The translations under genes were made by a program, and so were the position numbers. Below, in pieces: positions 1 to 64,000 of a stretch of 64,000 nt of DNA. The stretch's first letter is position 1; every line of letters begins with the position of its first letter. The DNA is from Spirosoma validum. GTDB taxonomy: Bacteria; Bacteroidota; Bacteroidia; Cytophagales; Spirosomataceae. The notes under the pieces were generated by a model. It was given only the letters and a program-made list of their open reading frames with translations. It searched no databases and was not told the DNA's origin. Location of the stretch: assembly GCF_014699035.1 (NCBI RefSeq), contig NZ_JACXAA010000006.1:1-64000 (forward strand), read 5' to 3'.

Positions 1-411
1 CCGGCAGGTAGTGCAGCCACCAGTGGTGGTATAAGTTCGGTTTCTAGAATACCGGGTAGTATGGAGTTGTGGTGGATTGGTGCTAACGGATCAGTCCAAG
101 CCGCCTATTGGTATGATGGTAATCCGTGGAAACGATATGAATTGGCACCGGCAGGTAGTGCAGCCACCAGTGGTGGTATAAGTTCGGTTTCTAGAATACC
201 GGGTAGTATGGAGTTGTGGTGGATTGGTGCCAATGGGTCAATACAGGACGCCTACTGGTATGATGGTAATCCGTGGAAACGATACGAATTAGCCTCAGCA
301 GGTAGCGCGGCCACCAGTGGTGATATAAGTGCAGTCTCTAGAATACCGGGTAGTATGGAGTTGTGGTGGATTGGCCCTAATGGTCAAATTCGGGATGCCT
401 ATTGGTATAGT
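1..411 (+). repeat. 147-bp coding tandem repeat
   Basis: Two full units (61-207 and 208-354), the end of an earlier unit (1-60) and the start of a last one (355-411) are nearly identical in DNA as well as protein. Differences are mostly single bases in the linker and in the ANGS.Q segment. Near identity at the DNA level points to recent duplication or gene conversion between blades. Confidence 0.85.
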
Positions 412-414
412 TAA
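1..414 (+). CDS. C-terminal part of a Trp-rich repeat protein (DUF346/PLL-lectin-like beta-propeller)
   Basis: The reading frame is open from base 1, so the gene starts upstream of the window; only the last 137 codons are visible. The protein is a tandem array of 49-residue units. Each unit carries the pattern MELWWIG.NG, then AYWYDGNPWKRYELA, then a Gly/Ser linker ending SRIPGS. Trp-rich units of this kind, spaced at about 49 residues, resemble the DUF346 repeats of the seven-bladed PLL-type lectins (family knowledge, not searched). That makes a sugar-binding, probably secreted propeller likely. The last unit stops right after AYWYS, as expected when the final blade closes the ring. Moderately sure of the fold, not of the ligand. 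Confidence 0.6.
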   Translation, partial: PAGSAATSGGISSVSRIPGSMELWWIGANGSVQAAYWYDGNPWKRYELAPAGSAATSGGISSVSRIPGSMELWWIGANGSIQDAYWYDGNPWKRYELASAGSAATSGDISAVSRIPGSMELWWIGPNGQIRDAYWYS

Positions 415-540
415 ATCATCAGTACAAGGTATTTAAACTGTGATATAATGGTGAGATAATAATTTTTTCATAGTTAAAATATCTTGTATTAATACTGAAT
501 AATTTGTAATAATGGGTAACTATTTTGGTTGATAACAAAA

Positions 541-570
541 AACCAGCCTGACAGAATCGGGCTGGTTTTT
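541..570 (+). terminator. Rho-independent terminator of the repeat protein
   Basis: Perfect 8-bp stem AACCAGCC/GGCTGGTT with an 11-base loop and a short T-run, about 130 bp after the stop codon of the propeller gene. Confidence 0.75.
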
Positions 571-643
571 GCTTTATATACTTGTATTGTAAAGTGCAAA
601 GATACTGATTTAGTCCTACCAGCTAGATGATAAAAAAACGGGT

Positions 644-687
644 CGGGGGAACCACCCACCCGACCCAATGAACCGGGGGAACCACCC
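644..687. repeat. Two direct copies of a 14-bp hairpin-forming element
   Basis: CGGGGGAACCACCC occurs at 644-657 and 674-687. The first copy sits inside a stem GGGTCGGG...CCCGACCC and the second inside a similar but weaker stem. Function unknown. Confidence 0.6.
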
Positions 688-891
688 GCCCGGCTCTGAC
701 CAAACCAAGTAGCCAGTTAAGGCCGCTCGATTGAAGGGTAAAAATACAAACCTCATCATTCAGACTGTCAACTGACGAATAAATACTTTGCCTTATTGCG
801 TCAACCGTCAACCATTCCGTCAACCAATCAAAAAAATATGCACAACTAATTGATTATCAACACTATTTATGCTCCCTTCGGGAGCACTAAT

Positions 892-920
892 CCTGCCGCT
901 ACCTAGCAGCAGGCTTTTTT
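892..920 (+). terminator. Rho-independent terminator-like hairpin
   Basis: Stem CCTGCCGCTA/TAGCAGCAGG (one mismatch) with a two-base loop, followed by CTTTTTT. A smaller palindrome GCTCCCTTCGGGAGC lies just upstream at 871-885. No gene directly upstream needs this terminator. Confidence 0.6.
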
Positions 921-1000
921 ATTTTCGATGATAAGCATCTCAAAAATTGTTGCTACATCAAATTATCAAGAAATCACTATATTGCACGTAGTGCATACAA

Positions 1001-1034
1001 AAAACGCCGGTCTCAATATAAGTCCGGCGTTTTG
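1001..1034. terminator. AACGCCGG-stem hairpin, possibly bidirectional terminator
   Basis: Perfect 10-bp stem AAAACGCCGG/CCGGCGTTTT around a 14-base loop. The A-run before and the T-run after suit termination in either direction. Confidence 0.55.
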
Positions 1035-1161
1035 GCACTCTTTTCTTAACTTAAACGCTGTTAGGCGTCATACGAATGACGCATTTATTTCATTCGATGT
1101 TGCATGCTTAAGCCGTGCTTTTGTACGAGCGGTCAAATAAGCAAGCAAACGGTCAAGTTAG

Positions 1162-1190
1162 AAACGCCGGAGCCTATGGTTTCGGCGTTT
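1162..1190. terminator. Second AACGCCG-stem hairpin
   Basis: Stem AAACGCCG/CGGCGTTT with a 13-base loop. It shares its stem sequence with the hairpin at 1001-1034 and with the terminator at 19845-19882. Confidence 0.45.
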
Positions 1191-1245
1191 CTGTATATGC
1201 TAAAAAGGCTTAACTTTGGCAGTAAACACAATAGAACAATTTCTG

Positions 1246-1253
1246 TAGTTTTG
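1246..1253 (+). promoter_or_regulatory. Putative Bacteroidota -7 element upstream of fadD
   Basis: TAGTTTTG fits the Bacteroidota -7 consensus TAnnTTTG. No well-spaced -33 element (TTTG) is visible. It would give a 5' leader of about 155 bases for the acyl-CoA ligase. Confidence 0.35.
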
Positions 1254-1417
1254 TTGTACGTATCAATGATTCCAATTCGTTCTTTTGGCATATTTACCGA
1301 ACAGAAGGGATTGCCGATTAACTTTCCGTTGGCACAATTTTTTATGGGTCGATATTCTATCTGGCCTATTCAATAAATACGGCAACCTGTTTTTGCCCTA
1401 AACCTTGTATGCTCCTC

Positions 1418-3121
1418 ATGAATACGCAATCGACTATAAATGCATATCCCTGGCGCCGATTTTATCCCAAAGAGGTCCCGGAAGAAATTAACCCCGATGC
1501 TTATCCATCTTTAGCCGCTCTCCTGGAGGAAGGTTGTCAAAAGTTTAGTGATCGCCCGGCTTATGCCTGCATGGGAAAACAGATCACTTTCAGCGAACTG
1601 GATAAGCTCTCACAACAGTTTGCTTCGTTTTTACAAAATGAATTGAAGCTTCATAAAGGCGACCGACTCGCCATTCAGATGCCCAATACGTTGCAGTATC
1701 CGGTAGCCATGTTTGGTGCACTACGGGCGGGGCTAGTAGTTGTTAACACTAATCCGCTTTATACGCCCCGTGAGATGCAGCACCAGTTCAAGGATTCGGG
1801 GGCGAAGGCTATTGTCATTCTGGCCAACTTTGCGAGTCATCTGGAAAAAATCATTGACCGAACAGATATTCAGCACGTGATTGTTACCCAATTAGGCGAT
1901 CTGTTGGGTTTTCCCAAAAAGCAAATCGTTAATGCGGTTGTCAAATACGTTAAGAAGTTAGTGCCTGATTATAACCTACCCGATGCCATTTCATTCAATG
2001 ATGCGTTAAGTCGGGGTAGTAGTCAGCCGTTTCGGTCTGTTTCGATCAACAATACGGATTTGGCTTTTGTGCAGTATACGGGTGGCACAACCGGCATTTC
2101 GAAAGGAGCGATGCTAACCCATCGGAACATTATCTCCAATGTGGAAGCGCAACATGTCTGGCTGCGACCTGCGCATATTCCGGCTGGAGAAGGCGTTTTT
2201 GTTGCCGCCCTGCCACTCTACCATGTCTATGCCTTGACGACAAACGCGCTAGCAGCCTTGAAGGGGGGGTTTATGAATCTACTGATTACCAACCCGCGGG
2301 ATCTTAACGCGTTTATTGATGACCTGAAAAAATATACGATAACAGGATTTACCGGCGTCAATACGTTGTATAACGGTCTACTGAATCATCCCCGCATCGG
2401 TGAAGTAGATTTTAGCCATTTGAAAGTCACTTCAGCAGGTGGCATGGCCTTACAAACGTCTGTTGCAGAACGCTGGGCGAAGCTAACCGGAAATACACCC
2501 TGCGAAGGATACGGCTTAACCGAAACCTCACCTGTGCTCAGCTCAAATCCTGTAGACGGTACCGTACGGGTCGGAACCATTGGTCTTCCCTGGCCGAGCA
2601 CGGAGATGAAAATTATTCGGGACGACGGTACCGACGCCCCCATTGGCGAGGCAGGCGAAATTGTGGCGCGTGGGCCACAGGTATTTAAGGGGTATTACAA
2701 CCGACCCGAAGAAACAGCCAAGGCGATGCTGGGCGACTGGTTCAAAACTGGCGATGTCGGCGTAATGAATGAAGAGGGTTTCTTCAAAATCGTTGATCGG
2801 AAAAAAGACATGATTCTGGTCTCAGGATTCAATGTATATCCGAATGAAATCGAGGAAGTCGTATCGCAGTGCCCAGGTGTATCCGAAGTGGCTTGTATCG
2901 GCGTACCCGACGAAAAATCGACCGAAGTGGTTAAGATTTTTGTGGTCAAAAGAGATCCGGGTCTTACGGTAGAAACCATCAAAGCTTTTTGTCGTGAAAA
3001 CTTGACTCCTTACAAGGTTCCCCGAATTATTGAATTCCGTGATGAATTACCCAAGTCGAATGTTGGGAAAATTTTGCGCCGTCCGTTGCGCGACGAGGAA
3101 ATGGCGAAATTGAAAAAGTAG
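1418..3121 (+). CDS. fadD: Long-chain fatty acid--CoA ligase
   Basis: Activates fatty acids to acyl-CoA through an acyl-adenylate, feeding beta-oxidation or lipid synthesis. The ANL-family P-loop YTGGTTGISKGAMLTHRN is near residues 220-237, the GYGLTETSP motif near 365 and the hinge/ATP-binding DWFKTGDVG near 443. The C-terminal NVGKILRRPLRD holds the catalytic lysine. At about 567 residues it has the length of E. coli FadD. An ATG three codons upstream (1409) is also possible; I chose 1418 because MNTQSTINAYPW reads like the usual N-terminus. Monocistronic, ended by the hairpin at 3151-3211. Confidence 0.9.
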   Translation: MNTQSTINAYPWRRFYPKEVPEEINPDAYPSLAALLEEGCQKFSDRPAYACMGKQITFSELDKLSQQFASFLQNELKLHKGDRLAIQMPNTLQYPVAMFGALRAGLVVVNTNPLYTPREMQHQFKDSGAKAIVILANFASHLEKIIDRTDIQHVIVTQLGDLLGFPKKQIVNAVVKYVKKLVPDYNLPDAISFNDALSRGSSQPFRSVSINNTDLAFVQYTGGTTGISKGAMLTHRNIISNVEAQHVWLRPAHIPAGEGVFVAALPLYHVYALTTNALAALKGGFMNLLITNPRDLNAFIDDLKKYTITGFTGVNTLYNGLLNHPRIGEVDFSHLKVTSAGGMALQTSVAERWAKLTGNTPCEGYGLTETSPVLSSNPVDGTVRVGTIGLPWPSTEMKIIRDDGTDAPIGEAGEIVARGPQVFKGYYNRPEETAKAMLGDWFKTGDVGVMNEEGFFKIVDRKKDMILVSGFNVYPNEIEEVVSQCPGVSEVACIGVPDEKSTEVVKIFVVKRDPGLTVETIKAFCRENLTPYKVPRIIEFRDELPKSNVGKILRRPLRDEEMAKLKK

Positions 3122-3150
3122 CGGATATTTAGTCTCAAAATACTTGCTAT

Positions 3151-3211
3151 CAATCCCGCGCTAAAGGTTAACAGCCTGAGCAATTACCTCAGCACCTTCA
3201 GCGCGGGATTG
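3151..3211. terminator. Nested bidirectional terminator between fadD and the LytTR gene
   Basis: Perfect 12-bp outer stem CAATCCCGCGCT/AGCGCGGGATTG enclosing a second small stem CTGAG/CTCAG. It lies between two convergent genes and can serve both. Confidence 0.65.
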
Positions 3212-3219
3212 ATACGTAG

Positions 3220-3675
3220 TTACGCTACCACAACGATTGGTGCCGTTGGTTTTGCGTCGATATCCATCAGTTCCTGCTGAAACCCTCTCACTTGTTTGAT
3301 AAACCGACTGGCTTTCCGTCGGGAAACTTCGATCCGATCACCGTTGACAAGACTTACGCTCATCTGCTGCCGATCTGGATTAACGCTCTCTAAATACAGA
3401 AGATTTATAATACTTTTTTTATGAGGCCGGACAAAGACTCTCGGTGACAGACGACTCTCCATTTTTTTCAGAGTCAGCGAGACCATCAGCTGGCTCCCGT
3501 CAGAAAAGTGAAAAACCGTATAGTTCCCTTCCCCTTCCAGCCGAACAATGAGACGCATCGGCATTTTTTTCCGACATCCCCAGAAAGGAAGAGTTAAATC
3601 TGACATGGCAAATTGGTCAGCAATTTGCTCAAGATGTACATTGGTAAGCGGCCTAGCGAATAAAGGTGCTTTCAT
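3220..3675 (-). CDS. LytTR-domain DNA-binding protein
   Basis: Stand-alone LytTR regulator of 151 residues with no receiver domain. A LytTR-type all-beta DNA-binding domain covers about residues 42-132: MRLIVRLEGEGNYTVFHFSDG at the start, then the conserved FVRPHKKSIINLLYLESV and VNGDRIEVSRRKASRF. The N-terminal 40 residues have no recognised domain. Such short LytTR proteins are common in Cytophagales and are thought to act as transcription factors; the target is unknown. The 288-bp gap upstream, shared with divergent cysM, is AT-rich and could hold its operator. Confidence 0.8.
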   Translation of the reverse strand: MKAPLFARPLTNVHLEQIADQFAMSDLTLPFWGCRKKMPMRLIVRLEGEGNYTVFHFSDGSQLMVSLTLKKMESRLSPRVFVRPHKKSIINLLYLESVNPDRQQMSVSLVNGDRIEVSRRKASRFIKQVRGFQQELMDIDAKPTAPIVVVA

Positions 3676-3963
3676 GCTAATTCAAGAAATAAAGGTGTGA
3701 ATAAACGAAACGCCAAAACGCTTATTTTTTACAAAGCTCACGTTTAGGTTTCTCTAATGGCAAGTTTACACAAATTTCATAATCAAGCCATTAGCTTTCA
3801 TAAAAAAATATTACATGAAATCTATATACTTTGTTCATATACAAAAAAAGGAGCGTTCAAATCCGACAAACAGCGGCCTGATTTTATCCGATACGTGTAG
3901 CTTACGAACTTATTATCTTGCTTTAACCTTGATTATCACAAAGAACAAGTTTCATTAATCAGC

Positions 3964-4836
3964 ATGGCAACCTTGCTTGATTTGGTCGGGAATACTCCAT
4001 TAGTTGAACTGAACCGACTAAATCCCAATCCTAACGTTACGTTATACGGTAAACTCGAAGGTAATAATCCGGGAGGCAGTGTAAAAGACCGAGCCGCCGT
4101 CAGTATGATTCAGGGCGCGATTGCCCGGAACGAATTACAACCAGGCATGACGCTCATCGAAGCTACCAGTGGTAACACCGGTATTGCACTGGCCATGATT
4201 GCCCGGCTCTACGACATTCCCATCGAGTTGGTAATGCCCCAAAACTCTACGCGTGAGCGCGTCCTGACGATGGAAGCTTTCGGCGCAAAAGTGATTCTAA
4301 CCGAAACCATCGAAAGCGCCCGCGATTATGCGGATGAGCAAGTTCAGAAAGGGGGTTATCTAATGCTCAATCAATTCGCCAACCCTGACAATTATCTGTC
4401 GCATTACCGGACTACTGGACCCGAAATTTGGCGAGATACGTCGGAAAGTATTACGCACTTTGTTTCGTCGATGGGTACAACGGGCACCATCATGGGTACT
4501 TCCCGGTATCTGAAAGAGCAGAACCCCGACATACAGATCATAGGCTGCCAGCCTACAGATGGTTCGTCGATTCCGGGAATTCGAAAGTGGCCGGTAGAAT
4601 ATTTACCAAAAATCTTCGATCCTCAACGCGTTGACCGGGTCATGGAAGTTTCGGCTGATGAAGCAACAGTCATGACACGCAAACTGGCGAATATCGAAGG
4701 GGTTTTCGCCGGTATGAGCAGTGGTGGATCCGTTCATGCTGCCGTTCAGTTAGCGAAAGAACTGGAGTCAGGCGTCATCGTTTGCATCATTTGCGATCGC
4801 GGAGATCGGTATCTGTCCTCAGATTTATTTGGCTGA
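3964..4836 (+). CDS. cysM: Cysteine synthase, CysM type
   Basis: PLP enzyme that makes cysteine from O-acetylserine and sulfide (or thiosulfate in CysM). The PLP lysine is K41 in GGSVKDRAA. TSGNTGIALAM near residue 70 binds the substrate carboxylate and phosphate, and GMSSGG lies near 257. KLEGNNPGGSVKDRA, the SIPGIRKWPVEYLPKIF segment and the CDRGDRYLS ending match E. coli CysM better than CysK. At 290 residues it is slightly shorter than the E. coli enzyme and stops right after the DLFG tail. It is divergent from the LytTR gene. A second enzyme of this fold, cystathionine beta-synthase, lies at 30303-31694. Confidence 0.93.
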   Translation: MATLLDLVGNTPLVELNRLNPNPNVTLYGKLEGNNPGGSVKDRAAVSMIQGAIARNELQPGMTLIEATSGNTGIALAMIARLYDIPIELVMPQNSTRERVLTMEAFGAKVILTETIESARDYADEQVQKGGYLMLNQFANPDNYLSHYRTTGPEIWRDTSESITHFVSSMGTTGTIMGTSRYLKEQNPDIQIIGCQPTDGSSIPGIRKWPVEYLPKIFDPQRVDRVMEVSADEATVMTRKLANIEGVFAGMSSGGSVHAAVQLAKELESGVIVCIICDRGDRYLSSDLFG

Positions 4837-4929
4837 TTACCGAATTGTCGGATCAGTTTAGCTGGCTTATAGAATCTTTTTCCAGCGCACGCCCATTCCA
4901 AGGATTGGTGCTACGTTATCTTTGTGCTT

Positions 4930-5979
4930 ATGTATAAGCGAATTATTCTGCCCATTCTGTTCCGTTTCGATGCTGAGACGATTCACCATACGGTTACCTC
5001 TTTGCTAAAATTTGCCTTATCGATTCCTGGCCTATCAGCTCTTTGCCGGAAGCTGTACGTATTGGAAGACCCGCGATTAACTCGTACCGTATTTGGATTA
5101 ACGTTCCCGAATCCAGTGGGTATGGCTGCCGGGTTTGATAAAAATGCCGAGCTGGTTAGTGAGTTGAGTGATTTAGGATTTGGTTTCGTTGAAATTGGTA
5201 CGGTAACGCCAAGGCCGCAGTCCGGTAACCCCCGCCCCCGTTTGTTCCGTTTAAAAGCAGATTTAGGGTTGATTAACCGAATGGGCTTTAACAACAAAGG
5301 AGCAGGTCCGGCAGCCGGACGACTTCGGTCTTTTGCTCAGAATCGCAGTAACCGGCCAGTAATCGTTGGCGGCAATATTGGTAAAAACAAAGATACGCCG
5401 AACGAAAACGCGCTTAGTGATTACCTGACCAGCTTTCGCGAGTTGTTCGATACGGTTGATTATTTCGTTGTCAATGTCAGTTCGCCCAATACGCCCGGCC
5501 TACGCGATTTGCAGGAGCGTGAGCCCTTAACAAAGCTTCTAACGGCTCTCCAGCAGGAAAATCGCCAGCGCCCTGTACCGAAACCCATTGTCCTTAAAAT
5601 TGCCCCTGACTTGACAGATGGTCAATTAGACGACATTATTGCCATTGTAGCTGATACAAGCATTTCAGGAGTAATTGCCACCAACACAACCATCAGTCGC
5701 GATCAATTGACAACGGACCAGGCTCTGGTCAATCAACTAGGTGCGGGCGGTGTCAGCGGCTTTCCACTGCGAAATCGGTCGACTGAAGTGATTCGCTATT
5801 TGCACCAAAAATCGGGGGGCTCATTCCCAATTATTGGAGTAGGTGGCATTTTTTCGGCAGAAGATGCTCAAGAGAAATTGAATGCCGGAGCCAGCTTGAT
5901 CCAGGTGTATACCAGCTTTATTTATGAAGGCCCGGGTCTAGCCAAAAAAATTAATCGTGGCCTGCTGAAATCCATCTAA
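4930..5979 (+). CDS. pyrD: Dihydroorotate dehydrogenase (quinone), class 2
   Basis: Fourth step of pyrimidine synthesis; oxidises dihydroorotate to orotate with FMN and passes electrons to membrane quinone. About 349 residues with the class 2 N-terminal helical extension ([19 protein letters not shown]) that docks to the membrane. Recognisable segments are [11 protein letters not shown], the [18 protein letters not shown] strand, NRMGFNN, the catalytic-serine loop [14 protein letters not shown] near residue 184, and the FMN phosphate site [11 protein letters not shown] near 300. An alternative ATG lies two codons upstream (4924). It follows cysM by about 90 bp on the same strand. Confidence 0.95.
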
Positions 5980-6020
5980 AACCGTATAATCAGAAAAGCC
6001 TGCGATTGGTGACTTTAGTT

Positions 6021-6028
6021 TACATTTG
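6021..6028 (+). promoter_or_regulatory. Putative -7 element in a palindrome upstream of ftsK
   Basis: TACATTTG fits TAnnTTTG and lies inside the inverted repeat TTTACATTtgtgAAATGTAAA. The palindrome could be a protein-binding site over the promoter. No good -33 element is visible. Confidence 0.3.
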
Positions 6029-6108
6029 TGAAATGTAAAATCAAATCCTCGTGGTTTTTCGTTAAAAAAGAAGCAAATTTACTTGCCGCTAAGCACCACC
6101 ACTAACGC

Positions 6109-8685
6109 ATGGCACAGCCGACGACATCTCCACGCCAAAATACTATCCGACGCCCTGTCGAACGTAACGAACCCCGCCCTCGCATAACCACTGGCCCTTC
6201 TGGCAGCAAACCCCGACAACCTTCCTTTAACTGGGGCTCTGCACTTGACCGTTGGCTCACCGATCAGCGTTCAACCCTGACACTAGGCGTTCTGCTTATG
6301 GGTCTGGGCCTCGGATTACTGGTGGCGTTTGTCTCTTATCTGTTAAATGGTCCAGCCGATCAGAGCGTTGTAGGAGCTGCTTTTACTGAACCCCTGGCAG
6401 AATCAGCTACAGAGACTCGGAACTGGGTTGGTCTAGTCGGAGCATACGTAGCGCATGTTTTTGTTTTCCGCTGGTTTGGCGTAGGAGCATTAGCTATACC
6501 GATTATTGTTTTTCTGGCAGGCTTCAAGCTTACTTTCGGCCATGAGATTTTACCGTTGGGTCGAACAACGGCAGCCCTGCTTTTTATGGCGGTCTGGTCT
6601 AGCCTCATGCTGGGCTACGTTGTACTCGTTTCAAAATCGGCCGAGACAGCGAGTGTCTGGTGTGGCGGTGTTGGCTATGAGATGAACGTAGCGCTCTATG
6701 GCTTATTCGGTTGGGGAAATCTGGCCTTTATATGCTTTTTGCTGTTCTTTTTCCTGGTCTATTTCATCGACGTGCGGAATCTTAAAATGCCTGATTTCTC
6801 CCGTCCCAGCCTGCCAAAATCCCGGACACGTAACGAAAATGCATTACAGACCTACGAAGAGAGCGAGCTTGAGTTAGAGCAGGATGAAGAAGATGAGCCA
6901 GATCTATCGAATAAACCCGAAGCTGAACACGCTCAGAACAACCACGAAATAGAGCCGATCAGTAATCTGGCTGATGATCATGTCTCCACTGCTCCTGAGA
7001 AAACCGCTTCGCCTGATGTAATTGCGCAAACAACGGGGGTTACGTTGACGATTAAAAATCGGGAGGCAGTAGCTGATGATTTACCCGAAGAAGAGCTTAG
7101 CGCAACACCTGCCCCCACATTTGAACCTGACCCCTTCGAAGATGATGACCTGGTAGCCGTTCATGGTTTATACGACCCAACCCTTGATCTGCCGCAGTAT
7201 CAGTATCCAACCAACGAGTTACTGACCGATTATCAGAACAGCCGGAAAGCGAATGTTTCTGACGACGAGCTAACGGCGAATAAAGAACGTATCGAAAATA
7301 CGTTACGTAACTTCGGCATTGAAATTGACTCCATCCAGGCATCTATTGGTCCTACTGTTACGTTGTACGAGATCGTACCGGCTAAAGGAGTGCGAATTTC
7401 CAAAATCAAGAGTCTGGAAGATGATATTGCCCTGAGTTTGTCAGCGCTGGGCATACGGATCATTGCTCCTATGCCCGGTATGGGAACCATTGGTATCGAG
7501 GTACCTAACAAAAACCGCGAAATGGTTTCGATGCGCTCGGTCATCACAAGCGACGTCTTTAACAACAGCAAGTTCGATTTACCCGTTGTACTGGGCAAAA
7601 CTATATCGAACGAAATATACGTAGCAGACCTGGCCAAAATGCCTCACTTGCTCATGGCGGGTGCTACAGGTCAGGGGAAATCGGTCGGGTTGAACGTATT
7701 ACTTACATCACTGATCTATAAAAAACACCCGTCGCAACTCAAACTGGTACTGGTTGATCCCAAGAAGGTTGAACTTACTCTGTTTAATAAGCTGGAACGG
7801 CATTTCCTGGCCAAACTACCCGATTCGGAGGAACCTATTATTACCGATACGAAGAAGGTTGTGAATACCCTGAATTCGCTGTGTATTGAGATGGACAATC
7901 GCTACAACCTGCTTAAAGATGGAGGCTGTCGGAACCTGAAAGAATACAACGCGAAATTTGTAAAACGTCGGCTTAACCCAGAAAAAGGACACCGCTTTCT
8001 GCCGTATATCGTCCTGATCATCGATGAATTAGCCGATCTGATGATGACTGCCGGAAAAGAAGTTGAACAACCTATCGCTCGTCTTGCCCAGTTAGCGCGG
8101 GCTATTGGTATTCACCTCGTTGTTGCTACGCAGCGACCTTCCGTGAACGTCATTACGGGACTTATTAAGGCTAACTTCCCGGCGCGATTATCCTTTAAAG
8201 TGACTTCAAAAATCGATTCCCGGACTATTTTAGATACCGGCGGAGCTGAACAACTGGTTGGTCAGGGTGATATGCTGCTGTCGTCTAATTCTGATATCAT
8301 CCGTCTCCAGTGTCCTTTTGTTGACACAAATGAAATTGAAGAGATTTGCGAGTTCGTGGGCAACCAGCGTGGTTACGATGATGCTTACGTTCTCCCTGAG
8401 TTTGTTGGCGATGATGGCGGACAGAATGACGATAAAGATGTAGACCTTGCCAACCGCGATCCTATGTTCGATGAAGCGGCCCGGCTTATTGTTATTCATC
8501 AACAGGGTAGTACGTCGTTGATTCAGCGAAAGCTTAAACTAGGCTATAACCGCGCTGGTCGTTTGGTCGATCAGTTGGAAGCAGCAAAAATTGTCGGCCC
8601 GTTTGAAGGTAGTAAAGCCCGCGACGTATTGGTACTGGATTTACAAACGCTGGAAGAGATGCTTAAGCGGCTAAAAGGCGAATAA
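6109..8685 (+). CDS. ftsK: DNA translocase FtsK/SpoIIIE
   Basis: Septum-located hexameric motor that moves chromosome termini and activates XerCD recombination. 858 residues: a basic N-terminus, about four membrane segments between residues 55 and 225, an acidic Glu/Asp-rich linker (about 235-370), then the motor. Walker A is GATGQGKSVG near 518 and Walker B VLIIDELADLM near 633, followed by ATQRPSVNVITGLIKANFP. The C-terminal winged-helix gamma domain (about 785-850, LIVIHQQGSTSLIQRKLKLGYNRA) would read the polar KOPS motif. Linker length is within the range of Bacteroidota homologues. Followed by the lolA-like gene 150 bp downstream. Confidence 0.95.
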   Translation: MAQPTTSPRQNTIRRPVERNEPRPRITTGPSGSKPRQPSFNWGSALDRWLTDQRSTLTLGVLLMGLGLGLLVAFVSYLLNGPADQSVVGAAFTEPLAESATETRNWVGLVGAYVAHVFVFRWFGVGALAIPIIVFLAGFKLTFGHEILPLGRTTAALLFMAVWSSLMLGYVVLVSKSAETASVWCGGVGYEMNVALYGLFGWGNLAFICFLLFFFLVYFIDVRNLKMPDFSRPSLPKSRTRNENALQTYEESELELEQDEEDEPDLSNKPEAEHAQNNHEIEPISNLADDHVSTAPEKTASPDVIAQTTGVTLTIKNREAVADDLPEEELSATPAPTFEPDPFEDDDLVAVHGLYDPTLDLPQYQYPTNELLTDYQNSRKANVSDDELTANKERIENTLRNFGIEIDSIQASIGPTVTLYEIVPAKGVRISKIKSLEDDIALSLSALGIRIIAPMPGMGTIGIEVPNKNREMVSMRSVITSDVFNNSKFDLPVVLGKTISNEIYVADLAKMPHLLMAGATGQGKSVGLNVLLTSLIYKKHPSQLKLVLVDPKKVELTLFNKLERHFLAKLPDSEEPIITDTKKVVNTLNSLCIEMDNRYNLLKDGGCRNLKEYNAKFVKRRLNPEKGHRFLPYIVLIIDELADLMMTAGKEVEQPIARLAQLARAIGIHLVVATQRPSVNVITGLIKANFPARLSFKVTSKIDSRTILDTGGAEQLVGQGDMLLSSNSDIIRLQCPFVDTNEIEEICEFVGNQRGYDDAYVLPEFVGDDGGQNDDKDVDLANRDPMFDEAARLIVIHQQGSTSLIQRKLKLGYNRAGRLVDQLEAAKIVGPFEGSKARDVLVLDLQTLEEMLKRLKGE

Positions 8686-8834
8686 ATACGCCTATTCTGA
8701 TGGCTATCTGAAAACCACGGCGACGGGTTATCGACTTAGTTTCGTTAAACTTTTCTATTAATTTCTGGTCTCTACTACCAGACGATTCGCTGAAGTGACT
8801 CACACTCCCGCATTTACGAGTAACACCTATAAAA

Positions 8835-9476
8835 ATGAAGAAAATAGCATGGATGCTAAGCGTAGCGTTTATCATGACGCTACCTGCTTTCGCTCAGAAA
8901 GACAAACGAGCACAAACCATTTTAGATGCGATGAGCAAAAAATATAAATCGCTCAAATCATATCAGGCCGCTTTTACCTACGCCAGTGCAGGCGGTGGTA
9001 CGAAAGAATCCTACAAAGGCGACTTAACCGTTAAAAACGAAAAATTTAGACTACAATTGGGTGGACAGGAAGTTTTTACAGACGGTAAAACGATGTCTAC
9101 CTACATTAAAGAATCGAACGAAGTTAACGTACAGGATTACGAAGGAGCAGGCACCAGCGAGCTTAACCCGACACAGATTTACACCATTTATAAACGCGGT
9201 TTCGATTATCGTTTTTTGAAAGAACAAAAGCAGGGCGGTCGGACAGTTGAAGTCATTGAACTGACGCCTAATCGCCCGAAGAGTCCCATTGCAACCATCC
9301 AGATTTCGGTGGATAAAGCAGACAAATCTGTTCGCAACTGGTTGATCGTGAACAAGGATGGAAAGCGGACGTCATATACGATTACCAAATTCACACCGGA
9401 TGTAAACGTACCGGATGCCCTTTTTGTCTTCGATAAAGCGAAGTACCCCGGCGTTGAAGTCGTGGATTTACGATAA
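8835..9476 (+). CDS. lolA: LolA-like outer-membrane lipoprotein carrier protein
   Basis: Periplasmic carrier that takes lipoproteins from the inner to the outer membrane. A clear signal peptide (MKKIAWMLSVAFIMTLPAFA, cleavage before QKDKRAQ) is followed by a LolA-like fold: the KSLKSYQAAFTY strand, the KGDLTVKNEKFRLQLGG segment, FTDGKTMSTYIKESNEV and PNRPKSPIATIQISVDKA. 213 residues is usual for Bacteroidota members. The ftsK-lolA neighbourhood is also known from proteobacteria, which supports the call. Ends at the hairpin 9483-9525. Confidence 0.82.
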   Translation: MKKIAWMLSVAFIMTLPAFAQKDKRAQTILDAMSKKYKSLKSYQAAFTYASAGGGTKESYKGDLTVKNEKFRLQLGGQEVFTDGKTMSTYIKESNEVNVQDYEGAGTSELNPTQIYTIYKRGFDYRFLKEQKQGGRTVEVIELTPNRPKSPIATIQISVDKADKSVRNWLIVNKDGKRTSYTITKFTPDVNVPDALFVFDKAKYPGVEVVDLR

Positions 9477-9482
9477 ACAAAT

Positions 9483-9525
9483 CGTCAGTACGTAGCGATT
9501 CAACAACGATTGCTACGTACTGACG
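9483..9525. terminator. Bidirectional terminator between lolA and upp
   Basis: Perfect 14-bp inverted repeat CGTCAGTACGTAGC/GCTACGTACTGACG with a 15-base spacer between convergent genes. The run of T is weak, so termination strength is uncertain. Confidence 0.55.
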
Positions 9526-9536
9526 ACTTAGGACTG

Positions 9537-10184
9537 TTATACTTTTTCGCCAAACGCCAGATCGCCCGAGTCACCCAGCCCTGGAACAATATAATAATGC
9601 TCGTTGAGGTGATCATCAATAGCACCCAGCCAAAGATGGCACTGCGGTAATTGTTGCTGCACGTGACGAACCCCTTCAGGACTGGCAATAATCGAAGCAA
9701 TGTGTGTTTGTGCTGGAATGCCGTACCGTAACAGCGCGTGATAAACTTTTTCCAGCGAACGACCTGTAGCCAGCATCGGATCACAGAGAATAAGCACCTT
9801 ACCACTCAAATCAGGGCTTACGATGTAATCCATAGCAATCTCAAATTCATCATCTCCGCCTGGTGAAGGTCCTCGGTAAGCGCCTGCAAATGCGTTTTCG
9901 GCGTGGTCGAAATAATTGGCGAACCCCTGATGAAATGGCAATCCCGCCCGAAGAATAGTGGCCAGAACAGGCTGTTGCCGAAGTACCTGCGTGTTCGCAA
10001 TACCCAGTGGCGTTTGAATGGCTACGTTCTGGTACGATAGTTTTTTTGAAATTTCGTAGGCCATCAATTCACCCAGCCTTTCCAGATTTCGCCGAAACCG
10101 TAGCCGATCCTGTTGAACGGATACGTTACGAAGTTCGGCCATAAATTGATTAGCTAATGAGGATTGTTGTGCGAAAACAAACAT
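9537..10184 (-). CDS. upp: Uracil phosphoribosyltransferase
   Basis: Pyrimidine salvage: converts uracil and PRPP to UMP. The 215-residue protein has the PRPP-binding loop LILCDPMLATGRS near residue 130 and the uracil-binding tail PGLGDSGDLAFG at the C-terminus, plus TILRAGLPFHQGF near 78. The N-terminal MFVFAQQSSLANQFMAELR is typical of Bacteroidota Upp. The ATG at 10184 is the only good start. Convergent with lolA and divergent from the Wzi-like gene. Confidence 0.95.
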   Translation of the reverse strand: MFVFAQQSSLANQFMAELRNVSVQQDRLRFRRNLERLGELMAYEISKKLSYQNVAIQTPLGIANTQVLRQQPVLATILRAGLPFHQGFANYFDHAENAFAGAYRGPSPGGDDEFEIAMDYIVSPDLSGKVLILCDPMLATGRSLEKVYHALLRYGIPAQTHIASIIASPEGVRHVQQQLPQCHLWLGAIDDHLNEHYYIVPGLGDSGDLAFGEKV

Positions 10185-10318
10185 AAAGAGTGGGGTTCGT
10201 TCGCTCTAAATTAGCCGCAAGGTTAGCGTATATCCAAACCAATCTTTTAATTTAAGCGATTCATTTGCTCCACTAAGTCTAAAAAATAGACACAACGGGT
10301 CGACAGTCAGTTATTTAC

Positions 10319-12091
10319 ATGCGCAGCAACGTTTACGTTTTCTGTTTTCTAGTTCTTTCGTTAACTGTTCAGGCACAGAGTCCTTTCGTACCACTTAACG
10401 CAGATTACTATCATCTCATCGATCGGCTGGAAATCCGCCAGAATCGTTGGGCCGACGGTTTTCATAGTACTGTAAAGCCTTATAATCGCCAAAGTATTAT
10501 TCAGTTAACGGACAGTTTGTTATCGCATCCCGGTAGAAACTTCTCTGATTCCGATTATTTTAATTTCGATTATTTACGTAATGACAGTTGGGAATGGGTA
10601 GATCCTAATGATTCCACTCAGGTAGACCCGTTTACGAAGCATCTGCGGACACCATTTGCACCGGGCGATAGTCGAGAACCTATCCTGAAACATTTCTATC
10701 ATAAAAAGGCTGACTTATATAGCTTACAGACGCCTGATATTGACCTCCACATTAATCCAGCGCTTTATGTTGGTCTTGGCATTGAGAACACTTCTGGAGA
10801 TGCTTTAGCCAGCAACCAACGGCTCATGTTCGTAAACACACGGGGTCTGGAGATACGGGGTTCAATCGGTCGTAAGCTAGGATTCTATACGTTTTTCTCC
10901 GATACGCAGGCTTCTTATCCCGAATACATTCGTCAGTATGGCCGAATCTATTCAGGTGATTCCACAAATTCTGCTCCGGGCGAGGGCTTTATTAAACCAT
11001 TTGGTTCCAACGGGGCAGTTGATTACTTATCCGCACGGGGCTACATAACGCTGAATACGCTTAAGGTCATCAATATACAGTTTGGCCACGATCGAAATTT
11101 TTTCGGCAATGGCTTTCGTTCGCTCTTACTCTCAGATAATGCCCCGGCTTCTCTCTTTCTGAAGTTAACGACACGTCTGGGCAAACGGATTCAGTATACG
11201 AACCTGTTTTCTTCGCTGCAAAACAAGCAACAACCTTTGCCAGCAGGCGATCATCTGATTCCGCAGAAGTTCACGGCTATTCACCATCTGAGTGTCAACA
11301 TAAATGACCACATGAACCTCGGTGTTTTCGAAGCCGAAGTCTTTAGCCGCGATCGCCTGGATATTAGCTATCTGAATCCAATTATCCTGTATCGCTACGT
11401 TGAGTCGAGTCAGGGAAGCGCCGACAACGCTCTGATTGGTCTTGATTTTAAAGCCAATTTTCTATCGCAGTTTCTGGTCTATACCCAGATCATGATTGAT
11501 GAATTTCGCCTTAAAGCGCTACGAGAGGGTAAGGGCGACTGGACCAATAAATTTGCCATACAACTTGGAGCAAAATATATCGACGCATTTAACGTACCGA
11601 ATCTTGATTTACAGACCGAATTCAACCTGGCACGTCCGTTTACCTACTCCCACGAGCGCTCAGCAACCGTAAACTCTGGCCAGACGAACTATGCCAATTA
11701 CAATCAACCACTGGCACATCCGTTGGGGGCTAATTTTCTGGAAGGAATCGGCATTGTTCGCTATCAGCAAAAGCGGCTGACGGGCAACGGTATTTTTGGT
11801 ATTATGATGTACGGGGCCGATCCTGCAAACGACCTTAATTACGGAGGTAATATCTTGAAGGACTACAACGGCCGCGTTCGTAATGAGGGCAACTTTATTG
11901 GGCAAGGTCGCAAAACGATCATTACGTATCTGGATCTGCGGGCATCCTACATGCTTCGGCACAATATATTCCTGGAAGGACGTTATATGTATCGTTTTCA
12001 GGATAGCCAGTATCGGCCCGATAGTTATACTGATCAGACAGCCAGCTTTGGTTTACGATGGAATATGCCTTATCGCAACTGGGTATTCTGA
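10319..12091 (+). CDS. Outer-membrane beta-barrel protein, capsule assembly Wzi/RemB-like
   Basis: 590 residues with a signal peptide (MRSNVYVFCFLVLSLTVQAQ). An N-terminal helical part (YYHLIDRLEIRQNRW..., KPYNRQSI) precedes a long barrel rich in alternating aromatic strands, such as YVGLGIENTS and LGFYTFFSDTQ. It ends with a barrel strand rich in aromatic residues (FGLRWNMPYRNWVF). The overall pattern resembles Wzi-family capsule-anchoring barrels and the Flavobacterium surface protein RemB; this is recognition by family look, not a search. Likely role: surface polysaccharide attachment or gliding. The neighbouring gmhA (LPS heptose) is on the same strand. Confidence 0.55.
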   Translation: MRSNVYVFCFLVLSLTVQAQSPFVPLNADYYHLIDRLEIRQNRWADGFHSTVKPYNRQSIIQLTDSLLSHPGRNFSDSDYFNFDYLRNDSWEWVDPNDSTQVDPFTKHLRTPFAPGDSREPILKHFYHKKADLYSLQTPDIDLHINPALYVGLGIENTSGDALASNQRLMFVNTRGLEIRGSIGRKLGFYTFFSDTQASYPEYIRQYGRIYSGDSTNSAPGEGFIKPFGSNGAVDYLSARGYITLNTLKVINIQFGHDRNFFGNGFRSLLLSDNAPASLFLKLTTRLGKRIQYTNLFSSLQNKQQPLPAGDHLIPQKFTAIHHLSVNINDHMNLGVFEAEVFSRDRLDISYLNPIILYRYVESSQGSADNALIGLDFKANFLSQFLVYTQIMIDEFRLKALREGKGDWTNKFAIQLGAKYIDAFNVPNLDLQTEFNLARPFTYSHERSATVNSGQTNYANYNQPLAHPLGANFLEGIGIVRYQQKRLTGNGIFGIMMYGADPANDLNYGGNILKDYNGRVRNEGNFIGQGRKTIITYLDLRASYMLRHNIFLEGRYMYRFQDSQYRPDSYTDQTASFGLRWNMPYRNWVF

Positions 12092-12117
12092 ATATGGTAA
12101 AAGTCGTAAGGCATCAG

Positions 12118-12125
12118 TAAGTTTG
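12118..12125 (+). promoter_or_regulatory. Putative -7 element upstream of gmhA
   Basis: TAAGTTTG fits the Bacteroidota TAnnTTTG motif and is followed by GC as in many such promoters. It gives a leader of about 45 bases before the chosen ATG at 12176, which supports that start over the longer frame from 12131. Confidence 0.45.
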
Positions 12126-12175
12126 CACCATTGTATTTTCCTTCGACTTCACGAATTCACGATTTATCACTTTCC

Positions 12176-12748
12176 ATGCTTGATCTTATTCGTCAGGAAC
12201 TGACTGAAGCTCAGTCCGTTTTAGATACATTTCTTAATAATCCTGATCACCTTTCTGCCATAGAACAAGCAGCCATAGTAATGGCGGATGCGCTTAAAAA
12301 TGGTCATAAAATTATCTCCTGCGGTAATGGCGGCTCTCACTGCGATGCGATGCACTTCGCCGAAGAGCTTTCTGGCCGTTACCGTGGCGACCGCCGTTCT
12401 TTAGCCGCTATTGCGATTTCGGATGTCAGTCATCTTTCCTGCGTCAGTAATGATTATGGCTACGATTACGTTTTTTCCCGCTTTGTTGAAGGTTTAGGTA
12501 ATGCTGGTGACGTACTGCTGGGATTAAGCACAAGTGGCAATTCAGCGAACGTAATCCGTGCTGTCGAAGCGGCTCGACAAAAAGGCATGAAAGTGGTTTT
12601 ACTGACGGGCAAAGATGGTGGCAAACTAGCTGGTCAGGCCGATGTTGAAATTCGGGTACCGCATTTCGGTTATGCCGATCGTATTCAGGAAATTCACATT
12701 AAAGTCATTCACCTATTTATCATGCTCATTGAAAAGCAAGTCATCTGA
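12176..12748 (+). CDS. gmhA: Phosphoheptose isomerase
   Basis: Converts sedoheptulose 7-phosphate to D-glycero-manno-heptose 7-phosphate for LPS inner core. About 190 residues forming one SIS domain: [20 protein letters not shown] (residues about 49-68) and [11 protein letters not shown] near 115 are the two phosphate/sugar-binding loops, and the C-terminal [17 protein letters not shown] has the catalytic His region. I chose the ATG at 12176 (MLDLIRQEL) because the 15 upstream codons do not resemble the family and the -7 motif lies just ahead. The 3' end overlaps the remnant at 12709-13352 on the other strand. Confidence 0.9.
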
Positions 12749-13352
12749 ATCAGGCGTGTGCAGCTTAACAGATAGAACTGTTTCAAATACGATAACTTCC
12801 CAATAATGTGTTGTTCCTGCTGACGATCGATGGCTCTGGCAGACCCAGCAAAGGTTCCTTTGTTGTAGACAATGTACAGAAACGAAAAGGGTTGAAACTC
12901 CCACGCCAGCCGGATATTCCAGACATTTTTATCCGTATACGTATTACGCTGGAAGAAACTGATCAGTTGTAGTCGCGGATTAACCGCCATCCGACTTTCG
13001 ATACTGTATAACCCAATATTTCCCGAGTACTGACCTACGCTTCTGAAACTGTTTATCTCGCCACTCATTGTAAACGCCATGTGCGGAATGGGAGCCAGTA
13101 CCAGAGAACCCCGGCCGTACTGGGCTTTTTCGCAGGCCCAAAAATTACGGCCTTACCAGTTGCCATTTGCTCATTAAGTGTTTGCTGGTCGACAGCCTCT
13201 TCGCGCGTCGTATCAGGCTGTACGACGTCGGATTGCGCGGTATTTGGCACAGTTGAATTGGTCTGTGCGAACGAGAAAAACGGGAGAAAGATTAGAAGTA
13301 AATAACAGCGACTGACAACGGATGACATACTGGTGGGAAGATCAATGCCCAA
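12709..13352 (-). pseudogene. Frameshifted remnant of a DUF5916-like outer-membrane protein
   Basis: Two open frames on the minus strand join at a run of five A (GCGAAAAAGCCC on the minus strand, about 13120-13131). The first (start 13352 or 13328) has a signal peptide MSSVVSRCYLLLIFLPFFSFAQ and runs to ...IFGPAKK. The second continues AQYGRGSLVLAPIPHMAFTMSG and ends as a beta-barrel C-terminus (NIRLAWEFQPFSFLYIVYN). One extra A would fuse them into about 210 residues. The C-terminal part looks like the end of DUF5916 proteins, which are normally over 700 residues, so a large internal deletion is also implied. The frame runs on into gmhA, suggesting the original stop is lost. Confidence 0.6.
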
Positions 13353-13440
13353 AAGTAAGCCGGCCTAAAGGAAATTTCGTTTTTCACTGAACGGTCCGTA
13401 AAGCCCCTTCACTGGCAAGAATGCCGTGATGAACCGTAAC

Positions 13441-14301
13441 TTAATAGTCTCCCCCGGCGCCACCACCACCAAAACTACCACCACCAAATCCGCCAAAACC
13501 ACCGCCACTGCTGCCTCCTCCGCTCCAGCCACCACCCGAATTACCCCAGCCCGAATACGTTGACGTCGGAAAAAAGACAGGACCACCCCAACCACCACCC
13601 CGGTTACGATTATTGCCGCCCCCGCGGTTTCGACGTGCGATGATGAAAATGATAATCAGAAAAATGATTAATCCAATAAAAATGGCTCCCGACCCTTCGT
13701 CATCACCACTGTTGTCTTTAGGGTCAGCTTTATATTCACCACTAGCCCGGCGGATAATTTCGGTTGTAGCTTCGTCTAATCCCCGATAATACTGCTCCTG
13801 TTTAAAAGCAGGTACGATTGTATTGGTAATGATCCGCTTGGCAATTGCATCAGGAATAGCTCCCTCTAAACCATACCCTGGGGCAATAAAGATTTTTCGT
13901 GTCTGCGTAGCCCAGGCCAGCACCAGACCGTTGTTTTTTCCCTGCTGTCCAACACCCCATTTTCGTCCTACCTGAAACGCAAAATCACCGATAGGATACG
14001 GTTCCGTCGTTTTAACGATAACAACCGTAATTTGCGTTGATGTAGAGTCATTGTAAGCTCGCAGCTTCTGTTCCAGTTGAGAACGCTCTGAACCACTTAA
14101 AATACCTGCGAAATCGTTAACCAGACGAGGTGGATTGGGCTTATCGGGAATAGCTGTGCTGGCCGTCGTCCCGTCGTCGGTAGCGGTATCCTGTGCCTGT
14201 AAACCGACTGGTGCAATAAGCAACAGGAAGATCAGGCAGATACGTACTGTTCGGGTAATAGAGGAAACAAGAAAGGAAACGTTCACGGTAGTATTAGTCA
14301 A
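13441..14301 (-). CDS. TPM-domain membrane protein with Gly-rich tail (YgcG-like)
   Basis: 286 residues: signal peptide or anchor at about 15-37, a TPM (YgcG/TLP18.3) domain at about 55-185 (LVNDFAGILSGSERSQLEQKL; TTEPYPIGDFAFQVGRKWGVG; RKIFIAPGYGLEGAIPDAIA), a membrane segment near 207-222 followed by basic residues, then a glycine/serine-rich tail ending FGGGGAGGDY. That layout is usual for YgcG-type TPM proteins. Last gene of a lemA-TPM-TPM operon; its start overlaps the end of the preceding gene by 8 bases. LemA/TPM sets are linked to envelope stress or photosystem-like repair in other bacteria, but the biochemical role is not established. Confidence 0.85.
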   Translation of the reverse strand: MTNTTVNVSFLVSSITRTVRICLIFLLLIAPVGLQAQDTATDDGTTASTAIPDKPNPPRLVNDFAGILSGSERSQLEQKLRAYNDSTSTQITVVIVKTTEPYPIGDFAFQVGRKWGVGQQGKNNGLVLAWATQTRKIFIAPGYGLEGAIPDAIAKRIITNTIVPAFKQEQYYRGLDEATTEIIRRASGEYKADPKDNSGDDEGSGAIFIGLIIFLIIIFIIARRNRGGGNNRNRGGGWGGPVFFPTSTYSGWGNSGGGWSGGGSSGGGFGGFGGGSFGGGGAGGDY

Positions 14302-14728
14302 ACGAAATATCGTCGGCGAGTTCGTTGGTATCGTCGCTAGCGTATGGGAAATAGTGTTTTAACTGCTCCCCAGCTCGCTCGATGCCCCGGCTTAACCCTA
14401 TAGCATATTCACCAGCGGCAAAATGATTTCGGAGTAAATCTTTCGTCGTTTTCCAAAAATCAGCAGGCACTTTAGCATCAATTCCTTTATCTCCTACTAC
14501 AGCGAATTTTCGATCAGCGTGAGCCAGGTAAAACAGGACTCCATTTTGCTCCTTCGTCTGATGCATACCTAGTCGGGCAAACACCTCAATCGCCCGCTCA
14601 ATAGGGTCACCAGTGGGGCACTGTGGCTCAACATGAACCCGAATTTCACCTGACGTAGCTTTCTCCGCTTGCCGAATGGCTTCGATGATACGTTGTTGCT
14701 CGTCGGACGTAAAAATGTTGGTTTGCAT
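14294..14728 (-). CDS. Small TPM-domain protein
   Basis: About 144 residues, a single TPM domain: FTSDEQQRIIEAIRQAEKAT, SGEIRVHVEPQC, AIEVFARLGMHQTKEQNGVLFYLAHADRKFAVVGDKGID. No signal peptide or membrane segment, unlike its neighbour. The start used is the last ATG of a CATAGGG repeat (14725-14752, + strand); in-frame initiation seven codons earlier (14749) is possible. Middle gene of the lemA operon. Confidence 0.82.
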   Translation of the reverse strand: MQTNIFTSDEQQRIIEAIRQAEKATSGEIRVHVEPQCPTGDPIERAIEVFARLGMHQTKEQNGVLFYLAHADRKFAVVGDKGIDAKVPADFWKTTKDLLRNHFAAGEYAIGLSRGIERAGEQLKHYFPYASDDTNELADDISFD

Positions 14729-14752
14729 AGGGCATAGGGCATAGGGCATAGG
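14725..14752. repeat. Heptanucleotide repeat (CATAGGG)x4 across a start codon
   Basis: Four perfect copies of CATAGGG, read as CCCTATG on the coding strand, so each copy offers an ATG. Because 7 is not a multiple of 3 the ATGs fall in different frames; only the last, or every third back from it, is in frame with the TPM protein. A further partial copy (TAGGG) follows at 14753-14757. Confidence 0.85.
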
Positions 14753-14803
14753 GTAGGGAATAAAGTTTTCACTCTACGCCCTTACCCCTTTGCCCAACGC
14801 TAT

Positions 14804-15385
14804 TTAAAACTGCACCGTTGGAGCGCTTTGTGCGGCCTGAGAAGCCTCAAAGAAGCCTTTAACCGGGAAGCCAAAAATACCAGCGAAAATATTGTTCGGG
14901 AACGAACGTACAGACTGATTGTACGTTTTTACAGCTCCGTTAAAATCATTTCGGGATACAGCAATGCGGTTTTCCGTACCTTCCAACTGCGCCTGCAACT
15001 CAGAGAAATTCTGGTTTGCTTTCAGGTTCGGATAACTCTCTGCAACCGCTAACAGTCTTGATAGCGAACCACTTAACTGATCCTGAGCGGCCTGAAATTT
15101 TTGAATATTTTCAGGAGTTAGTTGATCGGCATTCAGTTTAATTCCGGTTGCATTGGCACGCGCCTGAATAACAGCGGTTAAGGTGCTCTTCTCAAAATTG
15201 GCAGCTCCCTGTACGGTCCGGACCAGGTTTGGAATTAAATCAGCCCGACGTTGGTACTGCGTTTGAACCTGAGCCCATTTCTCCTGTACGTTCGTGTCGC
15301 TCTGAACCAGACCGTTGTAGGAACTACAACCGTACATACCCAGAATCAGGGCAATCACCACCACAATAATTAAAGACTTTGACAT
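14804..15385 (-). CDS. lemA: LemA family protein
   Basis: 193 residues. A short cytoplasmic start, one membrane segment (LIIVVVIALILGMYGC, residues about 5-20, with a Cys that may be a lipidation site), then the LemA helical domain: YNGLVQSDTNVQEKWAQVQTQYQRRADLIPNLVRTV and ESYPNLKANQNFSELQAQLEGTENRIAVSRNDFN. The YNxxR...FP motif (YNQSVRSFPNNI) is at the end. First gene of the operon with two TPM proteins. LemA proteins are membrane-anchored helical bundles whose function is not settled. Confidence 0.9.
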   Translation of the reverse strand: MSKSLIIVVVIALILGMYGCSSYNGLVQSDTNVQEKWAQVQTQYQRRADLIPNLVRTVQGAANFEKSTLTAVIQARANATGIKLNADQLTPENIQKFQAAQDQLSGSLSRLLAVAESYPNLKANQNFSELQAQLEGTENRIAVSRNDFNGAVKTYNQSVRSFPNNIFAGIFGFPVKGFFEASQAAQSAPTVQF

Positions 15386-15468
15386 GGTTTGTAAGAATGC
15401 AAAAGGTTAGAACTGCTTTCAAAGTTGTCCAAAACTACTAATTTGTTTACGTAAAACTACGTCAACGG

Positions 15469-15476
15469 TACTTTTG
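15469..15476 (+). promoter_or_regulatory. Putative -33/-7 promoter of the SDR gene
   Basis: TACTTTTG (-7 type) with TTTG at 15442-15445, 23 bases upstream, close to the Bacteroidota spacing. The transcript would start about 80 bases before the SDR ATG. Confidence 0.45.
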
Positions 15477-15559
15477 CCCTTTTTGTTTGGCATTTGTATT
15501 GATGACTGGCATACGCTAATTTCAACGCTGTCGGTAGTCGACGTAACCTAAGCAACGTA

Positions 15560-16348
15560 ATGAATCTTGATTTAACCGGAAAAACAGCGCTTGTGTGCGG
15601 TAGTACGCAGGGAATTGGTCGTGCTTCGGCCATTGAGCTTGCCTTATTGGGCGCCGACGTAGTACTAATGGCGCGCAATGAGCAAGCGCTCAAAACTACC
15701 TTGAATGAGCTGGATACAGCGAAAGCCCAACAGCATCGCTACGTAGTGGCTGACTTCAGCCAGCCTGATGCCGTTGCCAAAGCTATAGCTGAACACTTGG
15801 CCCAATTCCCGGATGTACAAATTCTCATCAACAACACGGGTGGTCCCGCCGGTGGTCCGTTGATTGAAGCAAAATCAGAAGAGTTTGTGCAGACGTTTCA
15901 TAATCATCTGCTAAACAATCAGGCTCTGGTACAGGCTGTTTTTCCGGCGATGAAACGTGCCGGTTATGGACGTATCGTTAATATTATTTCAACATCGATC
16001 AAGCAACCGATCGTTGGATTAGGCGTGTCGAATACCATTCGGGGTGCGGTAGCCCAGTGGGCAAAAACGCTATCGCTGGAGATAGCGCATTTCGGCATAA
16101 CAGTCAACAATGTGTTGCCAGGCTATACAAGAACAGCCCGATTAGATAGTGTAGTGAGTATGCGGGCAAAAACGACGGGTAAAACAGAGGAAGAAGTAGC
16201 CGCCCAGATGGAACGTGAAATTCCAACCAAACGATTTGTTACTGCCGAAGAAGTTGCTGCTGCGGTAGCTTTTCTATGCACACCCGCTGCGGCTTCAATC
16301 AATGGCATAAATGTACCAGTGGACGGCGGAAAGACAGGGAGTCTATAA
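15560..16348 (+). CDS. SDR-family oxidoreductase lacking the usual catalytic Tyr
   Basis: 262-residue short-chain dehydrogenase. The NAD(P)-binding loop is VCGSTQGIG (residues 13-21), and NNTGGPAGG replaces the usual NNAG motif. At the active site, where most SDRs have YxxxK, this protein reads SNTIRGAVAQWAKTL. It therefore lacks the Tyr and the Lys, like the BKR-like subgroup annotated as 3-oxoacyl-ACP reductase. NNVLPGYTRT and the C-terminal VDGGKTGSL are normal. Substrate unknown. Not in an operon; convergent with the response regulator gene. Confidence 0.8.
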   Translation: MNLDLTGKTALVCGSTQGIGRASAIELALLGADVVLMARNEQALKTTLNELDTAKAQQHRYVVADFSQPDAVAKAIAEHLAQFPDVQILINNTGGPAGGPLIEAKSEEFVQTFHNHLLNNQALVQAVFPAMKRAGYGRIVNIISTSIKQPIVGLGVSNTIRGAVAQWAKTLSLEIAHFGITVNNVLPGYTRTARLDSVVSMRAKTTGKTEEEVAAQMEREIPTKRFVTAEEVAAAVAFLCTPAAASINGINVPVDGGKTGSL

Positions 16349-16415
16349 AAGCTTTCAGTCAGTAACTACCAACGTGAGTAAAAGGCGGCTACTGATCTTC
16401 TATGCCTTACGATTC

Positions 16416-17072
16416 TTAGACTAAGCTGTTCTTGAAGGCGTATGCCACCATGCCCGCCGTATTCTTGGTACCCGTTTTTTCGAGAATACGTAATCGGTGT
16501 CCTTCAACAGTGCGAGGACTTAGAAAGATTTTCTCGCTGATTTCGTTGGTCGACAAGCCCTCACAAATTAGCGATAACACTTCTTTTTCACGTTCAGACA
16601 AAAGGATTTTGCTGTTATAAAGCGTGCTGACGGGTTTAACGCTCGTTTTATTGGTCATTTTGCGCAGCATTGCCTTCGAGACAAACTCGTTCAGGTAAAC
16701 GCCTTCGTCCATTACTTTTCGAACGGCTTTTTCCACCTCGCCCGCATCAGCATCTTTCAGAAGATAGCCGCTTACGCCCTTTTCGAGCAGATGCAAAACC
16801 ATGCGATCCTCGTCGTGCATGGTCAGTACCACGATTTTCACGAGTGGGAAATGTTCGCGCATGTAGTCGGCGGTAGCCGTACCATCCATGACCGGCATCT
16901 GTAAATCAAGCAAAACGACATCGGGTGTTTTGCGGGAAACTTTATCAATCAATTCCTGCCCGTTGCTCGCTTCCAGAATCAACTCAAAATCCTGAACCTG
17001 ACCGAGAATCGTAGACATTCCGACACGAAACAGTGTATGGTCGTCACAGAGAGCCAATTTGATCTTTCGCAT
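16416..17072 (-). CDS. NarL/LuxR-family response regulator
   Basis: 218 residues. Receiver domain with acidic pocket CDDH (residues 9-12), phosphoacceptor D56 in VVLLDLQMPVMDG, and switch residues in VVLTMHDE and the SGYLLKDAD lysine. C-terminal LuxR-type helix-turn-helix at about 152-210 (LSEREKEVLSLICEGLSTNEIS, LSPRTVEGHRLRIL). It follows the histidine kinase gene by 62 bp on the same strand and is almost surely its partner. Target genes unknown. Confidence 0.92.
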   Translation of the reverse strand: MRKIKLALCDDHTLFRVGMSTILGQVQDFELILEASNGQELIDKVSRKTPDVVLLDLQMPVMDGTATADYMREHFPLVKIVVLTMHDEDRMVLHLLEKGVSGYLLKDADAGEVEKAVRKVMDEGVYLNEFVSKAMLRKMTNKTSVKPVSTLYNSKILLSEREKEVLSLICEGLSTNEISEKIFLSPRTVEGHRLRILEKTGTKNTAGMVAYAFKNSLV

Positions 17073-17134
17073 AGAGAGGTGGAGTTAAAGGTCATGCCGT
17101 ATTAGTCGCGAACAACGGTAATTTAGCAAACAAA

Positions 17135-17947
17135 TTAACTCAATAAATCAACAGGCTGTGCATCATGCAGATGCACCTGTACATGAATCTGTGAACCACG
17201 TCCGGGAGCTACATCGAAAGTTACGTAGCCATTCACTACGTTCAGTCGGCTTTCAATAGTTCGCAGGCCCAACCCGCCTTGCCGATTCTCCATGATCGCA
17301 TCGAAATCAAACCCGATTCCATCATCGACTACCGACAAGCGAATCTCGTTATCAAAGCTAACCAGTTGAATCGTAATATGTCGAGCGCGGGCATGCCGAA
17401 TTGCGTTGTTAACTAATTCCTGCGTAATCCGATACAGCATTAACTCCAAATTCGGAGAAAATTGAGTAGATGATTCTGGATAAATCAACTGCATCTCCAG
17501 GTCCCCATCGTTAGCACGATCGACCAGTTCTTCAAGCGCAGCCAGTAGTCCAAACCGTTCGAGCGTGGTCGGTACCAGATTTCGGCTAATACGCCGAACG
17601 TTAGTCATGGTTTCATCGATCATGGATCGCGTTTTCTGAAACTCGAAACCTACTTGCATTTCACCACCCAGCTTTTGTTCCAACTGGTTCAGGCTCATTT
17701 TAGTAATCGATAGCATCGTACCAATGCCATCGTGCATATCTTCAGCAAGTCGTTTGCGTTCCTCTTCCTGACCTTTGAACGTAGCGGCCATGAGTTCGCG
17801 CCGATGTTGCGCCTGTAACTCTTTAAGCGCTAGCTGCTGTTTTGCCTGTTTTTGCTGATAATACGCTACGAAGATGATGATAAAAATAGCCATCATCAAC
17901 AACACAGCCGTACCAACAGCAATTGCAAAACTAGAATCGATTGACAT
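17135..17947 (-). CDS. Membrane-bound sensor histidine kinase (HisKA_3/NarX type)
   Basis: 270 residues. One membrane segment (about 8-30), a coiled coil, then HisKA_3 with the phosphoacceptor H72 in RLAEDMHDGIGTML. The HATPase domain has N-box QELVNNAIRHARA, G1 VVDDGIGFD and G2 GGLGLRTIESR. There is no periplasmic or PAS sensor domain, so the signal must come through the membrane segment or a partner. The AT-rich gene at 18289-18987, encoding a multi-pass membrane protein, lies upstream on the same strand and might be such a partner (inference). Pairs with the regulator at 16416-17072. Confidence 0.9.
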   Translation of the reverse strand: MSIDSSFAIAVGTAVLLMMAIFIIIFVAYYQQKQAKQQLALKELQAQHRRELMAATFKGQEEERKRLAEDMHDGIGTMLSITKMSLNQLEQKLGGEMQVGFEFQKTRSMIDETMTNVRRISRNLVPTTLERFGLLAALEELVDRANDGDLEMQLIYPESSTQFSPNLELMLYRITQELVNNAIRHARARHITIQLVSFDNEIRLSVVDDGIGFDFDAIMENRQGGLGLRTIESRLNVVNGYVTFDVAPGRGSQIHVQVHLHDAQPVDLLS

Positions 17948-18288
17948 TAGAGTTATTTACAATTCAATGCGAATAAAGTAAAATTGGCAAATCATGTACT
18001 GAATGTCAATGATTTGACTATATGATTGAGCGAATGGTAACAAAAGAATAAAAGCATAGGCATTAAAGATACAATTCTCCCCTTATTTATGAGAAACTCT
18101 AGATATTCGGAAAATAATTTAAGAGATAAAAATCTGTACCAATTTTTCTCTACTAACTTAAAATCATTTGTCACTTCTTTAGATACAGCCTTATAAATCG
18201 GCTAATGACCTATTTACATAGTTAAGATTCTGCACAATTTTTATTCAATATCTTAATAGCTACTAAGACTTCTGTTCCCCATAAACTA
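17948..18288. other. AT-rich gap with no visible gene
   Basis: 340 bp of clearly higher A+T than the flanks. No long frame, RNA fold or strong terminator was seen. A weak TACTTTAT on the minus strand just upstream of the kinase gene could be its -7 element. Confidence 0.4.
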
Positions 18289-18987
18289 TTATAATTCAGT
18301 AGCAAAATTTGACCTGTTATTGGATTCGCTAAACTTTATACCGACAGTTGATAATATACAGCATATAATGAATATAATTTCCTGGAAATTCCAGTAGAAA
18401 TCAAAGGTTTCATAGGCTTTAGAAGCATTAAAATTGAACAGTTCTTTGCCAAACAGGAAAATAAAAAATGTGCCAGCCGCATAGATCAGTAAACCTGCAC
18501 TAAACCAAAATAAATCGTGCCTGAGAATATTTCGAACTAAAGATTCATTCAGAACATGATTTAAATAAACTAAAATAATGATAATAATAAATAAACGAGC
18601 TATAGTAAGATTTCCAGCTGATATTGCTTGACTGGAATAGAAAAAAAAGTTCAACAATAAACAACCAAGAGTAAACCCTATTATTTTCTTCGACTGTCTT
18701 GGCATACTAAACGCATAAATAACGGCGACAATTGCTATCTCCGGGAATGATAATAAGTTATAAAGATATAGATTACTCTCTCGCTGTAGACTATGTATCC
18801 ATGCTATACTATCTTTCAAAAAATAAGCTAAAAAAAATAACACTACCCATTTCATCGATACTGTCAGATGATTAAAACGAAACAGACCGATTGTTATGGG
18901 TAGTAAAGCAAATAATTGTGAAATAAAATCTAATGGATAACGAATAATTAAGTCAATAAACGTTTCCCACATAGTGGCCTTTGCCAT
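18289..18987 (-). CDS. Multi-pass membrane protein of unknown function
   Basis: 232 residues, not recognised. I count about six to seven hydrophobic segments (near 15-35, 45-62, 78-93, 103-121, 128-147, 155-178, 207-225), separated by short basic or polar loops. No catalytic motif is evident. The gene is much richer in A+T than its neighbours, with many AAT, ATT and TTT codons, which suggests transfer. A second in-frame ATG lies five codons in. It lies 89 bp downstream of the gene at 19077-19493 on the same strand and upstream of a histidine kinase that lacks a sensor domain. Confidence 0.6.
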   Translation of the reverse strand: MAKATMWETFIDLIIRYPLDFISQLFALLPITIGLFRFNHLTVSMKWVVLFFLAYFLKDSIAWIHSLQRESNLYLYNLLSFPEIAIVAVIYAFSMPRQSKKIIGFTLGCLLLNFFFYSSQAISAGNLTIARLFIIIIILVYLNHVLNESLVRNILRHDLFWFSAGLLIYAAGTFFIFLFGKELFNFNASKAYETFDFYWNFQEIIFIICCILSTVGIKFSESNNRSNFATEL

Positions 18988-19076
18988 TGATACGTAAATT
19001 ATTCTGTAGAATTATTATCAACAGTTTAATAGAGCTGGTGTTTCTTAGATATGATATTAGATAACATCCCTCCAGC

Positions 19077-19493
19077 CTAATTCGTATCTGTTTCACCACA
19101 ATGAGGAGGACACACGGGTCCATCGGCTAAGGCCATCATTCCCCCAGTTCTGACGGGCATATCTTTCATACCAGCATTATCAGAATAGATTGGCAGATTA
19201 TTACCTTTTGCATCTACAGCGGTCAGCAGAACACGGGGCTTAAGTTGGCCTTCCCCTTCACTAGTAGGATTGCCTTTTTTATCTTCCCAACGTTTGGCGT
19301 GATGAACACGAAGGCCAACACAGCCGGGCTGATTCAATAAATTTTGCACTTGGTCGATACCAAAAAATTCCGAGCGGACGTACTCCGTTGGCCTTAAGCC
19401 AACGTTCAATTTGCGTTCTCGGTAAGCTCCCGTCATGGCCTGGGTTTCTTTTGGATCAAGAATACGTCCTGCATCTTTTGTGAAAACACTCAT
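19077..19493 (-). CDS. Hypothetical protein with C-terminal CPPHC motif
   Basis: 138 residues, not recognised. Soluble, no signal peptide. Features: N-terminal FTKDAGRILDPKETQAMTGAY, a central GLRVHHAKRWEDKKGN with two His, and a C-terminus GPVCPPHCGETDTN that could bind a metal. It reads like a conserved protein rather than a chance frame (balanced composition, no low complexity). Likely co-transcribed with the membrane protein gene at 18289-18987. Confidence 0.55.
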   Translation of the reverse strand: MSVFTKDAGRILDPKETQAMTGAYRERKLNVGLRPTEYVRSEFFGIDQVQNLLNQPGCVGLRVHHAKRWEDKKGNPTSEGEGQLKPRVLLTAVDAKGNNLPIYSDNAGMKDMPVRTGGMMALADGPVCPPHCGETDTN

Positions 19494-19763
19494 AAATGGA
19501 AAGGGTTGAAATTTTGACTATTATAAGGCTACTAGAGGATGGATATAAACGGAAAGCGACTCTAACCTACAATACTTCTCATCTTCTACCAAAACTGACC
19601 AAATTCTACTGTATTAGTATAATTTACTGTTAGACAACCACTTGAGCCATATTATTTATTTACCAATGCGTATAAATACGTATCAAAGTGCGGACTTCTG
19701 CCTGTTCCGTTTTTCTATTATAAAATCAGGGTTTTTGCGCTTAAAAGACGTTTAATAGCAAGC

Positions 19764-19771
19764 TACTTTTG
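19764..19771 (+). promoter_or_regulatory. Putative -7 element of the small RNA candidate
   Basis: TACTTTTG fits TAnnTTTG. It points away from both flanking genes, into a region that has no reading frame but ends in a strong terminator. Confidence 0.45.
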
Positions 19772-19777
19772 TATTGT

Positions 19778-19882
19778 AACGGACTGGGCAGTCAGAAACG
19801 AGTTTCATATCCGCTTCGGCGCTCCGATCATAGGTTAGGTTAACAAAAAACGCCGGGGCAATTTGACCCCGGCGTTTTTTTC
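19778..19882 (+). ncRNA. Candidate small RNA, about 105 nt
   Basis: Between the -7 motif at 19764-19771 and the terminator at 19845-19882 lie about 65 bases with three short stems: GACTGGGCAGTC, GAAACGAGTTTC and CGCTTCGGCG. No start codon with a useful frame is present. It does not match the SRP RNA, 6S or tmRNA patterns I know. The 3' end faces the 3' end of rfbA, so the terminator may also serve that gene. Confidence 0.4.
19845..19882. terminator. Strong terminator after the small RNA candidate and rfbA
   Basis: Stem AAAAAACGCCGGGG/CCCCGGCGTTTTTT around a short AT-rich loop, with T-run and A-run on either side. Good in both directions. Shares the AACGCCGG stem with the hairpins at 1001 and 1162. 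Confidence 0.8.
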
Positions 19883-19937
19883 TTGTTTCGTTCGGATCGA
19901 ACTTCGCTTATCAAGCTCTCTCCTATTTTCTGTGAAT

Positions 19938-20798
19938 CTATTTAAGCAAATTCAGCAGATAGGCTCCATAACCGCTTTTAACCAATGGTTTAGCGATAAT
20001 TGCTAACTGGTCGGCGGTAATGAATTTCATGCGGTACGCTATCTCTTCAATACAACCGATTTTCAGTCCCTGTCGCTCTTCAATGACGTGAACAAATTGC
20101 CCCGCTTGTATCAGTGACTCAAACGTACCTGTGTCAAGCCAAGCTGTACCGCGGTCCAACACACCTACCTTTAATTGACCGCGCTCCAGATAGACACGGT
20201 TAATATCCGTAATCTCTAACTCGCCCCGAGGAGATGGTTTGATATTTTTGGCAATTTCAACGACGTCATTATCATAAAAATACAGCCCTGGCACTGCGTA
20301 GTTAGACTTAGGCTTCTCGGGTTTCTCCTCAATGGACAGTACGTTAAAGTTATCGTCAAACTCAACTACACCATAACGCTCGGGATCATGTACCTGATAC
20401 GCATAAACGACTCCTCCCTCGGGATCATTGTTAGCCTGAAGCAATTTTGACAGACCTGAGCCATAAAAGATATTGTCGCCTAATACCAGCGCCACTTTTT
20501 CGTTGCCGATAAACTCTTCGCCAATGATGAACGCCTGCGCCAGTCCGTCGGGGCTGGGTTGAACAGCATAACTGAATTTACAGCCAATTCGCTCACCGTC
20601 GCCAAGCAATTTTTCGAAGTGCGGCAAATCGTGAGGAGTCGAAATAATCAGAATTTCGCGGATGCCTGCCAGCATCAGGATCGACAGCGGATAATAAATC
20701 ATCGGCTTGTCGTAAACGGGCATGAGTTGTTTTGAAACAGCCAGCGTTAATGGATGAAGACGTGTACCGGAGCCTCCGGCAAGTATGATTCCTTTCAT
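19938..20798 (-). CDS. rfbA: Glucose-1-phosphate thymidylyltransferase
   Basis: Makes dTDP-glucose from glucose 1-phosphate and dTTP, the first step to dTDP-rhamnose and related sugars. 286 residues with the nucleotide-binding [11 protein letters not shown] at 8-18, the [15 protein letters not shown] motif, [10 protein letters not shown] near 106 and the sugar-binding [13 protein letters not shown]. Length equals E. coli RfbA. Last gene of the galE-rfbB-rfbA run on the minus strand, 75 bp after rfbB. rfbC and rfbD are not in the window, so the final sugar cannot be told. Confidence 0.95.
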
Positions 20799-20814
20799 GG
20801 TGTATGAATGAGCA

Positions 20815-20867
20815 AATGAGCGAATGCGTTAATATCTGTAATCCAGATACTTACCCATCCGCTCATT
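20815..20867. repeat. Stem-loop between rfbB and rfbA
   Basis: Outer arms AATGAGCG/CGCTCATT enclose an inner stem ATCTG/CAGAT. No T-run, so it is not a classical terminator; it could tune mRNA processing between the two genes. Confidence 0.35.
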
Positions 20868-20873
20868 CAAAAT

Positions 20874-21938
20874 TTATCTATTCGAGTACATTCCCTGGTA
20901 ATAACTCTGGTAAGCGCCTGACGTTACGTTGTCTAACCAAGCCTGATTCGTCAGGAACCAATCAACGGTTTTTTCCAAACCTTCTTCAAACTGAAGCGAC
21001 GGTTGCCAACCCAGGTCATTCATGATTTTATTCGCGTCAATAGCGTAGCGTAGATCATGGCCAGCCCGGTCAGTTACGTAGGTAATAAGCTTGGCCGACG
21101 TACCTTCCGAACGACCCAGCTTGCGATCCATGATCTGACACAGCAGATTCACAAGATCAATATTTTTCCATTCGTTGAATCCACCAATGTTATACGTCTC
21201 GCCGAGTTTGCCAGTATGAAAGACGGCGTCGATGGCCCGCGCATGATCAACGACAAAGAGCCAATCGCGTACGTTTTCGCCTTTTCCATAGACGGGCAGC
21301 GGCTTGTTGGTCTGAATGTTATGAATCATTAACGGAATCAGCTTCTCCGGAAAATGATTGGGTCCATAATTATTTGAGCAGTTCGATAAAACAACCGGAA
21401 GTTTATACGTATTGCCATACGCCCGAACAAAGTGGTCAGAGGCTGCTTTCGACGCCGAGTAAGGTGATTGTGGATCGTATGATGTTTCCTCAGTAAAGAA
21501 ATCTTCCGGATTATGTAATGATCCATATACTTCATCTGTCGAAACATGGTAGAATCGCTTTCCCTCGAAGCCAGACGAACTCTCAGCCCAGCTATTTTTA
21601 GCCGCATTAAGCAAATTCACCGTTCCGACTACATTGGTCATTACGAATGACATCGGATCGGTGATCGAGCGGTCAACGTGAGATTCGGCTGCCAGGTGAA
21701 TTACTCCATCAAACGATAGTTCCGCGAACATATCCTCCAGAAATTTCGCATCAGTGATGTCACCTTTGATGAACGTATAGTTTGGTGCGTTTTCGATGTC
21801 TGTCAGGTTCGCCAAGTTGCCAGCGTATGTCAGCGCATCAAGATTATAAATCTGATATTCAGGGTATTTTGTAACAAACAACCGTACGACGTGAGAGCCA
21901 ATAAATCCGGCACCACCGGTAATAAGTATTTTCTTCAT
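20874..21938 (-). CDS. rfbB: dTDP-glucose 4,6-dehydratase
   Basis: Second step of deoxysugar synthesis, NAD-dependent extended SDR. 354 residues: GGAGFIGSHVV (7-17) binds NAD, HLAAESHVDRSI near 83, the catalytic region HVSTDEVYGSL near 132 and YSASKAASDHFVRAY (YxxxK) near 161. SNNYGPNHFPEKLIP and VRDWLFVVDHARAI complete the family pattern. Between galE and rfbA on the same strand. Confidence 0.96.
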   Translation of the reverse strand: MKKILITGGAGFIGSHVVRLFVTKYPEYQIYNLDALTYAGNLANLTDIENAPNYTFIKGDITDAKFLEDMFAELSFDGVIHLAAESHVDRSITDPMSFVMTNVVGTVNLLNAAKNSWAESSSGFEGKRFYHVSTDEVYGSLHNPEDFFTEETSYDPQSPYSASKAASDHFVRAYGNTYKLPVVLSNCSNNYGPNHFPEKLIPLMIHNIQTNKPLPVYGKGENVRDWLFVVDHARAIDAVFHTGKLGETYNIGGFNEWKNIDLVNLLCQIMDRKLGRSEGTSAKLITYVTDRAGHDLRYAIDANKIMNDLGWQPSLQFEEGLEKTVDWFLTNQAWLDNVTSGAYQSYYQGMYSNR

Positions 21939-21994
21939 GATTCAACGTTTCCTGTTTCAGTTTTACGTAGTAGATTCCAGTCTGGAATTTGAAA

Positions 21995-23029
21995 CTATAC
22001 ACTTAATCGCTGCTGCCATTTCCAGGCGTCCCGTAATGAATCGGCTAGTGAACGCTGAGCCGTCCAGTTTAATACGGTATTGGCTTTTGTCACGTCGGCG
22101 TATACTTTTTCAACATCACCCGTCCGGCGCGGCCCAATCGTATAATTTACCTTAACGCCTGTGACATCCTCAAACGTTTTTATAATGTTCAGAACCGTTT
22201 CGCCCCGACCTGTACCGATGTTGATCACATCATAGAGCGATTCAACATCAGTATCAATAAGCTTTTTAACAGCTTGCACGTGGGCGTCGGCCAGATCCAT
22301 TACGTCGATATAGTCGCGAATACACGTACCATCGGGCGTACTGTAATCGTCGCCATAAACAGTCAGACTCGGTCGAATACCAGCGGCTGTCTGCGTAATA
22401 AACGGAACCAGATTAGCCGGAACTCCCAATGGCAATTCACCAATTTCGGCTGATGGATGGGCGCCAATGGGATTGAAGTACCGTAACGCCAACGCTTTGA
22501 CTGGAATTTTTGCCCGTACCGCATCGCGAATAATATCCTCACCAATGGCTTTTGTGTTACCATATGGTGATTGCGCCGGGAGCCGGGGGGTTTCTTCTGT
22601 CACCGGTAATTGTTCGGGCTGGCCGTACACGGTGCAGGACGATGAAAATACGAGATGGGGAACCTTGAACGCCTGCATCAGCTCCAGCAACAGCAACAAC
22701 GAATCAAGATTATTACGGTAGTATTTCAATGGTTGAGCAACCGATTCACCGACGGCTTTATAAGCGGCAAAGTGAATAACGCCAATGGGTTTTTCTTTCT
22801 GAAAGATACTCGTCATTTCGGCCTCGTCGTTACAATCGACCGGATAACAACGTACGTCATGACCTAAAATCGACCGGAGTCCTGAAAGTACCGAACGTTG
22901 AGAATTTGAAAAATCATCAATAATGATCGGTTCGTACCCAGCGTTAACCAGCGAAACAACCGTGTGCGAACCAATGAAACCAGCCCCGCCCGTAACTAAA
23001 ATTTTGGAAGAATTGCCTGTAGGGATCAA
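21995..23029 (-). CDS. galE: UDP-glucose 4-epimerase
   Basis: Interconverts UDP-glucose and UDP-galactose. 344 residues: GGAGFIGSHTV near 14-24, HFAAYKAVGES near 86, SSSCTVYGQPEQLPV near 128 with the catalytic Ser, and SPYGNTKAIGEDII (YxxxK) near 153. RYFNPIGAHPSAEIGE and the C-terminal YADVTKANTVLNW are typical. First gene of the nucleotide-sugar set; divergent from the SirB1-like gene. Confidence 0.93.
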   Translation of the reverse strand: MIPTGNSSKILVTGGAGFIGSHTVVSLVNAGYEPIIIDDFSNSQRSVLSGLRSILGHDVRCYPVDCNDEAEMTSIFQKEKPIGVIHFAAYKAVGESVAQPLKYYRNNLDSLLLLLELMQAFKVPHLVFSSSCTVYGQPEQLPVTEETPRLPAQSPYGNTKAIGEDIIRDAVRAKIPVKALALRYFNPIGAHPSAEIGELPLGVPANLVPFITQTAAGIRPSLTVYGDDYSTPDGTCIRDYIDVMDLADAHVQAVKKLIDTDVESLYDVINIGTGRGETVLNIIKTFEDVTGVKVNYTIGPRRTGDVEKVYADVTKANTVLNWTAQRSLADSLRDAWKWQQRLSV

Positions 23030-23160
23030 ACCGTTTTTTTATAAAAATTTTGTTGCTACTTTGTCTCTATAACTCCTAAAACCAGACAAAAGTAGTATAT
23101 TCAGGAGGTTTCCGAAAACAGTTTTTATTTTGAGGTTATCCAGAAAAGTAATTATAACGC

Positions 23161-24036
23161 ATGAACGACAACGAATTGAAAGCGCTGATCTCGCTTTTGG
23201 ATGATGAGGACCGGGAAGTAGTCGAGCATGTCGAACAGCAAATTCGGCAGATGGGCGGGCAAATGATTCCTTTTTTGGAAGCCGAATGGGAAGGAAGTTT
23301 CAACCCTGATCTTCAAAAACGTATCGAGGAAATTATTCACGATCTGCAATACGAATCCGTACTGGATCGCATGCGCGACTGGAAAAACGGTGGGGCTATG
23401 GATCTCCTCGAAGGGCTCTGGATTGTAGCAACGTATCAGTATCCTGACCTGTCACTCAGCAAATTAAAGCAGGACATAGAGCAGTTATTCTATGACGTGT
23501 GGGTGGATTTTAAACCAGATATGCATCCTGATGAGCAAATCAAAGCGATGAACAGTGCATTTTTTTCAAAACTTAAATTTGCGCCGAATACGAAGCATTT
23601 CCATTCGCCTGCTAATTCGATGATCAATCAAGTACTCGAATCGCGCCGAGGGAATCCGATCACGCTTTGTGTGTTGTACATGCTCATTGCCAAGCGCTTG
23701 AACCTGCCTGTTTATGGTGTTAATCTGCCTAATTTATTTGTGCTTACCTACAAAAACAGCAATGGTGTTCAATTCTACATCAATGTCTTCAACCGTGGCC
23801 TCATATTTACCACAAAAGACATTGACCAATACATCGACCAGCTGAACATCAAGCGGTTAGATACGTTCTATCAACCCTGTACGAACGCCGATATTGTTCG
23901 ACGTGTGTTACGTAATCTGACACTGGCCTTTGAGAAAAATGGGGATACCGATCGGGTTCGTGAGGTTGAAAAAATTCTTCAAACGGTTCAGGATGATGGT
24001 GACGGCCTCCCGCTGTCGGATTATACGCAACGGTAA
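23161..24036 (+). CDS. SirB1/transglutaminase-like family protein
   Basis: 291 residues. N-terminal helical part (about 1-95), then a SirB1-type domain: FFSKLKFAPNTKHFHSPANSMI near 139, RRGNPITLCVLYMLIAKRLNLPVYGVNLPNLFVL near 163 and FYINVFNRGLIFT near 205. Members are described as transglutaminase-like or heat-shock HspQ-related factors; the biochemical role is uncertain. The C-terminus is a short TPR-like helix pair (VLRNLTLAFEKNGDTDRVREVEKIL). Confidence 0.75.
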   Translation: MNDNELKALISLLDDEDREVVEHVEQQIRQMGGQMIPFLEAEWEGSFNPDLQKRIEEIIHDLQYESVLDRMRDWKNGGAMDLLEGLWIVATYQYPDLSLSKLKQDIEQLFYDVWVDFKPDMHPDEQIKAMNSAFFSKLKFAPNTKHFHSPANSMINQVLESRRGNPITLCVLYMLIAKRLNLPVYGVNLPNLFVLTYKNSNGVQFYINVFNRGLIFTTKDIDQYIDQLNIKRLDTFYQPCTNADIVRRVLRNLTLAFEKNGDTDRVREVEKILQTVQDDGDGLPLSDYTQR

Positions 24037-24069
24037 TGTAAAGACGCACTACGTTATGTTTTTACATTA
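24034..24069. terminator. Convergent hairpin after the SirB1-like gene
   Basis: Arms TAATGTAAA/TTTACATTA (perfect 9 bp) enclosing an 18-base loop, between convergent stop codons. The stem is AT-rich, so a weak terminator. Confidence 0.4.
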
Positions 24070-24693
24070 AAACGCTACTGCTAGTAAACCTGGCCCGATT
24101 CGGAAGCATCGGATCACCAGTTGTTCTTCATGATTGGGTAGGCGTACATGCCCTACCAAACGATCTTCTTCGTCCGAGAAGGGTTCGATGTGTAAATGCT
24201 CTCGAAACGTAAGTTGCCGCTTGCCGTACAGTTTGTACAAGGCTTCTTTTGCACACCAGTAAACTGCCAAACGGTTAGGGTCGCCAGCGGCATGCGCAAT
24301 CTCACTGTCTGATAAAACTCTGGGCACTACGCGCCTGAATTGATCGCGAATCGGTTCAATGTCAATCCCAACTGGTCTTGACCGGTGTAAAACGGCAGCT
24401 GCCCAGCCAATTGTGTGTGATAAGGAGACATGCCAGGGAGAATTGATGAGATGTGGCTTACCGAATTCATCTTTTTGCAAGCCGCTATATACCATTCCCT
24501 CCGCTTCAACTAACTGACGAATAGCTATCCGGCAGGCCAGCCATTCAATACGTTGTGCCGGGTGTGTTATAGTAGCCAGATCTTCCTGTTCCGAAATCGT
24601 TAGCGACAGGGCATGCCGCAATGTTGGTTCGTCTTCGGTTATGGCTCGGAGCGAAACTATGCAATCACTATGTATATCTACTCGAAACGTCAC
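24067..24693 (-). CDS. 4'-phosphopantetheinyl transferase, Sfp type
   Basis: Transfers phosphopantetheine from CoA to carrier proteins. 208 residues with the two signature motifs: VGIDIEPIRD near residue 110 (Mg-binding Asp and Glu) and WCAKEALYKLYGKRQLTFRE near 147. HVSLSHTIGWAAAVL precedes the first motif as in Sfp/Gsp enzymes. Whether its target is a fatty-acid ACP or a secondary-metabolite carrier cannot be told; no carrier gene is close. Confidence 0.85.
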   Translation of the reverse strand: MTFRVDIHSDCIVSLRAITEDEPTLRHALSLTISEQEDLATITHPAQRIEWLACRIAIRQLVEAEGMVYSGLQKDEFGKPHLINSPWHVSLSHTIGWAAAVLHRSRPVGIDIEPIRDQFRRVVPRVLSDSEIAHAAGDPNRLAVYWCAKEALYKLYGKRQLTFREHLHIEPFSDEEDRLVGHVRLPNHEEQLVIRCFRIGPGLLAVAF

Positions 24694-24768
24694 AAATCAA
24701 AAGTCGGAAGTGATCTGAGAAAAAGAAAGGTTTAACGACCTTTGACCCTTAACTTATCCATTTTTACT

Positions 24769-25668
24769 GTGATTGTAGAAAAAATCGATACGTTTGGTGG
24801 CCACCGGGATTGTGTTTATGCACTCGAAACGGGATTAGAAACCAATCAGTTCTTTTCAGCGGGGGCTGACGGCCTAATTGTACGTTGGCATCTCGACCGA
24901 CCCGATCGGGGCGATTTAGTTGCCAAAGTACCAGCCTCTGTTTATGCGCTTGCCTTACATCCAGCAAGTAACTTATTGTGGGTGGGCCAAAACTATGAAG
25001 GACTCCATCTGATCGATACGGTTCACAAAAAAGAGGTCAATTCCTTAAAGCTAACTTCAGCCGCTATTTTCGACATCAAGTTTTATAAGAACGACGCCTT
25101 TGTAGCTTTATCCGACGGAATCGTTGCCGTACTCGATACAGAACAAATGGTGGTGAAGAAGCATATTAAGGCGTCAGATCAGTCTGCAAGATGCATAGCC
25201 ATTAATCCAGTGGAACGTGAAGCAGTTGTGGGCTATAGCGATAACTCAGTACGTATTTTTGATCTGACAACGTATATACTTAAGCAAGTCATTCCAGCGC
25301 ATGCCAACTCGGTCTTTACCCTTACCTATTCACCTGACTTTCGCTTTCTTCTAACGGGTGGGCGCGATGCTCATTTGAAAGTATGGGACGTAGAGCAAAA
25401 ATACGCTTTGGTGAATGATACGGCAGCCCATATGTTTGCCATCAATCATCTGACATTCAGTCCTGATGGGAATTTATTTGCCACAGCCAGCATGGATAAA
25501 TCCATCAAGATATGGGATGCCGATACGTATCGATTGTTGAAAGTTGTAGACCGGGCACGTCATGCTGGTCACGGTACGTCGGTGAATAAATTGCTCTGGA
25601 CAAACTACCATCAACAATTGCTTTCAGCCAGTGATGATCGGACGATTTCGGTATGGCAAGTAGGTTGA
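24769..25668 (+). CDS. WD40 repeat protein
   Basis: About 299 residues forming a seven-bladed propeller. Repeats are clear at GGHRDCVYALE, ARCIAINP...YSDNSVRIFDL, HANSVFTLTYSPDFRFLLTGGRDAHLKVWDV, INHLTFSPDGNLFATASMDKSIKIWDA and LLSASDDRTISVWQV. No signal peptide, so probably cytoplasmic scaffold. The start is likely the GTG at 24769 (VIVEKIDTFGGHRD); the longer frame begins with TTG at 24742 and its nine extra residues look non-homologous. Partner unknown. Confidence 0.8.
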   Translation: MIVEKIDTFGGHRDCVYALETGLETNQFFSAGADGLIVRWHLDRPDRGDLVAKVPASVYALALHPASNLLWVGQNYEGLHLIDTVHKKEVNSLKLTSAAIFDIKFYKNDAFVALSDGIVAVLDTEQMVVKKHIKASDQSARCIAINPVEREAVVGYSDNSVRIFDLTTYILKQVIPAHANSVFTLTYSPDFRFLLTGGRDAHLKVWDVEQKYALVNDTAAHMFAINHLTFSPDGNLFATASMDKSIKIWDADTYRLLKVVDRARHAGHGTSVNKLLWTNYHQQLLSASDDRTISVWQVG

Positions 25669-25786
25669 TTGTCAGTGTTCAGGTGCGTATCCTCTATTTT
25701 TCCGGCTATTTTTTGTAAAATCAGTATTATGAACGTTATTTCACCTCTCACTGATAATCGGTAACACCAAACTCCTTAGCGCACCA

Positions 25787-26728
25787 ATGAAATTTACGCC
25801 CATCGAAATCCGGCAGCACACTTTTGACAAAGGGTTGCGCGGTTATAAAACAGAAGAGGTCGACGCGTTTCTGGCTTCACTAGCCGAAGAATGGGAGCGC
25901 GTAACCAGCGATTATAAAATGTTGAAAATGCAGCTTGAACTGGCAGAGAAGGAATTAGGCAAGCTGAAAGAAGTAGAAATGACCTTGTTTCGCACGCTGA
26001 AAACAGCGGAAGACACCAGTACTCAAATCACGGAACAGGCGAATAAGGCAGGCGAAAAATACATTGGTGAGGCTAAACAGAAAGCAGATTCGTTACTGGC
26101 CGATGCTAAAAAACGTTCGGCCTTGATGGTTCAGGACGCTGAAAATCAGGCTCGTTATTTGAAAGATAATATCCTGAATGATTTAAAATCATTAGAGCAC
26201 GACTTCAAAGCTCTGGAAGGTTATAAAGAAAATTTGTCGGTACAGATCCGTACCCTTGCGGGCAATGCCGTTGACAGTGTGGAACGATTTGAGAAGAAAT
26301 TCACCAAGCAAAATCTGAAAGGTAAAATTGACGAAGTTGCTACGCAGATTAAGGAAGAGCTCAAACAGGAGGATGCGAAAAAAGCGTTAAAAAATGAGCA
26401 GCAACCTGATACGACCCCTTCACCTGCCGCACCAGCAAGTTCTGTTGCTAACCTGCCTCCATTAACTCAACGCGAACCATCCATTCCTGAGGCTATTCCG
26501 GTCGATGAATCGGTAATCGAAAAGCTTGATAAGGCGATTCAGCATTCGAGTCAACCTGAAGCAATTCAGGAGTCAGTATCGGAAAATAACGTAAAAGCCA
26601 TTGTAGACGACAAAGAACCAGCCTCAACATTAGCAGAAGTAAATACACCAGAACCAGAGCCTATTCCGGTCAAAGCAGCCGAGGAGGATCAGCCTAAGAA
26701 AGGTGGTTCGTTTTTCGATCAGATTTAA
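25787..26728 (+). CDS. DivIVA-domain protein
   Basis: 313 residues. The N-terminal DivIVA domain (MKFTPIEIRQHTFDKGLRGYKTEEVDAFLASL) is followed by a long coiled coil to about residue 205 and an acidic, Pro-rich tail rich in Glu-Pro pairs. In Firmicutes and Actinobacteria DivIVA marks curved membrane at poles and septa; the role in Bacteroidota is not well defined. Next to folB by 36 bp on the same strand; they may be co-transcribed. Confidence 0.85.
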   Translation: MKFTPIEIRQHTFDKGLRGYKTEEVDAFLASLAEEWERVTSDYKMLKMQLELAEKELGKLKEVEMTLFRTLKTAEDTSTQITEQANKAGEKYIGEAKQKADSLLADAKKRSALMVQDAENQARYLKDNILNDLKSLEHDFKALEGYKENLSVQIRTLAGNAVDSVERFEKKFTKQNLKGKIDEVATQIKEELKQEDAKKALKNEQQPDTTPSPAAPASSVANLPPLTQREPSIPEAIPVDESVIEKLDKAIQHSSQPEAIQESVSENNVKAIVDDKEPASTLAEVNTPEPEPIPVKAAEEDQPKKGGSFFDQI

Positions 26729-26764
26729 GTAGCGCAGATTTCCACCTGCACTACGACCATATGT

Positions 26765-27115
26765 ATGGGAACAATTGCGTTAGAAGGTCTCGAATTTTTC
26801 TCCTATCATGGTTTTTATGATGAGGAGCAAAAAATTGGCAACAAATACTCCGTCGATATTATTGTGACGGCTGATTTCTCGGAGGCCGCCCGACGAGACC
26901 GCCTGAGTGCTACGGTCAATTACGAGGATTTATATCGTATCACGACCGGCGTTATGAAACAGCCCGCCCGGCTTCTTGAGCACATTGCTCATCAAATCAT
27001 CCAGGAAATTCGCGCAAAATACTCTGATCTACAAGCGGTTGAGGTAAGCGTATCGAAGTTCAATCCACCTATCGGTGGAGTCTGTCACCGCGCAAAGATT
27101 ACATTGAAAGAATAG
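26765..27115 (+). CDS. folB: Dihydroneopterin aldolase
   Basis: Folate synthesis: splits 7,8-dihydroneopterin into hydroxymethyl-dihydropterin and glycolaldehyde. 116 residues with LEGLEFFSYHGFYDEEQKIGN (catalytic Tyr and Glu region), the NYEDLY motif near residue 56, LLEHIAHQI and a C-terminal VSKFNPPIGGVCHRA with the usual Lys-Pro region. Full family length. Confidence 0.92.
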   Translation: MGTIALEGLEFFSYHGFYDEEQKIGNKYSVDIIVTADFSEAARRDRLSATVNYEDLYRITTGVMKQPARLLEHIAHQIIQEIRAKYSDLQAVEVSVSKFNPPIGGVCHRAKITLKE

Positions 27116-27121
27116 AGTAGT

Positions 27122-27182
27122 GCAGGATATTGGGTTAAGGGCAGAGGGATATGCCTCTCCGACCCTTAGCCCAATATCCTGC
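27122..27182. terminator. Long bidirectional hairpin between folB and the YtxJ-like gene
   Basis: Arms GCAGGATATTGGGTTAAGGG and its near-perfect complement (19 of 20 pairs) with an inner stem AGAGG/CCTCT. Located between convergent genes. Unusually long; could extrude as a cruciform. Confidence 0.6.
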
Positions 27183-27186
27183 GCGT

Positions 27187-27516
27187 TTACACCGCTTGTT
27201 GCAATCCAGCAAACGAAATAGACATATGCGAGGCATCATAAATACATTTGCCATTACGGATAAGCAGGACCTGTGGCGACTCGTGTTCAACGCCAAATAC
27301 GCTTTCAATCTGCCGGGAGATGGGCCGATTAGCCAGTAAATCCAGGTAATACGGTTTCACACCAAGTTGATCGCTCCAATTGCGCTCCATACGGCTAAGA
27401 GCCATTGCACTAATCGAACAGGTAGTACTGTGCTTAAAAATCAACACAGGCTGTTTAGCGGATTCTTCCTTAATTACGTCGAGCTGAGCGTCACTCGTTA
27501 TTTTGTTCCAGTTCAT
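27187..27516 (-). CDS. ytxJ: YtxJ-like thioredoxin-fold protein (bacillithiol system)
   Basis: About 109 residues, thioredoxin fold. The active-site region is FKHSTTCSISAMALSRMER: the usual CPIS of monothiol bacilliredoxin-like YtxJ reads TCSIS here. VKPYYLDLLANRPISRQIESVFGVEHESPQVLLIRNGKCIYDASH is the conserved remainder. Probably removes bacillithiol from proteins (family inference). Start at MNWNKIT (27516); the longer frame from 27645 overlaps the upstream gene and lacks homology. Confidence 0.8.
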   Translation of the reverse strand: MNWNKITSDAQLDVIKEESAKQPVLIFKHSTTCSISAMALSRMERNWSDQLGVKPYYLDLLANRPISRQIESVFGVEHESPQVLLIRNGKCIYDASHMSISFAGLQQAV

Positions 27517-27571
27517 TATACCGACATAGGTTCTATTGGCAAAAAACGCATTTGGCAGCTTGAAAAGTTCG

Positions 27572-27880
27572 TCAGTTTTCAGGTGTATAACGAAGCTTCC
27601 CAGCCATTTCAGGAGAGATAGCTTCTGCATATACACCATAAGCATCGACTAACGTACCTTTATCGCCATTCTTCGCTTCGATAGCGTATAGTACCGTCTC
27701 ATCGCCGGGGTCGGTTTCTCCCTCGAACCGATACACATCTACGATATCGAAATCAGCAGGGCTTAGTTCTATATCATTGGTTTGGCAATGTAGATGGTCA
27801 GGTTTTAGATTATAGTCTAATGTGAAACCTTGCTTGCGTAAACCGTCAATGGCTTCAGTAAGCGTATCGTAAGCTTGCAT
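27572..27880 (-). CDS. Conserved small protein, often mislabelled phosphoribosylpyrophosphate synthetase
   Basis: 102 residues. Pattern MQAYDTLTEAIDGLRKQGFTLDYNL, ELSPADFDIVDVYRFEGETDPGDE and KGTLVDAYGVYAE matches a small family widespread in Bacteroidota. Database entries sometimes call it phosphoribosylpyrophosphate synthetase, but it lacks the size and the PRPP motifs of that enzyme, so I do not adopt the name. 55 bp upstream of the YtxJ-like gene on the same strand. Function unknown. Confidence 0.75.
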   Translation of the reverse strand: MQAYDTLTEAIDGLRKQGFTLDYNLKPDHLHCQTNDIELSPADFDIVDVYRFEGETDPGDETVLYAIEAKNGDKGTLVDAYGVYAEAISPEMAGKLRYTPEN

Positions 27881-27939
27881 AGATGATAGATTTAATGGTG
27901 AGTTTGTAGCTTTGTAACTATAACCAACCGCGTATTCGC

Positions 27940-29181
27940 TTGTTTTCCGGATTTTATAATACTGGTATCGCTACGTTCCAGTTTTTGATGCGTCTGGCCG
28001 CATCCTTTAATCCCAAAGCCCGGTTGTGGGTTGAAGGCCGACGTGATTGGGCGGCTACCTTAACTCAGAAACTTGCTGGCAACGTAGCGCCGATCGTTTG
28101 GTTTCATGCGGCTTCATTGGGCGAATTTGAACAGGGGCGTCCCGTCATCGAAGCTTTTCGGGAGCAATATCCAACGTATAAAATTCTGCTGACTTTCTTT
28201 TCGCCTTCGGGCTATGAAGTGCGAAAAAACTATGAAGGTGCAGACTACATCATCTATTTACCGGCTGATACGTCTGATAATGCCCGGAAGTTTATCCAGT
28301 TGGTAAAACCTAAAATGGCGTTTTTCATTAAATACGAATTCTGGTACAACTACCTGCGGGAGTTAAAAAAAACTAACGTACCTACTATTTCCTTCTCGGC
28401 TATTTTTCGACCCGATCAGCTTTTCTTCAAATCATATGGTGGTTTTTATCGCACCATGCTTCATAGCTTCGATCATATTCTGGTTCAGAATCAGGAATCC
28501 ATCGATTTGCTGAAACGTATTGATATCACGAACGTAACACTGGCAGGCGATACGCGTTTCGACCGGGTTGACCAAGTAGCAGCGGCCAGAAAAGAAATAC
28601 CGATAGCGAATGCCTTCAAGAACGAACAGCCTCTTTTGGTGATCGGAAGCGCCTGGCCAGAGGATATGAATGTATTGATTCCCTTTCTGAATGCGTTCGA
28701 TCAACCACTGAAAGCCATTATTGCTCCCCATGAAATTCATGATGATGAAATTGAGCGCTGGCGAGCCCAATTAACCAAGTCCTCTGTCCGTTTTTCGCAG
28801 ACCAACGTAACAGATGTACGTAGCGCAGAAGTGCTTTTCATCGATAACATTGGCATGCTTTCCTCCCTGTATCAGTACGGCGAATTTGCCTACGTCGGCG
28901 GGGCCTTTAAACAGGGACTGCATAACATTTTAGAGGCTGCTACGTTCGGTATGCCCTTATTTTTTGGCCCTGACTACGACAAGTTCCAGGAAGCGGTTGA
29001 TTTAGTTAAGGAAGGTGCGGCTTTCCCTATCGACAACGTAGACGAGTTGACAACTTTATTCAAAAAACAATACGCAGATCCTTCAGAAGCCGCTCGTATC
29101 AGCCGCGCTTATGTACACCGGAACATTGGCGCCACAGCAACGGTTATGGAGGTTGTAAGGCAATTCTTAACGAGTGAGTAG
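27940..29181 (+). CDS. waaA: 3-deoxy-D-manno-octulosonic acid transferase
   Basis: Adds KDO to lipid A precursor at the inner membrane. 413 residues: N-terminal membrane-associated helix, then two Rossmann halves of the GT30 family. Recognisable: WFHAASLGEFEQGRPVIEAFR near 50, ILLTFFSPSGYEVRKNY near 85, FIKYEFWYNYLRELKK, SAIFRPDQLFFKSYGGFYR, GDTRFDRV, and the donor site YVGGAFKQGLHNILEAATFGMPLFFGP near 322. The start must be TTG (27940), because an in-frame stop lies 33 bases upstream and no ATG intervenes. Confidence 0.92.
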   Translation: MFSGFYNTGIATFQFLMRLAASFNPKARLWVEGRRDWAATLTQKLAGNVAPIVWFHAASLGEFEQGRPVIEAFREQYPTYKILLTFFSPSGYEVRKNYEGADYIIYLPADTSDNARKFIQLVKPKMAFFIKYEFWYNYLRELKKTNVPTISFSAIFRPDQLFFKSYGGFYRTMLHSFDHILVQNQESIDLLKRIDITNVTLAGDTRFDRVDQVAAARKEIPIANAFKNEQPLLVIGSAWPEDMNVLIPFLNAFDQPLKAIIAPHEIHDDEIERWRAQLTKSSVRFSQTNVTDVRSAEVLFIDNIGMLSSLYQYGEFAYVGGAFKQGLHNILEAATFGMPLFFGPDYDKFQEAVDLVKEGAAFPIDNVDELTTLFKKQYADPSEAARISRAYVHRNIGATATVMEVVRQFLTSE

Positions 29182-29279
29182 GTACGAGTAAACCGTTGCT
29201 ATGGTAATACAAGCTTCGCTACTCGGTCCTAACTTCGCTCCGCACCGGCGGCCCTGTTCCACTCATTCTCTCTTATTCA

Positions 29280-30209
29280 TTGGCATACAACGGCTTAGTT
29301 ATACGTTCCACAGGTTCCTGGTACGACGTTCGCGACGCGGATGGTCATATCTTTCAGGGACGACTGAAAGGGAAATTTAAAATTAAAGGCCTCAAGGTTA
29401 CCAATCCGATTGCGGTCGGTGATCGGGTGACCTTTGAGGTGGAAGATAAAGCAGAGAACACAGCTATCATCAGTGATATTGCGCCCCGAGAGAATTATAT
29501 TATTCGCCAGTCAGTCCATAAAACAGCGCATGGACATATTCTGGCGGCCAATATTGATCAGGCGATACTGTTAGCAACGCTTACGTTACCACGCACTTCG
29601 CTGGGTTTCATCGACCGGTTTCTGGTTTCGGCCGAGTCGTTTCGTATTTCAACAAAAGTCATTTTCAACAAAGCCGACATTTTGAACGACGAGGGCCTGG
29701 CCTACCAGCAGGAAATCATGGATATGTACGAACGGATTGGGTATCAGTGCTTGTCTACATCCGCCACAGAAGGTGTAGGCGTTGACGAGTTCCGGCAACT
29801 GCTTGATCACAAGGTTACTCTGTTATCGGGTCACTCGGGCGTCGGCAAATCATCGCTCGTCAATGCCATTGCACCTGACTTGAATCTACGTACCAACGAG
29901 GTTTCGACCTTTGCTAACAAAGGTGTACATACGACCACCTTTGCCGAAATGTTTGAACTAGCTCCCAATACATATATTATCGACACGCCGGGTATTAAAG
30001 AGTTGGGGTTGATCGATACGTCGAAGGAAGAAATCAGTCATTATTTTCCTGAAATGCGCGAGCGCCTGAATCAGTGCCGTTTCCATAACTGCCTTCACAT
30101 CAATGAGCCCGGTTGCGCTATCAAAGATGCCGTTGCCGAAGGTGAAATTGCAGAAAGTCGTTACCTAAGTTATTTGAGTATGGTGGAAGGCGGAGACAAC
30201 CGGCGGTGA
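29280..30209 (+). CDS. rsgA: Ribosome small subunit-dependent GTPase A
   Basis: Late 30S assembly GTPase. 309 residues: OB-fold (about 1-75), circularly permuted GTPase with FNKADIL (G4) near 127, the P-loop GHSGVGKSSLVNA near 185, the switch TTTFAEMF and DTPGIKELG (G3), and a zinc-binding tail CRFHNCLHINEPGC. The start is TTG at 29280 (MAYNGLVIRSTG); no ATG fits. Downstream of the KDO transferase on the same strand. Confidence 0.93.
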   Translation: MAYNGLVIRSTGSWYDVRDADGHIFQGRLKGKFKIKGLKVTNPIAVGDRVTFEVEDKAENTAIISDIAPRENYIIRQSVHKTAHGHILAANIDQAILLATLTLPRTSLGFIDRFLVSAESFRISTKVIFNKADILNDEGLAYQQEIMDMYERIGYQCLSTSATEGVGVDEFRQLLDHKVTLLSGHSGVGKSSLVNAIAPDLNLRTNEVSTFANKGVHTTTFAEMFELAPNTYIIDTPGIKELGLIDTSKEEISHYFPEMRERLNQCRFHNCLHINEPGCAIKDAVAEGEIAESRYLSYLSMVEGGDNRR

Positions 30210-30243
30210 TTTTGTAGAGACGAAACGATACGTCTCTGCAAAA
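30210..30243. terminator. Terminator after rsgA
   Basis: Arms TTTTGTAGAGACG/CGTCTCTGCAAAA with an 8-base loop immediately after the rsgA stop and facing the end of the cystathionine beta-synthase gene. Confidence 0.55.
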
Positions 30244-30302
30244 CCCTTTCCCCAGTAAGAATCTCGGTTACATGTCCAGTTTCTGCCCGACAAATTTTTA
30301 CA

Positions 30303-31694
30303 TCAATTCGTCATAGCAGCCAGCAAATCGGCTTGTGTGATAATGTGCACTTGCTCCTTCTCATCGCGAACCAGCAGAGCTTTGTTGTCCCGGTCTATGA
30401 GTGATGACAACGCATCAATCGTATTGTCCAAACCAACAAATTTGAATGGCTTGTCCATTACGTCGCTGACAGCGTGATCTTTTACGGTGGGATCTTCTAT
30501 AAGCCTGTTCAGGATAGTCGAGTCGGTCAGGCTACCAACAATAGTACCGGTCTCGTCAGTAACGGGAATCTGCGAAATACCATACCGATTCAGAACGTGG
30601 ATCGCCTGACTAATCGACACGCCAGCACCGATCGTAGTAAGCTGCGACTGTCGGCCTGTCGCACCACCATTTTTATGCTGAATAATATCCCTGGCGGTTT
30701 TGAATGCACGATCTTCCAGAAAACCATGGTCTTTCATCCACGTATCATTATAAATCTTGGCGAGATAGCGCGTACCATGATCGGGTAATAGAATCACCAG
30801 TACGTCATCGTCAGTGAGATGATCTTTTGCCCACTCCAATGCGCCATGCACCGCCGTACCGCACGACCAGCCAACGAATAAGCCTTCTTCACGCGCTAAT
30901 CGTCGGGCCATAATAGCCGCATCTTTATCCGTGACTTTCACAAAGTGATCGATTACGCTGAAGTCCACGTTTTGCGGCAGAATATCTTCGCCAATGCCTT
31001 CGGTCATGTATGGATAAATCTCTCTCTCGTCGAAGATGCCGGTTTCTTTGTATTTTTTGAAAACCGAGCCATACGTATCGAGCCCAACGGAAACAATCTC
31101 TGAATTCTGCTCTTTCAGAAATTTCGACGTACCACAAATAGTACCGCCCGTACCGACGCCAGCCGCGAAGTGCGTGATTTTGCCATCAGTATCACGCCAG
31201 ATTTCGGGACCGGTCGTTTCGTAGTGAGCAGCCGTATTGGCTGGATTATCATATTGATTAGGATACAGCGAGTTGGGAATGTCGCGGTTTAGTTTTTTAG
31301 CAACCGAGTAATAAGACCGCGGATCGTCGGGCGCTACGTTCGTGGGGCAAACGACAACTTCAGCACCAACCGCCCGTAGAATATCAATCTTCTCCTTCGA
31401 CTGCTTATCGGCCATCGTAAAAATGCATTTATAGCCTTTGGCGATAGCCGCCAGCGCTAAGCCCATTCCGGTGTTGCCACTTGTTCCTTCGATGATCGTA
31501 CCGCCGGGTTTCAGCAATCCGCGCGCTTCGGCATCCTCGATCATGCGTACGGCAATACGATCTTTTACCGAATTACCCGGATTGAAATATTCGACTTTAG
31601 CCAGAATTGTTCCTTTAATTCCCTTCGTGACTTTGTTGAGCTTCACCAAGGGTGTATTGCCAATGGTGTCGATTATTGACTTGTGATAGTTCAT
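30303..31694 (-). CDS. cbs: Cystathionine beta-synthase
   Basis: Condenses serine (or O-acetylserine) with homocysteine to cystathionine. 463 residues. PLP domain 1-325: GNTPLVKLN, the PLP lysine in PGNSVKDRIA near residue 45, EGTSGNTGMGLAL near 74, GVGTGGTICGTSKF near 188, then two CBS domains (about 340-463, VLNRYGISQIPVTDETG and a second unit ending QVHIITQADLLAAM). No heme-binding N-terminal extension, as in bacterial forms. The CBS pair suggests allosteric control by a nucleotide or SAM. Distinct from the CysM at 3964. Confidence 0.92.
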   Translation of the reverse strand: MNYHKSIIDTIGNTPLVKLNKVTKGIKGTILAKVEYFNPGNSVKDRIAVRMIEDAEARGLLKPGGTIIEGTSGNTGMGLALAAIAKGYKCIFTMADKQSKEKIDILRAVGAEVVVCPTNVAPDDPRSYYSVAKKLNRDIPNSLYPNQYDNPANTAAHYETTGPEIWRDTDGKITHFAAGVGTGGTICGTSKFLKEQNSEIVSVGLDTYGSVFKKYKETGIFDEREIYPYMTEGIGEDILPQNVDFSVIDHFVKVTDKDAAIMARRLAREEGLFVGWSCGTAVHGALEWAKDHLTDDDVLVILLPDHGTRYLAKIYNDTWMKDHGFLEDRAFKTARDIIQHKNGGATGRQSQLTTIGAGVSISQAIHVLNRYGISQIPVTDETGTIVGSLTDSTILNRLIEDPTVKDHAVSDVMDKPFKFVGLDNTIDALSSLIDRDNKALLVRDEKEQVHIITQADLLAAMTN

Positions 31695-31960
31695 GTTGGT
31701 AGGTAGCCTTTTAGCCGGGTAAGGGAGCTACGTTCTGTGATTTATTCAAGTAAACGCCAGAAGCGGTTAGTTCGTTTGCCAAACTATCCTGTCGACCACG
31801 TAACGATTCGTCATCGGTTTATAACCATTCAGCCTATGGTTCTGCGCTTTCATACAAACCTCTATTTATGAGTGGTTTAAAGCGCTATACCTTTGAACCA
31901 TTCTTTTTAATCGCAACGGCGAACCGCCATTATTCACTACCACACAAATACGAACAACTC

Positions 31961-32365
31961 ATGAAAACGTTTGCACAATCACTACTGACTGCCCTGCTTT
32001 TAAGCACGGCCACATTGGCATCAACGGCAGCTACCACACCAACAGCAGCCAATCCAACCGTAACAACGGACTCGTACAAAGTAGCCGTTTTCCCATCATC
32101 GACGCCTTCGAAACTGAACGTTTTCGTTGAACGGACACCGGGGCAGATGATGCTTGTCTCGATAAAAGGTACCGATGGCCGAGTTTTAGCCAGACAAATC
32201 GTTAACAAAAAGCAAGGCAATTTCCATTTTCAGTTCGATATGTCAGAACTTCAGGATGGCGCCTACAGCGTTGAGCTTTCCGCTGGCAACGACGTAACGG
32301 TTTACCCGGTTACGCTGGCTACGCAACACGCCCAGGCTCCTGCTCGTACGATTACGCTGAACTAA
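31961..32365 (+). CDS. Small secreted protein with C-terminal sorting-like beta domain
   Basis: 134 residues. Signal peptide MKTFAQSLLTALLLSTATLAS, a Thr/Ala-rich linker, then a compact beta domain: VAVFPSSTPSKLNVFVERT, GQMMLVSIKGTDGRVLARQIVNKKQGNFHFQFDMSELQDGAYSVEL. The last pattern resembles type IX secretion C-terminal domains or DUF3244. The ATG at 31961 fits the signal peptide; the longer frame from 31868 adds unrelated sequence. Function unknown. Confidence 0.65.
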   Translation: MKTFAQSLLTALLLSTATLASTAATTPTAANPTVTTDSYKVAVFPSSTPSKLNVFVERTPGQMMLVSIKGTDGRVLARQIVNKKQGNFHFQFDMSELQDGAYSVELSAGNDVTVYPVTLATQHAQAPARTITLN

Positions 32366-32378
32366 TTGATCATTGAAC

Positions 32379-32424
32379 AATAACAAAACAGCCACGGTCT
32401 CACGACCGTGGCTGTTTTGTTATT
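32379..32424. terminator. Perfect 21-bp terminator hairpin
   Basis: Arms at 32379-32399 and 32404-32424 pair without a mismatch around a 4-base loop (core GCCACGGTC/GACCGTGGC with AAAACA/TGTTTT ends). It closes the secreted protein gene and, in the other direction, the ATPase-TOPRIM cassette. Confidence 0.85.
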
Positions 32425-32431
32425 GTTTGGA

Positions 32432-33058
32432 TTAGGATTGCTTACTATACTGTTCAAGAAAGGCAATTATCTGATTGTGAAAATGGGCGAAACTTCGGGA
32501 TTGCTTGGCTAGTTCATTGAAATCAGCTTTTTCCGCAATGGTCTGTGCTATTGATTGCATTTGACGGCGATCATCTTTACTGCCATACAATAGTTTCCTC
32601 AGTTTGTCTTGGGACTCTTTTTCAATGCTGTTCGCAACAGGTTTATCAATTAATTTGGAATGATAAGCTTGATAAATTAACCAGTGCTCGATAGCTTGAA
32701 TTGGAACATAGATTGCTATTCTAGCCTTGTATGTGTTTGGCTTATAAGCACTCCCCAATGCTTTGATTAGTTTATCACATTCTTTGACGTGTTCCTGCTG
32801 CTCATCGGTTTGATCGGGCCCGTCCAAATCAACACCGACAATACAGAACGCCTGATTCTCATCACGTAATGCTTTGAGGCAAAGATCTTCAGCTTCTACA
32901 AGCACCTTCGATTTGCTGGGCTGTTTCTTAAGTAAGTCAAGGCTACTACGTTTTATCTGCAATGTTTTTTCAGCAGCTACCCGTTTTAGATAAATTGGAA
33001 TAAACGTGTATTCGGTGAAACCTTCGGCAACCAGAGTGTACACTAATGCTGATTTCAT
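32432..33058 (-). CDS. TOPRIM/DUF4276-like protein, candidate defence effector
   Basis: 208 residues. The N-terminus VYTLVAEGFTEYTFIPIYLKR carries the acidic residue of a TOPRIM-like motif (E.xTE, as in DUF4276 and RloB proteins). CIVGVDLDGPDQ near residue 74 gives the DxD motif, and VPIQAIEHWLIYQAY near 118 matches the conserved P..xIExWL segment. The C-terminal helical part is charged. In PARIS, AbiL and RloA/RloB pairs such a protein is the nuclease-like partner of an ABC-type ATPase (family knowledge). Here its ATG overlaps the ATPase stop by four bases (ATGA), so the two are translationally coupled. Activity is inferred, not shown. Confidence 0.7.
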   Translation of the reverse strand: MKSALVYTLVAEGFTEYTFIPIYLKRVAAEKTLQIKRSSLDLLKKQPSKSKVLVEAEDLCLKALRDENQAFCIVGVDLDGPDQTDEQQEHVKECDKLIKALGSAYKPNTYKARIAIYVPIQAIEHWLIYQAYHSKLIDKPVANSIEKESQDKLRKLLYGSKDDRRQMQSIAQTIAEKADFNELAKQSRSFAHFHNQIIAFLEQYSKQS

Positions 33059-34203
33059 AAAACTTCTTCGGGAACACCACCTAACAAACCATACATCCAG
33101 TTTTCACCCAAATTGCTGGTGAAGTCGATTTCTTTTGTTCCCGTTTCACGACTACGTTGATGGGATGGCTCGATAATGTCTTTCTGTAAATTTTTTACGT
33201 GCGTTGATCCTTCCTCATCTTTTGAAAAGACAAACACAGCCTCTGGCATAGACGTAAATTCATTCAGAACGTTCTCATTATGCGTAGTAAGAATAATCTG
33301 TATATCCTTTTCCTCAGCTAGTCGAAAAATGAAATCCATTACTTCTCGAATTCGACGCGGGTGAATACCTTTTTCAGGTTCTTCCAGAAGAAGAAGTTTC
33401 GGTGGATTGGGTTGGTTGATGATACAAAGAAGAGCAAGAAAATAGAGCGTACCTTCCGAAAGTTCGTCAGCCCAGTAAGTTATATCTTGTTTGCTGTTGC
33501 TTAATCCAATACGTTTGAAGGATTTGTCTCCATGCAACTTCTTAAGTTCATCAGTTGGCGAAGCGTCTTCTAAATTAATTTCATCAAATTCTGGAATGCA
33601 AGTACTTAAATCGTTCTCTGTACGATTAAAAACAGTCCTTCTGTATTTACCCAACATTAAGTCTAAAAAGCCAACTAAATTGGAGCAGTCTGCATTTACT
33701 ACTTCTTCACCAGTACCAACTAAGCCTGGCTGAGTAAGCTTATTAGAATCAGGTTTATAAATAGTGATTTTTCCCAAATCGTTTTTCAGAGCCTGAATAG
33801 ATTCTTTCGCATTAAAGAATTTACCGTTGGAACCATCTACATTGCGAACAATTCTGCTTTTTTCGGCAGACCATTCTATATAGGCTTTCACATTATCGTC
33901 AAATAATAATTGAAAACTAACTTCTGATTGTCCATTTCTTTTAAAAACAGTTTTTAAATAATTGTATTTTTCTACTATAGTATAATTTTCAATGATAAAC
34001 ATACCTGTCTCTTCAGCTTCGTCTTCATCACCAATCTTCATTTCTATTTCCTCTAAGCCATGAGCATCATAACAAAACTCTAGTGCCTTCAAGAAATTTG
34101 TCTTACCAGAGTTGTTCGGGCCAATGAGCAGGTTGACTTTTTGGAGGTCGAGCGTGATGTCTTTTAGACTCTTAAAGTTCTGGATCGAAACGCGCTTGAG
34201 CAT
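33055..34203 (-). CDS. OLD/ABC-like AAA ATPase (AAA_21), candidate defence sensor
   Basis: 382 residues. Walker A LIGPNNSGKTNFLKAL near 27-42, ABC-like signature LSEGTLYFLALL near 252, Walker B LLLLEEPEKGIHPRR near 275 and the H-loop ILTTHNENVLNEF near 309. It has no TOPRIM domain of its own, unlike full OLD or GajA proteins; that role falls to the overlapping downstream gene. The middle of the gene (about 33600-34050) is clearly richer in A+T than the flanks, a sign of transfer. It lies 50 bp after the M1 peptidase stop on the same strand. Confidence 0.8.
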   Translation of the reverse strand: MLKRVSIQNFKSLKDITLDLQKVNLLIGPNNSGKTNFLKALEFCYDAHGLEEIEMKIGDEDEAEETGMFIIENYTIVEKYNYLKTVFKRNGQSEVSFQLLFDDNVKAYIEWSAEKSRIVRNVDGSNGKFFNAKESIQALKNDLGKITIYKPDSNKLTQPGLVGTGEEVVNADCSNLVGFLDLMLGKYRRTVFNRTENDLSTCIPEFDEINLEDASPTDELKKLHGDKSFKRIGLSNSKQDITYWADELSEGTLYFLALLCIINQPNPPKLLLLEEPEKGIHPRRIREVMDFIFRLAEEKDIQIILTTHNENVLNEFTSMPEAVFVFSKDEEGSTHVKNLQKDIIEPSHQRSRETGTKEIDFTSNLGENWMYGLLGGVPEEVL

Positions 34204-34253
34204 GGTCGGAGAGCGGTTAATGGCAACGTAGTGATAAAGCGCAAGTTATGAAT

Positions 34254-35912
34254 TTAGTTGTCCATTTGCGTGGCCCGCATCAGTACGGTATTATCAGGAT
34301 CAATCACAACGGTCGTTGGTTTGGTCGCCAGGGGGATCGTGAATATCTGCGCTTGCTGGTTCATGGTCAGGCGGGCGGTACGTTGTAACTCGCGCCCGTT
34401 ACTTCCCCGAATGCTGAACGTTAAGGGAATTGTGAAGTAAGAACCGGTACGTTGCGCCTGTCTAATGTCAATCACCAACGATTTTTTAGTGGCATCGTAG
34501 CGCGATCCCCAAACTACGTCAGGATAACCAGGCTGGCTTAGCCATTGCTGAAAGAATTGGCCTAGCTTCTTTCCCGAAACGCTTTCCATTACGTTCTGAA
34601 GATCGCTGGTTTGGGCATTTTTATTCCGGTACGTTGCGTAGTACGTTCGAATGCCTTTCCAGAACGTATCGTCACCCAATTCATGACGTAGCATGTGCAA
34701 CACCCAACCGCCTTTCTGATACGCGTTGGGATTCAGCAAATCCATCAGATTTGTCGTGGTGGAGTCGATAACAGTATTTTTGGGTTTCAAAGCCGTGTAT
34801 CGAAAAATCTGGTTTTTGTTCTGGTTCAGGACGCCATTGAGCGTATCGCGACCGTAGGCATGTTCGAGGTAGAGTGCTGAAAAATACGTAGCGAACCCTT
34901 CACTCAACCAGAGGTGTGCCCAGTCCGATTCTGTAGCCGAATTGCCAAACCATTGGTGAGCAATTTCATGAGCCAGCAGCGCTTCTACGTCCGAATCTTT
35001 CTTGCCAACGATGATTTTCTCATCGTAAAAAATGCAGCTGGCATTTTCCATTCCGCCAAAAATCGTCGTCGACTGTACATTCGCTAGTTTCTCGTACGAG
35101 TAAGGCCCGATCTTGTCGATGAAGTACTGAAGAATCGCTTTGGCAGGCCGGTAATCAACAAACCCTTTCTGGCTGTCTTGTGGGTATAGCCAGCTTTGAA
35201 CGGGTATTCCACTAACCGAGCCAACCTCATCAATAGCAAATTTTGCGGCTCCAATCACCATCACTTTCGTCGGAATCGGTGTGCTTTCCTGCCAGCGGGT
35301 TAATTTACGTCCGTTCGGCAAGGTGTTTTCGCCCATAAACTTTCCATTCGCAATGATGCGATACGTAGCAGGTGCATTCACGCTAAACGAACAGGTTGCT
35401 TTGTCGGAGGGATGGTCGACAACCGGCAGATAATTTCGGGCATTATTCGGCCAGTTATCGCCAAAAAACGTGCGGTCGCCGAATTTATTCCGGCTGATGA
35501 TCAAGCCTTTTCCCGGCATGCCATCATAGCGAATCACTACGTCCGTTGATTGGTTTGGAGCCGCGGGAAGGTTGATAAATACGCGATCGTTACGTTGGCT
35601 AAACGGCACTGCTTTCCCATCTGACAGAGTCACGCTACGTACTGTCATACCCGTTTGAGCAGAATCACGCGCGCCGGGCTTGGCGCTTATGAGGTCGAAC
35701 CAGACGGTTTGTCGATCATCGGCGCGGGTAAACCGGATGGTCGCTTCGCCCTGAATTTTATTAGTTGAGTCGCTTAACGTAATGGAGAATGTGTAGTTCT
35801 GAACATCGACACCGGGCTGTGTGTAGCGAGCACTATTACCAGGTAGTTGCGCCTGGGCAACGGTTACAGCCAAAATAAGTAATCCAACTAAAAACCCTCT
35901 ATTTTTCTTCAT
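34254..35912 (-). CDS. M1-family aminopeptidase
   Basis: Zinc metallopeptidase, secreted. 552 residues: signal peptide MKKNRGFLVGLLILAVTVAQA, an N-terminal saddle domain, GGMENASCIFYDEK (the GxMEN substrate-recognition motif) near 286, and the zinc site HEIAHQWFGN with the second Glu in LWLSEGFATYF, near 310-340. The C-terminal helical part ends with a beta domain. Shorter than ERAP/PepN enzymes but usual for Bacteroidota single-domain M1 proteins. Six bases after the methylmalonyl-CoA epimerase gene, so probably co-transcribed with it. Confidence 0.93.
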   Translation of the reverse strand: MKKNRGFLVGLLILAVTVAQAQLPGNSARYTQPGVDVQNYTFSITLSDSTNKIQGEATIRFTRADDRQTVWFDLISAKPGARDSAQTGMTVRSVTLSDGKAVPFSQRNDRVFINLPAAPNQSTDVVIRYDGMPGKGLIISRNKFGDRTFFGDNWPNNARNYLPVVDHPSDKATCSFSVNAPATYRIIANGKFMGENTLPNGRKLTRWQESTPIPTKVMVIGAAKFAIDEVGSVSGIPVQSWLYPQDSQKGFVDYRPAKAILQYFIDKIGPYSYEKLANVQSTTIFGGMENASCIFYDEKIIVGKKDSDVEALLAHEIAHQWFGNSATESDWAHLWLSEGFATYFSALYLEHAYGRDTLNGVLNQNKNQIFRYTALKPKNTVIDSTTTNLMDLLNPNAYQKGGWVLHMLRHELGDDTFWKGIRTYYATYRNKNAQTSDLQNVMESVSGKKLGQFFQQWLSQPGYPDVVWGSRYDATKKSLVIDIRQAQRTGSYFTIPLTFSIRGSNGRELQRTARLTMNQQAQIFTIPLATKPTTVVIDPDNTVLMRATQMDN

Positions 35913-35918
35913 TCTCCG

Positions 35919-36326
35919 TTACTCCTTAATCTCCTGGCATAATTCAATTAACACACCATTCGTGCCTTTTGGATGCAGGAAACACACTAGTTTGTTATCG
36001 GCTCCCCGTTTGGGTACTTCATTCACTAACGTAAACCCTTCGTTTTTTAGCCGTTCCATTTCGGCCTTAATGTCATCTACCTCAAAGGCGACATGATGAA
36101 TTCCCTCCCCTTTCTTCTCCAGAAACCGGGCAATCGCACTCTCAGAGCTAGTAGCTTCAAGCAGTTCTATTTTTGTCTGATTCACCTGAAAAAACGACGT
36201 CGTTACATTCTCTGACTCAATCGTTTCCGATTTATAGGGCGCAACGTTTAGTAGCTTGGTAAACAGGTCGTTTGATGCGGCAATATCCCGTACGGCAATT
36301 CCGATATGTTCAACATTGGTCAGCAT
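35919..36326 (-). CDS. mce: Methylmalonyl-CoA epimerase
   Basis: Interconverts (R)- and (S)-methylmalonyl-CoA in propionate metabolism. 135 residues, two paired betaalphabetabetabeta glyoxalase-fold units: MLTNVEHIGIAVRDIAASNDLF at the start with the metal His, then FFQVNQTKIELLEATSSESAIARFLEKKGEGIHHVAFEVDDI and FLHPKGTNGVLIELCQ with metal His and Glu. First gene of the pair with the M1 peptidase; divergent from the Fe-S carrier gene. Confidence 0.92.
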   Translation of the reverse strand: MLTNVEHIGIAVRDIAASNDLFTKLLNVAPYKSETIESENVTTSFFQVNQTKIELLEATSSESAIARFLEKKGEGIHHVAFEVDDIKAEMERLKNEGFTLVNEVPKRGADNKLVCFLHPKGTNGVLIELCQEIKE

Positions 36327-36407
36327 GGGTATAGAAAGAACTTTTCCGTTTGGCCGAAAGTTATAGAGAAAGCATCGATATGCGTCAAATTTGACTCAAT
36401 TACAACT

Positions 36408-36734
36408 ATGGTTACGGTTTCAGAAATTGCTAAGAATAAAATTGTCGAACTACGTCAGAAAGACGGTCTTGGCGAAGACTATGCGATTCGTGTAGGCGTG
36501 CAGGGTGGAGGCTGTTCAGGTTTAATGTATGATTTACAGTTTGATGCCAAGCAGCAACCAACCGATCACGTTGTTGAAGATAAAGGAGTCAAGATTCTGG
36601 TAGACCGGAAAAGCCTGCTATACCTGGCTGGCACCGAACTTGATTTTTCGGATGGCCTGAATGGTAAAGGCTTCCAGTTCAAAAACCCGAACGCCAGTCG
36701 TACCTGCGGTTGCGGTGAAAGTTTCGCCGTTTAA
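36408..36734 (+). CDS. A-type iron-sulfur carrier protein (IscA/ErpA/SufA family)
   Basis: About 108 residues. Three conserved cysteines: GGGCSGLMYDLQF near residue 40 and TCGCGESFAV at the C-terminus, with DPKSxxxL-like LVDRKSLLYLAGTELDFSDG between. Start chosen at MVTVSEIAKNKI (36408); the longer frame from 36306 has no family resemblance and overlaps the divergent epimerase gene. Delivers Fe-S clusters to apo-proteins. Not with the suf operon here. Confidence 0.9.
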   Translation: MVTVSEIAKNKIVELRQKDGLGEDYAIRVGVQGGGCSGLMYDLQFDAKQQPTDHVVEDKGVKILVDRKSLLYLAGTELDFSDGLNGKGFQFKNPNASRTCGCGESFAV

Positions 36735-36783
36735 CTGGTAATGCGACCAGCATTATCAGCCCTATATACATTGCCCTGATTTC

Positions 36784-36810
36784 AAAAAGTCGCTACGTAG
36801 CGACTTTTTT
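36784..36810 (+). terminator. Terminator of the Fe-S carrier gene
   Basis: Arms AAAAAGTCGCTA/TAGCGACTTTTT with a CG loop and a T-run. The stem contains the TACGTA core seen in other hairpins of this window. Confidence 0.7.
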
Positions 36811-36877
36811 ATTTTTGGTGGATTGCGACCTTTATAAAAATTTCGCAGTCAGTCGCTTAAATCTATAGATCCCGGTT

Positions 36878-37435
36878 ATGCAAGCCAAGCCCGTTAGCCA
36901 TTCACGCACTACGCTCACTGAGTTGATGATTCCGTCCTACGCCAACTTTGGTGGTCATGTACATGGGGGAACACTACTCTCGCTCATGGATAAAGTGGCG
37001 TATGCCTGTGCAGCCAAACATGCGGGGCAATATTGCGTAACAGTTTCTGTAGATGGCGTCAACTTCCGCCAGCCGGTTGATGTCGGCGAACTGGTATCCT
37101 TCATGGCTTCCGTTAACTACGTTGGTCGCACGTCACTGGTGGTGGGAATCAAAGTAGTGGCTGAGAACGTAAAATCAAGGACAGTGAAGCACACGAATAC
37201 TAGTTACTTCACGATGGTCGCAAAAGACGATGATGACCGGCCAACGGAGGTACCCCCTCTCCTGCTGGAAACGCCTGAAGACGTACGCCGTTTTCTGGAA
37301 GCGATGAAACGAAAAGAGCTTCGAGCTTCTTTCGCAGAATTTTTCGACTCGGCCAGACCACATATGCTAGTCGATGAGAACGTTAACAAGCTGACCAATG
37401 AACGCTGCCAGCTAGCCGATGGATTAGTCATGTAG
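36878..37435 (+). CDS. Acyl-CoA thioesterase, hotdog fold
   Basis: 185 residues. Hotdog domain (about 8-120) of the YciA/BACH type: ELMIPSYANFGGHVHGGTLLSLMDKVAYACAAKHA with the catalytic Asn/His/Asp region, DGVNFRQPVDVGELVSFMASVNYVGRTSLVVGIKV and a TSYFTMVAKDDDDRPTEVPPL segment. A helical C-terminal tail (130-185) follows. Hydrolyses acyl-CoA esters in the cytoplasm; chain specificity unknown. Confidence 0.87.
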   Translation: MQAKPVSHSRTTLTELMIPSYANFGGHVHGGTLLSLMDKVAYACAAKHAGQYCVTVSVDGVNFRQPVDVGELVSFMASVNYVGRTSLVVGIKVVAENVKSRTVKHTNTSYFTMVAKDDDDRPTEVPPLLLETPEDVRRFLEAMKRKELRASFAEFFDSARPHMLVDENVNKLTNERCQLADGLVM

Positions 37436-37467
37436 AGACACATCCTTGCCGGTCCGCCGATGCGTCT

Positions 37468-38496
37468 TTACAATTCTCCCCGAACGATCTTTGCCCCCGC
37501 TACCATGTTCGCTAGTTTTTGCTTAGAAGCCCAACGGGCAGTTTGGCTCAAACCACAATCGGGCGCAACGGCTAATTTCTCGGCAGGTACGTATGGCAGG
37601 CATTTACGAATACGTTCTGCTACATCTTCAGGTGTTTCGATATAATAGCTTTTCACGTCGATTACACCCACTGCTACGTCGAATTTTTCAGCGAACCGTT
37701 CCAGCAGATTGACTTCAGCAAAATTCAGTACGGTCATTTCCGTATGAAGTTCGTCGACGTTCATGTCCAGAAAATCAGGGAGCATTGGCGCGATAGTCTT
37801 TTTACCCACCGAACGCCCTTTGTAATTACCGAAACACAGATGCATTGATAATCGTGTTTTACCGACGCCCGGCGCAACTGTCCGGTTGAAAATATCGACG
37901 AATCGCTTCGTGTCCTCACGATACGCGTAGCATGACATCGATGGTTCATCCACGCAAATTTCAGGTACGCCAAGCGCAACCAGAGTCTCGATTTCCTTAT
38001 TGACTAACGGTAGCAGGGCCTCCGTTACGTCCCAGCGATCTTTGTATAAACTTCCCGGTAACAACCGTCCACTGAGCGTATAGGGACCGGGAATGGAAAC
38101 TTTCAACCCCTGCCCTTCTGGCGCTAACCGTTTCAGACGTAAATATTCCTCGACTACGCCCAATCCTTTAGGCGCTGTCAGTGGTTCAACGATGTTATGC
38201 TTCCCGCGTTGGTCGTGCGCGGGCGGGCCAAATCGCCGGAGTTCGGTTTCGTTGTTTTGAATACCGTTGATGTAGCCGTAGAACGACAGGTTAAAGTCAA
38301 ATCGGGTCTGTTCGCCATCGCTAATGACATCCAGACCCGCTGTTACCTGGTCATGAACGGAAGCCACGACTGCATCTTCAATCATTTCGTTGATATCGGC
38401 CGGACCAAACTGTGCCAGATGCTGACTGGAGAATTCGAGCCAGCCAGGAAACGGCATCGATCCGACAACGGTGGTTTTAATAGGAATGGGTTGCAC
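37468..38496 (-). CDS. Cobalamin-independent methionine synthase, C-terminal catalytic domain (MetE-like)
   Basis: 342 residues, about half of full MetE, equivalent to its C-terminal catalytic barrel. IKTTVVGSMPFPGWL at the start; the zinc ligands are in LSMHLCFGNYKGR (His and Cys, near 211) and VAPDCGLSQTARW (Cys, near 314), with a Glu between. The core-type enzymes use methyl donors other than folate triglutamate in several bacteria; which donor is used here is unknown. MetE is often B12-repressed, but no riboswitch is visible upstream. Confidence 0.87.
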   Translation of the reverse strand: MQPIPIKTTVVGSMPFPGWLEFSSQHLAQFGPADINEMIEDAVVASVHDQVTAGLDVISDGEQTRFDFNLSFYGYINGIQNNETELRRFGPPAHDQRGKHNIVEPLTAPKGLGVVEEYLRLKRLAPEGQGLKVSIPGPYTLSGRLLPGSLYKDRWDVTEALLPLVNKEIETLVALGVPEICVDEPSMSCYAYREDTKRFVDIFNRTVAPGVGKTRLSMHLCFGNYKGRSVGKKTIAPMLPDFLDMNVDELHTEMTVLNFAEVNLLERFAEKFDVAVGVIDVKSYYIETPEDVAERIRKCLPYVPAEKLAVAPDCGLSQTARWASKQKLANMVAGAKIVRGEL

Positions 38497-38541
38497 TACG
38501 TATCTGAGTTTTATATAACTTTTCTCAAGAAAAGCGGTAAA

Positions 38542-39045
38542 CTAAACGATATACTCCCACCAAAGCATATTCTCTATCCGATCAAACAACCGAAACCCAT
38601 TCTTTTCCAGTACTTTCTGCGAAGCTACGTTCTCCGTTTCGGTATCGGCAACTACGCGTTGGACAGTCGACTGCTGTTGAGCCCAGTTGACTAAGCCCCC
38701 TACCATTTCGGTCATGTATCCCTTTCGATGAAGGGCTGGATACGTACCATAACCGATTTCGATGGTCCCTGTTTCGTCGGGTTCACCTTTGAACTTAGCT
38801 TCGGCCACAATTTGCTGCTTCTGACGATCAATGGCAATCCACATGGTATGAAAGAGCGGATCTAAGGCAGGGTCTTGCAGACGGGGAATCGTAAAATACG
38901 TAATGATACTCAATACGGGTTCTGATACCACCCGCTGCCCTTTTTGTAAGCCCAGATTCTCTTCCAATCGGTGATTATCAGCGATGTGCAAATGAAGCTG
39001 CTCAAGCGTCAATGGAATCAGCGTTAAACGTGTCGTCTCGATCAT
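38542..39045 (-). CDS. GNAT-family N-acetyltransferase (RimJ/RimL-like)
   Basis: 167 residues from MIETTRLTLIPLTLEQL (39045). GNAT fold with EIGYGTYPALHRKGYMTEMVGGL (acetyl-CoA site, near residue 98) and ENVASQKVLEKNGF at the C-terminal, which is the usual RimJ/RimL signature. The longer frame from 39084 overlaps the SDR stop and is unlikely. It begins 11 bp after the SDR stop on the same strand, so probably an operon. Confidence 0.85.
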   Translation of the reverse strand: MIETTRLTLIPLTLEQLHLHIADNHRLEENLGLQKGQRVVSEPVLSIITYFTIPRLQDPALDPLFHTMWIAIDRQKQQIVAEAKFKGEPDETGTIEIGYGTYPALHRKGYMTEMVGGLVNWAQQQSTVQRVVADTETENVASQKVLEKNGFRLFDRIENMLWWEYIV

Positions 39046-39056
39046 GGTTCCTGCGT

Positions 39057-39839
39057 TTAAAGTTGTCCTTCGCTTACACTCCATCCGCCATCTACGGTTA
39101 GTAGTTGCCCAGTTGTGAAAGCCGAGTAATCGGACATAAAATAAACAGCGGCTCCATCCAGATCGCTGGGTTGCCCAATACGTCCTCCATCGAGTGGCTG
39201 CTTTGTTTTCGTGAAAGCCATAATTGTATCGTCTTTCGCTGCCCGCTGCGCCATCGGTGTTTCAACCAACGCCGGGGCCAGTACGTTAGCCCGTATGTTC
39301 TCCCTAGCGTAATAAGCCGCTATAGATTTTGTAAAGCCGATTACCGCCGATTTAACAGCTGCATAGGCATGCGTAGCGAAAAAAGCAGGTGATGGACTTG
39401 ACCCCAGTACAGAGCCCATGTTGAGGATAGTGCCGCCTGATTGCTGCGCCTGAAAGGCACGAACAGCGGCCTGATTCGAGAGCATTAACGAAGTAAGATT
39501 GAGATTAATCGTGTAGTTCCAGCCGTCAAGTGTTAACTCATGTAAAGGGCCATCGCCAAATCGACGACCGCTTCCGCCTGCTACGTGGTAGAGTCCATCA
39601 AAACCGCCAAAAATCTGCTGGCAAAGGGCAATTGCTTTAGGAGCCGTTTGTGAATCAGCGGCATCACCAGACATAGCCAGTCCATTACCATCCAGTTGTT
39701 GTTCGGCTGTTGCACAGCTTTCGGCATTTCGCCCAACGACGACGACCTGAGCGCCCTCACGCACGAATGCCAGTGCGGCCGATAAACCTATACCCGTCGT
39801 ACCACCGATGATAACAATTTTTTTAGAGTCTAACCACAT
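39057..39839 (-). CDS. SDR-family oxidoreductase
   Basis: 260-residue classical SDR. GGTTGIGLSAALAFV (12-26) is the cofactor loop, YHVAGGSGRRFGDGP replaces NNAG, NMGSVLGSSPSPAF holds the catalytic Ser, and YAAVKSAVIGFTKSIAAYYA the YxxxK. C-terminal LLTVDGGWSVSEGQL. Substrate unknown. Upstream of the GNAT gene in a two-gene operon. Confidence 0.87.
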   Translation of the reverse strand: MWLDSKKIVIIGGTTGIGLSAALAFVREGAQVVVVGRNAESCATAEQQLDGNGLAMSGDAADSQTAPKAIALCQQIFGGFDGLYHVAGGSGRRFGDGPLHELTLDGWNYTINLNLTSLMLSNQAAVRAFQAQQSGGTILNMGSVLGSSPSPAFFATHAYAAVKSAVIGFTKSIAAYYARENIRANVLAPALVETPMAQRAAKDDTIMAFTKTKQPLDGGRIGQPSDLDGAAVYFMSDYSAFTTGQLLTVDGGWSVSEGQL

Positions 39840-39871
39840 TGACTGAACGAAATGAAGTTCTGAAACAAGAA

Positions 39872-39905
39872 ACGGAATAGATTATAAGCAGCCAATCTAT
39901 TCCGT
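39872..39905. terminator. Terminator-like hairpin after the Gfo/Idh gene
   Basis: Perfect 12-bp arms ACGGAATAGATT/AATCTATTCCGT with a 10-base loop between the SDR start and the oxidoreductase stop. The following run on the minus strand is TTTCTTGTTTC, so moderate. Confidence 0.55.
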
Positions 39906-39919
39906 CCAAAACTAACCGA

Positions 39920-41113
39920 TTATACGAGGTCGCGTTCACTAATCTTCCCGGTCTGCTTATCTTTCAGAATGACTTTATGGCGTCCATCGTGCGTCACTTC
40001 CTCTTTAATCAGATAATGTTGCTCATCGTAATCGACTAACGTAGTCTCCTGTGTAAGGCCTTCCTGACCGCGCCAGACAGGTAGATTGACTTTCTCCCAT
40101 TGCTTCGTTTCGGCCGATTTATAAGCGGCATCCAGCACAGCATTGACTACGTAACCATCGTAGAACGTTTCGGCAGCCTCCCGACCCTCTTCCTGGGATT
40201 TAAACATGTCGGTAAACATGTGGTTGTAGCCAAGATCGTTCACTTCGTCGCCAACAGGGAATAGCCAACCTGTCGTTGATTCAGCTTTTTCAGCTACGTA
40301 GTCAGCCCCTTTACCGGTTGTGAACATCTCGAAGCCTGTCCGCAGGAAATTATTGATCCAGATCGTGCCTTCGGTGCCCATCACTTCGTCTCGGAGATCC
40401 ATGCCACCCCGGAATGTCCAGCTCACTTCGAACTGCCCGATAGCGCCGTTTTCATATTTTACAAGCGCAATCGCATGATCTTCAGCATCAATGGGTTTTA
40501 CCTGCGTAGCAGCCCAACACATTACCTCAACGGGTCTTACGTCCTTGCCAATAAAATTCCGGGCAATTTCAACACAATGGCACCCCAGATCGAGCATACA
40601 ACCGCCCCCAGCCTGCTCTTTGTCCCAAAACCAGTCAGAGTGTGGACCAGGGTGCGTTTCGCGAGACTTTGCCCAGAGAATACGGCCTAAAGCGCCATTT
40701 TTAACGCTATCCAACGCCTTCAGAAACTTAGGCGTATAACATAAATCTTCGAGATAACCGGCAAAAATGCCTGCTTCCTCAACGGTTTGCATCATTCGCA
40801 GCGCTTCTTCGGCGTTACGTCCCAGCGGTTTTGTGCACACGACTGATTTCTTGTGTTTAGCGCAAAGATTGACCGCTGTTTCGTGAATATTATTCGGTAA
40901 GGCTACGCAAACCATATCGACGTCAGGGTGAGCAATGACTTCCTCCATATCAGTCGAAGCAAAGTCACAGCCGTAATTAGCTTTAAACTTATCGGCGGTT
41001 TCCTGACGGCGGGCATAAATAGCGACAACCTTGTCGCGACTACGTTGTCCGTGGATGGAATCGGCATAGAAGCGCCCGATGAAGCCTCCACCAAGCATAG
41101 CGATACGTTGCAT
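39920..41113 (-). CDS. Gfo/Idh/MocA-family oxidoreductase
   Basis: About 397 residues. N-terminal Rossmann domain MQRIAMLGGGFIGRFYADSI, MVCVALPNNIHETAVNLC, and the family lysine in VVCTKPLGRNAEEA near 96. The C-terminal substrate domain has MLDLGCHCVEIARNFIG near 176 with the conserved His. Acts on a sugar or inositol derivative with NAD(P); the substrate is unknown. A start two codons earlier (41119) is possible. Separate transcript from the SDR/GNAT pair, from which a hairpin divides it. Confidence 0.88.
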   Translation of the reverse strand: MQRIAMLGGGFIGRFYADSIHGQRSRDKVVAIYARRQETADKFKANYGCDFASTDMEEVIAHPDVDMVCVALPNNIHETAVNLCAKHKKSVVCTKPLGRNAEEALRMMQTVEEAGIFAGYLEDLCYTPKFLKALDSVKNGALGRILWAKSRETHPGPHSDWFWDKEQAGGGCMLDLGCHCVEIARNFIGKDVRPVEVMCWAATQVKPIDAEDHAIALVKYENGAIGQFEVSWTFRGGMDLRDEVMGTEGTIWINNFLRTGFEMFTTGKGADYVAEKAESTTGWLFPVGDEVNDLGYNHMFTDMFKSQEEGREAAETFYDGYVVNAVLDAAYKSAETKQWEKVNLPVWRGQEGLTQETTLVDYDEQHYLIKEEVTHDGRHKVILKDKQTGKISERDLV

Positions 41114-41190
41114 AATCAAAGGTTTAGATAAAAGTTAATCTGTACTTTCGTAGCGTTAAAGATGAGAAATCTCTGCTGATTACTTAATTC

Positions 41191-41862
41191 ATGCCCAACA
41201 TTTTTGATATCCATACCATTTTCTTTACCGTCTGGGATTATCCCATGAGTTATCTGGAGTTCTTCGGCGTTATCAGTGGATCGGTGGCTACCTGGCTGGC
41301 TGCGCGTGCACACGTATGGAGCTGGCCGATCGGTGCAGCCAGTGTGTTGCTATTTTTCTTCTTATTCTATCAGATTCAACTCTATCCAGACATGTTTTTG
41401 CAGGTGTTCTTTTTTGTTACCAATCTGCATGGCTGGTGGCGCTGGACACATCCAACCCTCGAAGAAGCGGATCAACGTAATGAGTTACGTATCACTCGCT
41501 TAGTGGGACGACCTTTAGTTCTCGTTCTAGCTGGAGGAGTTGTTGCTACGTTGATCATGGGTGCGTTTGCACAGAACCTTCACGTCTGGTTTCCAGTGCT
41601 ATTCAGTAAACCCAGCGCTTTTCCTTATCTCGACTCTTTCACGACCGTCATGAGCATTATCGGTACGTTCATGATGATTCACAAAAAGCTGGAATGCTGG
41701 TGGGTTTGGTTAGTTATCGACATCATCAGTACGTATATGTATTTCACAAAGGGAGTTAAACTGGTTGGGATCGAATACGCTATTTTTTGTCTGATTGCTT
41801 TTCAGGGCGCCTGGTATTGGACACGTGAGTATAAGGGCTATGAACAACTCGAACCCTCATGA
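41191..41862 (+). CDS. pnuC: Nicotinamide mononucleotide/riboside transporter PnuC
   Basis: Membrane transporter for nicotinamide riboside. 223 residues with about seven hydrophobic segments; family segments YLEFFGVISGSVATWLAARAHVWSWPIGAASVLLFFFLFYQIQLYPDMFLQVFFF and the WWRW...E motif near 88, and CWWVWLVIDIISTYMYF near 170. Its stop overlaps, by ATGA, the start of a decayed nadR-like gene, so uptake and phosphorylation/adenylylation were once coupled. Confidence 0.92.
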   Translation: MPNIFDIHTIFFTVWDYPMSYLEFFGVISGSVATWLAARAHVWSWPIGAASVLLFFFLFYQIQLYPDMFLQVFFFVTNLHGWWRWTHPTLEEADQRNELRITRLVGRPLVLVLAGGVVATLIMGAFAQNLHVWFPVLFSKPSAFPYLDSFTTVMSIIGTFMMIHKKLECWWVWLVIDIISTYMYFTKGVKLVGIEYAIFCLIAFQGAWYWTREYKGYEQLEPS

Positions 41863-42216
41863 TTATTGGCCTGGTTTCAGTAAGCTTGTGCCGGTTCATA
41901 ATGGCCATCGGGCGTTGATTGACTTCGCTCACAAATTCTGTGATTGGCTGATCGTATTCATAACTGTTATGCCTAAAATAGTACTCCGTCGAAACGCCAA
42001 CTCCGTTGGCTGACAGAATTACCAGTTCCTTACCTGGCTACCGAAGTCGGAGTAGAGTCAGACGATTTTGCGACCTTACCTAATCACTTTGACCTACGGC
42101 GAGCCTAGATATTCACTCGATTTCAGCATGAATTCAATCGACGAAAAGAACCTTACAAATTGGTAAGTGGTTCAGGCGAAAAACGCCGAAAATCGGTAGA
42201 ATCTATAAAAGAATAG
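41859..42216 (+). pseudogene. Decayed NadR-like nicotinamide-nucleotide adenylyltransferase/kinase
   Basis: Starts at the ATG overlapping the pnuC stop (ATGA). Pieces in different frames look like one gene: MIIGLV, then after a lost T the nucleotidyltransferase motif KLVPVHNGHRALIDFAHKFCDWLIVFITVMP, then after another indel SKRQLRWLTELPVPYLATEVGVESDDFATLP up to a TAG at 42106, and finally a C-terminal piece RRKEPYKLVSGSGEKRRKSVESIKE ending at 42216. The HNGH motif is the adenylyltransferase signature. NadR-type proteins have about 350 residues; only about 118 codons remain, so a large internal part, including most of the kinase domain, is gone. Confidence 0.7.
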
Positions 42217-42360
42217 CTACTTGCTTATTCGTGAAAACTCTCTATAAAATTGTACGTTTCTTATATAGGCAATTATAAGTCAATGTGTATAAAATAAGAC
42301 TTTTCAAAGAAATTTCACTTATAAACCACTGATAGTTATGATATTACCAATTTTGCACTA

Positions 42361-42368
42361 TAATTTTG
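42361..42368 (+). promoter_or_regulatory. Putative -7 element of the CBM48 gene
   Basis: TAATTTTG, a perfect TAnnTTTG, in an AT-rich gap 26 bases ahead of the ATG. The region 42217-42360 shows no gene. Confidence 0.5.
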
Positions 42369-42394
42369 CAAAAAGAACCAAACTATAAACCTCT

Positions 42395-42703
42395 ATGGCA
42401 GTTGCCAAACAATTTCTCAAAAGCAAACCCCTTGCAAAAGTAACGTTTGAGTTGTCGGCGGAAGCCGTCAATGGTGCTAAGACGGTCGCTCTGGCCGGTG
42501 AATTCAATGGCTGGGATGCCTCTGCAGCAGCCTTGAAAAAGCAAAAAGATGGTTCATATAAGGCTACGGTTGAATTACCAGTTGGTGGCGAGTATCAATA
42601 TCGCTACGTACTGGACGGCACCACATGGATCAATGATTGGGCTGCTGACAAATACGTAGCCAGTGGTGTTTCGGGTGAAGAGAACTCGGTTGTTGTTCTT
42701 TAA
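42395..42703 (+). CDS. Small CBM48/glycogen-recognition domain protein
   Basis: 102 residues, a single CBM48 (AMPK-beta-like) domain: VTFELSAEAVNGAKTVALAGEFNGWDASAAALKKQKDGSYKATVELPVGGEYQYRYVLDG. The Trp in EFNGW and in TWINDW would stack on glucan. Cytoplasmic; common in Bacteroidota as a stand-alone protein, with unknown partner. High content of Lys at the N-terminus. Confidence 0.85.
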   Translation: MAVAKQFLKSKPLAKVTFELSAEAVNGAKTVALAGEFNGWDASAAALKKQKDGSYKATVELPVGGEYQYRYVLDGTTWINDWAADKYVASGVSGEENSVVVL

Positions 42704-42722
42704 GAAAGACTTTTACGAAATA

Positions 42723-42766
42723 AAAAAGGGTAATCAGTGGTTTATGACCAGTCTGATTACCCTTTT
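42723..42766. terminator. Terminator between the CBM48 and isomerase genes
   Basis: Arms AAAAAGGGTAATCAG/CTGATTACCCTTTTT with a 14-base loop between convergent genes, with A- and T-runs for both directions. Confidence 0.75.
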
Positions 42767-42789
42767 TGTGTTGAACGATAAAGCTGTTT

Positions 42790-43737
42790 TTATACCGCGA
42801 AGCTATCTGATTCAACATACGCTTTGATAAGTGCCAACTCTCCTTCTTTACCGGGCTTCGAATTGCCGTGTTCCATCCCGAAAATAAACTCTTTTTTGTC
42901 AGCCTTCTGCTTGTCGTAAATATACTTGAATACGTTTTTGTAGTTGATTTCACCAGTCGTCGGTTCTTTACGTCCGGGGTTGTCGCCAATCTGAAAATAC
43001 CCTATCTCGCTCCAGCACCAGTTGATGTGCGGAATAATGTGGCCCTCGTTCTTCTGCATGTGGTAGATATCGAAGAGAATTTTACAGGCAGGGCTATTCA
43101 CCGCGCGGCAAATTTCGTACGTCTGGTCGGAGGTACGCAAAAATAAGTTAGGCGTATCGCTCAGAGGCTCCAGCACCATAGCCACTCCGGCAGGAGCCAG
43201 AATATCGGCACCCCGACGTAACGCATCGATGACGTGGCCAGTTTGAATGCCAATGGGCAAATTACGCTCGAAATCCCCCGGTACAACCGTCGTAAACTTG
43301 GCATTAACCCGTTTCGCCGTTTCGACCGCTTTCTTGCAACCGTTCAGGAAAATGTCGACGAACTCCTGCTTACCGGTTGCCAGCGAGTTCTGGGAGTTAC
43401 CGCCCTTATCAAGCACGAACACGCCCATTGTCATTCCTAAACGAGTCATTTCTTCACCAATTTTCGTCTGTAGCGCCGGATCTCGTCCCATCATGCCGTT
43501 GTCTTCCAGGGCTGTGAAGCCCATGTCGGCCATGAATTTGAGCTGGTCGATGAGATCCTTTCCCGCGCTGTTTTCAAACATGCCAAAGTGGGGGGCGTAC
43601 TTAAGCTTAAAATTATTTTTGGCCAAAAAATTGGGTTGCGAATGCCAATTAGCCGCTAAAGATTCGCCAGATACGGCAGCAGTCAGCGCTAAGCCAGTTG
43701 CATTAAGTGTTGATTTTACAAAGTTGCGTCGTTGCAT
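42790..43737 (-). CDS. Secreted TIM-barrel sugar isomerase/epimerase (hydroxypyruvate isomerase-like)
   Basis: 315 residues. N-terminal twin-arginine-like start MQRRNFVKSTLNATGLALTAAVSGESLA, then an AP-endonuclease-2/xylose isomerase barrel: KYAPHFGMFENSAGKDLIDQLKFMADMGFTALEDNGMM, MVLEPLSDTPN with a metal Glu, KILFDIYHMQKNEGHI with metal Asp/His, and FGMEHGNSKPG at the end. Likely converts a sugar acid or hydroxypyruvate-like compound in the periplasm. 72 bp downstream of the large heme protein gene on the same strand. Confidence 0.85.
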   Translation of the reverse strand: MQRRNFVKSTLNATGLALTAAVSGESLAANWHSQPNFLAKNNFKLKYAPHFGMFENSAGKDLIDQLKFMADMGFTALEDNGMMGRDPALQTKIGEEMTRLGMTMGVFVLDKGGNSQNSLATGKQEFVDIFLNGCKKAVETAKRVNAKFTTVVPGDFERNLPIGIQTGHVIDALRRGADILAPAGVAMVLEPLSDTPNLFLRTSDQTYEICRAVNSPACKILFDIYHMQKNEGHIIPHINWCWSEIGYFQIGDNPGRKEPTTGEINYKNVFKYIYDKQKADKKEFIFGMEHGNSKPGKEGELALIKAYVESDSFAV

Positions 43738-43809
43738 GATGGATATGTTAACCGATACGTCGGCCCGGCAATTCGTCGGCCTGGCGGAATTGAACGGACT
43801 AGTTCAATC

Positions 43810-46800
43810 TTAGTTTCTGTTTCTTTTTAAACTAGCTAAATAATCAACTAAATCTACTAATTCCTGTGTGCTCATGGTTTCTTGCAAGCCCGATGGCATC
43901 ATTGACGAATCAATCTGTTTCATGGACACTACGTCAGACATTTTATAGTTCTGGACCACACCACCCGGAAATTTCATTTGTAGATCGGTTTCGGTTTTAC
44001 TGGACACGATGCCGGTCATCGAGCTACCATCTTTAAATTTAACGTCCCATCCTTCAAACCCAAAGCTGATCCCTGCATCCGGGTGAAGAATAGCCAGGTA
44101 TTGCCCTTCTTTTGGCAGTTTGGAACCGATTTCTGAAAGCTTCGGACCGAAATCCATACCCTCACTATTGACCTGATGGCAGGTTGAGCAGTTGTTCTTA
44201 AAGACGACACTACCTTTGGCGGCATCACCCGTCATCGCCAGCAACTCAGTCATCGTAGGCAGCTTTTTCCCCCCGGCACTTTGGCTGCCGTCTAGGAAGC
44301 TGGCCGCTTTCTGCCGAATATTTTTGCGCCAGTCGTTGCTTACGCCCTGTACCGCAGCTTTCTTATAATCGCCTTTAATATCGCCGGATGTCAACAGAGC
44401 CACGACCTGATCTGCCCCGTCAATACTGCCACCTAACGAGCGTGTTGCTTCCTTCCGCAATGCTACTGGTCTTTTTTCATCTAACGCTACTGTTTTCAAA
44501 ATGTCGATAGACTCTTTGTTGCCCACCCGACGTAATGCCATAAGCATGTTGGTTGCAGCATCGGGGTCATTACCATTAACGACTTCCCAAACCATTGGTC
44601 CACCGCCCTGTTTCAGTAATTGCCGAGCGGCATCACGCCCCATCATATCCATCGATTTTTGCACAGCCAGTTGTTTCAGATGTGCATTCTCACCGGTTGG
44701 CTCATAACGGCTCACCAGTTCAATGTATTCTGGAGTTCCGTATATGTCGTTCATGAGTTTCATGAGCGCCGTTGACGCTACAGACGATTTCTTGACAAAC
44801 TCGGGATCAAGATGTCGCAAGGCTAGTTTCGTTACGTCAGCGGCTGACGTTTCGGTTGACCCACTGTTCGCCTGTAGAATCGCCAATAATGCCGTTGATT
44901 TTTCGGAAGCACCGGGATTAAAATCGAATGCGCGAAAGTACCGCAGGCGCTGGCTCAGGTCAACGGCTGGATCACCCGCTAATTTAGCCAGCATCGGTAC
45001 CGATTCTTTCGTTCGCGCCCGCCAGACAATGTCCCGGCCAGCTGCGCTAGTCAGCGGATCATTTTGCTTCGCCCAGGCCGTATAATACGTATCCCAGTTA
45101 TTATCAGCCCCGATACCGAGAGCCTCCAGATACCAGCGATCTTTCCCATCATACTGTTTGGCTAGTTGCGCCCACAACTCAGGTGCTTCGGGTGAGGTAT
45201 TTCGACGTAACGCAATGATGCATTCGCGACGTACCTGTGCATCGGGATCATTGACGAGCTGCTTAACGTAGGGGATAATATTGTCTTTCCGTTCGCGAGC
45301 CGCCCTTAGCGCCGTAATCCGCAAATCTGGATTGTCGCTTTTCAGAGCTATCTCGATGTATTTGGTGCCTTTATCCAGTTTGCTCAGCAACCACAATGCA
45401 CGCGCCTGCATACGCGGATTGTCGGATGACTTGTAGAGTTTTGCCAGCGGTTTTTCAGCTTTTTTGTCCATGTCACGCAGCTTCTGCCAGCCCGCATACC
45501 GAATAGACATGTTCGGACTTTGGAGCGCTTCTATAGTACCATCGACAGTCGTTACGTCTACTTTAGGCATTGTATACGGCGAGTTGGGTGGAGCTACGCG
45601 GTATACACGCCCGCGATTCTGATCGCCCGCCTGGTGGCCACCTACACCGGGATCGTACCAGTCGGCAATGATGAGCGAACCATCGGGCGCAATACAAACA
45701 TCAGCCGGGCGAAACCACTGATCCCGAGCGCCTTCCAGTACATTTACGATTTCAGCTTTGTAACCAGCGCCATTTTTCTGCACAGGATACGATCGTACTA
45801 CGTTAGGGCCGGCGTCGCAGTGAATAACCTGGTTGCGGAAAACTTCGGGCAAGAGTTTCCCTTCATAAACGATAATACCCGTCGGCGAACCAGCTCCCGT
45901 TTGTAATAGATTCGGTACCACACCCGGATCGTTGAGGTGCCAGTGACGCTGAGGAATTTCAGGTTCTAGATTGTCGCGATTTGCCTGCCAGCCTGCGCCC
46001 GTCATTTCGTCGGTATAGCCATAATTGCCATACTCCATTACGTAGTTGATCCGAACGCCTTTGTTACCATCATCGTCGTTGTCTGACTGCCATAACGTAC
46101 CGTACGAATCAACAGCGACTTCATAGTTGTTCCGAAAATTCTGCCCGAGCACCTCTACGTTTTTGCCGTCGGGATCACACCGGAACACCATTCCCTGTTT
46201 GAAATTCTCTTTGTTAATGGTTTTGCCCGTAGCAATATCAACAACCGCATTCTTGTCTTTATCTAGCAGTTGTCCACCTTCGTTCCCAAAGTTGAAATAC
46301 CATTTTCCATCGGGGCCAAAAACGAAGGTGTGCATACCATGATCGTGCTGTTGCCCACCAATACCCGTAAACAGTAACTCTTTTCTGTCGGCTTTATCAT
46401 CGCCATTGTCGTCAGTTAGTACCCAAACGTTCGGGCTGTCTGAAACGATTACCTTGTTGCCCTGTACCCAGATTCCGAGGGGTGATTCAATGTCAGGGCC
46501 CTGATAAAATACTTTACTGGCATCGGCCTTCCCATCCCCGTTTGTATCTTCCAGAATGACAATCCGGTCGCCTTCTTTACGGGTTGGATTACCGTTGATT
46601 GCCGGTCGATAGTTGTAGGCTTCGCAAACCCATACACGTCCTCGGGCGTCTACATCGATGTCCGTCGGATTGGTCAGCATTGGTTCTGAGGCAAAGAGCG
46701 TTGCCTCTAAACCCGGCGCTACGTTCAGGCTACCAACGGCATATTTGGGATCGTGTTTATCGTCGTCATTTAATTGAGCGAACAACTGAGTTAAATAACG

Positions 46801-46935
46801 ACTCGAAGCGGCATTGAGGTTTCGGTTCTGATAAGCACCAACGAATACACCTCCTATGAGCAATGCCGATGCAGAAACAGCGATTGCCCGGCGTGAAACC
46901 CTTAAGCGTTTAGCAATTAAAAATGACTTCATCAT
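43810..46935 (-). CDS. PVC-type heme-binding protein: sorbosone-dehydrogenase-like propeller, HEAT repeats and cytochrome c
   Basis: About 1041 residues from MMKSFLIAKRLRVS (46935); an ATG 35 codons upstream (47040) is less likely. Signal-anchor at about 13-32; a beta-propeller (about 60-450, LNVAPGLEATLFASEPMLTNPTDIDVDARGRVWVCEAYNY; repeated DGKWYFN/GTLWQSD strands); HEAT-like repeats (about 480-880); and a cytochrome c domain with the heme site CSTCHQVNSEG near 915. Such proteins are usual in PVC and Bacteroidota and probably oxidise sugars at the cell surface (inference). Upstream of the sugar isomerase gene. Confidence 0.87.
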   Translation of the reverse strand: MMKSFLIAKRLRVSRRAIAVSASALLIGGVFVGAYQNRNLNAASSRYLTQLFAQLNDDDKHDPKYAVGSLNVAPGLEATLFASEPMLTNPTDIDVDARGRVWVCEAYNYRPAINGNPTRKEGDRIVILEDTNGDGKADASKVFYQGPDIESPLGIWVQGNKVIVSDSPNVWVLTDDNGDDKADRKELLFTGIGGQQHDHGMHTFVFGPDGKWYFNFGNEGGQLLDKDKNAVVDIATGKTINKENFKQGMVFRCDPDGKNVEVLGQNFRNNYEVAVDSYGTLWQSDNDDDGNKGVRINYVMEYGNYGYTDEMTGAGWQANRDNLEPEIPQRHWHLNDPGVVPNLLQTGAGSPTGIIVYEGKLLPEVFRNQVIHCDAGPNVVRSYPVQKNGAGYKAEIVNVLEGARDQWFRPADVCIAPDGSLIIADWYDPGVGGHQAGDQNRGRVYRVAPPNSPYTMPKVDVTTVDGTIEALQSPNMSIRYAGWQKLRDMDKKAEKPLAKLYKSSDNPRMQARALWLLSKLDKGTKYIEIALKSDNPDLRITALRAARERKDNIIPYVKQLVNDPDAQVRRECIIALRRNTSPEAPELWAQLAKQYDGKDRWYLEALGIGADNNWDTYYTAWAKQNDPLTSAAGRDIVWRARTKESVPMLAKLAGDPAVDLSQRLRYFRAFDFNPGASEKSTALLAILQANSGSTETSAADVTKLALRHLDPEFVKKSSVASTALMKLMNDIYGTPEYIELVSRYEPTGENAHLKQLAVQKSMDMMGRDAARQLLKQGGGPMVWEVVNGNDPDAATNMLMALRRVGNKESIDILKTVALDEKRPVALRKEATRSLGGSIDGADQVVALLTSGDIKGDYKKAAVQGVSNDWRKNIRQKAASFLDGSQSAGGKKLPTMTELLAMTGDAAKGSVVFKNNCSTCHQVNSEGMDFGPKLSEIGSKLPKEGQYLAILHPDAGISFGFEGWDVKFKDGSSMTGIVSSKTETDLQMKFPGGVVQNYKMSDVVSMKQIDSSMMPSGLQETMSTQELVDLVDYLASLKRNRN

Positions 46936-47128
46936 TTGACGTAGAAAAGGAGGCTTCGGGTTAGGAACAGGAAAGTCAACTACGTAAAAATAACTAAACA
47001 GCGCTTTTATACCCATTGAGTAGGCAATTTTTACGGTCAATTTGATCTAGGTATAGTACTAATTTTAGATTCTTTTCTGTAGCATTGCATCGCCACATTG
47101 GCAAATCACTACTAACACCTTTACTACT

Positions 47129-47365
47129 ATGGGATTTTTGTATTCTATTTTAATCGGTGGCATCGCTGGTTATCTGGCCAGCGTTATCATGGAAAGCCAC
47201 AATTCAGCGTTTATTAACATTCTGCTAGGTATTTTCGGCGGATTGGTTGGCGGTTTTATTGCCAAGCGGCTTGGGAATGACCCTGACAACGACGGACTCT
47301 TAATGAATCTACTGATTTCAGTAGGCGGGGCTATCGTACTCATTTTTATTGGACGCTTATTCTAG
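47129..47365 (+). CDS. GlsB/YeaQ/YmgE-family small membrane protein
   Basis: 78 residues, three membrane segments: SILIGGIAGYLASVIM, FINILLGIFGGLVGGFIAKRLG and LLMNLLISVGGAIVLIFIGRLF. Matches the transglycosylase-associated stress family; role unknown. Divergent from the large heme protein; ended by the terminator at 47378-47416. Confidence 0.88.
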   Translation: MGFLYSILIGGIAGYLASVIMESHNSAFINILLGIFGGLVGGFIAKRLGNDPDNDGLLMNLLISVGGAIVLIFIGRLF

Positions 47366-47377
47366 ATGTTTTCAGTC

Positions 47378-47416
47378 ATAAAAAAGGCTCGTGTTGGTAG
47401 CACGAGCCTTTTTTAT
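47378..47416. terminator. Terminator after the GlsB gene and the cobalamin operon
   Basis: Arms AAAAAAGGCTCGTG/CACGAGCCTTTTTT with a 7-base loop, between convergent genes, T-runs on both sides. Confidence 0.8.
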
Positions 47417-47430
47417 GGCATATCTGTTTG

Positions 47431-48159
47431 CTAATCCTGCAGTGTTAGGTCCTGATATAAAAAGCCTGTATCCCAGCCAGCGTCGGTTTTCTCACTGGCG
47501 TCAGTACTGGCTGAAACTTCGTAAACTCGCCTGACAACCTCTCCTTTTTGGTATACTATAGGCGATGAGAAAATAGGACCATCGAATACAAAGGAATGAT
47601 ACTCACCGTTTTCGCCACAAGGATCAACGGTTTTAGGCAAGCTCCTCAATAAATCCAGTGACAGTTCCTGACCTACCAACTCAGCGCTTAGGTACTTTTC
47701 ATTAACACAGACCAACACAGCCCGGAAGCCCAGATCAACAAATTCATGTATCAATTCGGTCGTGTTACGTTGCCAGAGCGGGAATATGGCTTTCAAACCA
47801 ACCTTCTGCAACTGCTCTTCTCGATAGAGCCGTAGATCTTCCAGGAAAATATCACCGAAGATGGAATGCGTAACACCGTCCGCCCAGAAAGGCTGAAGCG
47901 TTTTCTGCATATATGCATCATACGCTTCCATCGACACATCTCCCGGCAGATTCATCCTATTCAGTGGCAAACCTAGCCGACCTGCCTGAGCGGCCAGTAA
48001 TTCAGTTCTTACGCCGTGCATACTCACACGACCATAGTGCGCATTGACGCTGGTCAATAAACTCTGAATGTCCCACTGATCCGATTGAAGAATATGATAC
48101 AGGGCGAGAGCTGAATCTTTACCCCCGCTCCAGTTCATAATCGCCCGTTGTCGGCTCAT
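47431..48159 (-). CDS. Dph6-like PP-loop ATPase (diphthine--ammonia ligase family)
   Basis: 242 residues. The PP-loop NWSGGKDSALALYHILQ (9-25) activates a substrate by adenylation. The rest, with SMHGVRTELLAAQAGRLGLPLN, FGDIFLEDLRLYREEQLQ, FPLWQRNTTELIHEFVDLGFRAVLVCVNEKYLSAELVGQ and DPCGENGEYHSFVFDGPIF, matches Dph6/COG2102. Bacteria have no diphthamide, so the name is a family label. Last gene of the B12 operon, overlapping the lipoprotein gene by ATGA. It may therefore act on a corrinoid intermediate or side chain (inference). Confidence 0.85.
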   Translation of the reverse strand: MSRQRAIMNWSGGKDSALALYHILQSDQWDIQSLLTSVNAHYGRVSMHGVRTELLAAQAGRLGLPLNRMNLPGDVSMEAYDAYMQKTLQPFWADGVTHSIFGDIFLEDLRLYREEQLQKVGLKAIFPLWQRNTTELIHEFVDLGFRAVLVCVNEKYLSAELVGQELSLDLLRSLPKTVDPCGENGEYHSFVFDGPIFSSPIVYQKGEVVRRVYEVSASTDASEKTDAGWDTGFLYQDLTLQD

Positions 48160-49223
48160 CGAAAATAAAAGCCTGAAGGCGCAATCTCTGCTCTAACCGA
48201 ATCAACTAAGGCACCAGTTTCCTCATAGCGGATCACGTAACCCGCCTGTGTATAAAGTGCCGGATATTGACTACCATACAATCGGCCAGTCAGCGGATCA
48301 ACTCCCAAGGCACTAAATGCCCGATTAAAGACTAAATTCGCCGTAGAAGCCGTCGTTTCGTTAATCGAGAACTTATACGTCCGGTTGCTGGCCGAGTAAA
48401 AAAATGTTCTCTTATCGCGGCTTAAAGCTACAGCGGTCGGTGTAGCTGGAAGTGTTATCCGTTTCGAAATAGCTCGGGTACTAACGACCATCTGAATCAT
48501 TTCTTTCCCGGCTAACACCCACAAATTACCATCAGCATCTAAAGCAATAGGTTGTGGCGCAGTACTGAACAAAGTGCTAATCCGCTCTTTAACTTCGTTG
48601 GTCTCGGTATTGATAACCGCCAGTGTTTTGTCGCCACTATAGCTAACGCTTCCGGCAAACACTTCGTTACCCGCTACTACCATGGCTTCAACCCCTTTCA
48701 CAGCCGCAATCTTTTTCGTAACTGTACCGCTGTTCAGATCAACGACGGCTATATAGCCTGGGTCTTTAAAGAAGGTTCCGGCAGAGAAATCGCCAGATAC
48801 GTCCCAACAACTGACGTATGCCTTATTTAGACCAGCCTGAACAACCCGGCGCGGATTTTCAATGTCTGGTGTCTTTAAAGTAGTCCGGGTTTTAAACGTA
48901 CCCGACTCAACAATTTCAACCTTGTCCTGTCCGGGGGTGGTATTATCGACCAGCAAAAGTCCTTTCCCGTTCACTTCCGTATAGTCCTGCACTCCTCCGC
49001 TGATTTTTAAATCCGCGTTAGCCTGTACGAAAATGTTAGTCAATACGGTATTACTGGTTCGAGGTAGATACGAAAGCGTTCCGTTGTTGCTACTAAAGTT
49101 ACCTTGATTGATAATATAAACACCTGTATCATAGAGAGATGGTTCTGGATCGGAGGTTTTACAGTTCCATACGATCAGCGCCAGTAAGCTTAGCGCAATT
49201 CCTTTGGTCAATTGCTTTTTCAT
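48156..49223 (-). CDS. DUF5074/YncE-like surface lipoprotein
   Basis: 355 residues. Lipoprotein signal MKKQLTKGIALSLLALIVWNC with Cys at 21, then a beta-propeller: YDTGVYIINQGNFSSNNGTLSYL, GVEAMVVAGNEVFAGSVSYSGDKTLAVI, VALSRDKRTFFYSASNRTYKFS. Family members sit beside TonB receptors for cobalamin and may bind corrinoid at the surface. Middle gene of the operon, overlapping the genes on either side by four bases. Confidence 0.82.
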   Translation of the reverse strand: MKKQLTKGIALSLLALIVWNCKTSDPEPSLYDTGVYIINQGNFSSNNGTLSYLPRTSNTVLTNIFVQANADLKISGGVQDYTEVNGKGLLLVDNTTPGQDKVEIVESGTFKTRTTLKTPDIENPRRVVQAGLNKAYVSCWDVSGDFSAGTFFKDPGYIAVVDLNSGTVTKKIAAVKGVEAMVVAGNEVFAGSVSYSGDKTLAVINTETNEVKERISTLFSTAPQPIALDADGNLWVLAGKEMIQMVVSTRAISKRITLPATPTAVALSRDKRTFFYSASNRTYKFSINETTASTANLVFNRAFSALGVDPLTGRLYGSQYPALYTQAGYVIRYEETGALVDSVRAEIAPSGFYFR

Positions 49224-51181
49224 AAAGTATTAGATGGAAAATTAATAAATAGGTTGAGCGCCCAGTTACGCCCCGGCATTGCATTTTGCTTTACGTTGAT
49301 GATTAGTGTATCAAATAGGTTATTGATCTGACCCTGTAGCCGAACGGGTACGGGACCTAGCCTGGCTGTCGTTTCCAGCAGCACGCTTGTTAACGTAACA
49401 CCCTTAAAAAATTGGCTGTTATCGAATGTGACGTACCGGCGCGACGTCGTTTGTGATTGGATGGTCAGACGAGTTCGGCCGTACTGCACATACGCATTGA
49501 GCGTACCCATATGAATCGGTACATAAGGTAGTTGTTTACCTACAACATCCTGCGAATACGTATCATAAGCCCTCTCCTGCGATGTGCGCGTTAGTCCGTA
49601 ACCTGTGCGCAAACCCGCCCGCCACTTATTCTGGACGTACGTCAACGCAGTGGTTAACTCACCCCCTCGCGCAACAACAAGCTGAAGATTTTCGACGTGA
49701 TAATTTTTGGCGGGATTCCAATACGACCAATCATCTACACGATTGTGATAAGCAGTGGCTTCAGCCGTTAAATGTAAATGATCTGAGAACGTAACGGCAG
49801 CGGCCAATCCACCTTCAATATTGACTCCTCGCTCAGGGCGCAAATCAGGATTGCCGAGTACAAGCCAGTAGCGTTCGTTAAGGGTAGGGACGCGGTAGCT
49901 GTATCCCACCGACCCTTTAGCCGTTAGGACCAGTGCATCATGTTGTATGATTTTGTACTCAGCACCCAATGAAGGCGTCAGAGGAGGATTGAAGCGGGTG
50001 ACGAACGCTTGCCGGAGATTAGCTGACACTAACCATCGGCTTGTCTGGAGACGTAGCAGCGCGTATAAATCCTGCCGGTTTTCCGTAATAAGATTTCCGC
50101 CATACCCATCCGTGCGTGTTCGATAATGCGACCACTCACCACCAATCCGAAGCGTTAAGTTACTACGTTGTTTGGTAGGCCAAAACGAAAACTCCCGTTC
50201 GACACGGCCAATGTATCGATCGGTCTCTGTATGGCTAGGTTGCTCAAAATTACCTTTCCCATAATCGATTATGTCGCGAATCCATCCTAGCCGGACCGTC
50301 ATTCGATTGGCTTCGTACGTTGTCAGAAACCGGGCCGATTGCGTTCGGGTGCGCTCACGTGCGATAAGATCCTGAGGCGTAATGATTAGGTCGTTATCCG
50401 TCAACCACACGTTGACTGACACTTGCCGTCCGCTTTTGTGCCGAAAAAACAAATCCTGCACCAAACCTCGCTGCGCCGTTGTTGATGGTTCAACAAAATA
50501 GCCTTTACGCTCCCGATATGGGTAATCATTATTAATCTGATTTCTATAGCCAAACGTTCGTCCCGAAAATTGCCACGATTCCCCCAGCGCTCCTCCATAG
50601 CGAACGCCAATCTGCGTCTGATTATTCCGAAAAGAAGCTATCTGCTGGCCGATCGTTACGCCTAATTTCTGCTTCCAGTCCGGACTACTGCCCAACAAAA
50701 TACTCCCACCAACGGCATCGGAACCAACCACACAGCCCCCCGATCCGTATTGCACCGACAACCGGTCGAAACCCGCAATTGGTAACGTAGAAAAATCCGT
50801 CTGTCCCAGATTGGGTTGATTGATGTTAATACCATTCCAAAGCACCGCGGTATGATTAGCCGACGTACCCCGAAATGAAACGGTGGCTAACTGACCGGGA
50901 CCGTAGTTCTTGAAGGCCAGTGGCGTGTTATAAGTCAATAAATCCGTTAGTGAACTGAACCGAAACTGAAGCAAGGTCGTCGAGTCAATTTGCTGAAGCT
51001 TCTGGCCCGCTAAAAACCGCTCAGGTGCAATCGCTCGCACAGTCACTGCCGACAACGAGACGACAGGGCTCGTTTGCAATGAATTTATTGATGACGAATC
51101 CGTCTGCGCAAAACTATCCTGGCCGATCAGCAAACTGACAAACAGGCTAATTATTCGCCAATACAGGGATAGTTTTCCCAC
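49220..51181 (-). CDS. TonB-dependent receptor, BtuB-like cobalamin transporter
   Basis: About 653 residues. A likely GTG start at 51181 gives a clean signal peptide (GKLSLYWRIISLFVSLLIGQDSFAQ). The plug domain runs to about residue 150 (LSAVTVRAIAPERFLAGQKLQQIDSTTL, ATVSFRGTSANHTAVLWNGININQPNLGQTDF, VQYGSGGCVVGSDAVGGSI), then a 22-strand barrel ending LNLFINFPSNTL. An ATG at 51277 is immediately after the riboswitch and would add 32 residues that do not look like a signal peptide. Control by the cobalamin riboswitch upstream and the DUF5074 partner identify B12 or a related corrinoid as the ligand. Confidence 0.87.
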   Translation of the reverse strand: MGKLSLYWRIISLFVSLLIGQDSFAQTDSSSINSLQTSPVVSLSAVTVRAIAPERFLAGQKLQQIDSTTLLQFRFSSLTDLLTYNTPLAFKNYGPGQLATVSFRGTSANHTAVLWNGININQPNLGQTDFSTLPIAGFDRLSVQYGSGGCVVGSDAVGGSILLGSSPDWKQKLGVTIGQQIASFRNNQTQIGVRYGGALGESWQFSGRTFGYRNQINNDYPYRERKGYFVEPSTTAQRGLVQDLFFRHKSGRQVSVNVWLTDNDLIITPQDLIARERTRTQSARFLTTYEANRMTVRLGWIRDIIDYGKGNFEQPSHTETDRYIGRVEREFSFWPTKQRSNLTLRIGGEWSHYRTRTDGYGGNLITENRQDLYALLRLQTSRWLVSANLRQAFVTRFNPPLTPSLGAEYKIIQHDALVLTAKGSVGYSYRVPTLNERYWLVLGNPDLRPERGVNIEGGLAAAVTFSDHLHLTAEATAYHNRVDDWSYWNPAKNYHVENLQLVVARGGELTTALTYVQNKWRAGLRTGYGLTRTSQERAYDTYSQDVVGKQLPYVPIHMGTLNAYVQYGRTRLTIQSQTTSRRYVTFDNSQFFKGVTLTSVLLETTARLGPVPVRLQGQINNLFDTLIINVKQNAMPGRNWALNLFINFPSNTL

Positions 51182-51278
51182 GTTGATTACTAAAAAAGAT
51201 AGGTGCTGAAACGCTGGATTGCCACTACAGCACGCGGTCAGGGCGTTTCCTCCGAACACCAGAACAGCGGTGGTCATC

Positions 51279-51458
51279 GGCAGGTCTCCTGGCTTGTCTC
51301 ATCGGCTCGAACCTTCCCGCACGATTGATCAGTGCAGTGGTCACGTAGAATGAACCGACTTTTCTAGAGACTTACAGTTGCGGGGACAGCGTCGGTTTCG
51401 CACCAACTTCCCTTTTAAGCCGTGAAAGTCGCTACGAAGCGACATCAGGCACCGAAAA
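51279..51458 (-). promoter_or_regulatory. Cobalamin (B12) riboswitch
   Basis: On the minus strand the conserved cobalamin-aptamer segments appear in order: GGTGCC near the 5' end, AAAAGGGAAGTTGGTGCGAA, CCCCGCAACTGTAAG, GACCACTGCACTGATCAA and GGGAAGGTTCGAG, then the B12-box 3' end AGCCAGGAGACCTGCC. These are the family hallmarks. It sits directly before the TonB receptor gene. The last base lies one base before an ATG, so the box itself could occlude translation. Confidence 0.93.
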
Positions 51459-51585
51459 CTCAGGACAAAAGTAAAGAAATTTGCGGAATGTTGTAGCTTG
51501 GGCAGCTATGTCCGGGAAATTTATAAACCTGGTCTATAGTCAGACGTAGCCATCCAGGCTACATTTATAATTCTAAGGAGATTAT

Positions 51586-52371
51586 ATGAATCAATCGCTT
51601 TGGTCGCTAGAGAGTCAACGTGCGCTTGTAACCGGAGGCACGAAAGGAATTGGAGAAGCCATTGTCCGTCAGTTTCTTGATTTAGGAGCGGCTGTATTTA
51701 TCGTAGCCCGTGATCATAACTTGCTACATGAACAATTAACTACGTATCGACAACAGGGCCACATTGTCGATGGGATAGCCGCTGATGTAAGTCAACCAGG
51801 TATAGCCGCTCAAATCATAGAGACTGTGAAAACAAAGTGGGGAGCGCTGGATATTTTGGTAAACAATGCAGGGACGAATATCCGTAAACCTACCGCTGAC
51901 TACAGCTCAGCCGATTATGATCATATAGTAAACACGAACCTGCGTTCGGCGTATGAACTGAGCCAGGCGGCTTATCCACTTCTCAAACGGTCAGAGCAGG
52001 ATCATCCGGTCGGGGGAAGGATTATTTTTGTTTCGTCCGTATCGGGCTTGTCGCATACCAGTAGCGGTTCACTTTATGGAATGACCAAAGCTGCTTTATT
52101 ACAACTTACCCGTAATCTTGCTGTCGAGTGGGCACCTGACGGTATTCGGGTCAATGCGGTTGCCCCCTGGTACATCAATACGCCGTTGGCATCACCCGTT
52201 CTGACGAATCCGGAAAAGTTAACGGGTATTTTGAAACGAACACCGATGAACCGAATCGGTGAGCCAGAAGAAGTAGCTTCAGTCGTTTCGTTTCTCAGCA
52301 TGCCCGCGTCGGGATACGTTACCGGTCAGACTATTTCAGTAGACGGTGGGTTATTGGCATGGGCGTTTTAA
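51586..52371 (+). CDS. SDR-family oxidoreductase (tropinone reductase-like)
   Basis: 261-residue classical SDR. Cofactor loop [16 protein letters not shown] (15-30), [21 protein letters not shown] near 91 and [30 protein letters not shown] with catalytic Ser and YxxxK. End IFSVDGG-type [13 protein letters not shown]. The KTxxxG gluconate/tropinone reductase-like look is weak; substrate unknown. Ends by 4-base overlap with the convergent isomerase gene. Confidence 0.87.
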
Positions 52372-53306
52372 ATCCCAGCCACCATGGCTTTCATTTTCGT
52401 CATCGCTGTATTCGCTACAGTTTGAGCTTCCTGCGCATAATATACTTTGTTGAATACTTCAAGCGACAGTACAATGGGCATATCTGTACGTTTGATCAGC
52501 TTCAACGTATCACGGATAGGTGCAACCCCGTCACCAGGAAACACACGATCTGCATCGGTAATTTTCTCTTTCGTAAAATCGGCGGTATAATCATTCACGT
52601 GAAAGACTTCAATAGCGGACTTTCCTACCAATGGCAGACTAACAGAGCCAGAACCGCCTTTATATAGATGGTAAATGTCCAGCAAGACTCTTGCGGAGGG
52701 ATGAGCACTTTCAATTGCCACAAACATAACTTCACCCAGGCGACTCAAATTGGGAGAAAATCCCCACAATTCTAGCTGCGGAACAACCCCTGTTTTATCC
52801 CCTAATTCTAAAATAGCACGATAGCGCTCAGCGGCTTTATGCAAATCAACTTTAGGGCTTCCAGGCGATTGGGCTCCTACCGGTGGGGTTGCTACGCGTT
52901 TACAGCCTATTTCAGCCAGCATTTCCATCTCACCTTTGAGTTGCTCAAGACCTTTAGCACGAGCGGAGTCATCATCTATAATCCAGGGGGCGAACCCAAT
53001 AGCATTTTCAACTTTTATTCCAGTGTCTGCCAGTATTTTACGCGCACTAACAGCCGTACCACCATTCTTAAGATATTGCTGTAACGTTTCAATCCATATC
53101 TCAACGGATCTAAACCCAGCCTTTGAGGCCACTTCCATTTCCTTTACGAATCCAAGTTTATGACCTCGGATGGTACTCATATTCAAGCAAATCGTAAAAG
53201 AAGGCTGAGCAGCCGGAGTAGCTTTTGCTGTACTTAAAGAAAGAGATGCACCTACAGAAGCAGTCAAAGCGGCCAGGGTTTGACGACGTGTTAAAGACTG
53301 AGCCAT
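52368..53306 (-). CDS. Secreted TIM-barrel sugar isomerase/epimerase
   Basis: 312 residues. Twin-Arg-like start [29 protein letters not shown] (RRQTL), then an AP-endonuclease-2 barrel with [53 protein letters not shown] (metal Asp/His) and [21 protein letters not shown], ending [12 protein letters not shown]. The second such secreted isomerase in the window (see 42790). It overlaps the convergent SDR gene by four bases. Confidence 0.85.
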
Positions 53307-53535
53307 AATTAATGATAAGAGAATTCAGCTGTTTAAAGATTATAGAATAAATCAGAAAAGCGAATAAACCTACTGTTTCTAGCGAGAATCGGCGGTACTG
53401 ACCTTTCGAATAAGGTTGCTCAGTAAAGCTATATGGACAGTCTTTGCAACCATGTAATTAGTACAGTAAACTTCTCCATCAACCATTATTTAAAACTTCT
53501 TTAAAATAATTTTTCCATTTCTATTAATTATTTTC

Positions 53536-53543
53536 TACTTTTG
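53536..53543 (+). promoter_or_regulatory. Distal promoter -7 element of the S10-spc operon
   Basis: TACTTTTG followed by C, fitting TAnnTTTG. A transcript from here would begin about 53550 and pass through the leader hairpin at 53660. Confidence 0.5.
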
Positions 53544-53659
53544 CACTCCCAAACTCAGAATTCGAGTTAACGACATACGAGGGTGAAGGTCCGCTCAGGA
53601 AACCACATCTGACTTTTCGGCAAACAAACCTTGCATTGCATCGTTCTGTCTGCCACTTG

Positions 53660-53690
53660 AGGTCAGGTGCAACGCGCCCGACCTTTTTTT
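53660..53690 (+). terminator. Leader hairpin with T-run (attenuator candidate)
   Basis: Arms AGGTCAGGTGC/GCGCCCGACCT (two mismatched pairs, AAC loop) followed by seven T. It lies between the two promoters, as a leader attenuator or the end of a short RNA would. Confidence 0.5.
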
Positions 53691-53746
53691 ATGTTGTTTT
53701 CAGGGCTGATTTTTAGGAAGATATAGGATTCGTCTAATTATTTCTC

Positions 53747-53754
53747 TAATTTTG
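53747..53754 (+). promoter_or_regulatory. Proximal promoter -7 element of the S10-spc operon
   Basis: TAATTTTG followed by C, a perfect TAnnTTTG, about 72 bases before the rplC ATG and downstream of the leader hairpin. Confidence 0.55.
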
Positions 53755-53825
53755 CGGCCCGATTCAGAAGGTCTGAGGTCGGAAAGAGTATCTAAATTTT
53801 ACCTGCTTACTTTAAACAAACACAA

Positions 53826-54446
53826 ATGTCTGGTTTAATTGGCAAGAAAATCGGGATGACCAGTGTGTACAATGCGGACGGGCAGGCTCTGGCATGTACA
53901 GTCATTGAAACGGGTCCCTGTGTCGTAACTCAAGTACGTAGCGTCGAGAAAGATGGCTACAAAGCTGTGCAGCTGGGTTATGGCGACAAGAAAGAAAAGC
54001 ACAGCAACAAGCCGGAGTTGGGCCACTTCAAGAAAGCGGGTACCACGCCCAAGCGCAAACTGGTCGAATTTAAAGAATTCGAGAAAGAGCTAAATCTGGG
54101 CGAAACACTTACGGTAGCCGACGTATTTACTGAAGCTGACTTCGTTGACGTAGTTGGAACAGCAAAAGGTCGTGGTTTCCAAGGCGTTGTGAAACGTCAC
54201 GGATTCGGTGGTGTGGGCGGTCAAACGCACGGTCAGCACAACCGGGGTCGTCACCCAGGTTCGATCGGTGCCTGCTCGTTCCCATCGCGCGTGTTCAAAG
54301 GTCTTCGTATGGCCGGCCGGATGGGCGGCAACCGCGTAACGGTGCAAAACCTGCGTGTTCTTCGTATTCTGCCTGAGCAAAATCTGCTCGTTGTTAGCGG
54401 TTCGATTCCCGGAGCCAAAAATTCATACGTTATTATCGAGAAGTAG
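53826..54446 (+). CDS. rplC: 50S ribosomal protein L3
   Basis: Early-assembly protein near the peptidyl transferase centre. 206 residues: [20 protein letters not shown] at the start, the extended loop [26 protein letters not shown] near 125 and [13 protein letters not shown] near 165. First gene of the operon here; the preceding rpsJ of most bacteria is missing. rplD starts three bases after the stop. Confidence 0.96.
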
Positions 54447-54449
54447 GTC

Positions 54450-55079
54450 ATGGAAGTAATCGTATATAACAGCAAGGGCGTAGACACAGGCAAAAAGGTC
54501 ACCCTTCCAGAAGAGGTTTTTGGGATTGAGCCAAACCAACACGCGATCTACCTCGACGTAAAACAGTACCTGGCAAATCAACGTCAGGGAACGCATAAAT
54601 CGAAAGAGCGTGCTGAAGTGTCTCGTTCGACCCGCAAACTGAAGAAGCAAAAAGGAACAGGTGGTGCTCGCGCTGGTAGTGCAAAGTCGCCCGTTTTCGT
54701 AGGTGGTGGTACAGTCTTCGGACCACGTCCCCGCGATTATAGCTTCAAACTGAACAAAAAAGTAAAAGCGCTAGCTCGTCAGTCAGCTTATGCTGTAAAA
54801 GCAAAAGCTGAGAAGATATCAGTCATCGACAGCATCACGCTGGAAGCCCCCCGCACGAAAGATTACATTCAGTTTCTGAATGATTTAAATCTAACGGGGC
54901 GTAAAACGTTGCTCATTCTGCCTGACGTGAATACAAACGTCGTGCTATCGAGCCGAAACGTACAAAAAGCGAAGGTGACGACTGCTTCACAGGTTAATAC
55001 TTATGACCTAATGAACGCTGATCAACTGCTCATTAGTGAAGAAGCGCTGTCAACTATTCAATCGTTGTTCGAAAAATAA
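54450..55079 (+). CDS. rplD: 50S ribosomal protein L4
   Basis: Lines the exit tunnel; in E. coli also represses its own operon. 209 residues with [29 protein letters not shown]-type loop (tunnel arm [29 protein letters not shown] near 70-98) and the C-terminal [19 protein letters not shown]. Confidence 0.95.
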   Translation: [209 protein letters not shown]

Positions 55080-55081
55080 TC

Positions 55082-55369
55082 ATGAGCATACTGAAACGAC
55101 CAATCGTCACGGAGAAAATGACGGGCCTTAACAAGCAGGGGAAGTATGCTTTTGAGGTTGATCTAAAAGCCAACAAACTCGAGATCGGTAAAGCCATCGA
55201 GAAAATGTATGGCGTTAATGTTGAATCTGTAAACACGATCCGGGTTTTCGGAAAGCGTCGCAGCAAAAACATCAACGGGCGAGTTGTATCGGGTAAAACC
55301 CCTACTACGAAAAAAGCAATCGTAACGGTTGCAGAGGGCGAAGTAATTGATATTTACGCTGACCTGTAA
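55082..55369 (+). CDS. rplW: 50S ribosomal protein L23
   Basis: Exit-tunnel rim; docking site for trigger factor and SRP. 95 residues: LKRPIVTEKMTGLNKQGKYAFEVDLKANKLEIGKAIEKMYGV and a C-terminal VNTIRVFGKRR segment. Two bases after rplD. Confidence 0.95.
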   Translation: MSILKRPIVTEKMTGLNKQGKYAFEVDLKANKLEIGKAIEKMYGVNVESVNTIRVFGKRRSKNINGRVVSGKTPTTKKAIVTVAEGEVIDIYADL

Positions 55370-55399
55370 ACCGAGCGTTGCTCTACCAATTAATCAGTC

Positions 55400-56224
55400 A
55401 TGGGAGTTAAAAAACTAAGACCAATAACGCCGAGTACACGTTTTCGCGTGGCACCCGACTTTGCGGAAATAACAGCCTCCAAGCCAGAAAAAAGTCTGCT
55501 GGAGCCCATTAAGAGAACCGGGGGCCGTAATAGCGAAGGTCACCGCACTATGCGCTACATTGGTGGGGGTCATAAGCGGCACTACCGTATTATTGACTTC
55601 AAGCGCGACAAAGTCGGCCAATCTGCCGAAGTTTTGACTATAGAATATGATCCTAACCGTTCAGCCCGCATCTCCTTGGTGCAATACGCTGATGGTGAAA
55701 AACGCTACATCATTGCCCCGCAAGGTATTGTTGTTGGCCAAAAGATCCAATCAGGTGAAGGTTCAACACCTGACGTAGGTAACGCGCTGCCATTAGCTGC
55801 CATGCCTATTGGTACCATCGTTCATAACATTGAATTGGTTCCTGGTAAAGGCGGTTCGATGGCGCGTTCGGCAGGTACATATGCGCAGTTGGTTGGTCGT
55901 GAAGATAAGTACGCTATCCTGCGTCTTCCTTCAGGCGAAACTCGCCGGGTATTAAGTGCCGGAATGGCGACAGTTGGTTCGGTATCAAACCCAGACCACA
56001 TGAACGTAGTAGTAGGTAAGGCTGGTCGGAACCGTTGGTTAGGTCGTCGTCCCCGCGTTCGTGCCGTAGTTATGAACCCTGTCGATCACCCAATGGGTGG
56101 TGGTGAAGGCCGGGCTTCCGGTGGTCACCCACGTTCACGAAATGGCCAGTTTGCTAAAGGTCAAAAGACCCGCAATAAAAACAAGGCATCTGAAAGCATG
56201 ATTATTAGCCGACGCAAAAAGTAA
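55400..56224 (+). CDS. rplB: 50S ribosomal protein L2
   Basis: Needed for subunit joining and peptidyl transfer. 274 residues: [17 protein letters not shown] near 51, [23 protein letters not shown] near 132, and [31 protein letters not shown] at the C-terminus with the catalytic-region His. Confidence 0.96.
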
Positions 56225-56233
56225 CAGATAACA

Positions 56234-56512
56234 ATGGCACGTTCACTCAAAAAAGGCCCATATATTGATTTCCGCCTGGATAATAAAGTCCAAACGCAGA
56301 ATGATTCGGGCAAGAAATCGGTCATCAAAACCTGGTCGCGTCGTTCGATGATTTCGCCGGATTTCGTAGGCCACACCTTCGCTGTGCATAACGGTAACAA
56401 GTTTATACCGGTATACGTAACGGAAAACATGGTAGGTCACAAGCTAGGCGAATTCTCACCAACTCGCAACTTCCGGGGGCACACCGCAAAAAAAGACAAG
56501 GGCAAACGATAA
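56234..56512 (+). CDS. rpsS: 30S ribosomal protein S19
   Basis: Binds 16S head near the A-site. 92 residues: [73 protein letters not shown]. Full length. Confidence 0.96.
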
Positions 56513-56593
56513 ACTAGCAGAGGGCTTTTGGCAGAGAGCAGAGGGTAATTTTAAATCCTCATGCTTCATGTCCCGAGTCACAAGCCAAAAAAC

Positions 56594-56986
56594 ATGGAAG
56601 CAGTAGCAAGACTTAAAGATGTGCCCACGTCGCCCCGTAAGATGCGGTTAATTGCTGATCTAATTCGTGGTCAGCGCGTTAGCCGGGCGTTGGGTCTGTT
56701 AAAATATCAGCCACAGGCTGGTGCCGCCATATTGCAGAAAGTGCTTTTGTCGGCCGTTGCCAACTGGCAGCAAAAGAATGAGAATGAGCGTATCGAAGAC
56801 GCTGACCTTTTTGTAAAAACGATTTTTGTGGATGGCGGCCCGATGTTAAAACGTCTGCGTCCAGCTCCACAAGGTCGCGGTCACCGGATTCGGAAGCGGT
56901 CGAACCATATCACAATTGTGATTGATAGTGCAGCTCAAGCTGTATTGAACTCGGCAGAAGCAGAAACCTCTGAAAACGAACAATAA
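56594..56986 (+). CDS. rplV: 50S ribosomal protein L22
   Basis: Exit-tunnel protein. About 130 residues from [26 protein letters not shown]; the longer frame from 56561 adds [11 protein letters not shown], probably noncoding. The tunnel loop is [30 protein letters not shown] near 80-110. An acidic tail (EAETSENEQ) follows. Confidence 0.95.
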
Positions 56987-56993
56987 GTAAGAA

Positions 56994-57893
56994 ATGGGAC
57001 AAAAAATAAATCCAATTGGCCTGCGACTTGGTATTGTTCGAGGCTGGGAATCAAGCTGGTACGGAGGTAAAGAATTTTCGGAAAAACTCGTTGAAGACGA
57101 AAAAATCCGGAAGTACGTAGCGGCCCGTATCCCGAAAGGTGCCATTGCTCGGGTAGTTATCGAGCGTACGCTGAAGCGCGTTACGTTAACAATTCATACA
57201 GCTCGTCCGGGTATTGTGATTGGTAAAGGCGGTGGAGAGGTCGATAAGATTAAGGAAGAGTTAAAGAAGATCACGGGCAAAGATGTCCAGATCAACATCT
57301 TCGAAATCAAACGGCCAGAAATTGATGCTAAGTTGGTTGGTGAAGCTATTGCTCAGCAATTACAAGCTCGTATCTCCTTCCGTCGTGCTATGAAGCAAGC
57401 TATTCAATCAGCTCTTCGTGTTGGCGCACAAGGTATCAAAGTAAAGGTATCAGGTCGTTTAGGCGGTGCTGAGATTGCTCGCTCAGAACAATATAAAGAA
57501 GGTCGCGTACCTCTTCATACGCTACGTGCTGATATTGATTACGCAATTTCTGAAGCACAAACAGTTTACGGTAAAATCGGCATTAAGGTGTGGATTTTCA
57601 AAGGCGAAGTTTATGGCAAACGCGATCTGTCGCCAGCAGCCATGATGAGCCAGGCACAAGCCGGTGAACGCTCAGCGTCTGCAAATGACCGTGGCGACCG
57701 TCGTGGTCCTCGTGGCGACCGTGATGGTAATGAACGTGGTGGTCGCAACCGTGGCGAACGTGGTGGTGATCGTGGCGGTAACAACCGTGGTGGCGGTGGT
57801 CAAGGTGGCCAGGGCGGTAACCGTGGTGGTGGTCAAGGTGGCAACCGTGGCGGAGGTCAGGGTGGCAATCGTGGCGGAGGAGCAAGACGATAA
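56994..57893 (+). CDS. rpsC: 30S ribosomal protein S3 with long Gly/Arg-rich tail
   Basis: mRNA entry-channel protein. Residues 1-210 are normal S3: [19 protein letters not shown], the KH domain [21 protein letters not shown] near 74, and the conserved [16 protein letters not shown] near 196. From about residue 212 a tail of about 85 residues, [19 protein letters not shown] followed by [17 protein letters not shown] repeats, is added. S3 is usually 205-240 residues, so 299 is long. The tail looks like an RGG-type RNA-binding region. Confidence 0.95.
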
Positions 57894-57975
57894 ATTCAGT
57901 CGCCAGCGGTTAATCTACAGTCGTTATGAACAATACGCTGTCGGTTAAACACTATCGACTCCAACTTTTAGAGCT

Positions 57976-58407
57976 ATGTTACAGCCAAAAAGAACAAAAT
58001 TCCGCAAGCAACATAAAGGAAGGATTCCGGGTATCGCATCGCGCGGGCATGAAATCTCCTTCGGTACATTCGGTATCAAATCATTGGAACCAGGTCGTAT
58101 TACCGCCCGCCAGATTGAAGCCGCTCGTATTTCCGTTACACGGGCCATGAAACGTGAAGGCCAGGTTTGGATTCGCATTTTTCCCGATAAGCCAATTACA
58201 AAGAAACCGGCTGAAGTACGGATGGGTAAAGGTAAAGGTGCTCCCGAATACTGGGTAGCTGTAGTGAAGCCCGGCACGATTATGTTCGAAGCAACGGGGG
58301 TTGATTTAGCAACGGGCATGGAAGCCCTGCGCTTAGCTGCTCAGAAGTTGCCCGTTCGGACCAAATTTGTGGTTCGGCGTGATTACCAGGAGCAAGTCGA
58401 GGAATAG
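57976..58407 (+). CDS. rplP: 50S ribosomal protein L16
   Basis: A-site-adjacent 23S binder. 143 residues: [60 protein letters not shown], ending with [15 protein letters not shown]. An 82-base gap separates it from rpsC. Confidence 0.96.
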
Positions 58408-58427
58408 TACCCTAAGCGACGAACAAG

Positions 58428-58622
58428 ATGAAAAAAGAAGATTTAAAAGGATTGTCGGCTGACCAGCTACGTACCGAGATTGGTGCTGAGCAGGACCGAA
58501 TGCTGAAACTAAAGTTTGCACATGCTGTATCTCCTATTGAGAACCCCATGCGCATTCGCGAGAGCCGCAAACGGATTGCTCGCCTGAATACGGAACTGAC
58601 AGCTAAATCGCGGCAAGCCTAA
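58428..58622 (+). CDS. rpmC: 50S ribosomal protein L29
   Basis: 64 residues: MKKEDLKGLSADQLRTEIGAEQDRMLKLKFAHAVSPIENPMRIRESRKRIARLNTEL. Contact site for SRP near the exit tunnel. Confidence 0.93.
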   Translation: MKKEDLKGLSADQLRTEIGAEQDRMLKLKFAHAVSPIENPMRIRESRKRIARLNTELTAKSRQA

Positions 58623-58634
58623 TAAGACACGACG

Positions 58635-59003
58635 ATGGAAGAGCAACAAGCACCAGCACCGCAGGAAGAAGTAAACGCTCCAGCGGCAGCAGCGACAAAA
58701 GAACAGCCGGCGGCATCCGCTCCCACAACGAGCGAAGCCCAATCGGCGTCGGAGCGTAACGCTCGGAAAGAGCGTATCGGACGGGTGACTAGCAATAAGA
58801 TGCAGAAAACTATAACGGTTTCTATTGACCGTAAAGTGAAGCACCCGTTGTACCATAAGTTTCAGACTAAGACGAAGAAACTGACGGTTCATGATGAAAA
58901 TAATGAGTGTGGTATCGGCGATACGGTTCGTGTCATGGAAACCCGCCCATTGAGTAAAAATAAGCGTTGGAGGTTAGTCGAAATTATCGAAAAGGCGAAG
59001 TAA
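58635..59003 (+). CDS. rpsQ: 30S ribosomal protein S17 with N-terminal extension
   Basis: 122 residues. The S17 OB-fold is residues about 42-122: [75 protein letters not shown]. Before it lies a 40-residue extension rich in Ala, Pro, Glu and Gln ([24 protein letters not shown]...). No ATG, GTG or TTG suits a shorter start before [11 protein letters not shown], so the extension is real unless initiation is unusual. Typical S17 is about 85 residues. Confidence 0.93.
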
Positions 59004-59006
59004 GCC

Positions 59007-59375
59007 ATGGTACAGCAAGAATCAAGATTAGGAGTAGCCGATAACAGTGGCGCGAAAGAAGTGCTAGTTATCCGCGTTCTGGGCGGTACAGGTAAGCGAT
59101 ATGCATCAGTCGGTGACAAGATTGTCGTGACAGTAAAGCAAGCCCTGTCGTCCAGCAACATGAAAAAGGGTACAGTATCGAAGGCCGTTGTTGTCCGGAC
59201 TAAGAAGGAAGTACGTCGGAAAGACGGTTCATACATCCGTTTTGAAGACAACGCAGCCGTGTTGCTCAATAATAACGATGAGCCGCGTGGTACTCGAATT
59301 TTTGGACCTGTAGCCCGCGAATTGCGTGAGAAGCAATTCATGAAAATCGTATCGTTAGCCCCAGAGGTACTGTAA
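59007..59375 (+). CDS. rplN: 50S ribosomal protein L14
   Basis: 122 residues: [27 protein letters not shown], the typical [13 protein letters not shown] and [44 protein letters not shown]. Three bases after rpsQ. Confidence 0.96.
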
Positions 59376-59378
59376 GCA

Positions 59379-59735
59379 ATGGAAAAGAAAATAACGCTAC
59401 CGAAACACAAGTTCCACATCAAGACGGGCGATACGGTCGTCGTGATTGGCGGTAACTCGAAAGGCCAGCGCGGAGTGGTGAAAGAAGTAATCGTTGAGAA
59501 AGATCGTGCCCGTGTTGAGGGTGTCGCTATGATTACAAAGCACCTAAAGCCAACAGCTTCTAATCCGCAAGGGAGCCTGGAAAAAACGGAAGGGTCAATT
59601 CACATTAGTAATCTGAAGCTAGTTGATGCAGCCACCGGTGAACCTACCCGCACGGGTCGTAAGTTGAATGATAAGGGTAAACTGCAACGGTTTTCTAAGA
59701 AAACTGGCAATTTTATTCCTGACGTCCGTAAATAA
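59379..59735 (+). CDS. rplX: 50S ribosomal protein L24
   Basis: 118 residues, KOW domain HIKTGDTVVVIGGNSKGQRGVVKEV near the N-terminus, then GVAMITKHLKPTASNPQGSLEKTEGSIHISNLKLVD. Assembly initiator of 23S. Typical length. Confidence 0.95.
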   Translation: MEKKITLPKHKFHIKTGDTVVVIGGNSKGQRGVVKEVIVEKDRARVEGVAMITKHLKPTASNPQGSLEKTEGSIHISNLKLVDAATGEPTRTGRKLNDKGKLQRFSKKTGNFIPDVRK

Positions 59736-59750
59736 TAAAGGTCTAAAAAA

Positions 59751-60305
59751 ATGGCAACGCCAAGACTGAAAGAGAAATATTTAAGCGAGATCGTACCTCT
59801 ATTGAGAGACAAATTTCAGTATAAGTCGGTTATGCAAGTACCGCGTCTAAGCAAAATTGTCATCAACAAAGGTATTGGAGCCGCTGTCGCCGATAAAAAA
59901 TTGGTAGACGTAGGTGTCGAAGAACTAACGACCATCACGGGTCAGAAAGCTGTTCCGACCATGTCGAAGAAAGCCGTTTCGAACTTCAAACTACGGGAAA
60001 AAATGCCCATTGGTGCGAAAGTAACGTTACGCGGTCAAAAAATGTACGAATTTCTGGATCGATTGACATCAGTATCGTTACCTCGCGTTCGTGACTTCAA
60101 AGGTATCAGCGACAAAGGATTCGATGGTCGTGGTAATTATACGTTCGGTGTGCAGGAGCAAATCATCTTCCCTGAAATCAGTATCGATAAAGTAGCCCGT
60201 ATTTCAGGAATGGATATCACATTTGTGACGACCGCGAATTCCGACAATGAAAGCTACGAATTACTGAAAGCTATGGGAATGCCGTTTGCTAAAAGTGGTA
60301 AATAA
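59751..60305 (+). CDS. rplE: 50S ribosomal protein L5
   Basis: Binds 5S RNA. 184 residues: [93 protein letters not shown] and [20 protein letters not shown]. Confidence 0.96.
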
Positions 60306-60328
60306 TAACCGACACAAAGGCTAAGATA

Positions 60329-60598
60329 ATGGCAAAAGAATCAATCAAAGCACGGGAACGGAAACGCGAAGCGTTAGTTGCCAAATATGCCGCGAAACGT
60401 AAGGCTCTCAAAGAGGCTGGTGACTATATCGGTCTGGATAAACTCCCTAAAAACGCATCGCCAGTTCGTCTGCACAACCGTTGTAAGCTAACAGGTCGCC
60501 CTAGAGGCTATATGCGCAAATTCGGTATTTCGCGGGTAACATTCCGGGAAATGGCATCAGCGGGTAAAATTCCAGGTGTAACCAAGGCAAGCTGGTAA
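60329..60598 (+). CDS. rpsN: 30S ribosomal protein S14
   Basis: 89 residues, the longer zinc-free form (only one Cys in [40 protein letters not shown]). Confidence 0.95.
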
Positions 60599-60634
60599 TT
60601 CCAGATTCCATTTCTATTTGTAATTCAGTTTCCG

Positions 60635-60642
60635 TAATTTTG
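60635..60642 (+). promoter_or_regulatory. Putative internal promoter -7 element before rpsH
   Basis: TAATTTTG followed by C in the 90-base gap between rpsN and rpsH, with TTTG 14 bases upstream at 60617-60620, which is shorter than the usual spacing. May give extra transcription of the spc part. Confidence 0.4.
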
Positions 60643-60688
60643 CGAACTTTCTTGGAAACAGGGGTTTGCAAGTAACGCAACGCTAAGA

Positions 60689-61087
60689 ATGAATACAGAC
60701 CCAATAGCAGATTACCTGACTCGTGTCAGAAACGCCATCCGGGCAAAGCACCGGGTTGTAGAGATCCCTGCTTCCAATATAAAGAAAGAAATTACTAAGG
60801 TTTTGTACGAAAAAGGCTATATCCAGAACTATAAGTTTGATGATAGTACGCCACAGGGAAGCATCAAAATTGCTCTGAAGTACAATCCTACAACGAAGCA
60901 GTCCGCTATCGTTGACCTACAGCGTATTAGCCGTCCAGGTCTGCGTCAATATCGGGGTGCTGATAATCTGCCACGTATCTACAATGGCTTAGGTGTTGCA
61001 ATCATCTCGACCTCAAAAGGCGTGATGACCGACAAGGAAGCGAAGACGCTGAACGTTGGTGGAGAGGTATTATGTTACGTATATTAA
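60689..61087 (+). CDS. rpsH: 30S ribosomal protein S8
   Basis: 132 residues: MNTDPIADYLTRVRNAIRAKHRVVEIPASNIKKEITKVLYEKGYIQNY, GLRQYRGADNLPRIYNGLGVAIISTSKGVMTDKEAK. In E. coli S8 is the spc operon repressor. Confidence 0.96.
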   Translation: MNTDPIADYLTRVRNAIRAKHRVVEIPASNIKKEITKVLYEKGYIQNYKFDDSTPQGSIKIALKYNPTTKQSAIVDLQRISRPGLRQYRGADNLPRIYNGLGVAIISTSKGVMTDKEAKTLNVGGEVLCYVY

Positions 61088-61100
61088 TCCGAACTGAACG

Positions 61101-61658
61101 ATGTCACGCATAGGTAAGAAACCCATCGCTCTGCCCAGCAACGTAACGTTGTCTGTCGACGATCAAAACGTCGTAACGGTAAAAGGGCCCAAAGGCACCC
61201 TGACCCAATCGGTTAATCCGGACATTTCGGTAGCAGTCGAAGACGGACAGATTCAAGTATCACGTCCTACAGAGCAGAAGCGCCACAAAGCCCTGCACGG
61301 TTTATACCGTTCATTGGTAAACAATATGGTAATGGGCGTAAGTGAAGGCTTTAAACTTAACCTTGAAGTAATTGGGGTAGGTTATAAAGCATCGGTAGCA
61401 AATAACGTTCTTGAACTACAACTGGGCTACTCGCACAACGTGTATGTAGCAGTTCCAGAGGAAATAAAAGTGACAGCTGTTACCGAGAAAGGACAAAATC
61501 CGAAAGTATATCTGGAAGGCTCCGATAAACAACTACTTGGTGACGTAGCAGCAAAAATTCGTTCGCTACGTAAAGTTGAGCCTTATAAAGGCAAAGGTAT
61601 TCGGTTTATTGGTGAGCAAGTTCGCCGGAAAGCAGGTAAATCCTCTTCTAAGAAATAA
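61101..61658 (+). CDS. rplF: 50S ribosomal protein L6
   Basis: 185 residues, two L6 domains: MSRIGKKPIALPSNVTLSVDDQNVVTVKGPKGTLTQ, GVGYKASVANNVLELQLGYSHNVYVAVPEEIKV, and the C-terminal YKGKGIRFIGEQVRRKAGKS. Confidence 0.96.
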   Translation: MSRIGKKPIALPSNVTLSVDDQNVVTVKGPKGTLTQSVNPDISVAVEDGQIQVSRPTEQKRHKALHGLYRSLVNNMVMGVSEGFKLNLEVIGVGYKASVANNVLELQLGYSHNVYVAVPEEIKVTAVTEKGQNPKVYLEGSDKQLLGDVAAKIRSLRKVEPYKGKGIRFIGEQVRRKAGKSSSKK

Positions 61659-61745
61659 AGTTTGTAGTTCGGAGCTCGAAGGTCGACGCTTGTGTAACTA
61701 TGACTATTAAACAAATAATCGCCTATTTGGTCGGAATCAAATAAC

Positions 61746-62099
61746 ATGGCAACGAATAAGCAAGAGAGAAGACAGCGGATTAAGTTTGGTATCCGGGCAA
61801 AAGTATCGGGTACAGCTGACCGTCCGCGCCTGTCAGTTTTCCGCTCTAACAAAGCAATTTATGCACAACTTATTGATGATGAAGCAGGCCATACATTGGC
61901 AGCGGCATCGTCAGTTGAGCTGAAAAGCGAAGCTGAGGGAAATACTATCGAAACAGCAAAAAAAGTAGGCCAACGTTTGGCTGAGAAAGCAGCTGCTCAA
62001 AACATCAGCGCAGCTGTATTTGATCGCAACGGCTACTTATATCACGGTAAAGTTAAAGCACTGGCCGATGCAGCCCGCGAGGGTGGCCTTAAGTTCTAA
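61746..62099 (+). CDS. rplR: 50S ribosomal protein L18
   Basis: 117 residues: [48 protein letters not shown] and [27 protein letters not shown]. 5S RNA binder. 87-base gap from rplF. Confidence 0.95.
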
Positions 62100-62102
62100 G
62101 CA

Positions 62103-62621
62103 ATGAACATCAATTCAGCAAGACCGACAAAATTCAACGAAGCCGACCTGAAGGAAAAGGTTGTTGCCATCAACCGCGTAGCGAAGGTGGTAAAAGGTGG
62201 TCGCCGATTTAGTTTCTCGGCGATTGTCGTCGTCGGCGATGGTAATGGTGTCGTTGGTTACGGATTGGGCAAAGCCAATGAAGTAACGGACGCAATTGCC
62301 AAAGGGGTAGAAGACGCAAAGAAGAATCTGGTACAGGTTCCACTTTTGAAACGTACGGTTCCTCACGAAATGGAAGGTAAATTCAGTGGTGGCTTCGTCC
62401 TGCTAAAGCCAGCCGCTCCCGGTACGGGAGTTATCGCTGGTGGTGCTATGCGGGCCGTGCTTGAATCGGCAGGCATACATGATATCCTTGCGAAATCAAA
62501 GGGCTCGTCGAATCCACACAACGTAGTAAAAGCAACGCTTGATGCTTTGTTGAAAATGCGTTTACCGCATCAGGTTGCATTCCAGCGCCAGGTGAGTTTA
62601 GCGAAAGTATTTAACGGTTAA
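62103..62621 (+). CDS. rpsE: 30S ribosomal protein S5
   Basis: 172 residues: [53 protein letters not shown], then [65 protein letters not shown]. Decoding accuracy. Confidence 0.96.
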
Positions 62622-62640
62622 TCTAAAAGGAGCAATAGAC

Positions 62641-62820
62641 ATGGCACGAGTACGTATTACGCAGGTCAGCAGCACTATTAAGCGGCCGTTATCACAAAAA
62701 AACGCGATAAAGTCGTTAGGCTTAGGTAAAATCAACCGTAGCGTCGAACTTGAATACAATGATGCTTTGAAGGGTGCAATCAATAAGGTGCAGCACCTAG
62801 TGAAAGTTGAAGAAATTTAG
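62641..62820 (+). CDS. rpmD: 50S ribosomal protein L30
   Basis: 59 residues: MARVRITQVSSTIKRPLSQ, then KNAIKSLGLGKINRSVELE and INKVQHLVKVEEI. Short frame between rpsE and rplO, in its normal operon place; ATG 20 bases after the rpsE stop. The fold is the typical KIxxxxSxI...LGL pattern. Confidence 0.93.
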   Translation: MARVRITQVSSTIKRPLSQKNAIKSLGLGKINRSVELEYNDALKGAINKVQHLVKVEEI

Positions 62821-62828
62821 TACCTTTG
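62821..62828 (+). promoter_or_regulatory. Putative internal promoter -7 element before rplO
   Basis: TACCTTTG followed by C directly after the rpmD stop, fitting TAnnTTTG. The gap to rplO (94 bases) is longer than most in the operon. No well-spaced -33 element; low certainty. Confidence 0.35.
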
Positions 62829-62914
62829 CGATTCTTTTGGTTTTCAGGCTTTTCTGACCGTATGGTTGAATGGTGCCGAAAGACCAAAAGAATCATCTTT
62901 TTATCAATATACCA

Positions 62915-63391
62915 ATGAATTTAAGCAACCTTAGACCGGCAAAAGGTTCCGTCAGAGAGCGCAAGCGAGTCGGACGCGGGCAGGGATCAGGCATGGGCGG
63001 AACGTCTACGCGTGGTCACAAAGGAGCGCAATCGCGCTCAGGTTATAGTCGTAAGTTACACTTCGAAGGTGGTCAGATGCCTCTGCAGCGCCGTGTACCG
63101 AAGTTTGGCTTCAAGAATATTAACCGCGTCGAGTATAAACCCCTCAATCTGGATAGTATCCAGGCCTTAGTTGACGAAACAAAAGCAACTGTAGTTGACA
63201 TAGACTTCATGCTTCAGCATGGCTTAGTTAGCAAGAAAGATCTTGTTAAGGTCTTGAGTCGTGGCGAACTGACAGTTGCCGTTGAAATTCACGCCCATGC
63301 TTTCTCGGCTAGCGCCAAAGAAGCGATCGAAAAAGCAGGCGGGAAGGCCATTGTGCCAGCAAAAGAAGCGAACGAGGAAGCAACAAATTAA
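62915..63391 (+). CDS. rplO: 50S ribosomal protein L15
   Basis: About 158 residues from MNLSNLRPAKGSVRERKRVGRGQGSGMGGTSTRGHKGAQSRSGYSRKLHFEGGQMPLQRRVPKFGF. The longer frame from 62870 adds 15 residues that do not belong. A C-terminal Lys/Glu tail ends the protein. Last ribosomal gene before secY. Confidence 0.95.
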   Translation: MNLSNLRPAKGSVRERKRVGRGQGSGMGGTSTRGHKGAQSRSGYSRKLHFEGGQMPLQRRVPKFGFKNINRVEYKPLNLDSIQALVDETKATVVDIDFMLQHGLVSKKDLVKVLSRGELTVAVEIHAHAFSASAKEAIEKAGGKAIVPAKEANEEATN

Positions 63392-63422
63392 GTTGTAGCA
63401 CGGCAACAGCCGACCTACTTTT

Positions 63423-64000
63423 ATGAACCGACTCATCACCACGTTTAAAAATATTTTTGCAATTGACGAGTTGCGGAGTCGAATCCTCAACACGCTGTTG
63501 TTCATTACGGCGTTTCGTCTTGGTTCAGCAATTGTGCTACCGGGCGTTGACCCCCAGAAACTGAATTTAAATCCGCAAGGATTGCTCGGTTTATTGGACA
63601 CCTTTTTGGGTGGTGCGTTCAGTAAGGCTTCGATTTTTGCGCTGGGCATCATGCCATATATTTCGGCATCGATTGCTATTCAGTTACTTACCTTAGCTCT
63701 TCCTTACTTCCAGAAAATGCAGAAGGAAGGTGAGTCAGGACGTAAACGATTGAATCAAATTACGCGAGTACTTACGATTGGCGTAACAGCTGTACAAGCT
63801 ATTACGTATGTTCGGACAACAATTCCGGCTGAAGCGCTGCTAATTGATCGTGGTTTATTCACGATTTCGTCGTTGTTTGTCCTAACTGCAGGCACTATTT
63901 TCTGTATGTGGTTGGGGGAACGTATTACGGATAAAGGCATTGGAAATGGTATCTCCATGATTATCATGATCGGGATTGTATCACGTCTTCCTGGTGCAAT
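63423..64000 (+). CDS. secY: Preprotein translocase subunit SecY (5' part, cut by window end)
   Basis: Channel of the Sec translocon. 192 codons are visible: MNRLITTFKNIFAIDELRSRILNTLLFITAFRLGSAIVLPGV, with the plug-region LGGAFSKASIFALGIMPYISASIAIQLL and the LPYFQKMQKEGESGRKRLNQITR loop, then the fourth membrane segment GTIFCMWLGERITDKGIGNG. The rest lies beyond 64000. Confidence 0.95.
   Translation, partial: MNRLITTFKNIFAIDELRSRILNTLLFITAFRLGSAIVLPGVDPQKLNLNPQGLLGLLDTFLGGAFSKASIFALGIMPYISASIAIQLLTLALPYFQKMQKEGESGRKRLNQITRVLTIGVTAVQAITYVRTTIPAEALLIDRGLFTISSLFVLTAGTIFCMWLGERITDKGIGNGISMIIMIGIVSRLPGA

Follow-up and report, generated by a model that had tools for sequence, protein, structure and literature searches.

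The DUF71 family was divided by de Crecy-Lagard et al. in 2012 (PMC3541065) into Dph6, which amidates a carboxylate and has a glutamate proposed to lie near that carboxylate substrate, and a second subgroup designated DUF71-B12, for which the motif ENGEF/YH is the defining mark. As set out in that paper's main text, genes of the DUF71-B12 subgroup adjoin B12 transporter genes in 75 of 102 cases and cbiB in 18 of 102, bacterial DUF71-B12 is strictly anti-correlated with CbiZ, and genomes with CbiB have, with few exceptions, either DUF71-B12 or CbiZ. The function proposed there was that of a CbiZ-like pseudo-B12 amidohydrolase or some other role in pseudo-B12 salvage, and a reviewer of the paper remarked that ligase superfamilies have almost never been turned into amidohydrolases. 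A table from 2016 gives DUF71-B12 as "function unknown, B12 salvage" (PMC5041015), and in a literature search of partial coverage no later paper assigning the subgroup a reaction was among the matches listed, which included PMC5481537, PMC8305020, and PMC5041015.

Two other enzymes that act on imported cobamides, CbiZ and CbiR, are unlike DUF71 in family: CbiZ has a Pfam family of its own (PF01955), and CbiR belongs to the AP endonuclease 2 superfamily, with a quarter of cbiR homologs adjoining putative transport genes. Rebuilding of the cofactor after the action of either enzyme requires CobS. On the uptake side, a comparison is offered by the BtuB2-BtuG2 loci of Bacteroides, which are controlled by riboswitches. 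These loci resemble the one described here in pairing a TonB receptor with a surface propeller lipoprotein (PMC6143338, PMC10404256); they differ in that the main texts of these two papers do not contain the terms DUF71 or diphth-, and the single Bacteroides control genome that we searched gave no match to PF01902.

The locus described here comes from Spirosoma validum and lies in a window of 64 kb, by which we mean the whole stretch of DNA that was analyzed. It shares with DUF71-B12 the Pfam family PF01902, the PP-loop SGGKDS, the replacement of EGGE-x-E by ENGE[F/Y]H, and a B12-transport neighborhood. It differs in that PMC3541065 ties the subgroup to CbiB and pseudo-B12 remodelling, whereas this genome has no CbiB, CobU, or CobS match, and in that riboswitch, TonB, and Spirosoma are terms absent from the main text of that paper; no literature on BtuG in Spirosoma was found. 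The B12 link of DUF71-B12 is not new but a rediscovery of the 2012 prediction (PMC3541065), and what is new here is a narrowing of the question of function and substrate from genome content.

A riboswitch-led uptake operon

The cobalamin riboswitch is the sole Rfam match at gathering threshold in the 64 kb window (101.9 versus 31.5 bits), and it is followed on the same strand by genes for a TonB receptor, a DUF5074 protein, and a PF01902 protein, whose three ORFs are linked by two 4-nt overlaps, 49220-49223 and 48156-48159 (Table 1). The locus is a predicted cobalamin-controlled uptake operon, and the riboswitch-led three-gene arrangement described in an earlier note on this DNA stands with one correction: the mechanical receptor ORF (49220-51277) has its listed ATG (51277) within the aptamer, and the start is likely the GTG at 51181, directly ahead of a signal-peptide-like stretch.

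Table 1. Features of the operon and its flank in the window.
Feature	Position	Strand	Evidence
Cobalamin riboswitch aptamer, RF00174	51262..51471	-	101.9 bits, E 2.3e-24, model 1-189/189, not truncated
BtuB-like TonB-dependent outer-membrane receptor	49220..51181	-	Plug PF07715, PDB sequence matches; probable GTG start
BtuG-like surface lipoprotein, DUF5074 beta-propeller	48156..49223	-	PF16819 E 3.7e-21, PDB sequence matches
DUF71/COG2102 PP-loop enzyme, DUF71-B12 subgroup	47431..48159	-	PF01902 123.6 bits; SGGKDS, DPCGENGEYH
Hairpin, near-perfect, A/T-rich flanks	47375..47419	.	20-pair stem; between operon and convergent 78-aa gene

By sequence, the receptor matches the Bacteroides-type BtuB structures 8p98, 8p97, and 8bmx with E values of 1e-51 to 7e-54 (the latter for 8p98). 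Against TIGR01779, the BtuB equivalog model of the TonB-B12 receptors, it reaches 103.6 bits (E 1e-29), under the cut-off of 599.7, so we name it only BtuB-like, a name that rests on the PDB matches. The DUF5074 protein scores 76 bits against PF16819 (cut-off 27.2), its PDB matches comprise 8p97_B and eight other sequences with a best E of 2e-11 (8p97_B, 8bmx_D, and 3dsm match at 2e-11 to 1e-10), and its translation begins with a signal sequence containing a Cys. Judged by domain and by solved chains alike, this protein is BtuG-like.

The hairpin below the operon is a probable bidirectional terminator, its stem being listed on the + strand only in the terminator scan and its symmetry read off the sequence. 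Over the window, the scans gave no excess of sites, with 5 terminators against a shuffle mean of 4.9 and 5 promoters against 6.1, and the leader's single-strand folding z was -0.96 with a method that does not model pseudoknots. The upstream neighbor (51586-52371) is divergent. Beyond it lies a gene of AP-endonuclease-2 fold (52368-53306) with a Tat-like leader in its translation; as a CbiR-type operon partner it was set aside, given its place past the divergent gene and that leader.

A DUF71 protein that is not Dph6

The third protein of the operon matches PF01902 with 123.6 bits (gathering score 23.2) and no other Pfam family. Its residues 182-190 read GENGEYHSF, so that the GEGGE-F-E region of Dph6 is here GENGE-Y-H, with His at the position of Dph6 Glu188, and B12-uptake genes are its neighbors; we consider it very probable that the protein is a B12-handling enzyme of the DUF71-B12 subgroup. 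In an alignment of 140 DUF71 proteins including the one in the window, His188, at the position of the proposed catalytic glutamate of Dph6, occurs in every row, as do Gly102, Asp103, Pro127, Trp129, Asp179, Gly182, Glu183, and Gly185. Trp10 is found in 139 rows, Cys181 in 137, and the full ENGE-x-H in 131, and the motif is identical in riboswitch-linked and unlinked copies.

Sequence searches of the PDB matched the DUF71 protein to only two distinct sequences, PH1257 (2d13) and PF0828 (3rjz, 3rk0, 3rk1), at E values up to 0.001 with the single sequence and up to 0.01 with a profile. An AlphaFold2 model built from 58 sequences (the window protein and relatives; mean pLDDT 92.4) had chains of these same two proteins as its eight best Foldseek matches in the PDB, and it aligned to ATP-bound PF0828 (3rk1) with a probability of 1.00 and a TM score of 0.72-0.73 by query length. 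The two archaeal Dph6 proteins and ours are alike in fold, in the PP-loop, and in the region of the C-terminal GE-x-GE motif; they are unlike in the change from Glu188 to His, and at Trp10, Asp103, Asp179, and Cys181 both archaeal proteins carry other residues.

A true diphthine-ammonia ligase would be in keeping with the name diphthamide synthase that PF01902 carries and with the archaeal Dph6-type proteins as nearest solved structures. The protein, however, reaches 85.5 bits on TIGR03679, the archaeal Dph6 equivalog, where the cut-off is 197.3, the catalytic EGGE-x-E is absent, the key glutamate is a histidine, and diphthamide is absent from bacteria (PMC3541065). We give Dph6 identity practically no probability and rule it out on the missed equivalog cut-off and the Glu188 change, in agreement with the earlier note, which had described a Dph6-like PP-loop enzyme with some other task. 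The database label "diphthamide synthase" is misleading for bacterial PF01902 proteins.

Cobalamin riboswitches and DUF71 across the Bacteroidota

In a sample of 198 Bacteroidota genomes, a profile search with PF01902 found 52 genes over the cut-off in 50 genomes, two further matches being left out below it (one of 21.3 bits in G140 and a third match of 20 bits in G084). A riboswitch on the same strand lies within 6.5 kb upstream of 15 of the 52, a lower bound because the riboswitch search used stricter filters, against an expectation of about 0.07 calculated from riboswitch number and rounded genome sizes; since the 52 genes are related, a Poisson figure overstates their independence. A survey of this kind had been suggested to see whether Dph6-like genes are only randomly associated with B12 riboswitches, and random association is refuted by these numbers. 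Three more DUF71 genes have a riboswitch nearby in another arrangement (L137, L140, L144). Of 80 genomes searched (the 50 carriers and 30 non-carriers), 78 contain RF00174, so its presence says little and only its position is informative.

Among the loci of 80 named relatives, which were picked for similarity and some of which are cut by contig ends, a riboswitch lies upstream of DUF71 in 27 and only downstream in one more (L036). On a tree of the 140 DUF71 proteins, from which two fragments (the second ORFs of L079 and L152) were excluded and in which many branches are weakly supported, the presence or absence of a riboswitch within 6.5 kb on either side switches at least 21 times. Of the 19 riboswitches that went into a sequence-only profile, 17 belong to loci L125-L175, where the profile matches by construction; it yielded no loci in the sample beyond those of the RF00174 search and served as an independent search for the named loci L031-L110. 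One locus, L124, has the riboswitch and no DUF71.

For the other 37 of the 52 genes no upstream riboswitch was found, and many of these copies sit amid unrelated genes; some copies may do something else. Among the substrates of PP-loop enzymes are tRNA, proteins, and metabolites, and the further fold neighbors of our model include tRNA thiolases and QueC. If DUF71-B12 enzymes acted on a non-corrinoid target, whether a protein, an RNA, or a small molecule, that is needed when B12 is short, both observations would fit. Against this stand the repeated occurrence of DUF71 near BtuB-like, BtuF-like, BtuG-like, and CobU/T/S genes in several lineages and a motif shared by copies with and without a linked riboswitch, and we regard a non-corrinoid target as unlikely.

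Cobamide economy of the carriers

In profile searches, CbiB, CobU, CobS, and CbiZ (PF01955) all lacked a match in the Spirosoma validum genome, while control genomes matched each time; an unknown replacement enzyme would escape such searches. From these absences it follows that neither cobyric acid nor cobinamide would be finished by a known route, and the organism seems to take up its cobamide ready-made. The genome does have a PduO adenosyltransferase, and its second riboswitch precedes metE (PF01717 and PF08267). PduO was found in 49 of the 50 carriers, this one among them, which rules out DUF71 as a replacement for the adenosyltransferase.

These results divide what the earlier note had proposed, namely that the enzyme modifies a corrinoid, for example by re-amidating or adjusting a salvaged precursor. 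The corrinoid role is in line with the non-random B12 link, whereas adjustment of a salvaged precursor does not fit a genome without CbiB, CobU, CobS, or CbiZ matches. Cobyric acid and cobinamide, which had been suggested for enzyme assays, are probably the wrong test molecules for the Spirosoma validum enzyme because neither can be finished by a known route in this genome, and re-amidation chemistry would have to take a complete cobamide as its substrate there.

The same pattern holds in close relatives. In the eight genomes with a locus of the BtuG-DUF71 type (our own, four Spirosoma, and three Larkinella), CbiB, CobU, and CobS are over the cut-off in none, three of the eight being Spirosoma MAGs for which completeness is not given and in one of which (L033) the contig starts at BtuG, leaving the receptor out of sight. 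Among the 15 sample genomes with a riboswitch-led DUF71, none has a CbiB match and 14 have no CobS match; G171 is the single one with CobS and CobU, and CobU matches in G190 and G074 are under the cut-off.

In all 198 genomes, to which the CbiB and CobS searches were extended, DUF71 occurs in 50, CbiB in 38, and the two together in none. CobS occurs in 56, of which 9 carry DUF71 (9 of the 50 carriers), and CobU is over the cut-off in 8 of the 50. A second carrier set of 49 genomes, reached through 50 of the 80 named loci (L094 left out) and with completeness not given, contains CbiB in 2 and CobS in 16. None of the 50 carriers has CbiZ, nor do any but 1 of 30 non-carriers, too few to test the published anti-correlation; these non-carriers, which served in the RF00174, CbiB, CobS, CbiZ, and PduO comparisons, were picked by hand and not at random, with preference for genomes early in the numbering.

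The distribution bears directly on the 2012 proposal that DUF71-B12 cuts the aminopropanol amide of pseudo-B12, as CbiZ would, to give cobyric acid for remodelling. This proposal would account for the strict bacterial anti-correlation with CbiZ and for the finding that genomes with CbiB mostly carry one or the other (PMC3541065). Cobyric acid, however, needs CbiB and CobS to become cofactor again, and in our sample CbiB accompanies DUF71 in 0 of 50 genomes and CobS in 9. The 2 of 49 further carriers with CbiB mean that this is not an absolute rule. We consider a CbiZ-like amidohydrolase quite improbable, and for the window's genome CbiZ-like remodelling and precursor use are rejected, as CbiB, CobS, CbiZ, and CobU have no match there, including the CobS that remodelling by CbiZ or CbiR would require. 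As judged from gene content, the distribution speaks against a CbiB-dependent downstream function in most Bacteroidota carriers.

A second corrinoid alternative would place DUF71-B12 in nucleotide-loop assembly, either as a partner of CobU, CobT, CobS, and CobC, with cobinamide or the loop as its substrate, or in place of CbiB as an aminopropanol (phosphate)-cobyric acid ligase, with a residual or changed role in Spirosoma-like lineages. DUF71 lies between cobU and cobT in 18 of the 80 named loci, usually with cobS and cobC following (neighbor counts in these loci are lower bounds, and the DUF71 ORF dropped out in some), and among genomes with CobS, CbiB is found in 0 of 9 with DUF71 versus 38 of 47 without. 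That exclusion involves few independent cases, as CbiB is restricted to 6 of the 103 genera in the sample, and Fisher values for it overstate independence; 2 of the 49 other carriers have both CbiB and DUF71; and 41 of 50 carriers, the window's genome included, have no CobS match. We regard a nucleotide-loop role as rather unlikely overall.

Fibrisoma limi illustrates the overlap between the two kinds of genome. Its DUF71 is 69% identical to ours and shares downstream neighbors with the window, its locus reads TonB-DUF6580-BtuF-like-cobU-DUF71, and CobS is present elsewhere in the genome. With cobU and CobS in Fibrisoma and no match to either in the Spirosoma and Larkinella genomes of the BtuG-DUF71 type, DUF71 is retained whether or not the nucleotide loop is assembled. 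By gene content, DUF71 is common to apparent cobamide importers and nucleotide-loop assemblers, and for that reason a reaction on the corrin part would fit best. In several operons of the Roseivirga type, DUF71 is present as two paralogs (about 220 and 240 residues long), and both have the His motif.

A possible reaction on complete cobamides

PP-loop ATPases of the DUF71-type fold adenylate a carboxyl or carbonyl oxygen, which is then attacked by a nucleophile. If this chemistry is retained, the operon could work as follows. When cobamide is scarce, the riboswitch would permit synthesis of BtuB, BtuG, and the DUF71-B12 enzyme, a direction of regulation that we infer from the known riboswitch class. 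BtuB and BtuG would capture and import cobamides, and the enzyme, holding ATP in its PP-loop, would adenylate the incoming cobamide, complete as it arrives, at a carboxyl or amide oxygen. A small nucleophile would complete the reaction, and in the simplest version ammonia would restore a hydrolyzed side-chain amide, amounting to repair by re-amidation.

That DUF71-B12 enzymes act on complete cobamides is the best remaining reading, and we put its chances at about even; its three parts, a corrinoid substrate, the completeness of that substrate, and adenylation, are ones that we infer. The riboswitch operon, the BtuB and BtuG partners, the SGGKDS motif, and the predicted fold like that of 3rk1 all favor it, as do the invariant His188 (140/140), the genome with PduO and without CbiB, CobU, CobS, or CbiZ matches, and the reviewer's remark of 2012 on ligase superfamilies. 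The cobU-DUF71-cobT order in 18 of 80 loci, which fits a nucleotide-loop role in those genomes, and the 37 of 52 genes without a riboswitch count against it.

Re-amidation as the specific outcome is a more tentative proposal, possible but doubtful, arrived at by keeping Dph6-like chemistry and moving it onto the side chains of a complete cobamide. Hydrolysis, or attack by a different nucleophile, might account equally well for the His and Cys that are specific to the subgroup. It is a still more doubtful step to take DUF71-B12 enzymes in general for cobamide repair ligases that use ATP and ammonia to mend imported cobamides, complete but for hydrolyzed side-chain amides. Our literature search found no report of re-amidation of cobalamin side chains, and such a ligase, if real, would represent metabolite repair of vitamin B12 of a kind for which no report was found. 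A repair role, if true, would also account for the position of DUF71 behind uptake genes in organisms incapable of making or remodelling the cofactor. Apparent importers without matches to the tested loop-building and remodelling genes narrow the candidate substrates of DUF71-B12 to complete cobamides (or non-corrinoids).

Genes accompanying DUF71 in B12 operons

Upstream of cobU-DUF71, or of DUF71, lie genes for Peripla_BP_2 (BtuF-like) proteins, which begin with 'M.CSFLPAATQMIYDMG' or a near variant. Since no signal peptide is visible at their start (for example, in loci L093, L035, and L139), these proteins may be cytoplasmic corrinoid binders. In many B12 operons, the TonB and BtuF-like genes flank a gene for a small DUF6580 protein (PF20221), whose hydrophobic sequence suggests a membrane protein, possibly a transport component.

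In 4 riboswitch-led operons (L139, L143, L146, and L147), DUF71 is adjoined by a SIR2-family gene, and a Pedobacter locus (L092), where a riboswitch search found none, contains the same pairing. We take the sequence of this gene to be reminiscent of enterobacterial CobB; the Pfam check of these genes covered L092 and L139 only. A profile search of the 4 genomes with riboswitch-led SIR2-DUF71 operons (G080, G099, G122, and G138) gave no match to CobS.

DUF71 paralogs and genome-wide context

Two DUF71 paralogs occur near each other in 8 loci (L052, L057, L058, L072, L073, L076, L077, and L083), adjoined by B12-type transport or cob genes. These paralogs split into a short and a long clade. Because they differ at positions 108, 112, and 113, elsewhere conserved, and their genes are close together, two substrates or a pair are suggested.

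Within genus g11 of the 198-genome sample, 8 genomes have DUF71 and lack CbiB, while in the sole CbiB-bearing genome (G154) the profile search found no DUF71. In the window's own genome (G000), a second cobalamin riboswitch precedes metE.

Coordinates of the features discussed
Feature	Locus	Position	Strand	Remark
BtuF-like Peripla_BP_2 protein	L093	4259-5197		
BtuF-like Peripla_BP_2 protein	L035	4552-5514		
BtuF-like Peripla_BP_2 protein	L139	6680-7612		
DUF6580 (PF20221) protein	L035	3864-4454		Example; other loci too
SIR2-family gene	L139	7606-8301		Riboswitch-led
SIR2-family gene	L143	8055-8738		Riboswitch-led
SIR2-family gene	L146	6761-7459		Riboswitch-led
SIR2-family gene	L147	7908-8594		Riboswitch-led
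SIR2-family gene	L092	5316-6008		Pedobacter; no riboswitch found
Second cobalamin riboswitch	L124 (G000:C3:232000-246000)	G000:C3:240521-240724	(-)	Before metE
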